DNA of 34,865 nucleotides from Candidatus Sungiibacteriota bacterium (GTDB taxonomy: Bacteria > Patescibacteriota > Minisyncoccia > Sungbacterales > HO2-52-23), in assembly GCA_016186095.1 (NCBI GenBank), contig JACPMG010000026.1, positions 1 through 34,865 of the forward strand. Reading direction: 5' to 3'. The notes beneath the pieces are model-generated. The model worked only from the letters and a program-made list of their open reading frames with translations, was not told where the DNA came from and did no database searches. This document shows, one piece after another, positions 1 through 34,865 of this stretch. The translations under genes and the position numbers were made by a program. How positions within the stretch are numbered: the stretch's first letter is position 1; each line of letters begins with the position of its first letter.

Positions 1-215
1 GCACCGAGGAAGCAGGCCTCGGCAGAGTGCCGCCCTTCTGGGGCTAGGCGGCAATCGCATGGACTCTTTCACCGAGGTTCCAACCCCTCGGATCCGGGGC
101 GAGGAGACGCCATGGCCCCGATTTTGGCTTCTTTTCGGCTGGTGCCAGTCTATACTCCCTCGCCGGAGTCAGGAAGGGCGGACCTTCGTCTCTCCGCCTG
201 AGACAGAATCATAGC
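1..215. ncRNA. GC-rich, hairpin-dense non-coding segment; possible structured RNA truncated by the window edge, family and strand not determined
   Basis: No credible ORF. Consecutive hairpins: CCGAGG..CCTCGG, GCCGCC..GGCGGC, CCGAGG..CCTCGG, CGGGGC..GCCCCG, ACTCC..GGAGT, GGCGGA..TCCGCC. More GC-rich than flanking intergenic DNA. Confidence 0.4.
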
Positions 216-257
216 TACAGTATATATCTTTGAATAAACTTTGTCAATAGCTTAATC

Positions 258-283
258 AAAAATTGGCTCAAATGAGCCAATTT
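258..283 (-). terminator. Intrinsic terminator downstream of recA
   Basis: AAATTGGCTCA-AA-TGAGCCAATTT stem; on the minus strand followed by TTTTT. Confidence 0.7.
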
Positions 284-348
284 CATATACAAAGAAGTTC
301 TCGACTCCTCCAGTCGTAATTGGAGTCGCTCGAAGAATATTCAACGTA

Positions 349-1344
349 CTATTCTTTAATCACCTCTTTTATCTTTTTCATTATCTCATCCCTGACTTTG
401 GTATTTTCCTTCAAATAATTTTTCGCCGTATCAAAACCAACGCCTAATTTTAGATTGCCGTAAGTGAAACTGGCGCCGGATTTTTTTATAATATCGTACT
501 TAAGTCCTGTATTTAGAACGTCAGCATCATAAGAGATCCCCTCATTGTAAAAAATATCAAACTCCGCGGTCTTAAACGGCGGCGCCACTTTATTTTTTAC
601 CACTTTGGCTTTGACGCGATTGCCAATGATCTCCTCGCCTTTTTTTATCTGTGCCGCGCGCCGAACGTCAATGCGCACCGAGGAGTAAAATTTTAAGGCC
701 TTGCCGCCGGGCGTGGTCTCCGGATTGCCCCACATAATTCCTATCTGCATTCGGATCTGATTTATGAAAACTATCACGGTTTTGGATTTGGAAATTACAG
801 CCGTAAGTTTCCTCAACGCATGGGACATGAGCCGCGCCTGCAGTCCCATGTGCTGCTGTCCCATATCGCCTTCTATTTCCGCGCGGGGTGTCAGGGCGGC
901 TACCGAGTCCACCACAATGATATCCACGGCATTGGAGCGCACCAAGGACTCTACGATCTCCAAGGCCTGCTCTCCGGTATCCGGTTGGGAGATTAAAAGA
1001 TCGTTAATCTTCACGCCTATTTTTTTGGCATACTCCGGATCAAGCGCATGTTCGGCATCCACAAAGGCGGCAAGCCCGCCTTTTTTTTGCGCCTCGCGAA
1101 TCATATGAAGAGCCAGGGTTGTCTTCCCGCTTGATTCCGGGCCGAAGATCTCAACGATGCGCCCTCTGGGCACTCCCCCTACTCCCAAAGCCGCATCCAA
1201 GCCGAAAGAACCCGTGGGTATAACATCCACATCCAGCCGCCTTACCTCCCCGAGTTTCATGATTGACCCCTCGCCGAATTTATCCTGAATTTCTTTTACC
1301 GCCGATTCCAGAAGTTTTGTTTTATCTAATTTGTCGTCCTTCAA
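349..1344 (-). CDS. recA: Recombinase RecA
   Basis: Walker [56 protein letters not shown]. Confidence 0.98.
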
Positions 1345-1411
1345 TATCGTGTATCGTGTATCGTGTATCGCGTATCGCGCTATCTTGCGTTACACGCTAC
1401 ACGTTATACGA
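1345..1411. repeat. Inverted heptamer-repeat element (TATCGTG/TATCGCG arm; TACACGN arm)
   Basis: TATCGTG x3 + TATCGCG x2, then TACACGC TACACGT TATACGA; abuts the recA start codon. Confidence 0.85.
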
Positions 1412-1417
1412 GTCGCA

Positions 1418-2077
1418 TTATTTAACTAATACGTACCTCACCATCTTTGATTCTTTTCCAAACCTGTCTTTTACTAAAAACTCAAGCGCATTTAGTCCAG
1501 CGGCAAGTTCAATTTCTTCATTAAAATTGCCGATCCCGTCAATTTTAAGCTCGCGTCCGTTTACTGTCAACAGACTTTCCTTCTCGACTTTTCCCTTAAT
1601 CCGCACTAATGGCCCTGGTACGGCTATTTTATCAAGAGGTTCCTTAATGCTTATAGTCGGGGATGTCATAAAATTTGTCAGCCTTATGCCCGATACCAGT
1701 AGTATGGCCAGAAGCGCCCCCCCGCCCAGAATCATACCAAGACGTTGCGGAGTGAGATATAGATGGGTATCCCTGTTTGTCGGCAGGGCGGTAAACTCTC
1801 GTTTGTTCCTGAACATACGCACATCCCACTCGGCATTGAACTCTTTAATAAGATTTTCCGGTTCAGGGAGAGAAAGTATAACAAGCAATTTTTTTAAAAA
1901 ACCTTGAGCATACACTTTGGCCGGAAAAACCTCATAATTATCTTCCTCAAGTCCATAGAGATACCGGGCGTTTACCTGAATGTCGCGCACGATCTGATCC
2001 GGCGAAAAACCCAATGCCTCACGCCTTTTACGAAGCCGCTCTCCCAAGGTTTCTTGCTCTTTGTCGCGATGAGTCAT
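1418..2077 (-). CDS. RodZ-like helix-turn-helix membrane protein
   Basis: N-terminal HTH (LGERLRKRREALGFSPDQIVRDIQVNARYLYGLEEDNY), one TM segment, extracellular Ig-like C-terminal domain. Confidence 0.8.
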   Translation of the reverse strand: MTHRDKEQETLGERLRKRREALGFSPDQIVRDIQVNARYLYGLEEDNYEVFPAKVYAQGFLKKLLVILSLPEPENLIKEFNAEWDVRMFRNKREFTALPTNRDTHLYLTPQRLGMILGGGALLAILLVSGIRLTNFMTSPTISIKEPLDKIAVPGPLVRIKGKVEKESLLTVNGRELKIDGIGNFNEEIELAAGLNALEFLVKDRFGKESKMVRYVLVK

Positions 2078-3609
2078 GAATTGTGATCACCATCCTTCGT
2101 TTCGTAACTGCCGATCCTGGATTCTGCGGTCTTAATAAGCACTTCTCGCGGTTTGGCGCCATCCGCAGGTCCAATGAGGCCGCGGGCTTCCATCAGATCC
2201 AGGAGGCGAGCCGCCCGCGCATATCCTACACGTAGACGGCGCTGCAGATACGATGCCGATGCTTTCCCCGCCTGTGTCACCACCTCTCGAGCCTCGCCAT
2301 AGAGAGGGTCATCATCTCCAAAAAATTCCGCAGAGTCTTCCTCGCCTGCCCCGGCTTTCGTTTCCAAGATCGCTTCTTCGTATTCCGGCGCTTCGACCTC
2401 TTCTCGTAAAAAATCCACAGCTCGTTTTACCTCCTGTTCAGAAACGAATGCCCCTTGGATCCGGCGGGGCTTAGCGGTATCTCCGGCCAGAAACAGCATA
2501 TCTCCGTTGCCGAGAAGTTTTTCCGCCCCGGCCATATCCAGAATGGTCCGGGAGTCAATTTGGGAGGCCACTTGAAACGCGATCCGCGAGGTAATATTCG
2601 CTTTGATTAAACCCGTGATTACTTCCACCGATGGACGCTGAGTGGAAACGACCAAATGAATCCCTACGGCGCGCGCCATCTGCGCTAAACGGATAATCGC
2701 CGACTCAACCTCTCGAGGAAATACCGCCATGAGATCCGCTAACTCATCAATGATGATCACAATATAGGGCATGAGTTCTCCCTCCTGATTTTTGGCTGCC
2801 GCAGAATTGTAGCTTACGATGTCGCGTACCTGATGAGCGGAGAGGACGTCGTAACGTCTATCCATTTCCTTCGTTGCCCAGTGAAGCGCCTGAATAGTGG
2901 TCTTGGGGTCGGTGATGACGGGCGTCAGGAGGTGAGGAATATCATTATATACGGAAAGTTCCACTCGTTTTGGATCAACGATGATGAAGCGTAAAATTTC
3001 CGGAGGATTACGATAAAGGAATGATGTTAGCATAGTATGCGCGCATACTGACTTGCCTGCACCGGTAGCGCCGCTGATAAGAAGATGCGGCATACGCGCC
3101 AAATCCGCAAAGACCGGCAATCCGGCCACGTCTCTGCCTAAAGCAAAAAGGAGCGGATGAACCGATTCTTGAAATACTTTTTGCTCCAGCAGTGCCCGGA
3201 GTCCCACTAAAGCTATGGAACGGTTGGGGACCTCAATGCCCACGAGCGATTTCCCCGGAATCGGCGCCTCAATTCTGATCGGATGCGCGGCAAGCGCCAG
3301 AGAAAGGTCATTATGCAATCCGATGATTCGTGAAAGTTTTACTCCCTCTGCCGGGCGAAGCGTGTATTGAGTGACGGTCGGGCCTATGGATACTTCCGCC
3401 ATCTCAACATCTATTCCAAAATTCTCCAGCGTCCGTTTTATAACATTGGCGTTGGCTCGTATATCGCCGGAGGACGGGGTCCCCCGGTCTCCCTGCAGGA
3501 GCTCAAGCGGAGGTTTTTTGTATTCAAATTTTTTCAGGCGTTTACGCGGAAACCGCAGTATTAGAATTACCCTCCCTTTTCTCAATAGCCGAGGCAAGGG
3601 CATTGCCAA
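2074..3609 (-). CDS. ftsK: DNA translocase FtsK/SpoIIIE, motor and gamma domain (C-terminal ORF of split ftsK)
   Basis: GDIRANANVIKRTLENFGIDVEMAEVSIGPTVTQYTLRPAEGVKLSRI, Walker A ISGATGAGKS, C-terminal winged-helix gamma domain. Confidence 0.93.
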   Translation of the reverse strand: MAMPLPRLLRKGRVILILRFPRKRLKKFEYKKPPLELLQGDRGTPSSGDIRANANVIKRTLENFGIDVEMAEVSIGPTVTQYTLRPAEGVKLSRIIGLHNDLSLALAAHPIRIEAPIPGKSLVGIEVPNRSIALVGLRALLEQKVFQESVHPLLFALGRDVAGLPVFADLARMPHLLISGATGAGKSVCAHTMLTSFLYRNPPEILRFIIVDPKRVELSVYNDIPHLLTPVITDPKTTIQALHWATKEMDRRYDVLSAHQVRDIVSYNSAAAKNQEGELMPYIVIIIDELADLMAVFPREVESAIIRLAQMARAVGIHLVVSTQRPSVEVITGLIKANITSRIAFQVASQIDSRTILDMAGAEKLLGNGDMLFLAGDTAKPRRIQGAFVSEQEVKRAVDFLREEVEAPEYEEAILETKAGAGEEDSAEFFGDDDPLYGEAREVVTQAGKASASYLQRRLRVGYARAARLLDLMEARGLIGPADGAKPREVLIKTAESRIGSYETKDGDHNS

Positions 3610-4198
3610 TTTGGTTTAAGATCGTATGAGCGGGCATTTCTGCTTTGTCGGCAACGGTCTGCTCCATTTCTTCTTCTTTTCCCGTTACTTCTTTTTTTCT
3701 CCAAATCGGCACATTGAGCATCAGCAGTACGGAGACGGCAAAAGCCCCGCCGGAAATTATGAGACTTGCCAAAGAATCAAAAAGTTTAAGCAGAGGCGCC
3801 GACGTCAAGAACCCGATTATCCCGCCGGTTCGTATCCCAAAAATTATATCAAGCAGAGTCAGACTTGATATAAGAAAAAGCGTGCCGCCAAGAAGTGTTG
3901 CCCCTAAAATTTTCCGCTTTTCTGAAAAAAGCAGCGAGAATCCGACCAAAACAGAAGCAAGCGGCGCAAAAAAGTATCCTCGGCCCAGGAGCCAGTCAAA
4001 CATTCGGAAAAGATAGCCGCCCGCGCTCCCGCCCTTACCGATGTAGCTCAACACAAAAAGTGCGGCGACTATAAAAAAGAACACCGCTAAAACCGATTTC
4101 TTGGTTTCGGGATGGAGATCGGCATGCCAGGCTGACGCGGCTTTCCTTTTCTGGCCCTCCGCCTCCTGCATTTTTTTTCTGTGATTCCTTCGGCTCAT
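3542..4198 (-). CDS. ftsK: FtsK N-terminal 4-TM domain (N-terminal ORF of split ftsK)
   Basis: Four hydrophobic helices directly upstream of the FtsK motor ORF, overlapping it in a different frame. Confidence 0.75.
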   Translation of the reverse strand: MSRRNHRKKMQEAEGQKRKAASAWHADLHPETKKSVLAVFFFIVAALFVLSYIGKGGSAGGYLFRMFDWLLGRGYFFAPLASVLVGFSLLFSEKRKILGATLLGGTLFLISSLTLLDIIFGIRTGGIIGFLTSAPLLKLFDSLASLIISGGAFAVSVLLMLNVPIWRKKEVTGKEEEMEQTVADKAEMPAHTILNQIGNALASAIEKREGNSNTAVSA

Positions 4199-4215
4199 TT
4201 AATCCAGTTTATGCC

Positions 4216-4250
4216 AAACAAACGCCCCCAGCAAGTGGGGGCGTTTGTTT
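4216..4250 (-). terminator. Long GC-rich hairpin, probable rpoBC terminator
   Basis: AAACAAACGCCCCC-loop-GGGGGCGTTTGTTT, 14-bp stem just after the rpoC stop. Confidence 0.75.
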
Positions 4251-4253
4251 ATT

Positions 4254-7200
4254 TCAGACGGAAAGCTTTTTTTTGTATCCCGTTCCTGACGGTATCAGGC
4301 GCCCGATAATTACATTTTCCTTAAGTCCGCGCAGTGGATCGCGTTTGCCGCGAACAGCCGCGTCAATGAGTACCCGCGCGGTTTCCTGAAACGAAGCGGA
4401 GGAGAGAAAACTTGAAGTGGAAAGTGCTACACGGGTAATGCCCAAAAGCAATTGGAAGGCCGTAGCCGGCTTTTTCCCGGCGCGAAGCGAACGGATATTC
4501 GCTCTACGAAATTCACGTTTCTCCACGACTTCTCCGGAACTAAAATTGGTATCGCCGGCATCTTTTATACGCACACGGGAAAACATCTGACGTACGATCA
4601 CCTCGATATGCTTATCATGGATTGGCGCGCCCTGTAGAGAATAAATTTTTTGTACCTCCTTGATAACATATTTCTCTACCGCCTCCTTGCCTGCCAGACG
4701 GAAAAGTTCCCGTAAATCGGCATGTCCCTCGGATAAAAGATCGCCTTTGGCGATTTTGCCTCCGACTTCCACCAGAAGCCCCGTTGCCGGAGGAATACGG
4801 AATTCCTTGTTGTCCCCGGCCGAAATTCCCAGCTTAGTAAGCAGACGTTTTTTTGTTTTAGCGGTTGTCTCCTCCGGCTCGACTTTAATCTTAACCGCCT
4901 TTTCGCGTCCCACATCCGAAATTTCAATGATCTCTCCGGCAACATCACTCATAACCGCACGGCCTTTGGGGGGACGTACTTCAAAAATTTCTTCAACGCG
5001 CGGGAGACCACTGGTAATATCTCCTCCCCCGGCTACGCCGCCCGTATGGAAAGTCCTCATAGTAAGCTGGGTCCCCGGTTCTCCAATCGCTTGCGCAGCC
5101 ACAATTCCCACCGCCTCACCTTGACGTATCAGCATGTTATTCCCAAGATCATACCCGTAGCATTGCTGGCAGACGCCTTCCAAACTCCGGCAAGTGATGG
5201 CCGAACGCACCAGAACCCTATCAATTCGCCGTTCGTCAATAAGTTTTGCCCTTTCGTGGTCCAGCGCGTCTCCCGCCTGAAGAATAATCGCTCCTTCACT
5301 ATCTTTAACATCCGCAAAAAGCACCCGGCCGAACGCACGCTGTCCAAGAGTCTTATTTACCTCCTCGGAATCTTTACGGACAATTTCAAAACCTTGTTTC
5401 GTCCGGCAATCAAGCTCGGGAATAATTACGTCCTGCGCCACATCAACAAGACGGCGAGTCAGATAACCGGCGGCGGAAGTACGCAAAGCCGTATCAGCGG
5501 TGCCTTTCCGAGCGCCATGCGTAGAAATAAAGTATTCCAGAACGTTCAGGCCCTCTTTATAAGAAGAGAGCACCGGCAACTCGATAATTTTCCCGGCCGG
5601 ATTTACCACAAGTCCCTTCATGCCGGACATTTGCCTGATCTGCGTCCACGATCCGCGCGCCTTGGAGTCAACCATAGAAAATATGGGGTTAAACTGATGC
5701 AATGCTTGCGGTACCAATTTAGTTATGGCTTCCACCACTCCCTGCCAAGTTTCCACTATCCGGTCGTAGCGTTCCTTCTCGGTCAGAAGACCTCGCTGGT
5801 ATTGATCCAAAATTTTGGCTATTTCTTCCTCAGCCGCCGTAACCAGCCGCCGTTTGTCCTGCGGGATAATGAGATCGTCCATTCCCCATGAAATTCCGGA
5901 TTTGGTGGAATACTCGAATCCAAAACGCTTGATGTTATCAAGAATGGGCGGCGTTTGAGCGATACCATAATGCTTGATAATGCGGGCGACAATATCGGCG
6001 AGATCCCGATTTTTGACTTGCTGGTTTACATAAGGGAAATCGTCCGGCAGTGAGCGATTGAAGAGTACCCGGCCGGCGGTTGTTTCCACGATCTCCCGGG
6101 CATCCGTCAATTCCTTGGCAAGGTATCCGGAGAGCTTTGTTTTGTCCATGCGCACCTTTATGGGCTCATGCAGTGTTATTGCCCCAAAATTATAAGCAAG
6201 CACCGCCTCCTCCGGCGACGCAAATATTTTTTTGGCACCCGTCCCCTCCCCCCGCTCCATAGTGGCAAAATAACAACCCAGCACTATATCCTGCGTGGGA
6301 TTTACAATCGGATCTCCAGTGGCGGGCTTAAGCAAATTATTAGCAGAAAGCATTATGCGCCCCGCCTCATCTTGAGCTTCATCGGTGAGCGGAAGGTGTA
6401 CTGCCATCTGGTCCCCGTCAAAGTCCGCGTTAAAGGCGGGACAGACCATCGGGTGAATCTGGATCGCATCGCCTTCAATAAGCACCGGCTGAAAAGCTTG
6501 AATTCCAAGGCGATGGAGGGTTGGCGCACGGTTAAGAATAACAAACCGTCCCCGTATGACTTCTTCCAGTACGGCCCATACCTCGGGATTTTGATCTTCA
6601 ATGAGTTTTCCCGCGCCCCGGATGTTGTAGGCGACATCGCGCTCAATAAGTTTGCGTATCACAAAGGGCTTAAAAAGCTCCAGCGCCATTTTTTTAGGAA
6701 TTCCGCATTCCCCAAGCTGTAGTTCCGGACCGACAACTATCACCGAACGGCCTGAATAATCAACCCTTTTCCCTAAAAGATTTTGTCTAAACCTGCCCTG
6801 CTTGCCCTTAAGGATGTCGGCCAGAGATTTTAAGGGACGGCGCTGAACTTGTGATGCAACAGGCGCCGTTCCCCTGCGGATGGAATTATCAATCAACGCA
6901 TCCACTGCTTCCTGCAGCATGCGCTTTTCGTTTCTGGTTATGACTTCCGGCGCGTTCAACTCATATAAACGCTTCAAGCGATTATTCCTATTTATCACCC
7001 GGCGATAAAGATCGTTTAAATCGGAGGTTGCATAGCGTCCTCCATCAAGCTGAACCATGGGCCGCAGGTCCGGCGGAATGACCGGTATAACCGTAAGAAA
7101 CATCCACTCCGGCCTTATGTTCGCGCGCGCCATTCCATTTATTACTTCCAACCTCCGCAGGATCTTTCGCTGGCCCACAGGAGATTGCTGCGGCAATTCT

Positions 7201-7904
7201 TTTTCCAAGCGCTCCTTCAGCTCCCCGCAGTTAACAGTCTCCAGAATCTTGCGTATGGACTCCGCGCCTATGGAGGCTTCAAATACCTCCCCAAATTTTC
7301 TGGAAATACGATGATATTCAACCTCGGAAATCACCTGGTATAATTTTAAATTCCGCAGTTCCTCCCTGGTTTTTTCTTTGGCTTCTTTCAACCGCACTAA
7401 CTCATCTCGCTCCGCCGATTTTGATTTGAGTTTGAATTCTTTATCAATTTCGTCCAGTGCGGTCAGACGCGCTTCTTCATCTATCTTAGTGATTACATAA
7501 CCGGCAAAATATATCACTTTTTCAAGGTCGCTGACCGAAATGTCCAGAAGCAAACCTATTTTTGAAGGCACTCCCCGCAAAAACCAAATATGGCTTACCG
7601 GGGCGGCAAGTTTAATGTGACCCATCCGTTCTCTACGCACGATTGAACGCGTAACCTCAACCCCGCATTTGTCGCATACTATTCCTTTATAGCGTATGCG
7701 CCGGTATTTCCCGCAGTAACACTCCCAGTCTTTGGTGGGGCCGAAGATGCGTTCGTCAAAAAGACCGTCGCGTTCCGGTTTCCCGGTACGATAGTTGATG
7801 GTCTCCGGTTTGGTAATCTCGCCATGCGACCATGACAAAATATCATCGGGAGAAGCGAGTTTTAAAACAATTGCTTCAAAGTCGGTTAAAGATGTCTGTT
7901 CCAT
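4254..7904 (-). CDS. rpoC: DNA-directed RNA polymerase subunit beta'
   Basis: NADFDGDQMAVHLPL active site, zinc-binding CYCGKYRRIRYKGIVCDKCGVE, GEAVGIVAAQAIGEPGTQLTMRTFHTGG. Confidence 0.99.
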   Translation of the reverse strand: MEQTSLTDFEAIVLKLASPDDILSWSHGEITKPETINYRTGKPERDGLFDERIFGPTKDWECYCGKYRRIRYKGIVCDKCGVEVTRSIVRRERMGHIKLAAPVSHIWFLRGVPSKIGLLLDISVSDLEKVIYFAGYVITKIDEEARLTALDEIDKEFKLKSKSAERDELVRLKEAKEKTREELRNLKLYQVISEVEYHRISRKFGEVFEASIGAESIRKILETVNCGELKERLEKELPQQSPVGQRKILRRLEVINGMARANIRPEWMFLTVIPVIPPDLRPMVQLDGGRYATSDLNDLYRRVINRNNRLKRLYELNAPEVITRNEKRMLQEAVDALIDNSIRRGTAPVASQVQRRPLKSLADILKGKQGRFRQNLLGKRVDYSGRSVIVVGPELQLGECGIPKKMALELFKPFVIRKLIERDVAYNIRGAGKLIEDQNPEVWAVLEEVIRGRFVILNRAPTLHRLGIQAFQPVLIEGDAIQIHPMVCPAFNADFDGDQMAVHLPLTDEAQDEAGRIMLSANNLLKPATGDPIVNPTQDIVLGCYFATMERGEGTGAKKIFASPEEAVLAYNFGAITLHEPIKVRMDKTKLSGYLAKELTDAREIVETTAGRVLFNRSLPDDFPYVNQQVKNRDLADIVARIIKHYGIAQTPPILDNIKRFGFEYSTKSGISWGMDDLIIPQDKRRLVTAAEEEIAKILDQYQRGLLTEKERYDRIVETWQGVVEAITKLVPQALHQFNPIFSMVDSKARGSWTQIRQMSGMKGLVVNPAGKIIELPVLSSYKEGLNVLEYFISTHGARKGTADTALRTSAAGYLTRRLVDVAQDVIIPELDCRTKQGFEIVRKDSEEVNKTLGQRAFGRVLFADVKDSEGAIILQAGDALDHERAKLIDERRIDRVLVRSAITCRSLEGVCQQCYGYDLGNNMLIRQGEAVGIVAAQAIGEPGTQLTMRTFHTGGVAGGGDITSGLPRVEEIFEVRPPKGRAVMSDVAGEIIEISDVGREKAVKIKVEPEETTAKTKKRLLTKLGISAGDNKEFRIPPATGLLVEVGGKIAKGDLLSEGHADLRELFRLAGKEAVEKYVIKEVQKIYSLQGAPIHDKHIEVIVRQMFSRVRIKDAGDTNFSSGEVVEKREFRRANIRSLRAGKKPATAFQLLLGITRVALSTSSFLSSASFQETARVLIDAAVRGKRDPLRGLKENVIIGRLIPSGTGYKKKLSV

Positions 7905-10900
7905 CTATTTAGCTTTAGTTCTGACCCTGACCGGGGCGGGTTTTCTTTCCTCTACTGGGACGTGTTTTCCCGCCGCAGCTTCTTTCTTCATAATATCCAC
8001 GTTTAAAGCCAGACCTTTCAATTCGTTCACCAACACGTTGAACGAAGCGGGAATATTCGGATTCTTGATTTTTTCTCCGTTTATGATCGCCTCATACGTG
8101 GCCGATCTTCCCAGAACATCATCTGATTTTATAGTCAGCATTTCCTGCAGAGTATGCGCAGCCCCGTAGCCCTCCAAAGCCCAGACCTCCATCTCGCCGA
8201 AACGCTGGCCTCCAAACTGCGCTTTGCCTCCCAGAGGTTGTTGAGTAATCAGGGAGTAAGGACCAATGGAACGCATGTGGATTTTATCTTCCACCAAATG
8301 GATCAATTTCATTATATAAACGTATCCCACCGTCACCTGTTGATCGAACCTTTCTCCCGTCCGGCCGTCATAAAGTGTCACCTTTCCATTTTCCGGCAGT
8401 CCTGCCGATTTCAACTCTTGTTTAATCTCTCTCTCGGAGGTGCCGGCGAGCGCCGGAGTGATGGCGCGATACCCTAATTTTTTGGCGGCCCAGCCAAGAT
8501 GGGTTTCCAATATCTGTCCAAGATTCATACGTGAAGCAACTCCCAGAGGATTTAATATGATCTCCAGCGGAGTCCCATCCTCCAAGCACGGCATATCTTC
8601 CTCCGGCAAAATTTTAGCAATAACACCTTTGTTTCCGTGTCTGCCGGCCAGCTTGTCTCCAACCATAATTTTTCGCAGCTGGGCTACGTCCACCTGAATT
8701 TGTTTTATTACGCCGGCCTCCAGTTTATCCCCTTTTTCACGGGAGAACACTTTGATCCCTACGATCCGGCCTCGCTTGCCGTGCGGAAGGCGCAAAGACG
8801 TATCTTTTACGTCACGCGCTTTTTCACCAAATATCGCTCGCAGAAGCTTTTCCTCCGGAGTTAGATCGGATTCTCCTTTAGGAGAGATTTTTCCCACCAA
8901 AATGTCGCCTGAGCGCACCTCGGCTCCCAAGCGTACAATGCCGTCTTCATCAAGATTTTTTAATTTCTCCTCGCCGACGTTCGGAATATCCGGCGTAGTC
9001 ACCTCCGGACCGAGTTTGGTATCACGAACGTCAATTAGGAAATCTTCAACATGAATTGAAGTGAAGCGGTCGTCCTCCAGGAGCTTCTCGGAGATAATGA
9101 TGGCGTCCTCGTAGTTTGCTCCTGACCAGGAAAGGAAGCCGGCCAGAATGTTCTGCCCTAAAGCCAGGTCGCCGCCCTCCGTGGATGAACTGTCTGCCAG
9201 CACCTCTCCTTTTTTCAATTTTTGTCCCAAATCCGCGATCGGCCGCTGACGAATAGCCGTAAAGGCGTTGGTTCTTAAAAAAGAAACCAGGGGGTATTTA
9301 TAAACCTTTCCGCTTTTACCTTTAAAAACTATTTCTCGAGCGTCCACTGCTTGTACTTCGCCCTCTTCTTCGGCAAGTATCACCCGGCCCGAATCGCGCG
9401 CGGCGCGTGTCTCAACCCCCGTGGCGACAAGGGGCGCTCTGGCCCGGACACAAGGCACCGCCTGTCTTTGCATGTTGGAACCCATCATAGCGCGATTCGC
9501 GTCATCATGTTCCAGAAAAGGTATAAGGCTCGTTGCCACGCTTATCGCCTGTTGGGGAGACACATCCATATAATCGACTTCATCTTTTCGTACCACCCCC
9601 GGGCTTCCATGAACTCTTGCCTCGACGCGCTCATCGACGATTTTGCCGTCCGAGTCGTACTGGATGCCGGCATGCGCTATGTTATATTTCACCTCAGAGG
9701 AAGCATCAAGGTACTCCACTTCTTTAGTGAGTCTCCCATCTTTTACTTTAATATACGGGGTTTCAATAAGTCCGAAGGGGTTAAGGCGGGCGTATCCGGC
9801 CAAATGACCCACCAAACCTATATTAGGGCCTTCTGGCGTCTCGATGGGACAGATCCTTCCGTAGTGCGACGGGTGCACATCGCGGACTTCAAAGCCGGCT
9901 CTTTCGCGCTGCAGTCCTCCCGGGCCCATAGCAGAAAGCCGGCGTTTATGTTCAAGTTCCGAAAGCGGATTTACCTGATCCATAAACTGCGATAACTGCG
10001 AAGATGTGAAAAATTCTTTGACCGCGGCCATAAAAGGACGGGCATTGATGAGCTGTGCTGGAGTCAACAGGCTAGGATCGAGCGTGGACATGCGATCTTT
10101 TATGATTCTGGCCATACGGGCAACACCGACCCGGAGTTTATTTTGCAGCAGTTCTCCCACTCCCCGCACTCTCCGGTTTCCTAAGTGGTCAATATCATCT
10201 GCCGACTGGTCACCGCGGTTGTTAAGCCGAATAATTTCTGAAAACACGGCGCACAAATCTTCAATCCCCAACACTTTTCTGCGCGCATTCTCGGCGTTCT
10301 TGGCTACATTTAACCTCTGGTTAAATTTAAACCTGCCTACGTCAGCCAGATCATAACGATCCGATCCAAACATGGACTGGATCAGGGAGCGCGCGTTATC
10401 TACGGTAGCAAGATCCCCCGGACGGATACGCTTGTATATTTCGATAAAGGCCTCGTCTTGAGTCTTGGAAGGATCCCGCTCGACGGTCTTTTTAATATAA
10501 GAAGTCTCGCCGTTATCTATATCGCGAAACGCCTCTATGATCTCCTCATTAGTCTTCATTCCGAACACGCGCAGAAGCGCTGATCCGGGAATTTTTCGCT
10601 TCCGATCAATTTTTACATTAATCGTCCCGTCAAGATCGGTCTCAAATTCTAACCACGCTCCCCGGTTGGGAATTATCTTTGCTCCAAAATAATGTTTACC
10701 TCTGGTAAAATAGCTTGTAAAATATGCTCCGGAGGAACGAATGAGTTGCGAAACCACCACTCTTTCCACTCCGTTTACTACGAAAGTTCCGCGTGGAGTC
10801 ATCAAAGGAAAGTCGCCCAAATAAATTTCCTGCTCTTTGACCTCCTTTGTTTTTTTATTGATAAGCCGTGCACGGATACGAAGTGCTGCCTCATACGACA

Positions 10901-11132
10901 AGTTTAGAGCCCGGGCCTGCGTTTCGGAAAATTTTGGTTCATCAAGCGAGAACCCCGCAATTTCCAGTGTCATTTCCCCGCCGCCGAAATCTTCATGGAT
11001 GGGAGATACCTCGCCGAAAAGTTCTTTAAGGCCCTTTTCAAAAAACCATTTATAAGAGTTTAGCTGGACTTCCGCTAGTTCCGGAAGTTCAGTTAAAGAA
11101 TTTTTATAATTGGAAAAGTGTTTTTTCTCCAT
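7905..11132 (-). CDS. rpoB: DNA-directed RNA polymerase subunit beta
   Basis: [54 protein letters not shown]. Start set at [10 protein letters not shown]. Confidence 0.98.
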
Positions 11133-11292
11133 AACAATAATACACCCCAAAACGCCTCCTCTATAGGGGTTAAACTCTAATCTTGCGATTAACGGCTATG
11201 CTCGCAAATAATAGATGTGTATATTATTTAGGGGCTAATATTTCTATCCGTCCTGAATCTGCGCCAGTTTCAGCCCTTTTTACCTATGCATA

Positions 11293-11321
11293 AGTATACT
11301 CCCCTCAAAATAATGTGTCAA
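11293..11321 (-). promoter_or_regulatory. Sigma70-type promoter for rpoBC
   Basis: Minus strand TTGACA-N17-TATACT, about 160 nt upstream of the rpoB start. Confidence 0.8.
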
Positions 11322-11432
11322 GCCAAGCTGCAAGTATAGTTATCCACACCGTCTCCGCTCGCTTGTCTGCTTTTTCGCCGCCTGCTCTTTTGCTCAACCT
11401 GTGTTGCTGCGCATCTCAAAATGTGGTAAGAA

Positions 11433-11774
11433 GTGTATATGGGGTTTTTGGCCAAGTTCATAGCAAAAATTGTTCTTAATGGAGCGGCGCTCTGGGTGGC
11501 CTCAATTTACTTTCCGGGATTTGTTATGATCGGGGGCCTGATTACCATAGTAATCGGGGGAGCGTTCCTGGCTGTACTCAATCTATTTTTGCGCCCGATA
11601 CTACGCCTGATTAGCGCGCCCTTGGTTTGGATAACATTCGGTCTATTTAATTTTGTTATAAATATGTTCATACTCTGGCTCGCTGACCGCCTTCTTACCC
11701 AGATCGCGATTACGGATCTTACAACTCTCTTTTGGGTTTCGGTCATCCTTTCTCTAGCTAATGCGTTTTTCTAA
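11433..11774 (+). CDS. Small membrane protein, 4-TM phage-holin-like (PF04020/YvlD-type) family
   Basis: Four hydrophobic segments with LNLFLRPILRLISAPLVWITFGLFNFVINMFILWLADRL. Confidence 0.75.
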   Translation: MYMGFLAKFIAKIVLNGAALWVASIYFPGFVMIGGLITIVIGGAFLAVLNLFLRPILRLISAPLVWITFGLFNFVINMFILWLADRLLTQIAITDLTTLFWVSVILSLANAFF

Positions 11775-11831
11775 GGGCTTTGCCCAAGAATTTGAGCAAT
11801 TTATGCGAAGAATTCTTGGCCGCAAAACCTT

Positions 11832-11937
11832 ACCCCGCTCTTACTCTGCTACTGAATCTAAAGTAAAGAGTAATCGACGATATCAAATAAACCTCTCTGT
11901 CATTTATTGATAATCAGCAGTAGAGTAAGGGCGGGGT
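11832..11937 (+). repeat. Long inverted repeat (about 24-bp arms) upstream of secG, candidate structured RNA
   Basis: ACCCCGCTCTTACTCTGCTACTGA pairs with TCAGCAGTAGAGTAAGGGCGGGGT with one mismatch and two G-U wobbles. Confidence 0.75.
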
Positions 11938-12005
11938 GCTCAATGTTGTGGATTAAATTTATTTCACTCGCATTGGGCTCATTCACAAATTTAAACAACA
12001 TTGGC

Positions 12006-12224
12006 ATGCTTTTATCTATAAATATTGCGCAAGTCATCATCTCCGTATTACTGGTCATCACCATTCTCCTGCAGCAGCGCGGAGGCGGACTTTCTCCTGT
12101 TTTTGGCGGGGAGGGAGGGGTCTATCGAACACGGCGGGGAGTTGAACGAATGATTTTTGCGGCTACCATTGTTCTCTCCATACTTTTTCTCGCAACAGCT
12201 ATCCTTAATATTCTGATACGGTGA
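12006..12224 (+). CDS. secG: Preprotein translocase subunit SecG
   Basis: MLLSINIAQVIISVLLVITILLQQRGGGLSPVFGGEGGVYRTRRGVERMIFAATIVLSILF; the upstream extension in the ORF track is judged spurious. Confidence 0.9.
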   Translation: MLLSINIAQVIISVLLVITILLQQRGGGLSPVFGGEGGVYRTRRGVERMIFAATIVLSILFLATAILNILIR

Positions 12225-13990
12225 TACGACTGCCATACCTCCAAATAATTAAGGCGGGCCTTTCCCGGCGCGCCAGATACTGGAAACTTATTAACGCCCG
12301 TAAACTCTTTTACCTCCCCCATATTCTCCGGGACTCAGCGGAAAAGAGACTTTTATTCGGGCTTTTTGCATTAATACTCCTAAGCGGGGGCTTATTATCG
12401 TCCCGCTTATACCTGCAATTCACTAAAGCCGTGCCGCAGATAGGCAAATCATACACGGAGGGACTCCTTAAAGAGCCCAGAAGCATAAACCCGTTATTTG
12501 CCGTCCAGGATGCTGATAGGGATATCGCCCATCTTATCTTTTCCGGATTACTCGCCTATTCAAACAGTGGTGAGCTTATACCCGATCTTGCCGAACAATA
12601 TGAAGTAAGCGGCGATGGAAAGTCATACACTATTTTTTTACGAAAAAATGCTTGGTGGCATGATGGTAAGCCGGTCGGCGCAGAAGATGTAATCTTTACC
12701 GTAAAAACCATACAAAACCCCTACTACAAAAGCGTACTGCGCGCCAACTGGCAGGGTGTTACCGCAGAGAAATTGGATGACTATACGATCCGCTTCACCC
12801 TGAAAACTCCCTATGCTCCGTTTATAGAAAATCTTACTACCGGCATCTTGCCCAAACATCTTTGGGAAAGTATTAATCCGGAACAGGCATTACTGCATGA
12901 GCTGAACCTGAAACCCATCGGCTCCGGCCCATATAAGTTTGACAATTTCAAGCAGGAGAAGGACGGGTCAGTCTCCTGGTATCGACTAAAAAGAAACCCC
13001 AAGTATTTTCGCGAGGGGCCTTATCTGAAAAAAATAACATTCGTTCCTTTCTCAACAGAAGAGGAACTTCTGACAGCCTGGAAAAAGGGGTTGGTGGAAG
13101 GTTTCGGTCCGGTTTCATCAGCCAGGCTTTCGGAACTTGCTTCAGGCCGGTTCTCCGTTCATGCCATCAGTATGCCCAGAATTTTTGGCATATTCTTTAA
13201 TGAAAAAGGCTCCCCCGCTCTGGCCGATCTCAAAGTACGTCAGGCAATCGCGCGCTCAATCGACCGCAATGAGCTCATAGAAAAAATTCTGCCGGGAGGA
13301 GCGGCCTCTGTTGCGACGCCGCTGCCTTTTCTCAAAACTACGGAAGGGGAAGCCGCCGCGTACCCGTATGACCTGGAAAAAGCGCGCGAACTTCTGGAAC
13401 AAGCCGGCTGGAAAGATACCGATGGCGACGGTCTACGCGAAAAACGCACGCGGCAGAAAGGCAAAGAGGTCGTGGATAACCTTCGTTTCACCCTGACCAC
13501 ATCGGACTGGCCTGATCTTCTGCACGCGGCCGAAATTATCAGAGGGAAACTTCGAGAAATCGGGATTGACGTTACTATAGAAAAACGCCCATTTTCCGAT
13601 TTGGAAACAACCGTGCTCCGCCCAAGAAATTTTGAAATATTGCTTTTTGGGCAGGTTTACGGATACGAACCAGACCCCTTTGCTTTTTGGCACTCATCAC
13701 AGATAAAAGACCCGGGGCTCAACATCGCGCTTTACTCCAATAAAAAGGCCGATCAGATCCTCGAAGAAGTGCGCAGAACTTCCGATGCCGCGGCTAGATT
13801 CAAAAAATATGAAGAGTTTTCCCAAATTGTCTCCAAAGATCTGCCCGCGCTTTTCCTTTACTCTCAACTGTACCTTTACCTTCTGCCCTCGGACATCCGC
13901 GGAGCGGATATTTCTAAAATTTCTCTTCCGTCAGACCGATTCAACGAAATAAATAAATGGTATAGGGAGACGAAAAGGGTGCTAAAGTAA
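12221..13990 (+). CDS. Extracellular solute-binding protein family 5 (oligopeptide-binding-like), membrane anchored
   Basis: EGLLKEPRSINPLF, YTIFLRKNAWWHDGKPVGAEDVIFT, LKVRQAIARSIDRNELIEKILPGGA; N-terminal TM. Confidence 0.9.
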   Translation: MIRLPYLQIIKAGLSRRARYWKLINARKLFYLPHILRDSAEKRLLFGLFALILLSGGLLSSRLYLQFTKAVPQIGKSYTEGLLKEPRSINPLFAVQDADRDIAHLIFSGLLAYSNSGELIPDLAEQYEVSGDGKSYTIFLRKNAWWHDGKPVGAEDVIFTVKTIQNPYYKSVLRANWQGVTAEKLDDYTIRFTLKTPYAPFIENLTTGILPKHLWESINPEQALLHELNLKPIGSGPYKFDNFKQEKDGSVSWYRLKRNPKYFREGPYLKKITFVPFSTEEELLTAWKKGLVEGFGPVSSARLSELASGRFSVHAISMPRIFGIFFNEKGSPALADLKVRQAIARSIDRNELIEKILPGGAASVATPLPFLKTTEGEAAAYPYDLEKARELLEQAGWKDTDGDGLREKRTRQKGKEVVDNLRFTLTTSDWPDLLHAAEIIRGKLREIGIDVTIEKRPFSDLETTVLRPRNFEILLFGQVYGYEPDPFAFWHSSQIKDPGLNIALYSNKKADQILEEVRRTSDAAARFKKYEEFSQIVSKDLPALFLYSQLYLYLLPSDIRGADISKISLPSDRFNEINKWYRETKRVLK

Positions 13991-14057
13991 TTAGTCATTA
14001 TCGCGGTATCCCGCGCGGTGGAAGAAGTATAAAAAGTGTCACATGACGCAGGGATAA

Positions 14058-14082
14058 GAAAAATGAGGCCGTAAAGGCCTCC
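14058..14082 (-). terminator. Intrinsic terminator of the small 14102-14353 gene
   Basis: Minus strand GAGGCC-TTTAC-GGCCTC-ATTTTTC. Confidence 0.7.
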
Positions 14083-14101
14083 AGGGATAGGAAATAATTA
14101 G

Positions 14102-14353
14102 TTAACGAATTCTCGGCAGAGCCCAGTTTTTCGGCGGATGTCGACGTGGTTTTACCACTCCACAATCCCAGCATCTTCCATTATCACTCACTAGATCGTC
14201 ATGATCGCAAGACCACTTACCCACATCTTCGACAGGAATTCTTTTCTTAAGGCCGCTGGAACGAATTCGTAACACAAGATATTTGCCTTGGGCATCGCGC
14301 TCATACTCAGCTTTCATACTATACCTCCTATACCTCTTTCTGGACTTTTTCAT
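14102..14353 (-). CDS. Small hypothetical protein, 83 aa, with C-x-H...CxxC putative metal site
   Basis: SD AGGAG upstream of ATG, own terminator, motif CDHDDLVSDNGRCWDCG. Confidence 0.65.
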   Translation of the reverse strand: MKKSRKRYRRYSMKAEYERDAQGKYLVLRIRSSGLKKRIPVEDVGKWSCDHDDLVSDNGRCWDCGVVKPRRHPPKNWALPRIR

Positions 14354-14483
14354 AAACAGTCTCCTAAGACTTAAGAGTTCTGAAAAGATTGTATCATTAT
14401 TGGAATCGAATCGTCAAAGGCGATGCTAGCAGAATTCCTGCTGTTTAATGAATAAGTGATAAATATCTCCTGTGGCCGAGGAT

Positions 14484-14512
14484 TTGCATAATTTTTGTGG
14501 ATATGCTATACT
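14484..14512 (+). promoter_or_regulatory. Promoter for the tRNA-Leu/RNase J unit
   Basis: TTGCAT-N17-TATACT. Confidence 0.7.
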
Positions 14513-14535
14513 GTGGATAGTATGGGATGAATCTT

Positions 14536-14572
14536 CTTGAGAGGGGGTATCTACCGGATAGCTCTTCTCAAG
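14536..14572 (+). other. Leader hairpin of the tRNA-Leu/RNase J transcript
   Basis: CTTGAGAGGGGGTATC-TACCG-GATAGCTCTTCTCAAG: 16 opposed positions, one mismatch, two G-U wobbles. Confidence 0.7.
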
Positions 14573-14635
14573 AGAATTCTCTTCTCATCTCACAATAGTG
14601 AGCCAAAACTATCCTAATAACCTTTAATTTTATTT

Positions 14636-14719
14636 GCCCCCCTGGCGGAATTGGCAGACGCGCTAGCTTCAGGAGCTAGTGGGAGAAATCTCGTAGAGGT
14701 TCAAATCCTCTGGGGGGCA
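14636..14719 (+). tRNA. tRNA-Leu (anticodon CAG)
   Basis: GCCCCCC/GGGGGGC acceptor, CTAGC-TTCAGGA-GCTAG anticodon arm, T-arm GGTTCAAATCC, class II variable arm; CCA not encoded. Confidence 0.95.
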
Positions 14720-14721
14720 CT

Positions 14722-16467
14722 ATGAAAACACAAAAAAACACTCTTCTCAGGCGCAATCCTTTACGCGCTATGGAGTTTAAGGTTGCTCCCTCCATCCACA
14801 GAGGCCATCTTAAATTTATTCCTCTGGGCGGATGCGGCGAGGTAACTCGCAGCTGCTACGTCTATGAGTACGACGATGATATCGTAATCGTGGATATGGG
14901 GCTTCAGTGGCCTGATGAGGATATGCCGGGAATTGATTATCTGATTCCCAATATCGAGTACCTTAAACCCAAAAAGAAAAATATTCGCGGAATTATAATC
15001 ACGCACGGACACTACGATCATATGGGAGCGATCCCGCATCTTCTGGATCCTCTGGGCAATCCTCCGATTTACGCCACGGCTTTAACGCGAGGCATGATAC
15101 TTAAGCGACAGGAAGATTTTACCGGCTTTGTCAAACCCAAAGTTGAGGTAATTACGCCGGAATCAAAAATAAAATTGGGCTCGTTCCAAGCCGAATTTTT
15201 CCACGTAAACCATAACATCCCCGATTGTGTGGGCGTAGTCTTAAAATCCCCCGGCGGCACCGTGGTGCATACGGGCGACTTTAAATTTGATCATACGCCG
15301 GTAAATGAGCGCCCAGCGGACATCGCGCGCCTCTCCTCTATCGGCAAGCAAGGCGTCACCTTATTGGTTTCGGAATCAACCGATGCTGAACTTCCGGGCC
15401 ATCAAATTTCGGAAACAGAGGTTATGAAATCGCTTGAAAAAGTGTTTGAAATAGCTCCGGGCAGAATTATAGCCGGGACTTTTGCTTCTCTTCTTACGCG
15501 TATCCAGCAATTAATCTGGCTCTCGGAAAAATATAACAGGAAGATGGTGATTGAGGGCTACAGTATGAAGCAGAATGTCGCGGTAGCGCAAGAATTGGGC
15601 TATTTAAAAATTAAAAAGGGCACGGTCATTGATTCCAAAGACATAGGCAAGTATCAGGAAAACCAAATCACTATTGCCTGCACGGGTGCCCAGGGCGAAG
15701 ATCGCGCGGTACTCATGCGTATTGCCAATAACGAGCATAGGACGATCTCTCTCCGTCCGACCGACTCCATTATTTTTTCCTCCTCGGTAATACCGGGGAA
15801 TGAGGCCACGGTACAGCGCCTCAAAGACGTTCTCTACAAGCGCGCGGCCAAAGTTTATCATGTCGCCACCATGGATATCCATGCCGGCGGCCATGCCAAA
15901 AGGGAAGAACTGAAGATGATGATAAATCTCACCAAACCCCAATACATGATTCCTATCCACGGGAACTACTTCATGTTAAAGCTCCATACCGATCTGGCAG
16001 AAGAGGCCGGAGTGGCCAAAGGAAATGCCATTATCGCGGAGGACGGAGAGATCGTAGTGATTGGGAAAGATCGGGCCCATAAATTGAAAGAAAAAGCGCC
16101 CACAAACTATATAATGGTTGACGGTTTGGGCGTCGGAGACGTGAAAGAGGTGGTGCTTCGCGATCGCCAGCACTTAGCGGAAGACGGCATATTTGTTATA
16201 ATAGCCATAGTTGACGCCAAAACCGGAAAAGTAAGAACCAGTCCGGACATCATATCCCGCGGCTTCATTTATCTCAAAGAGTCGCAGGAGCTTCTACGCG
16301 AGGTGCGCCATAAGACCAAAACCATTGTGGAAGAGATAACTGTCAGCGGCACGCACCCCATAAACTGGACACACGTAAAAGACAACCTGCGGGAAAAAAT
16401 AGGACAGTTTTTATTCTCCAAGACGGAGCGGAGGCCGATGGTGCTACCCGTAGTCATTGAGGTATAA
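14722..16467 (+). CDS. rnj: Ribonuclease J
   Basis: Metallo-beta-lactamase HGHYDHMGAIPHL, HTGDFKFDHTP, beta-CASP and C-terminal domains. Confidence 0.95.
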   Translation: MKTQKNTLLRRNPLRAMEFKVAPSIHRGHLKFIPLGGCGEVTRSCYVYEYDDDIVIVDMGLQWPDEDMPGIDYLIPNIEYLKPKKKNIRGIIITHGHYDHMGAIPHLLDPLGNPPIYATALTRGMILKRQEDFTGFVKPKVEVITPESKIKLGSFQAEFFHVNHNIPDCVGVVLKSPGGTVVHTGDFKFDHTPVNERPADIARLSSIGKQGVTLLVSESTDAELPGHQISETEVMKSLEKVFEIAPGRIIAGTFASLLTRIQQLIWLSEKYNRKMVIEGYSMKQNVAVAQELGYLKIKKGTVIDSKDIGKYQENQITIACTGAQGEDRAVLMRIANNEHRTISLRPTDSIIFSSSVIPGNEATVQRLKDVLYKRAAKVYHVATMDIHAGGHAKREELKMMINLTKPQYMIPIHGNYFMLKLHTDLAEEAGVAKGNAIIAEDGEIVVIGKDRAHKLKEKAPTNYIMVDGLGVGDVKEVVLRDRQHLAEDGIFVIIAIVDAKTGKVRTSPDIISRGFIYLKESQELLREVRHKTKTIVEEITVSGTHPINWTHVKDNLREKIGQFLFSKTERRPMVLPVVIEV

Positions 16468-16472
16468 AATAA

Positions 16473-16542
16473 AGCTTGTAGACATTAGCTTATAGACGAA
16501 AGGCCATCTAACCTACAAGCTACCAGCTAAAAGCTATCTTCC
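16473..16542. repeat. Inverted heptamer-repeat element (AGCTTGT / ACAAGCT)
   Basis: AGCTTGT AGACATT AGCTTAT AGACGAA ... ACAAGCT ACCAGCT AAAAGCT, all in one 7-nt register. Confidence 0.85.
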
Positions 16543-16544
16543 TT

Positions 16545-17525
16545 GTGAAAACATTATTAAGCGGCATTCAGCCCTCCGGTACTCTCCATATTGGAAACTA
16601 CCTCGGGGCGATAAAGCAGTGGGTGGAGCTACAAAAAAGCTATCAAGTTTTTATTTCCATTGTTGATCTACACGCTATCACCGTTCCGCAGGATCCACAG
16701 GAACTTCGAAAAAATACTTTGGAGCTTGCAGCACTACTTGTCGCTTGTGGCGTAGACCCTAAAAAGTCGGTGCTTTTTATTCAATCCCATGTTCCTGCGC
16801 ATACCAAACTTGCATGGGTTTTAAATACCATAACACCGGTGGGAGAGCTTGAACGTATGACCCAGTATAAAGAAAAACGCGAGAGAGCAGGAACATTGGC
16901 TGGCCTTCTTAACTATCCGGTGCTGCAAGCCGCGGATATTTTATTGTATCAACCGGATGTGGTACCTGTTGGAGAAGACCAGCTCCAACATCTTGAGTTT
17001 ACACGTACCTTGGCGCGAAAGTTTAATAGTCGGTTTGGCAAAGTGTTTAAAGAACCAAAAGCACTAATCCAAAAAGAAGCTGCCAGAATCATGGGCCTCG
17101 ATGATCCTACTAAAAAGATGTCGAAATCGGCGCCTTCGCCCAATAACTTTATAGCGCTGCTGGATTCGCCGGAAGAAATCCGGCGCAAAATAAAAATCGC
17201 CGTAACCGACTCCGGCCGCGATATTCGCTACGACGAGAAGTCAAAGCCAGCAATTTCAAACCTTATGGCAATTTATAGCGCCTTCTCCGGAATGACTGTT
17301 TCCCAAATTGAGAAAAAGTATCACGGCAAGGGCTATGCGGATTTCAAAAGAGATCTTGGCGAGCTCTTGGTAGAGAAACTTACGCCTATCCAGAAAAAAT
17401 ACCGTGAGCTTTCGCGGGATGATAAAAAATTGCTAGCTATTCTCCGTAGTGGCGCCAAAAAAGCAACAGGTGTTGCCAATAAAACTCTCAGTGTGGTAAA
17501 AAGAAAAGTAGGATTCGTTCTTTAG
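16545..17525 (+). CDS. trpS: Tryptophanyl-tRNA synthetase
   Basis: GIQPSGTLHIGNYLGAIKQW (HIGH-like), KKMSKS signature. Confidence 0.97.
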   Translation: MKTLLSGIQPSGTLHIGNYLGAIKQWVELQKSYQVFISIVDLHAITVPQDPQELRKNTLELAALLVACGVDPKKSVLFIQSHVPAHTKLAWVLNTITPVGELERMTQYKEKRERAGTLAGLLNYPVLQAADILLYQPDVVPVGEDQLQHLEFTRTLARKFNSRFGKVFKEPKALIQKEAARIMGLDDPTKKMSKSAPSPNNFIALLDSPEEIRRKIKIAVTDSGRDIRYDEKSKPAISNLMAIYSAFSGMTVSQIEKKYHGKGYADFKRDLGELLVEKLTPIQKKYRELSRDDKKLLAILRSGAKKATGVANKTLSVVKRKVGFVL

Positions 17526-17535
17526 GGAGGCAGCA

Positions 17536-17712
17536 ATGCACTGTATTGACTGCGGAGGCTTCTTGACCGAGAAAGTTTCAGGCGGTTGCGGCGGTATGGG
17601 TGCCGTGTACGAATGTGACAACTGCGGGGCAAAGTGGCTACAGGAAAGTGGCGGTTTCGTGTCCTCACCGATTTCGCTCAAGCGATTGCCAAAGCACTAC
17701 CCTACCACATAG
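17536..17712 (+). CDS. Small zinc-ribbon-like protein, 58 aa (absent from ORF track)
   Basis: SD AGGGAGG upstream of ATG; MHCIDCGGFLTEKVSGGCGGMGAVYECDNCGAKWLQESGG..., two CxxC pairs. Confidence 0.7.
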   Translation: MHCIDCGGFLTEKVSGGCGGMGAVYECDNCGAKWLQESGGFVSSPISLKRLPKHYPTT

Positions 17713-18308
17713 AATCTCCACGGTTTATCTTTCCATTTCCCTGCATAATCTACTCCTATTCTCTTTCCTCGCTTAATTTGGCGGGGACTTATTTTTATGC
17801 CGTAATCCTCCCGCCCAACTTTGTTGGGCGAGGCTCGCTCACTCGGAGAGTGAGCGGCAATCCACAAACCTGTTTTTTTATTCGCGTGTTTGGCATTGAA
17901 TCTTTTATCAATTTTAAAATACTTGCACACTTTACCGGGCCCTCTTACTTCATCTATTCTAATGTTCTTGAGAATATTAGAATGGGAATCTGATGTTACT
18001 ATGGAGCGAATAAGCACTGCCGCCGGATAATGTTCTTTTTCTGTAACAATATTCAAGCAGTAGTACATTCCATAAATTAAATATACATACCAGTAACCCG
18101 GCTTGCCAAACATTACCTCTGTGCGTTTTGTCCTACCGCGCGAGGCGTGAGACGCTTTGTCTTTTGGTCCGATATATGCTTCAACTTCCGTAATTATGCC
18201 AAAGATCTTCCTATGGCCGATTTTTCGCACCAAAAATTTGCCCAAGAGCTCTTGGGCAACTTGAAGAGTCGGGCGATTGAAAAAATCTTTTGATAAGAGT
18301 TTATGCAA
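17697..18308 (-). CDS. DNA-3-methyladenine glycosylase (AAG/MPG family)
   Basis: LSKDFFNRPTLQVAQELLGKFLVRK, EVEAYIGPKDKASHASRGRTKRTEVMFGKPGYWYVYLIYGMYYCLNIVTE. Confidence 0.95.
   Translation of the reverse strand: MHKLLSKDFFNRPTLQVAQELLGKFLVRKIGHRKIFGIITEVEAYIGPKDKASHASRGRTKRTEVMFGKPGYWYVYLIYGMYYCLNIVTEKEHYPAAVLIRSIVTSDSHSNILKNIRIDEVRGPGKVCKYFKIDKRFNAKHANKKTGLWIAAHSPSERASPNKVGREDYGIKISPRQIKRGKRIGVDYAGKWKDKPWRFYVVG
17812..17856. repeat. Tandem-hairpin palindromic element inside the glycosylase ORF
   Basis: CGCCCAAC-TTT-GTTGGGCG followed by CGCTCACTC-GGA-GAGTGAGCG. Confidence 0.85.
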
Positions 18309-18322
18309 ACGACTAGCAGGAA

Positions 18323-19012
18323 TTACTTAACTGGCCTTTTAATTACCAGGTCAATCTCCGGGTTATTCAATTTTAAATTTTCAATTACCCTTTTCGCAAC
18401 ATAAGTCGCGTCCATGTATTCATTAAAATCAGCGGGGTACTTCTCTTGATATATCTCGGTTTGCATGCCACCTGGAAATATCCCGTAGATTTTTATGTCT
18501 GAACCTCCTACTTCTTTGCGGATTGATTCGGTCAAGCCACGGACTGCAAATTTTGAAGAAGAGTATGCGGATATTTCTGGCTTACCCTCAAGGCCAGCAG
18601 TGGAATTAATATTAATAATCAAACCTCTACCCCGTTTCTTCATATAGAAAAGTGCAATCTGACATCCGTAGAAGTAACCAAAGAAATTAACATTAAATAG
18701 ATGGTGCAATTTTTGAATATCGGTCTTCTCTATAGGGCTCGGTGCGATCTGAACACCGGCATTATTAATCCAAATATCAATTACCCCGTACTTCTTTAAA
18801 ACGTACTCACCAAGTTTCTTTAGGTCTTCTATAGATGTTACATCTGCTAAGAAATAATCAGTAGATAATTTTTTAACGGCAGACTCCAGACCTCTTTTGT
18901 CATGACTACTAATCACGACTTTTGCTCTTTCGGCCACAAAAGACTGAGCAAGAGCCTTGCCAAATCCTTGACTACCGCCAGTTATTATAACCGTTTTGCC
19001 ACGTAGATTCAT
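18323..19012 (-). CDS. Short-chain dehydrogenase/reductase
   Basis: TGGSQGFGKALA cofactor motif, NNAG, YSSSKFA catalytic motif. Confidence 0.93.
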   Translation of the reverse strand: MNLRGKTVIITGGSQGFGKALAQSFVAERAKVVISSHDKRGLESAVKKLSTDYFLADVTSIEDLKKLGEYVLKKYGVIDIWINNAGVQIAPSPIEKTDIQKLHHLFNVNFFGYFYGCQIALFYMKKRGRGLIININSTAGLEGKPEISAYSSSKFAVRGLTESIRKEVGGSDIKIYGIFPGGMQTEIYQEKYPADFNEYMDATYVAKRVIENLKLNNPEIDLVIKRPVK

Positions 19013-19025
19013 GTTAATTTCGTAA

Positions 19026-19097
19026 CGGCCCCACGGGGGATCGAACCCCGGTTTGATGGCTGAGAACCACCTGTCCTAACCACTAGACGATGGGGCC
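19026..19097 (-). tRNA. tRNA-Glu (anticodon CTC)
   Basis: GGCCCCA/TGGGGCC acceptor, GGTGG-TTCTCAG-CCATC anticodon arm, GGTTCGATCC T-arm. Confidence 0.93.
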
Positions 19098-19155
19098 AAA
19101 CTTTGGCGGGCGAAAAACCTGGCGTCCTAGATTAGACTAGACGACAGGAGTACAA

Positions 19156-19178
19156 AAACTACCGCCTCGTGGCGGTTA
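19156..19178 (-). terminator. Intrinsic terminator downstream of the small zinc-ribbon gene
   Basis: Minus strand ACCGCC-ACGA-GGCGGTAGTTTTTG. Confidence 0.7.
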
Positions 19179-19183
19179 TCATA

Positions 19184-19357
19184 CTATTTTTTTGGCATAT
19201 TGCAAAGAGGAAGTACCCAATAATGACATTGCGGACAGAATCTTCCGTCGCCTCTTCGTTCAAGATGCACCGCACTTCCTCGGCAATAGGGACAGATCAT
19301 CCAGGTGTAATAGTCAATATAATCAGCAATATTCAGCGGGTCAGCACGGGCACCCAT
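19184..19357 (-). CDS. Small zinc-ribbon protein, 57 aa (absent from ORF track)
   Basis: SD GGAG upstream of ATG; MGARADPLNIADYIDYYTWMICPYCRGSAVHLERRGDGRFCPQCHYWVLPLCNMPKK; own terminator. Confidence 0.75.
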   Translation of the reverse strand: MGARADPLNIADYIDYYTWMICPYCRGSAVHLERRGDGRFCPQCHYWVLPLCNMPKK

Positions 19358-19396
19358 ATGTTATTCTCCACTCAAAGGTACTGTTTTCAGTATACC

Positions 19397-20728
19397 TCAT
19401 CCTATATTCTTCCAATGACCCTCCTGTCTCACTAGTAGTCCTTCGGCTCGCTCCGGATGCGCCATGATCTCCTTCACCGCTTTCTCCATCCGCATGAACT
19501 GGCTTCCTTTGACTAAAATTAAATCACCGGGCTGGATTATGGGGTCTAAAGCCCGACCGGCCGATTCGGAATCATCAAATTTAAAAACTTGATTATGCTT
19601 GACTCCTCGAGTTAATGCCTCATCGGCAATAAATTTTGCTCGAGGGCCTACGCAAAAGAACAAATCGACAAATCCGGCAGCTTGATCCCCTACTGCGCGA
19701 TGCGCCTGCTCCGAAAACCTCCCTATTTCAAGCATATCACCAAGCACGGCAATTTTTCTTCTTCCGGGAAGGGCTTTTAGCGTATCCAAAGCCGCGCGCA
19801 TGGCTTCGGGGGCAGCATTATATGTGTCGTCAAGGATAAAAGAATTTTTTATACCTTTTAACAATCTTAATCTGCCCGGCGGCGGTGCATAATTCTTTAT
19901 GGCCTCGGAAATCTCCACTAAATTTAATCCAAGAGTGATACCTACGGCTGCAGCCGCGGCTGCGGCAATGGCTTGCGGTTCTCCGAAAGCATCGTGCAGA
20001 TGAAACGGGACCAGATGTCCTTTGTGCTCAATTTTGAATGAAATGCCTTCCGGTATGTCGCCCAACTCCGCGTCTTTGGAAATTGATAATTGATAATTGA
20101 TAATTTTTATCTCCGCATGCTCTTCCCGCCCAGAGCGAGACTCGCCAAAGGCGGCAAATCCAAAAGTGAGAACTTTGCTTTTGGTCTTATCCTTCATATC
20201 ATACACCGCATAATCGTCGTGATTTAGGATCGCTTGGCCGTCCGCGGGCACGGCCTGTACAAGTTTTGCCTTTTCTTTGATTATCTCCTCCGGATCTTTG
20301 AAAAATTCCACATGCACCGGAATATCGCCAACCGCAGTAACCACGGCTATATTTGGCTTGGCGATGGAAAGAAGGTAATCCATGTCGCCCGGATGATCAA
20401 CGCCATACTCCAGCACCAGTATCTGCGGATACTGGTTGCGGACAGACGCGGACAAACGCAAAATAACGCGGACAAACGCGGACAGCCATTTAAAAATATT
20501 TTTGCCATAATGTGAAATTCCCAAAATCGTGAGGGGCAAGCCGATTTCGTTATTATAATTTTTCTCCGAAGTCCGCACTCTGTATTTCTTTTTGAGCACG
20601 CTAAAAATCGCCTCTCTAGTTGAGGTCTTTCCCACCGATCCGGTAATGCCGATAATAGTCGGCCTATATTTCCGGATCGCGGCTCTTGCCAAAACCGCAA
20701 GAATTTTTTGAAGTATTGACTTTTTCAT
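19397..20728 (-). CDS. murF: UDP-N-acetylmuramoyl-tripeptide--D-alanyl-D-alanine ligase (MurF-type Mur ligase)
   Basis: GITGSVGKTSTREAIFSVL, ILDDTYNAAPEAMRAALDTL, VLGDMLEIG, VKGSQFMRMEKAVKEIM. Start set at MKKSILQK. Confidence 0.93.
   Translation of the reverse strand: MKKSILQKILAVLARAAIRKYRPTIIGITGSVGKTSTREAIFSVLKKKYRVRTSEKNYNNEIGLPLTILGISHYGKNIFKWLSAFVRVILRLSASVRNQYPQILVLEYGVDHPGDMDYLLSIAKPNIAVVTAVGDIPVHVEFFKDPEEIIKEKAKLVQAVPADGQAILNHDDYAVYDMKDKTKSKVLTFGFAAFGESRSGREEHAEIKIINYQLSISKDAELGDIPEGISFKIEHKGHLVPFHLHDAFGEPQAIAAAAAAAVGITLGLNLVEISEAIKNYAPPPGRLRLLKGIKNSFILDDTYNAAPEAMRAALDTLKALPGRRKIAVLGDMLEIGRFSEQAHRAVGDQAAGFVDLFFCVGPRAKFIADEALTRGVKHNQVFKFDDSESAGRALDPIIQPGDLILVKGSQFMRMEKAVKEIMAHPERAEGLLVRQEGHWKNIG
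20081..20108. repeat. Heptamer repeat (AATTGAT x3 plus partial) inside murF
   Basis: AATTGAT AATTGAT AATTGAT AATTTTT; encodes INYQLSI in the murF frame. Confidence 0.85.
20125..20154. repeat. Second CCGCC..GGCGAG..CTCGCTC palindromic element, inside murF
   Basis: Minus strand GCCGCCTTTGGCGAGTCTCGCTCTGGGCGGG, matching the core of the 17812-17856 element. Confidence 0.55.
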
Positions 20729-20744
20729 AATGGCGTCCCGCAAC

Positions 20745-21074
20745 GTCATCCTGAGGCAATAGCCGAAGGATCTAAATCCTTAAATTCTGGATTGACGCTT
20801 CGAATCAAATCTATCTTTTTCTTTCGTGTCCACCCCTTAATTTTCTTTTCAGCCGTGATGGCTTCTCTGGGGCTAGAGAAGACTTCATAATATACAAGTT
20901 GCGTCACGTTATACTTGGAAGTGAACCCTGGGATTAATTTTTGTTTATGCTGAGATATGCGACGCGTGAGATCGTTTGTAACACCGGTGTAAAAAAACGG
21001 TGTCACGTTTGTTGGTCGCAATATAAACATAATAGTATCTTAACATATAGATCCTTCGCTCCGCTCAGGATGAC
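20745..21074. mobile_element. Putative GIY-YIG cassette bounded by inverted repeats
   Basis: GTCATCCTGAGGCAATAGCCGAAGGATCTA at left; TAGATCCTTCGCTCCGCTCAGGATGAC at right, inverted. Confidence 0.5.
20746..21030 (-). CDS. GIY-YIG nuclease family protein
   Basis: FFYTGVTNDLTRRISQHKQ, TSKYNVTQLVYYEVFSSPREAITAEKKIKGWTRKKKIDLI. Confidence 0.92.
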   Translation of the reverse strand: MFILRPTNVTPFFYTGVTNDLTRRISQHKQKLIPGFTSKYNVTQLVYYEVFSSPREAITAEKKIKGWTRKKKIDLIRSVNPEFKDLDPSAIASG

Positions 21075-21083
21075 TTTAAAAGA

Positions 21084-22808
21084 TTATTTTTCATCAGGTG
21101 GAATCTCATAGTAATTAAGTATATATTCCGCCAAATCATGAAATGCAGGCGTTAAGGTATTGGCAGCAAACCGGTTTCCTTGGGGCTCGTTCAATTGCAA
21201 AAGTACCAAGAAGCGCGGATCGAATGCCGGAGCATATCCGACAAAGGTATGAATTACCTTGTCTGAATATCCCGGCCCGTTGCGGCGCGGAATCTGGGCT
21301 GTACCGGTTTTCCCGGCCACAAAATATCCCTTAACTCCGGCCCTATTCTCAAAACCTGCTCGTACCGCCGACACCAACATTTTAGTAAGCGTCTCCGCCG
21401 TTTCTTTGGAAATAACCTCCCGCGTCAATTGTGGCTCAATTTTCCGCTCATTTCCAGAGTCATCTATTATTTTCTCCACCACATAAGGCCTCATAAGTTT
21501 TCCTTCATTGGCAATAGCGCCAATGGCATAAGCAAGCTGTAACGGCGTTACTGCGATTCCCTGCCCGAAAGACGCGGTGGCAAAGTCAATTTCATGTCCG
21601 GCACGCAAATTAGACATATTTCCGACAACCTCGCCCGGCAAGTCAATTCCTGTTTTGACTCCGAAACCAAATTTTTTAAGATAATCTACTTGGCGCTCGC
21701 GTCCCAGAAGCCGCGCCACATGCACCGCGCCGGTGTTAAGCGATTTTTCCAAAACTTGAGTCATAGTCTGCACGCCGTGCGCCTTGCCGTCAAAGTTATT
21801 AATTTTATAACCCCCAATTCTAATCTCCCCCGGATCCTCATACGTGGTATCTGGTTTTACCACTCCTTCCTGCAGTCCTCCGGCCATCGTAATAGGTTTT
21901 AATACCGATCCCAATTCGTATGAGGATTCGACGAGTGGGTTTAAAAATACGGAAAAATCTTTTTCTTTGGAAAAATCATTGGGATCGAAAGCCGGATCGA
22001 CGGAGAGCGCCAATATTTTTCCGCTTTTGGGTTCCACCACCAGAATAGCTCCGGACACAGCACCCCACTTCTTTTTGGTCTTGGCAAGAATTTCTTCCGT
22101 CTTTTGTTGAATATTATAGTCAACAGTCAAAACTATGTCTGAACCATTTTTGGGAGGCCTAATAATTCTTTTTCCAAGCGCCACCCAGAAACCAGAGGTA
22201 CCTTTTACTCCTTCAAAAAGGCCTTTTATTCCGGCCAGATCATTCTCGTAGAAACGTTCAGCCCCATAACGCCCTTCCTCTTCGCTCTCCTCTTTGCTTA
22301 CAAATCCTATGAGTTGAGCCCCGAGCGTCCCGTAGGGATATATCCTGCGGCGCTCCTCTTCAAAAAAAATGCCATCCGGTTTCACTTGCTCAATGCGCTC
22401 TACCTTCTCCGGGGTAATACGCTTGGCCACCACCTCATATGCGTCCTCTTTCTGAGAAAATTTTTTGACAAGCTCTTTTTCGTCAAGCTTGAGTTCTTTG
22501 GCAATAAAAGAGGCGGTTTTTTGCGGATCTTCGATATCTTTGGGAGAGGCAACCAATATCTTCTCCATACGGTTAAAAGCGAGTGCTACGGAGGTATCAA
22601 ATCTATCATGCGCATAGATCATCCCTCTCTCGCTTAAAATATCTTTTACCAAACGCTGCTGTTTGGCGGCAAGTTGTGAATACTCCCGGTAGTAAACAAT
22701 CAGCAGAAGAAAAAGACGCCCCAGGAGGAGGGAAAAAATAATTAAAAAAAAGAGGAGGACCCAACCAATCCGCCTCTGTATGATCGCCTCAAAAGAGATT
22801 TTAGACAT
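21084..22808 (-). CDS. ftsI: Peptidoglycan D,D-transpeptidase FtsI / PBP2-type
   Basis: SSYELGSVLKPIT (SxxK), SLNTG, GKTGTAQIP (KTG). Confidence 0.93.
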   Translation of the reverse strand: MSKISFEAIIQRRIGWVLLFFLIIFSLLLGRLFLLLIVYYREYSQLAAKQQRLVKDILSERGMIYAHDRFDTSVALAFNRMEKILVASPKDIEDPQKTASFIAKELKLDEKELVKKFSQKEDAYEVVAKRITPEKVERIEQVKPDGIFFEEERRRIYPYGTLGAQLIGFVSKEESEEEGRYGAERFYENDLAGIKGLFEGVKGTSGFWVALGKRIIRPPKNGSDIVLTVDYNIQQKTEEILAKTKKKWGAVSGAILVVEPKSGKILALSVDPAFDPNDFSKEKDFSVFLNPLVESSYELGSVLKPITMAGGLQEGVVKPDTTYEDPGEIRIGGYKINNFDGKAHGVQTMTQVLEKSLNTGAVHVARLLGRERQVDYLKKFGFGVKTGIDLPGEVVGNMSNLRAGHEIDFATASFGQGIAVTPLQLAYAIGAIANEGKLMRPYVVEKIIDDSGNERKIEPQLTREVISKETAETLTKMLVSAVRAGFENRAGVKGYFVAGKTGTAQIPRRNGPGYSDKVIHTFVGYAPAFDPRFLVLLQLNEPQGNRFAANTLTPAFHDLAEYILNYYEIPPDEK

Positions 22809-22835
22809 ACACGGAATTGGTCGCGCTAATCAATT

Positions 22836-23225
22836 CTACGGATGCATGGCCGGCAAAGAAGCCGTAACCGTGCCCTCTCCCCCGATGTATTTGAGTGCCG
22901 ACACTTTCTCCATTAAATTTAGCAGTTCGCCGCTATCATTTGCCAGACCGGTGCGAAGTTCATGGAGACTAATTTCCCTACTTGCCGTCAAAGCTTCAAG
23001 CTGTGAAATAGTATATTCCCGTTCTTGTATTTTAAACCCGATTTCGAATATAGTATATGCCGAAATAAGATAGCTTATAACCGCGGCTGCAATAAAAATT
23101 AAGGTGAAAACCGTAATAATTCCGTTGTGGTTCCAATCCAAAAAGCGTTCGGTCAGGCGATCCATCATGACCGTAAGACGCAGCGAGAAAAGTCGTTTTT
23201 GCGTGAGAATAAGGGTGGTCATCAA
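22836..23225 (-). CDS. FtsL-like cell-division protein
   Basis: One TM plus coiled coil (QEREYTISQLEALTASREISLHELR) between rsmH and ftsI. Confidence 0.65.
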   Translation of the reverse strand: MMTTLILTQKRLFSLRLTVMMDRLTERFLDWNHNGIITVFTLIFIAAAVISYLISAYTIFEIGFKIQEREYTISQLEALTASREISLHELRTGLANDSGELLNLMEKVSALKYIGGEGTVTASLPAMHP

Positions 23226-23228
23226 ATT

Positions 23229-23256
23229 AGTTACCAGTTACTGGTTACTAGTTATT
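23229..23256. repeat. Heptamer repeat (AGTTACN x4) at the rsmH stop / ftsL start
   Basis: AGTTACC AGTTACT GGTTACT AGTTATT. Confidence 0.85.
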
Positions 23257-24125
23257 AACGCTGCCCGAAGTTTTGCCGAACGGGCGCGGGGATTGACGCG
23301 TATTTCCGCCGCATCTGCCGCAACCGGTTTCTTGGTCAACAAGGTCAATACCCCTTCTTTTTGTTTCTCTTTTAAAAAAATCTTAACCATACGATCCTCC
23401 AATGAATGAAATGATATTATGACCAACTTTCCTTGTGGTTTTAACAGCGCCGCAGAATCCCTTAGCCCTTGCCCTAAATTATCCATTTCGTGATTTACCG
23501 CTATGCGCAGGGCCTGAAAAGTTCTGGTCGCCGGATGAATTCTGCCTCGCCTGATTCCGGGGACACATCGCCCGACAATGTCAGCAAGCTCGTCAGACGC
23601 GGAAACTCTTTTAGAGTTGCGCGCTCGGATAATACCTGCGGCGATCCTTCCGGCAAATCGTTCCTCGCCGAATCTTCGAAGGATATCCTCAATTGCCTTC
23701 CGCGGCCAAGTATTGATAATTTCTGATGCAGTGAGCGTATTTTCATAAATGTTATACCGCATATCCAGCGGCTCGTGTCTTAGAAATGAAAATCCCCTGC
23801 CACTCTCCTCAAGCTGATGCGAACTAAAACCAAGATCAAAAAGGATTCCATCAATCTTGTCCAAACTATATTTTCTTGCAATAGATTTAATATCTGCATA
23901 ATTGCCGCATTCCAGAACTAGATTTTTTGTCTTTTTACTTTTATCTTTTAACTTCGCTATAAGCGCGCAGTCCCAATCAATACCCAGTAGCTTTCCTTTC
24001 GGCCCGATTCTTTCCAGAATTGCTGTCGCATGTCCTCCGCCGTTGATGGTCGCATCTACATACTTCTCTCCAGGTTGGGGATTGAAAATAGAAAGGACTT
24101 CGTTGAGTAAAACAGGTCTATGCAC
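23238..24125 (-). CDS. rsmH: 16S rRNA (cytosine(1402)-N(4))-methyltransferase
   Basis: HRPVLLNEVLSIF, VDATINGGGHATAIL, GILFDLGFSSHQLEESGRGFSF, ISFHSLEDRMVK. Confidence 0.97.
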   Translation of the reverse strand: MHRPVLLNEVLSIFNPQPGEKYVDATINGGGHATAILERIGPKGKLLGIDWDCALIAKLKDKSKKTKNLVLECGNYADIKSIARKYSLDKIDGILFDLGFSSHQLEESGRGFSFLRHEPLDMRYNIYENTLTASEIINTWPRKAIEDILRRFGEERFAGRIAAGIIRARNSKRVSASDELADIVGRCVPGIRRGRIHPATRTFQALRIAVNHEMDNLGQGLRDSAALLKPQGKLVIISFHSLEDRMVKIFLKEKQKEGVLTLLTKKPVAADAAEIRVNPRARSAKLRAALITSNQ

Positions 24126-24128
24126 ACA

Positions 24129-24254
24129 TAATGTCTAATTCCTAATTTCTAATGTCTAATAAAATTCCGAATGTCCAATGTCAAAATTTAGTTATTAGAC
24201 ATTTTAACATTGAAAATTTCATTAGAAATTAGGCATTAGAAATTAGAAATTTTA
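24129..24254. repeat. Large inverted heptamer-repeat element (18 heptamer positions)
   Basis: TAATGTC TAATTCC TAATTTC TAATGTC TAATAAA ... CATTAGA AATTAGG CATTAGA AATTAGA in one register. Confidence 0.9.
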
Positions 24255-24686
24255 GTAAAGCCCCAACTCTCCCAATTTCTCCGCGATCATATCCGTATTT
24301 TTTTCAACTTCGCCTTTGTAACTTTCCCATCGCTCCTCATCCCAAAGCTCAAGGCGGTTATGAACGCCGGCAATTACCGTCTGCTGTTTCAAGCCGGCAT
24401 AATTTTTTAAATAGTCCGGAATCAATATCCGCCCTAATTGATCAAGTTCCACCTCCACTGCCCCGGCAAGCATAAGTCTTAAAAAACTTCTGGTGTTTCC
24501 CTGGCCCACGGGAAGCTGGCCCAGTTTTTCGGTCAACTTCTGCCACTCCTGCATGGGATAAAGAAAAAGGCAATTATCAAGGCCCCGGGTAAGTACTGCC
24601 CGCTCGCCCAGTTCTTTCCTCAATTTCGATGGTATGGCGAGACGTTTTTTGGGATCTAGGGTGTGTTTGTATTCTCCTATTAACAT
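24252..24686 (-). CDS. mraZ: Transcriptional regulator MraZ
   Basis: GEYKHTLDPKKRLAIPSKLRKEL, duplicated AbrB-like fold, first gene of dcw cluster. Confidence 0.95.
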   Translation of the reverse strand: MLIGEYKHTLDPKKRLAIPSKLRKELGERAVLTRGLDNCLFLYPMQEWQKLTEKLGQLPVGQGNTRSFLRLMLAGAVEVELDQLGRILIPDYLKNYAGLKQQTVIAGVHNRLELWDEERWESYKGEVEKNTDMIAEKLGELGLY

Positions 24687-24694
24687 GAGTTTAT

Positions 24695-24792
24695 CCCCAG
24701 AAATGGTTAGTTATCCACAGTTCTATCCACATTTCCCCACTTCATTTCAAGTTTATCCCACTTTTACACATACTGCAAGAATTAACCACCAC
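24695..24792 (-). promoter_or_regulatory. Probable MraZ-binding box array upstream of mraZ
   Basis: Minus-strand direct repeats of (A)GTGG(G/A): GTGGTGG, GTGGGAT, GTGGGGA, GTGGATA, GTGGATA, TGGGGAT, near-helical spacing. Confidence 0.65.
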
Positions 24793-24803
24793 TTTTACGT
24801 ATC

Positions 24804-24827
24804 AAAAAAGTGGCTTATGAAAGCCAC
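24804..24827 (-). terminator. Intrinsic terminator of the phosphoribosyltransferase gene
   Basis: Minus strand GTGGCTT-TCAT-AAGCCAC-TTTTTT. Confidence 0.85.
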
Positions 24828-24870
24828 CGACTAAATAATTATTCACAGATTATTCACTTTCTAGTTTTAC

Positions 24871-25527
24871 CTAGACAAATACCAATGGAATGCCGCATTC
24901 ACACCATGGACAGTCATTCTTTAAGAAAGTCAGCAATGGATCCCTTATGACTGAAATTATAGGCATGGTAAGAGCTGATCGCTCTGCCGACCATGACAAT
25001 GGCGCTCTATTAACAGCTACCGCCACCGCCGAGATGAGTGCGCCGGGTAAAGCGCGCTTAGATGCCTCGAGCGTACGGCCAGACCTGAAAATATCATCTA
25101 CAAGCAACACTCGATCATCGGGGTCACATTTGAAATATGGAGGTACTTTGATTTGCCCCGAACCTACTTTTTCCAATGTAACCGTTCTTACCTCCGGAAC
25201 CGGCAGATAATGAGCAACGCCTTGAAGCAATTGCCCCACCCCGCGTTCGGGACCAGCCACAACATTTATGTTCCGGCGAATTTCATCCGGTAACTGTAAA
25301 AGCAGAAGAAGCGCAAAGAAATCGCATATTGATCTAAACTGTAATGCTTTTTGCATATCATAGTACCGCCCAAAGTGGGACTGGTGATCAAAGGCGAAAT
25401 GAACTCTTTCTTTTCCCATCGGCGGCTCGTCATCAACATCCTGAAGCGCGCCGCACGGCCGCAACATCTCTTGGAGACGCGAACCAGTCATTTGCCGTGC
25501 TAATGACTCCATTTCACCAATGGTCAT
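24871..25527 (-). CDS. Phosphoribosyltransferase-fold protein (orotate PRT-like)
   Basis: PRPP-binding motif VLLVDDIFRSGRTLEASKRAL; NVVAGPERGVGQLLQGVA. Confidence 0.8.
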   Translation of the reverse strand: MTIGEMESLARQMTGSRLQEMLRPCGALQDVDDEPPMGKERVHFAFDHQSHFGRYYDMQKALQFRSICDFFALLLLLQLPDEIRRNINVVAGPERGVGQLLQGVAHYLPVPEVRTVTLEKVGSGQIKVPPYFKCDPDDRVLLVDDIFRSGRTLEASKRALPGALISAVAVAVNRAPLSWSAERSALTMPIISVIRDPLLTFLKNDCPWCECGIPLVFV

Positions 25528-25585
25528 GGCTGTACCCTCTAATATAAAAAAACCAAACTTATGATATCATAGGTTCGGTCTTTTG

Positions 25586-25611
25586 CAATACGCCACCCGG
25601 GTGGCGTATTG
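25586..25611. repeat. 26-nt perfect palindrome
   Basis: CAATACGCCACCCGGGTGGCGTATTG is its own reverse complement. Confidence 0.9.
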
Positions 25612-25622
25612 AATTAAATGAA

Positions 25623-25649
25623 TGGGCAGGGTGAGAGTCGAACTCACGG
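25623..25649 (-). pseudogene. Orphan tRNA 3' half (T-arm plus acceptor 3' strand)
   Basis: TCC-GTGAG-TTCGACT-CTCAC-CCTGCCC-A on minus; no GGGCAGG 5' half between HNH and tRNA-Tyr. Confidence 0.65.
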
Positions 25650-26006
25650 AGTACTAAAAGTGACCTCTTTATGACAGTTTGAACAGAGTAACTCACACTT
25701 ATCTATTTCTTTTTTAATTCGTTGCCAGCTAAACCCTTTATAGAATAATCTAGTTGGCTCATATTTCTTCTTTTTGGGGTCAAGGTGATTAAACTCAAGC
25801 GCATATTTACATCTGTTATATCCGCATTGACGACATTTTCCGCCCAAATACTCTATGGCTTGAAGCTTGACTTTTCGTGCCTGCTCAATTCTCCAAATCG
25901 TTCGTTTACGATTCTCACATCTTTTACATACGTATCTTGGATAATGATATGTACGATAAAAATCGTCTTCCCGTTTTTTAATATTACATTCCCGACAAAC
26001 TTTCAT
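25644..26006 (-). CDS. HNH endonuclease
   Basis: C4 zinc sites, EFNHLDP...CELLCSNCHKEV HNH motif. Confidence 0.88.
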   Translation of the reverse strand: MKVCRECNIKKREDDFYRTYHYPRYVCKRCENRKRTIWRIEQARKVKLQAIEYLGGKCRQCGYNRCKYALEFNHLDPKKKKYEPTRLFYKGFSWQRIKKEIDKCELLCSNCHKEVTFSTP

Positions 26007-26008
26007 AA

Positions 26009-26092
26009 TGGGCGCGGCAGGACTCGAACCTGCGTAGTCCGTTAGGACGTTTGGTTTACAGCCAAATGCAATTGCCGCTATGCGACGCGCCC
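26009..26092 (-). tRNA. tRNA-Tyr (anticodon GTA)
   Basis: GGGCGCG/CGCGCCC acceptor, TTTGG-CTGTAAA-CCAAA anticodon arm, long variable arm, T-arm GGTTCGAGTCC. Confidence 0.93.
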
Positions 26093-26130
26093 ATACTTAC
26101 AGACTATCATAAAATCTGTAAAGAATAAAT

Positions 26131-26160
26131 AGCCGGAGGTCGGATTCGAACCGGCGACTT
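26131..26160 (-). pseudogene. Second orphan tRNA 3' half
   Basis: AAGTC-GCCGG-TTCGAAT-CCGAC-CTCCGGC-T on minus; no tRNA-like anticodon arm or 5' half adjacent. Confidence 0.55.
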
Positions 26161-26165
26161 GTTTA

Positions 26166-26270
26166 TCCCGTTACATCTGCCGTATAGCCGAGGGCGAGAT
26201 TCGAACTCGCGGCCTACTGTTTACAAAACAGTTGCTCTACCACTGAGCTACCTCGGCAGATGTAACGGGA
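26166..26270. repeat. 17-bp perfect inverted repeat flanking tRNA-Thr
   Basis: TCCCGTTACATCTGCCG ... CGGCAGATGTAACGGGA. Confidence 0.9.
26186..26257 (-). tRNA. tRNA-Thr (anticodon TGT)
   Basis: GCCGAGG/CCTCGGC acceptor, ACTGT-TTTGTAA-ACAGT anticodon arm, GAGTTCGAATCTC T-arm. Confidence 0.95.
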
Positions 26271-26286
26271 CTGGCGCAAAATAGCT

Positions 26287-26354
26287 ACCCTGCCTGCCGG
26301 TTTACCCGCCGCAGGAGGGCAGGCAGGTCTACCGCTCCGACGTTTAGTCGGAGC
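26287..26354. repeat. Compound palindromic repeats downstream of tRNA-Thr leader
   Basis: CCTGCCTGCC...GGCAGGCAGG and GCTCCGAC-GTTTA-GTCGGAGC. Confidence 0.7.
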
Positions 26355-26412
26355 CCCGACTTAACCTTTTTAAATTATACAACAGTGCGCCGGGGCTGAG
26401 CTAAGGTGGCTA

Positions 26413-26826
26413 TTATTTCTTCACCCTCACCTCGCGAATACGATTATCCTTAGTAACGGGAGGCGTAGATTCTGGCTGCAGTTGCTTCCAATACTCTCCA
26501 TTGCCGTTTCCATTTACAGCTCTTCCATTCTCACGCACCCTTTTGAGCAACGCCACAACTCCGTTATCAAGACGCAGAAGAAAAATGTGGAGCTTATAGA
26601 GAACCTTAGTGTAGATAACCCAAAACGCCTCTTGGTAGTGCTGTTCTCGATACCACGTCTTGATATTGAGAAGAAAGAGACGTAGCCGAGCCGAGTCCTC
26701 GTGAAAACGCTCGGTAATGACCTGATCGGGAATGGCAATTAACTCCGGCAATTTAGCGGACACGCGGTACCACAGATAAAAAGTGCTGGAAACAAAAATG
26801 AGGCCCAAGATGCTGTCAAGAATCAT
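26413..26826 (-). CDS. Hypothetical membrane-anchored protein downstream of tsf
   Basis: N-terminal TM, 137 aa, 4-nt overlap with the tsf end. Confidence 0.65.
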   Translation of the reverse strand: MILDSILGLIFVSSTFYLWYRVSAKLPELIAIPDQVITERFHEDSARLRLFLLNIKTWYREQHYQEAFWVIYTKVLYKLHIFLLRLDNGVVALLKRVRENGRAVNGNGNGEYWKQLQPESTPPVTKDNRIREVRVKK

Positions 26827-27281
26827 AATTCAAAACGAATAAATTTTCCCAATTTGATGTTTTCGCCGAATTTTCCCGCGGCTTCATTTATCAAATCACG
26901 GACGGATTTATTCTGCTCTTTAATAAAGGGCTGTTCCAAAAATGTCTGCTCATCAACAGGATCCATGGCTGCCAGTTGCATGGCCAGATCATGCGCGAGC
27001 TCCCTAAAATCCGCGTTCCTGGACACAAAATCAGTTTCGCAAAAAAGCTCCACCATAGCTCCTATTTTCCCGTTGGAGTGAATATAGGCATCAATTACTC
27101 CGGCGCGGGCCTCTCTACCCGCACGTTTTCCAGCCAAACTGCCCAATTTCCGCTCGATTAACGCCGTTGCCTTATCCACATCACCCCCGCTCTCCTCCAG
27201 GGCTTTCTTAATATCCGAAATCCCCGCACCGGTCTTTTCGCGTAATTCCTTTATAAGTTCCGTGGATAGTTGACCTGCCAT
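26823..27281 (-). CDS. tsf: Elongation factor Ts (short form)
   Basis: TELIKELREKTGAGISDIKKALEESGGDVDKATALI; CETDFVSRNADFRELAHDLAMQLAA. Confidence 0.95.
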   Translation of the reverse strand: MAGQLSTELIKELREKTGAGISDIKKALEESGGDVDKATALIERKLGSLAGKRAGREARAGVIDAYIHSNGKIGAMVELFCETDFVSRNADFRELAHDLAMQLAAMDPVDEQTFLEQPFIKEQNKSVRDLINEAAGKFGENIKLGKFIRFEL

Positions 27282-27327
27282 AATTATAGTCCTACATTAA
27301 AATTAATCGGTGCCTACGGAGGCCTAA

Positions 27328-27693
27328 ATGCCCTCTCGCCCCAATTCGCAGCGCGCTTTACCGGACGGCAGAATGGTAGAAAGAGAATTTATTGAGGATC
27401 TCCAACTACTGCTTCAGGAAGGTAAAATTACCGACATCCAAAGGAATAAAGCGCTGGATAGCAGAGGGGTAGATGCGCTTATAGTGCGCCGTGACGGAAG
27501 ATCTATAAAGATTAATGTGATGGTGGATAGCATCCGGTCGATGCGGTGGCACCAAAAAGTTAACCGACGGCTTGCCCGCAAAGACGCCATGCGTATTGGC
27601 ATCCTGCTGTGGCGACATAATTCTAACATCAACCCTCAAATACGCCGCCAAGCCCTTTTGAGAGCAATCGAGGAACACGATTCCTACGCATAG
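27328..27693 (+). CDS. Hypothetical protein, 121 aa, on the strand opposite tsf and rpsB
   Basis: SD GGAGG about 6 nt from ATG, own plus-strand terminator; motif SRGVDALIVRRDGRSIKINVMVDS. Confidence 0.7.
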   Translation: MPSRPNSQRALPDGRMVEREFIEDLQLLLQEGKITDIQRNKALDSRGVDALIVRRDGRSIKINVMVDSIRSMRWHQKVNRRLARKDAMRIGILLWRHNSNINPQIRRQALLRAIEEHDSYA

Positions 27694-27695
27694 TA

Positions 27696-27719
27696 GCTGC
27701 CCTACCGGCAGCATTTTTT
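27696..27719 (+). terminator. Intrinsic terminator of the 27328-27693 gene
   Basis: GCTGCC-CTACC-GGCAGC-A-TTTTTT. Confidence 0.85.
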
Positions 27720-27723
27720 ATGC

Positions 27724-28521
27724 TTACTCCGGATTTTTTGCCTCCGCTTTCTGAATTTCGTGTTGTCCTTTCTCAATCGCTTCCCCGATACGCCCCACCA
27801 TATATCGAATTGCGGGCAGGGCATCATCGTTTGACGGGATAGGATAGTTTACCAAATCGGCGTTAGAATTGGTGTCGCAAAACGCGACCAAAGGGATTTT
27901 CATTCTCCGCGCCTCGCGAATGGCAGTATCGTCATGCGTGATATCCACGATAAAAAGCGCATCCGGCAGCCGTTTCATCGCCCGCAACCCGTCAAAATTC
28001 TTTTTTAAGCGCACAATCTCCTCCTCCTTATTCATTCTCTCTTTTTTGGTGTATTTCTCAAAGTCGCCCGAAGCCTTCTCTTTTTCTAGCCGTTCCATAT
28101 ACTCCACTCTGCCGGAAATTACTTTGAAATTGGTCAAGGCCCCGCCAATCCAGCGCTCCACGAAATAAGGCATCTTTGTCTTTTCGGCAACCTCAATAAT
28201 AATTTTTCGCGCCGCCGGTCTTGTGCCCACCAAAAGGACAAATCCGCCTTTAGCCACTATGTTTTTTATAAATTCCAGCGCCACAGCAAACTTCTCTTTG
28301 GTCGCGGTAAGATCAATTACCGATACGGTGTTACGCACCCCAAAAATATACGGCTGCATAGCCGGATGGTTTTTGGACTTAGCATGCCCCAGATGCACCC
28401 CTGCCTTCATCATCTCTTCAAGCTCTTTATCCACAACAGGCGCCAGATTGATTATATCGCTATTTAGAGCGGTTTCTTCGGCCATAAAGATTATGGTAAC
28501 GAAATTATAGCATGGACACAA
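27724..28521 (-). CDS. rpsB: Ribosomal protein S2
   Basis: MMKAGVHLGHAKSKNHPAMQPYIFGVRN, DITHDDTAIREARRMKIPLVAFCDTNSNADLVNYPIPSNDDA. Confidence 0.97.
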   Translation of the reverse strand: MCPCYNFVTIIFMAEETALNSDIINLAPVVDKELEEMMKAGVHLGHAKSKNHPAMQPYIFGVRNTVSVIDLTATKEKFAVALEFIKNIVAKGGFVLLVGTRPAARKIIIEVAEKTKMPYFVERWIGGALTNFKVISGRVEYMERLEKEKASGDFEKYTKKERMNKEEEIVRLKKNFDGLRAMKRLPDALFIVDITHDDTAIREARRMKIPLVAFCDTNSNADLVNYPIPSNDDALPAIRYMVGRIGEAIEKGQHEIQKAEAKNPE

Positions 28522-28525
28522 GGAG

Positions 28526-28554
28526 TTGACAAGATGATAAAATTGATATATAAT
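28526..28554 (+). promoter_or_regulatory. Perfect sigma70 consensus promoter
   Basis: TTGACA-N17-TATAAT. Confidence 0.88.
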
Positions 28555-28592
28555 AATGGTGCGGGAAAAAACCGCGCCTTTGGGAGGATGCC

Positions 28593-28676
28593 ATGTTGCG
28601 TAAGTGCTCCAAGCAGATGGTGGCCTGGTTCGTTGCCATCGCCCTCATGGCCTCCCCTGCGGCGTTCCAAATTTGA
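28593..28676 (+). CDS. 27-aa secreted/leader-like micropeptide (absent from ORF track)
   Basis: GGGAGG SD 6 nt before ATG; MLRKCSKQMVAWFVAIALMASPAAFQI. Confidence 0.55.
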   Translation: MLRKCSKQMVAWFVAIALMASPAAFQI

Positions 28677-28701
28677 CATTGCACAAATACTTGCCCATAA
28701 T
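28673..28701 (+). promoter_or_regulatory. Second strong sigma70 promoter
   Basis: TTGACA-N17-CATAAT, 6 nt before the ATG at 28708. Confidence 0.8.
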
Positions 28702-28707
28702 CTAAAT

Positions 28708-29016
28708 ATGGCTTTAGCCAAAAAGGATTTGTCACAAATAAGGGGGGTAGTGCACGATGAGGTTGAGAAAGCGGTGGAAACACTGGCTACGATAATAAAT
28801 AAAAGTTTTAACGCTGTTCAAAAACAGATTGAGCTTTTAGATAAAAAAATAGAGCTTATTGATGGAGAGCTACAGCACATCACCGCGCGTCTCAATACTA
28901 TCGAGCATGACGTCGCCGATATTAGGAAACATTTTGTATATAGAGACGAGTTTGAAGATGCAATCGCCAGAATCGCCCTAATTGAGAAAAAACTTGGAAT
29001 ACGCGGCGGAAAATGA
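28708..29016 (+). CDS. Coiled-coil hypothetical protein, 102 aa
   Basis: [34 protein letters not shown]...; in-frame extension in ORF track lies upstream of the promoter. Confidence 0.75.
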
Positions 29017-29219
29017 AGAAAGACATTCACCCCAAATATCATCAAGCTAAAGTAAACTGCGCTTGCGGCCATACTTTTACAGTCGGCTCCACCAAAGAGA
29101 AACTGGATATTGAAATTTGCTCTCACTGCCATCCTTTCTATACAGGCGGATCAAAACTTGTGGACACTGCCGGTAGAGTAGAAAAATATAGACAGAGATT
29201 GGCGAAGAAAAAATCTTAG
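29013..29219 (+). CDS. rpmE: Ribosomal protein L31
   Basis: [59 protein letters not shown]. Confidence 0.96.
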
Positions 29220-29231
29220 ATGCAAAATTAG

Positions 29232-29290
29232 ACGCCACTTATGCGCAAGATAAGACGCGACTGCGTTTATCATTGCGTTACAGGTGGCGT
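29232..29290 (+). other. Long imperfect hairpin between rpmE and prfA
   Basis: ACGCCAC...GACGC-GACT-GCGTTTATC...GTGGCGT. Confidence 0.7.
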
Positions 29291-29313
29291 TTATAGTCGC
29301 TTCTAAACTATTC

Positions 29314-30213
29314 ATGGACATCCAAGAACTCCGACAAAAAAAAGATGAGTTGCAAAAAGAACTCTCCAGTCCCGAGATTTTTAAGAATCCTCAAAAAATA
29401 AAAGAGTTATCCATTGAACTTGGCAGAATAGAAAAAGAATTGAGCGCGCTCGAACGCCCCTTCTCTGCCGGAAGTCAATCCGAAAAAGCCATCATGGAGA
29501 TCCGCGCCGGAGCCGGCGGAGGAGAGGCGGCACTTTTTGCCGGAGAGCTTTTTCGTATGTATACGGCCTACGCCAAAAAGAAAAATTGGCAGATTTCGCT
29601 TATAGATTCCAGCCCGACCACGCTTGGCGGGTATAAAGAAGTCATTTTTGAGATTATAGGAGCGGGTGCGTATAAAGATCTGCAAAACGAATCCGGAGTG
29701 CATAGAGTCCAGCGCATACCCGAGACCGAAAAATCCGGCCGAATCCATACCTCAACTGCATCAGTTGCCGTGCTTCCCGAAGCCAAAGAAACTGATATGG
29801 AAATAAAGCCCCAAGATATAGAACTGGAGTTTTCCCGCTCCGGAGGAGCAGGAGGACAAAATGTAAACAAGGTAGAAACGGCCGTGCGCATCATCCATAA
29901 GCCCACCGGTATTGCGGTACGCTCCCAGGAATCGCGTTCTCAGCAAAAAAATAGGGAACAAGCCATGTCTTTACTACGCACGCGTTTGCTTGATGCCAAG
30001 CGCCAGGAAGATACAAAAAAAATAACCGCCGAGAGGCGATCCCAAATCGGCACCGGAGACCGATCAGAAAAAATACGCACCTACAATTTTCCGCAAGACA
30101 GAATTACAGACCACCGCCTAAAAGAGTCCTGGCACAATATAGAGCAAATTATGGCGGGCGATATAGAACCTATAGTGGGAGCGCTACAAAATTCTATCAA
30201 TGTCTCTGGCTAA
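29314..30213 (+). CDS. prfA: Peptide chain release factor 1
   Basis: [50 protein letters not shown] (GGQ). Confidence 0.95.
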
Positions 30214-31521
30214 TGAAATAATACGATTGGAGTATACTCGACAGATATAAGAAGTGCAGGTGGAGCGCCCGGAAATATAGGTTTTCGCCGCGCGAATCTC
30301 TCCGGCCTGCGTCTTTGACGCGGCGCCCGATTGCGCCAAAAACACCGCCGAAGCCGTAAAAGCATCCTCCGGATTCCAAGGATTGGGTGGATTATGCCCC
30401 GTTAACTCCGCTACTTTATCTTCAAATCTAAGCCAAGTAGTCGGCAAAAATTGTGCCGGCCCCATCGCTCCCCCGCATCCGTAATTGGGCTTTCTTGATA
30501 CCGGCATTTTATTGGGATCAAGATTCAATTTGCCGGTGATCGTGAAAAAAGCTTTTTTCTCGTTTTCTGCCTGTGTACGCTTCCCCAAACGAAGGTAACA
30601 ATTGTAAAGATCGCGCTCCCAGTTTCCCGTCCCGACATTGGTTCCGACCGAAATTACTCCGTCCTCAAATTGTTTTCCGGTCTCCACCTCCAAGAGCGCT
30701 AAAAGAAAGGCGGGCCTTATACCGGCGCGATTGGCGGCAAGAGTCGCCATGCGCACTGCGTCCTCTGCGGTAATGCCGGTTTTTTCAATATAGAAAAGCT
30801 GGGTCTTGAGAGTCGCTATATCGCGTTTTTTGGACTGCAGAAGCTGCTGGAAAAGCGCTTCCTTACCCTTGGTAAGCCGCAAAAGCTCGTCTTTTTCTTT
30901 CTTTTTTTGCGCGAGAAACCTTCTTTCCACATCCTGTAATGCTTTCAAATCCTGCTGGTCCTCTTGGAATTCTTCGAGCTCATTTTTCTCCTCTTCAAGC
31001 TCCGTACGGTCATCGCGAAACTCGCCCAGTGCCCCTTGCAGACGCGATTCAACCTTTTGCAGATTATTCACGGAAGTGAAAAAATCAGAAAGGTTCCCAT
31101 TTTTTAATAATACGGTAAGCGTATTGTCCTGATCATAGACGTAAACCAGAAAAAGTCCGGCGGCCAGTGCCTTTCGAGACTTATCTATTTTTCGGGAAAG
31201 CACGCCAATCCCCGCCTCTTTATTTTGAACCTCAAGGGCGGTCTTTTTTATAACCAAGGTCAGGCGCTTGATCTCAAGCTCTCGTCTTTTGATCTCTGTA
31301 TTGAGAGTCGCGGTTTCATTAGCGAGTGTGCGCGTCTCTCCTTGGGTTTTTTGCAAATTACTATCTAATTGGCTGGCCTCTTGTTCAAGCTGCTCCAGCT
31401 GCCTCTCAAGCTCACTCCGCTTAGCGCCATCCTCTTGAGCGTAGGCTGTAGCAGTAAACAACAAAAAAACGCCCACCATAGCTGGGACTACGAATGATAA
31501 TGCACCCTTTTTGAGAGACAT
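30184..31521 (-). CDS. Secreted coiled-coil protein with C-terminal MltB/SLT-like lytic transglycosylase domain
   Basis: Signal peptide ending ATAYA, long coiled coil, [17 protein letters not shown]...[16 protein letters not shown]. Confidence 0.82.
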
Positions 31522-31528
31522 ATTCCAA

Positions 31529-32224
31529 TTATACCTTCTTTGTCTCGGTCTTGCCACCGGTCTCTTCCACAACGTTCTCTTCACCCTTGGCCTCCCTCTT
31601 TAGCTCCTGTTCGGTCTTTACCTCTTCTGGCGCTTCAGCTACTGGTGCTTGCGCAAGCGCAGCCAGTTCCTCCTCGGAGCGAGGCGGCTCCACCAAGGCG
31701 ACCATTTCCTCCGGTCCGGCAAGCACTTTCACGCCCTTGGGTAGAAGAATATCCTTTACGAAAATCTTGGATTCAAAATCGGTAAGCGCGGAAATGTCGG
31801 CCCGCAGTCCATGAGGCAAATCTTGCGGCAGGGCCTCAACCTCCAACTCCTGCATAACTTTTACTAAAACTCCACCCTCGTTTTTTACGGCAGACGACTC
31901 ACCCACAAATTCTATCGGTACTTTGGTACGGATAACTTTATCCATACGCACCGCGTAAAAATCCGCGTGCAAAGGGTACCCCTTCAACGGATCATTTTTA
32001 ATATCGTGGATCAGGACATTATATGGCTTACCTTCCACCTCAAGTTTAAGCAGCGTCGATTCCCCGGCCTCTTTATACGCCTTTTCGAAATCCTTATATG
32101 GCACGGAGATGGATTGGGACTTCATCCCCTCTCCATACACCACCGCAGGCAAAAAACCGGCCCGGCGAAGGGCATTTGTCTTTTTACCTAATTCGGTTCG
32201 GGGCTTGGCTTTAAGCTCTCGCAT
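31529..32224 (-). CDS. rplY: Ribosomal protein L25/Ctc
   Basis: KAKPRTELGKKTNALRRAGFLPAVVYGEG; HADFYAVRMDKVIRTKVPIEFVGESSAVK; acidic C-terminal extension. Confidence 0.93.
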   Translation of the reverse strand: MRELKAKPRTELGKKTNALRRAGFLPAVVYGEGMKSQSISVPYKDFEKAYKEAGESTLLKLEVEGKPYNVLIHDIKNDPLKGYPLHADFYAVRMDKVIRTKVPIEFVGESSAVKNEGGVLVKVMQELEVEALPQDLPHGLRADISALTDFESKIFVKDILLPKGVKVLAGPEEMVALVEPPRSEEELAALAQAPVAEAPEEVKTEQELKREAKGEENVVEETGGKTETKKV

Positions 32225-32248
32225 ATCTTTGCAAGCATACCACAGAAG

Positions 32249-33220
32249 CTATGGCTTTACAAGATTCGACGGCGTACGTCCCTCCAAGGCCTCAATTATA
32301 TTTTTGGCGGCTAGTTCCGACATCGCCTGCCTTGTCTCCTCGGTGGCCGATGCGATATGAGGCGTTAAAATCACATTCTCAAGATCGGCAAGACCCGGAG
32401 TGAGCGCTGGTTCATTTTCAAATACATCAATGGCAGCACCGCTGATGACACGATTTTTCAAAGCCTCAACCAGCGCATTCTCATCAATCACCGGCCCGCG
32501 GGAAGTATTGATTAAGTAGGCAATTTTTTTCATCAACTTTAGCCTACGCTCATCTACCAAATGTCGCGTAGCGGGCAAGAGCGGCACATGCAGGGAAATA
32601 AAATCCGCCTCTTTGAAAATATCATCAACATTTTCTCTAAACTCTGCGCCAAATTCTCCCTCAAATTCTTCATTGCGCTTCACGTCATGATAAATCACCT
32701 TCATATCAAACCCCTTGACTGCGTGATGTGCCACTCGCGAGCCAATCCTGCCAAGACCGACAACGCCAAGAGTCTTTTTTGATACGTCATGCCCCAGAAG
32801 CAGCATCGGCGCCCATTCTTTAAACTTTCCGGCACGGGTAAACCTGTCTGCCTCGGCAACGCGGTGAGCTATCGCAAGCATCAGAGCAAAAGTATGCTCG
32901 GCGACCGTATCGGTCAGCACCCCGGGGGTATTGGTTATCATGATCCCCCGCTCTTGGGCCGCTTTAAGATCAATATTGTCAAAACCCACGGCGTAATTGG
33001 CAAAAATCTTACATTGTTTTCCTGCAGCATCCAGCACTTCCGCGTCAATTTTATCGTCAAGATCACATAAAACCGCGTCATATACGCCCTTTTTAAGCAG
33101 CGCTATGAGCTCATTTTTTCGGGGTGTCCGGTCTTCGGAATAAACAACTACTTCGTAACCTTTGTTTTTTAACAGATTTGGGCCACGATCAGGAATTTGC
33201 CTTGTTACAAAAATTTTCAT
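32249..33220 (-). CDS. D-isomer-specific 2-hydroxyacid dehydrogenase (glyoxylate/hydroxypyruvate reductase-like)
   Basis: GVVGLGRIGSRVAHHAVKGFDMKVIYHD, LPATRHLVDERRLKLMKK, NTSRGPVIDENALVEAL, ILTPHIASAT. Confidence 0.93.
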   Translation of the reverse strand: MKIFVTRQIPDRGPNLLKNKGYEVVVYSEDRTPRKNELIALLKKGVYDAVLCDLDDKIDAEVLDAAGKQCKIFANYAVGFDNIDLKAAQERGIMITNTPGVLTDTVAEHTFALMLAIAHRVAEADRFTRAGKFKEWAPMLLLGHDVSKKTLGVVGLGRIGSRVAHHAVKGFDMKVIYHDVKRNEEFEGEFGAEFRENVDDIFKEADFISLHVPLLPATRHLVDERRLKLMKKIAYLINTSRGPVIDENALVEALKNRVISGAAIDVFENEPALTPGLADLENVILTPHIASATEETRQAMSELAAKNIIEALEGRTPSNLVKP

Positions 33221-33224
33221 ACCT

Positions 33225-34100
33225 CTAGATTTTGTTTATTGATCCGAATAATTTTAACTTCCCTTTTACAAGCTCTTTCATGGCCTGAATCGCTGACCTG
33301 TCCAATTTATACATTGCCAGTTCGTCAACTTCATCTTTTAAACTTTGTTTCAGGGCGTTTACAAACGCCGCCCGGAGTTCAGTATTGATGTGGATATTAG
33401 CTATGCCCGCTTTAATCGCTGCGCAAATTTGCTCATCCGAGATTCCGGAGCCAGCATGAAGCACCAGCGTCACTTCTTCGGGAACCACCTCACGAATCGC
33501 CTTAATTCGCTCAATATCCAAGGTAGGTTCATCTAACGAAATACCATGGATATTGCCTACCGCAATCGCTAAACGATCCACACCCGTTTTTTCAACAAAT
33601 TCTTTTGCCCGTGTCGGGTCAGTGTAGTCTTCCGGTTTCACTTCAATTTTCTCATTTTGGATTTGCGATTCCCCCCTCAAATATCCCAGTTCCCCCTCAA
33701 TACTAGGTTGTAGGTTGTAGGTTGTAGGTTGTAGATGGGCGTACTCTACTATTTCTTTTGTACCATGGACGTTTTCTTCAAAAGATTTTGCGGATAAATC
33801 TATATGCACCGAATCGTATCCCGCATCAATAGCGGCTTTGGCACTTTCCATGGATTTATGGTGATCCGCATTCAAAAAAATTTGAATTCCGTACTCTTTG
33901 CGCAGCACATCTCTCAAAGCAACAGCTTCCGCATATCCCAAATGCTTGGCCTCCCCCTCAGAAGTTCCAATAATAGCCGGCGCACCAACTTCTTTGCATG
34001 CCTCCACAATGGCACGCATTTGATCTAATTCAGAAGCGTTAAAATGGCCGGTGGCCCAATGCTCTTTGGCTGCTCTTGATAAAATTTCTTTTAAGTTCAT
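33225..34100 (-). CDS. fba: Class II fructose-bisphosphate aldolase
   Basis: GHFNASELDQMRAIVEACKEVGAPAIIGTSEGE, NADHHKS, IEGELGYLRGE, LVLHAGSGISDEQI. Confidence 0.92.
   Translation of the reverse strand: MNLKEILSRAAKEHWATGHFNASELDQMRAIVEACKEVGAPAIIGTSEGEAKHLGYAEAVALRDVLRKEYGIQIFLNADHHKSMESAKAAIDAGYDSVHIDLSAKSFEENVHGTKEIVEYAHLQPTTYNLQPSIEGELGYLRGESQIQNEKIEVKPEDYTDPTRAKEFVEKTGVDRLAIAVGNIHGISLDEPTLDIERIKAIREVVPEEVTLVLHAGSGISDEQICAAIKAGIANIHINTELRAAFVNALKQSLKDEVDELAMYKLDRSAIQAMKELVKGKLKLFGSINKI
33704..33738. repeat. Heptamer repeat (TAGGTTG x4 plus partial) inside fba
   Basis: TAGGTTG TAGGTTG TAGGTTG TAGGTTG TAGATGG; encodes LQPTTYNLQP. Confidence 0.9.
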
Positions 34101-34426
34101 TTGTTTCTTTTGGCTGCAAGCGCGAATTGAAAAAAATAACTGTCTAAATCTTCCAATTTATTTTCATATTCTTTCCCCCCATTCATAGCATCAATCAAAA
34201 ACTCGCGAACACGAGTGAGCTCTTTTAGACGATTACGCCAACGCGGATCTTGAATAGTCAAATAAAGAAGCTCAAGCGCACGCTCAAAAGAGTTTTGGCA
34301 AAGTTTTTCGTCTTTGTCCCGCCAACGTAACAGCCGGCCTATCTCACTTCCGATATTCCCCATTTGCTCGGCCAAAGAAAGCTCCTGCCACCTGCCTTCG
34401 GCTAAGGTTTTATGCTGAAAGTCCAT
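34097..34426 (-). CDS. Conserved hypothetical helical protein (MDFQHKTLAEGRW...)
   Basis: Start set at MDFQHKTLAEGRWQELSLAEQMGNIGSEIGR; directly follows the DUF5674-type gene. Confidence 0.7.
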   Translation of the reverse strand: MDFQHKTLAEGRWQELSLAEQMGNIGSEIGRLLRWRDKDEKLCQNSFERALELLYLTIQDPRWRNRLKELTRVREFLIDAMNGGKEYENKLEDLDSYFFQFALAAKRNK

Positions 34427-34427
34427 A

Positions 34428-34772
34428 CTACTCGGAGACCATTTCGTTAATAATTTTTCTGATTTTTTGGCGCACTTCTTCGCTCTCCACGACTCTGGAA
34501 CGATTGTCTTGGGAGGGCCGGACATTAATCATGGAGTCAAATTCTATCCATTCATCCCGTGATTTTTCTGGATATAAATTGAGCCCCCACAAATCTCTCT
34601 GCTTTAAGCCTTGTTTCAAAAGCTCTGCTTCTTCATCGGCATGCAACTCTCCTCCAAAGGCGGCTATACCCTGTGCCACATCAACAACCGCTTTAACATA
34701 GTCGCCGAAAAGCTCTTTGGACAGTGCCCGAAGTTCATGAAGTGAAATTGTGTCTTTGACAATTTTAATCAT
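34428..34772 (-). CDS. DUF5674-type protein
   Basis: KIVKDTISLHELRALSKELFGDYVKAVVDVAQGIAAFGGELHADEEAELL...FDSMINVRPSQDNRSR. Confidence 0.75.
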   Translation of the reverse strand: MIKIVKDTISLHELRALSKELFGDYVKAVVDVAQGIAAFGGELHADEEAELLKQGLKQRDLWGLNLYPEKSRDEWIEFDSMINVRPSQDNRSRVVESEEVRQKIRKIINEMVSE

Positions 34773-34774
34773 GC

Positions 34775-34865
34775 CTAAAGCTCTTTCGGGTTATAATCCT
34801 CTGGTGCTTTTACCAAATACTCCTCAAGTTTTTCTCGCGTCAAAAGCCCTGCCTGCGCCCCTATC
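34775..34865 (-). CDS. C-terminal fragment of an upstream ORF, truncated by window edge
   Basis: Open frame ...IGAQAGLLTREKLEEYLVKAPEDYNPKEL*, ends 2 nt before the DUF5674 start. Confidence 0.55.
   Translation of the reverse strand, partial: IGAQAGLLTREKLEEYLVKAPEDYNPKEL

Follow-up and report, generated by a model that had tools for sequence, protein, structure and literature searches.

A 47-nt double hairpin in the DNA-3-methyladenine glycosylase (AAG) gene of a Candidatus Sungiibacteriota genome is probably an in-frame insertion of a non-autonomous mobile palindromic element that is dispersed in Patescibacteria. We demonstrated the family itself, its framework, the pairing of its stems, a bias toward in-frame copies, the addition of one base with the unit, and filled and empty sites in related genomes. 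A search of the open-access literature (subscription papers were outside it) found no paper linking Patescibacteria with palindromic elements, and this element family in Patescibacteria genes is apparently undescribed. The window, that is, the whole stretch of DNA analyzed, is 34,865 nucleotides long, and its relevant features are collected in Table 1.

Table 1. Positions in the window of the glycosylase element, its parts, the second copy and the host genes
Feature	Position	Strand	Description and basis
Double-hairpin element, CCGC-hp1-GCGAGGCTCGC-hp2-GCGG	17811..17857	.	47 nt; sequence, framework match, empty site in relatives
Hairpin 1, CGCCCAAC-TTT-GTTGGGCG	17812..17830	.	Perfect 8-bp stem, loop TTT
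Hairpin 2, CGCTCACTC-GGA-GAGTGAGCG	17836..17856	.	Perfect 9-bp stem, loop GGA
Core GCGAGGCTCGC, linking both hairpins	17828..17838	.	6 exact genome copies; conserved across phylum
Left flanking C	17810..17810	.	C at -1 in 66/68 copies; AAG empty sites in relatives
Right flanking C	17858..17858	.	C at +1 in 65/68 copies; AAG empty sites in relatives
Host gene, DNA-3-methyladenine glycosylase (AAG/MPG family)	17697..18308	-	203 aa; Pfam PF02245, TIGR00567, AlphaFold match to human AAG
Second copy, shorter and slightly degenerate	20126..20154	.	29 nt, core GCGAGACTCGC, 10-aa insert in Mur ligase gene; empty in G009 orthologue
Mur ligase ORF hosting the second copy	19397..20779	-	Stop-to-stop extent; Pfam Mur_ligase_M and Mur_ligase_C; aligned with G009

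The element in the glycosylase gene

Direct reading of the 47-nt unit (17811-17857) gave CCGCCCAACTTTGTTGGGCG-AG-GCTCGCTCACTCGGAGAGTGAGCGG and bore out the claim of an earlier, sequence-only reading that two adjacent perfect hairpins with loops TTT and GGA lie here. The fold of the strand was more stable than 200 of 200 dinucleotide shuffles (z = -4.2), and no Rfam family matched at the site of the element. The host ORF matched Pfam Pur_DNA_glyco with an E value of 6.7e-56.

The sequence-only reading had further proposed that a palindromic insert of 16 codons (48 nt) splits LWI from ED in frame, and it had called for an alignment with relatives. In this alignment, the 16 residues AAHSPSERASPNKVGR (about residues 152–167) fell exactly between LWI and ED and occurred in no other sequence, with the site empty in 29 same-class relatives. 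Homologues carrying the segment without palindromic DNA would have refuted the proposal, and none was found among those examined. The sole homologue with an insert at this place, in the distant relative G062 (L073), has a double hairpin there as well, although not the same one, and the recurrence at this LWI codon suggests that the target is a preferred one.

At the DNA level, the insert of 48 nt consists of the 47-nt unit and one extra flanking C, which makes exactly 16 codons. The empty site in relatives reads TGGATTGARGAY, with one G, whereas this genome reads TGGATTG[CCGC...GCGG]GAGGAT, with two, indicating that the insertion comprised the unit plus one base. Only one of the two flanking C residues is thus present in the empty site.

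An alignment of 45 AAG sequences contained no invariant or nearly invariant columns within the insert, and the invariant residues of the family are intact in the insert-bearing protein. A structural look at the insert had also been called for. The AlphaFold model (mean pLDDT 89.5) matches human AAG and places the insert, with pLDDT of ∼50, on a well folded core; on the strength of this prediction, we read the insert as a flexible surface loop. Translation of the insert is inferred from the sequence alone.

Two other AAG genes contain unlike inserts. That of another Patescibacterium, G019 (L006 on contig C9, the same as record L111), has another perfect hairpin, CCCCGTTAGATAAAATATCTAACGGGG, in a 22-residue in-frame insert at about residue 31, so that more than one palindrome family may invade the AAG gene. 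That of G066 (L014) has an insert of ∼38 residues directly after LWIED, encoded by partly palindromic DNA without the framework.

Copies, framework and distribution

The sequence-only reading would also have failed had the genome held no further copies. A search with the exact 45-nt sequence returned the glycosylase copy alone, because copies have the framework and not the stem sequence in common; a hairpin search with mismatches and a core search revealed the others. The frame CCGC-hairpin-GCGAGGCTCGC-hairpin-GCGG, with a C on either side, occurs at least 8 times in this genome. Exact GCGAGGCTCGC cores number 6 in 680 kb, compared with ∼0.3 expected from a simple base count, and there are two degenerate cores in addition. 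The copies lie in the genes for AAG, a Mur ligase, ProRS, SerRS and a NUDIX hydrolase, in an ORF with a weak HTH-like match and in an unknown ORF, and one copy, on contig C7, has no clear host gene around it. In SerRS, comparison with PDB 2dq0 placed a 14-aa insert inside the motif AWMPG^QG; the ProRS and NUDIX alignments were too unclean to define the exact ends of the inserts. The window also contains two perfect inverted repeats unrelated to the framework, one of 15 bp with a 5-nt loop (4216-4250) and one of 13 bp with no loop (25586-25611).

Filled and empty sites were compared among relatives. The Mur ligase gene offered reciprocal sites: the 10-residue copy of the window genome (G000) is absent from G009, and a 16-residue copy at another place in the G009 gene faces an empty site in this genome. 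Between G009 and G012, which belong to the same genus, 20 stretches of G012 contigs yielded clean filled/empty differences of 14, 15, 15, and 17 aa, with G009 filled each time, one of the 15-aa differences being in a topoisomerase-like protein that is 86% identical. Given the many substitutions that separate these two genomes, it is not possible to tell, site by site, whether one gained a copy or the other precisely lost it. The comparison of filled and empty sites shows dispersal; actual transposition, for which such comparison is the only evidence, was not shown.

We collected 68 copies from the genomes searched, one of which (L058) is probably a chance match. Units are about 30–63 nt long. 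The unit is preceded by C in 66 copies and followed by C in 65, and A is almost absent ahead of the left C, although the search required none of this; nearly all copies end in CCCGC and GCGGC. The framework is symmetric around the core base, its two short hairpin half-units facing each other as an inverted pair. The linker and the ends are constant, whereas stem sequence is nearly free past the first five pairs, and stems vary among copies in sequence and in length from 3 to 13 bp. Pairing was nevertheless strict: 75 of 97 hairpins of at least 15 nt were perfect, compared with 30.5 on average and at most 43 when arms were swapped within length classes (2000 rounds), and only 4 of about 350 stem pairs were G-T. 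Pairing this strictly Watson-Crick is more in keeping with constraint on the DNA, or its copying, than with selection on an RNA.

Some arrangements of copies stood out. Three 30-nt copies run head to tail in one G009 ORF (L078:1501-1589) and encode PPGASLAKGG three times. At L054, L059, and L068, copies adjoin, or overlap by 4–6 nt, the predicted 3' ends of tRNA genes (Gly, Gly, and Asp, respectively). A repeat of CCCGC follows the element in these cases, which gives the appearance that insertion targeted the CCCGC at the tRNA end.

Lengths were multiples of three in 43/47 copies within ORFs, compared with 9/21 copies outside ORFs (Fisher p = 4e-5). Classing by ORFs is biased toward in-frame copies; few of the 21 others are possible broken genes. 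The fixed framework has stop codons in none of the six frames, so that a copy of such a length can be read through as a loop. Each of the three reading phases and either orientation is represented among the copies, indicating that the peptide is not what is conserved.

The framework CCGC-N-GCGAGSCTCGC-N-GCGG was found in 21 of 93 relatives, compared with 3 for a reversed control pattern. With the flanking C required, it was found in 17 of 287 genomes from across the phylum (85 matches), and the reversed pattern in none. Within the family to which the window belongs, the spread is patchy, with 25 copies in G009 and none in its genus-mate G012 (72% complete). Of 42 genomes from other phyla, one matched, a Melainabacteria metagenome bin (G407:C187:5095-5141), in which the copy is possibly on a stray contaminating contig or the result of transfer. 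Nearly all of the genomes compared are metagenome assemblies.

Two further ideas were abandoned. For viral spread, 68 framework matches were found in viral contigs, but nearly all were chance matches in GC-rich phages and only two had paired hairpins; the one convincing copy, L231:10726-10768 on a contig classed as viral, is downstream of a tRNA-Gly gene. A second insert family, guessed from AKGYGG-like peptides in L020 and L031, was not upheld, the motif being not clearly above the control.

Origin of the copies

The copies might be REP/BIME-type elements moved by RAYT, an IS200/IS605-like Y1 transposase recognizing single-stranded hairpins, with the half-units forming a head-to-head REP dimer. 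REPs resemble the copies in size range and in their paired, inverted half-units, and they too occur patchily and in frame inside genes (PMC3733652), and Y1 genes are common (58/93 genomes). However, no GTAG or CGTC tag is present at either end of the copies, and Y1 genes are not associated with copies (14/21 genomes with and 44/72 without, p = 0.8); this genome has three Y1 genes, and the contigs that carry them bear no copy. In G009, with its 25 copies, no Y1 gene was detected in an assembly that is 97% complete. We therefore regard this origin as unlikely, and a Y1/RAYT transposase was dropped as the mobilizer for want of co-occurrence with copies. Another idea is that copies do not move between sites and are produced locally, through template switching by the polymerase or through duplication primed by a hairpin. 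Template switching is known to yield perfect arms of variable sequence (PMC8604942), and just one base is duplicated at the site, but the 19-base frame and the flanking C recur across the phylum, and local slippage would have no reason to keep making them; we consider such an origin quite improbable.

It is harder still to credit that the hairpin matters as RNA, whether spliced out, skipped by ribosomes as in Magnusiomyces mitochondria, or regulating the mRNA. The RNA hairpin is stable, and inserts skipped by ribosomes are known in yeast mitochondria (PMC5009743). If the insert were removed from RNA, however, lengths that are multiples of three without in-frame stops would be needless in genes, and the near absence of G-U pairs, unlike in structures selected as RNA, the occurrence of both orientations and the lack of an Rfam match at the site also speak against this. 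As for chance palindromes in what is simply a variable glycosylase loop, loop length does vary in some relatives (such as L014), but the framework is conserved at other places in this genome and in other genomes of the phylum, and the controls are clean; this contradicts a chance origin and leaves it virtually no credence.

For the favored mobile palindromic element, we propose that the unit is two short hairpins in the fixed frame CCGC-hairpin-GCGAGGCTCGC-hairpin-GCGG, preceded by (Y)C and followed by C, and that each insertion would add the unit and one C. Copies with a length that is a multiple of three would be translated as a short loop rich in Gly, Arg, Ala, Ser, and Pro, and selection would retain those in tolerant surface loops. 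We infer that the hairpins may be recognized as DNA, in single-stranded or cruciform state, by an enzyme acting in trans, none of which has been identified. Template switching between the arms, with one arm re-copied from the other, is likewise inferred; it would let stems drift in sequence and length yet remain perfectly paired. In coding DNA, template switching is known to make arms homogeneous and to turn loops around (PMC8604942). A bolder version, which we offer only as speculation and hold to be doubtful, is that this is phylum-wide mobile DNA without its own transposase, whose stems are written anew at each insertion, with either the target or template switching as the source, so that inheritance would be limited to the frame and the capacity for folding. 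Such DNA would have steadily supplied ultra-small bacteria with new peptide loops in their core proteins.

Relation to known elements and significance

Rickettsia palindromic elements (RPEs), to which the sequence-only reading had likened the insert, are in-frame palindromic repeats in unrelated genes, translated and patchy among species, with a unit of about 150 bp (PMC10969869); RPE-4 and RPE-6 carry a CGTC tag (PMC3733652). The likeness held as an analogy, the Patescibacteria copies being palindromic, intragenic and inserted in frame into genes with empty homologues. It did not extend to membership: the unit is about 30–63 nt and lacks the CGTC tag, and where RPEs have a conserved peptide, the Patescibacteria element is read in any of three phases and either orientation with variable stems. 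REP/BIME elements (GTAG family, RAYT) and CGTC repeats are short hairpins, often in inverted pairs and some of them intragenic, that are thought to be non-autonomous mobile DNA (PMC3733652). The inverted pair of hairpin half-units is shared with REP/BIME; the stems, nearly free beyond the first five pairs between a fixed linker and ends, set our element apart from both groups, and neither a terminal GTAG tetranucleotide nor co-occurrence with Y1 genes was observed. Since the GTAG or CGTC tag, the unit of ∼150 bp and the Y1 association are not met, we did not file the element as a member of REP/BIME or RPE.

Fungal mitochondrial double-hairpin elements and the GC clusters of yeast mtDNA are mobile, as judged by comparison, and occur in genes and spacers; the fungal double-hairpin elements stay in transcripts and are missing from structurally important parts of genes (PMC2800124). 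Two tandem hairpins, with copies in genes and spacers, are found in our element as well, although theirs is an organelle genome and ours a bacterial one. In Magnusiomyces mitochondria, short bypassing blocks are inserted in many protein genes (PMC5009743); those blocks disrupt the frame and are skipped, whereas the Patescibacteria copies leave the frame intact and are apparently translated. By analogy, the element would work like REP/BIME and RPE while looking most like the fungal mitochondrial double-hairpin elements.

Patescibacteria have streamlined genomes and often depend on a partner, yet this family adds peptides to their core enzymes, among them Ser- and Pro-tRNA synthetases, a topoisomerase-like protein, a Mur ligase and a DNA repair enzyme; judged by motif, Met- and Ile-tRNA synthetases are probably hosts as well. 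For annotators, the warning is that such inserts are DNA-borne and are not conserved domains. As a compact, searchable system, the family lends itself to asking by what means such tiny palindromes move when no transposase is dedicated to them, and how frequently protein loops are contributed by mobile DNA.

Follow-up and report, generated by a model that had tools for sequence, protein, structure and literature searches.

Palindromic repeats built of 7-nt words in the mraZ-rsmH spacer of a Candidatus Sungiibacteriota genome and at dispersed loci of its relatives

The spacer between mraZ and rsmH in a draft genome of Candidatus Sungiibacteriota (G000; 680 kb, 92% complete) is filled by a palindromic element whose arms consist of degenerate 7-nt words, and arrays of the same period recur across this genome and its relatives, where sister species often keep an array at the same site with a different unit in it. 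The element was found in a stretch of 34,865 nt (the window), which is contig 17 of the assembly. The reading that we prefer, with a probability of about 0.5, is that several families of dispersed, non-coding palindromic repeats with degenerate heptameric arms have been inserted time and again at tolerant sites, where slippage and recombination reshaped them. The mraZ-rsmH spacer would then be one copy of such a repeat, belonging to one of several repeat families within this small-genome (Patescibacteria-like) family. Copies would have entered repeatedly where they are tolerated (operon-internal spacers and protein surface loops), and slippage, together with recombination between copies at different places, would subsequently let their arms gain, lose and swap heptamers, giving each genome its own vocabulary. 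Older copies would be lost or replaced, leaving the sites in place while the words change, and no function for the host would be required.

The minus-strand RNA of the 126-nt spacer is predicted to form a single end-to-end hairpin (-43.2 kcal/mol, z -9.0), as compared with -17.1 +/- 2.9 kcal/mol for shuffled sequences, none of which (0/200) is equally stable. Between the rsmH start and the mraZ stop, the left arm (24129-24160) reads TAATGTC, TAATTCC, TAATTTC, TAATGTC and a final TAAT, and the right arm (24220-24251) reads CATTAGA, AATTAGG, CATTAGA and AATTAGA, in agreement with the original prediction. That prediction had also described 18 heptamers in a 7-nt register unbroken over 126 nt. AAT is found at 24130, 24137, 24144, 24151 and 24158, and then at 24163, 24170 and 24177, i.e., the register slips by 2 nt at 24163; only some nine units can be recognised clearly. 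As the right arm uses the complementary word, its phase is a matter of choice. The heptamer arms stand; one palindromic heptamer element with its register intact is not supported. An GAAATTCC-AATG motif related to the centre of the element recurs beside the arms of other copies. A near twin of the whole element, centre included, lies at about position 5859 of L123, a contig of a Proteobacteria MAG from Lac Pavin, which could reflect horizontal spread or a binning error. Table 1 lists the features of the window.

Table 1. Period-7 loci and neighbouring genes in the window
Feature	Positions	Strand	Basis
Spacer palindrome, TATCGTG x5 with inverted CGTGTAG-class arm	1345..1417		Inverse arm 17/20; fold z -3.0
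Spacer palindrome of CTTGTAG/CTACAAG words; 6 nt between its end and the following GTG start (16545)	16474..16538		Repeat scan
AATTGAT array in MurF-like ORF (peptide IINYQLSI)	20081..20105	-	Repeat scan; structural homologues
AGTTACY-class array at rsmH 3' end	23229..23257		Lag-7 scan
rsmH, downstream gene, start at most 4 nt from the element	23238..24125	-	Closest solved structures 1wg8, 1m6y
Weak, degenerate TTTTNNC period-7 stretch in rsmH (lysine-rich stretch)	23925..23954		Lag scan
Whole palindromic element, mraZ stop to rsmH start, filling the spacer	24126..24251	-	Fold of minus-strand RNA; closing helix over 97% of spacer
Left arm, TAATNYC heptamers (GTC, TCC, TTC, GTC)	24129..24160	+	Sequence inspection; repeat scan
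Centre, 2-nt phase slip first (AATTCCG at 24163), then AATGTCC, AATGTCA	24161..24219		Sequence inspection
Right arm, CATTAGA/AATTAGG units, reverse-complement class of left arm	24220..24251	+	Repeat scan; inverse-arm scan
mraZ, upstream gene	24252..24686	-	mraZ relatives across the phylum
TAGGTTG array in class II fructose-bisphosphate aldolase (FBA), loop peptide LQPTTYNLQP	33704..33734	-	Insertion relative to solved homologues

Within the window, lag 7 alone yields repeated strong tandem segments. Five further loci had been proposed to have the same architecture; those at 1345, 20081, 23229 and 33704 pass the lag-7 scan and the one at 16473 is a CTTGTAG/CTACAAG palindrome, but the arrays at 20081 and 33704 are single arms within ORFs, with no inverted arm. 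Such single-arm ORF arrays could equally be products of local slippage.

For the genome-wide scan, tandem segments scoring at least 13 were counted as arrays and lags 5-13 were compared, with N runs excluded in the scan covering the relatives. The sampled stretches of G000, totalling 280 kb, contain 40 lag-7 arrays as compared with 0-4 for any of the other lags tested; Markov-1 simulations yield about 2. Ten relatives (about 350 kb) have 21 lag-7 arrays and at most 4 per other lag, summed over genomes, with densities ranging from 0 (G004, G005 and G007) to 18 per 100 kb (G011). In the sister species G009 and G010, which belong to one genus, we found 27 and 75 lag-7 arrays, respectively, and at most 9 at other lags. 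The predicted period-7 excess over a composition control is thus confirmed, and it reaches into relatives. As in heptanucleotide LSSRs, 7-nt tandem units exceed those of other periods and are enriched in intergenic DNA (13-17 of the 40 G000 arrays fall in the 11% of sequence outside ORFs, ORFs serving as a proxy for genes); about half of the arrays lie inside ORFs. Arrays do adjoin start codons and enter ORFs, as had been claimed. It had further been claimed that the loci share the 7-nt period, often with inversion, and not the sequence. The period, the inversion and the variety of units hold, but the arrays are not purely sequence-agnostic: their units form limited, recurring classes (including TAATNYC, AGTWACY, CTTGTAG, TGTATCG and AAAGACA), and 27 pairs of G000 arrays have identical units (up to rotation and complement) vs. 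an expected mean of 3.4 and maximum of 7. Each genome has its favourites: mixed TAATNYC in G000, TAATTCC in G011 and AAGTTCT in G010 (22 of 75 arrays).

Orthologous sites differ in the presence of these elements. The mraZ-rsmH spacer is short in four relatives (8, 10, 10 and 16 nt in G012, G003, G005 and G007, respectively) and contains palindromes of unrelated words in G000, G001, G011 and G010 (126, 145, 81 and 70 nt), the one in G010 being of the TACGAAT family and not strictly of period 7. The spacers of two further genomes hold inserts that are unrelated to heptamers and have terminal inverted repeats (177 nt in G002, L032; 189 nt in G008, L037). Elsewhere, G010 has an AGAACTT palindrome of 108 nt, and the matching place in G009 has 16 nt. 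A palindromic spacer family of about 150 nt, GATGCCAATC...GATTGGCATC, was also seen at several loci (L247, L248 and L249 in G010; L233 and L234 in G009) and is absent from the orthologous sites.

Arrays in ORFs are typically in-frame insertions in enzyme loops, as are Rickettsia-type palindromic elements at tolerant loops. Compared with solved homologues, they add residues in FBA, in IscS (cysteine desulfurase, two sites) and in Alr (alanine racemase). The PcrA array takes the place of a loop and, on balance, adds hardly any residues, and neither it nor the MurF array is borne out as a clear net insertion. The aldolase loop encoded at 33704..33734 contains CTACAAC in G000 and G002, CTACAAA/G in G012, AATTTTC in G008 and AGAATCA in G010, and has no insert in seven genomes, among them G009, the sister of G010; the PcrA and IscS loops likewise have different heptamers in different genera. 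Since FBA, PcrA and IscS were picked for having an array in G000, it is the recurrence in other genera that is informative. The PcrA loop of G009 (L269), L238, L239 and their G010 partners have inserts no longer than about 120 nt, with CCCCGTTAGA...TCTAACGGGG at their ends, which look like a MITE-type family; one of these inserts is in frame within PcrA. In L017 (IscS residues 147-170), there is a GC-rich palindromic insert together with the word CCGCCGGAGGCGGACCAGCCTCTGGCTGG, which G003 has at the same place.

A purely local origin of the arrays is an unlikely alternative: heptanucleotide LSSRs would start as chance seeds and lengthen through replication slippage, the polymerase footprint would favour 7 nt, and sister species would differ through mutation and homogenisation within arrays. 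Bacteria have been known to have an excess of heptanucleotides since Mrazek 2007, who proposed the polymerase footprint for the 7-nt preference, and period-7 dominance is a hallmark of bacterial LSSRs (as cited in PMC4679880 and PMC4692102); the footprint as the reason for 7 nt is a guess. Pure arrays (e.g. TAGGTTG x4.4 and CTACAAC x4.4) resemble slippage products, and the divergence of G009 and G010 (about 80% nucleotide identity) is large enough to scramble a 7-nt unit. However, the units are not independent, with common words at many loci per genome (AACTTAG in 22 of 75 G010 arrays), and slippage alone does not make inverted arms or common hairpin loops. An inverse arm lies within 150 nt of 19 of 41 arrays in G000 and 11 of 22 in the relatives, as compared with 2 and 1, respectively, in controls 1 kb away; this inverted-repeat structure of the inserts is another feature of Rickettsia-type palindromic elements. 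The copies in G010 have the loop sequence as well as the arms in common, in both orientations, and the FBA array of G010 has no counterpart in G009. We infer that the elements move by copying rather than arise locally, with slippage and recombination as the reshaping processes.

Nineteen G009 arrays could be mapped to G010, and 13 of them have an orthologous period-7 array there, with a similar unit in only 2. In aligned (mostly coding) sequence, 7 of 8 sites are shared vs. 1.2% at random aligned positions (Fisher p 9e-13, a value that overstates the case against simple tolerance hot spots because the random control was not loop-matched), and between aligned blocks 6 of 11 are shared vs. 7 of 66 (p 0.002). 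This retention of the site, usually with a different unit, goes beyond what had been predicted. It could come about if array sites were fixed addresses that are actively overwritten, such that the dominant heptamer of a genome (e.g. AAGTTCT in G010) is copied into pre-existing sites, with period and place inherited, sequence swapped, and unlinked short arrays replaced in concert genome-wide; we regard such overwriting as quite unlikely. With copies that are inserted, reshaped and lost, as we prefer, the repeats look like fast-turning-over genomic parasites or mutational by-products.

It is also rather improbable that the elements are functional at the RNA or translational level, i.e., that a hairpin brings stop and start codons together for coupled translation, or that the repeated words near the start codon serve as a protein-binding site. 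Elements end about 10 nt or less from start codons, but this adjacency is expected if the ancestral spacer is about 10 nt long. Stable folds (by ORF-based gene proxies) were found in 32 of 69 co-directional, 10 of 17 convergent and 0 of 18 divergent G000 spacers, and end-to-end stable hairpins are common in the co-directional ones. The absence from divergent spacers is not predicted by random insertion alone, and the bias fits tolerance or use at the level of transcription; some of the stable hairpins look like ordinary terminators, and in relatives the bias is weak. Against a function, the presence and the word of an array vary freely among relatives and about half of the arrays are within ORFs. 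In addition, there is no co-variation between arms: arms match their own partner no better than swapped arms from other loci (19.3 vs. 23.1 for TAATNYC; 13.4 vs. 15.1 for AGAACTT in G010), so individual base pairs are not being preserved, and this speaks against an RNA structure under maintenance. Because arms match those of other loci at least as well as their own partner, they are drawn from a shared vocabulary and are neither fresh inverted copies nor kept by selection in a base-paired register; base-pair selection is thereby rejected, and so is the snap-back copying of an arm into its partner. A hairpin that juxtaposes stop and start is possible as the reason why long inserts survive in operons. 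Two simpler descriptions were also discarded: coding arrays are not non-palindromic as a class (the AGTWAC-class arrays of IscS, Alr and PcrA are palindromes within themselves), and the elements are no all-frame stop cassette (both strands of the CGATACA and AAAGACA arrays are free of stops).

Cyanobacterial STRR heptamers are tandem and intergenic; to our knowledge, an inverted, multi-unit, in-ORF architecture has not been described for them, and the likeness is by description only, in a host group that appears to differ. Closer in period are heptanucleotide LSSRs such as the GGGAATC repeats of Xanthomonas and the GGGGAYT repeats of Nostoc (Rehm 2015, PMC4692102), which have in common with the present arrays a dominant period of 7, mainly intergenic location, degenerate units, some inverted pairs (Xanthomonas), and length and sequence that vary between related species at the same genes (PMC4692102). 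Unlike them, the arrays here have many unit classes per genome, inverted arms in about half of the cases, about half of their number in ORFs, and units replaced at kept sites. The TAACTGA repeats of marine Beggiatoaceae, for which translational regulation was proposed (MacGregor 2015, PMC4679880), are also 7-nt units at many loci upstream of essential genes, most ending a few nt from the start codon; however, they have one unit, direct and strand-oriented with a single inverted case, whereas here there are several units, palindromic and often in ORFs, and TAACTGA is the unit of none of the 40 G000 arrays. In behaviour, the repeats resemble the palindromic elements of Rickettsia and Wolbachia (RPE and WPE), which according to PMC3767692 are inserted in spacers and, in frame, in ORFs at solvent-exposed positions, two genera differing in the element reported for one and the same gene region. 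The likeness is one of behaviour; RPEs form families of 100-150 bp, with no 7-nt period in the description of PMC3767692. Tandem repeats of Borg elements (PMC9879509) also evolve fast and arise independently at loci in spacers and ORFs, but they are perfect direct repeats of archaeal elements, not palindromic, with in-ORF units divisible by three. The most economical reading would place the present repeats with heptanucleotide LSSRs by period and would have them work like Rickettsia palindromic elements. As far as PMC4679880 and PMC4692102 show, the heptanucleotide excess has had only the polymerase-footprint guess since 2007, and this genome family makes it testable through inverted arms, own vocabularies, in-frame homes in core enzymes, and shared sites with different words. 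The arrays visibly supply new sequence to protein loops, and hairpins to spacers, in organisms considered extremely streamlined; gene calling and comparisons based on spacers can be misled by them.

Period 7 is not exclusive. A second palindromic spacer family has TACGAAT words at spacings of 7, 8 and 11, with ends CTAC...GTAG, and adjoins start codons (L012:448-545, L011:14184-14256, L027:479-559 and the mraZ-rsmH spacer of G010); it has 12+12 matches in G000, 17+21 in G010 and none in seven relatives. As this family is common at mixed spacing, the phenomenon in general consists of palindromic inserts in which short words are repeated, most commonly with a period of 7 nt. REP elements carry a GTAG tag. 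The ends of the TACGAAT family recall it (for REPs, see PMC3733652), and Y1_Tnp is found in 10 of 13 genomes of the family, including G000, as might be expected of REP-like elements moved by a RAYT/Y1 (IS200-like) transposase. Such mobilisation is nevertheless highly unlikely: across the 13 genomes, the copy number of Y1_Tnp (PF01797) shows no correlation with array density, which counts against RAYT and the linked transposase of a REP/RAYT system. G010 has many arrays and no Y1_Tnp match, G004, G005 and G007 have 2-4 matches and no arrays in the sample, and no common tetranucleotide tag was seen on the heptamer elements.

Beyond the family, an unselected phylum-wide mraZ sample shows a modest lag-7 excess (10 vs. 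0-6 at lags that are not multiples of 7). Where the mraZ-rsmH spacer is long, it is often, across the phylum, an inverted repeat whose sequence is unrelated to the others, which would speak for a functional element; the spacers of the more distant genomes L201, L202 and L218 hold palindromes of 7-nt words (by eye; lag 7 in L202). Chance, low complexity or assembly artefact has a negligible probability, for although the words are AT-rich and most genomes are metagenome assemblies, other lags are almost empty, reversed-pattern controls are near zero in this genome family, the one-contig genome G003 has arrays, and the TAATDYC class occurs in isolates (e.g. Epilithonimonas caeni and Mucilaginibacter segetis). 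A few phylum genomes match the reversed-pattern control through pure TAATCCC or TAATCTC arrays. The TAATNYC class is found in 21 of 240 phylum genomes and in at least 116 stretches of GTDB genomes spread over many phyla of bacteria; in some of these stretches, inverted copies are separated by 70-160 nt. Pure CGTGTAT x3 is found in G000 only among the 240 phylum genomes.
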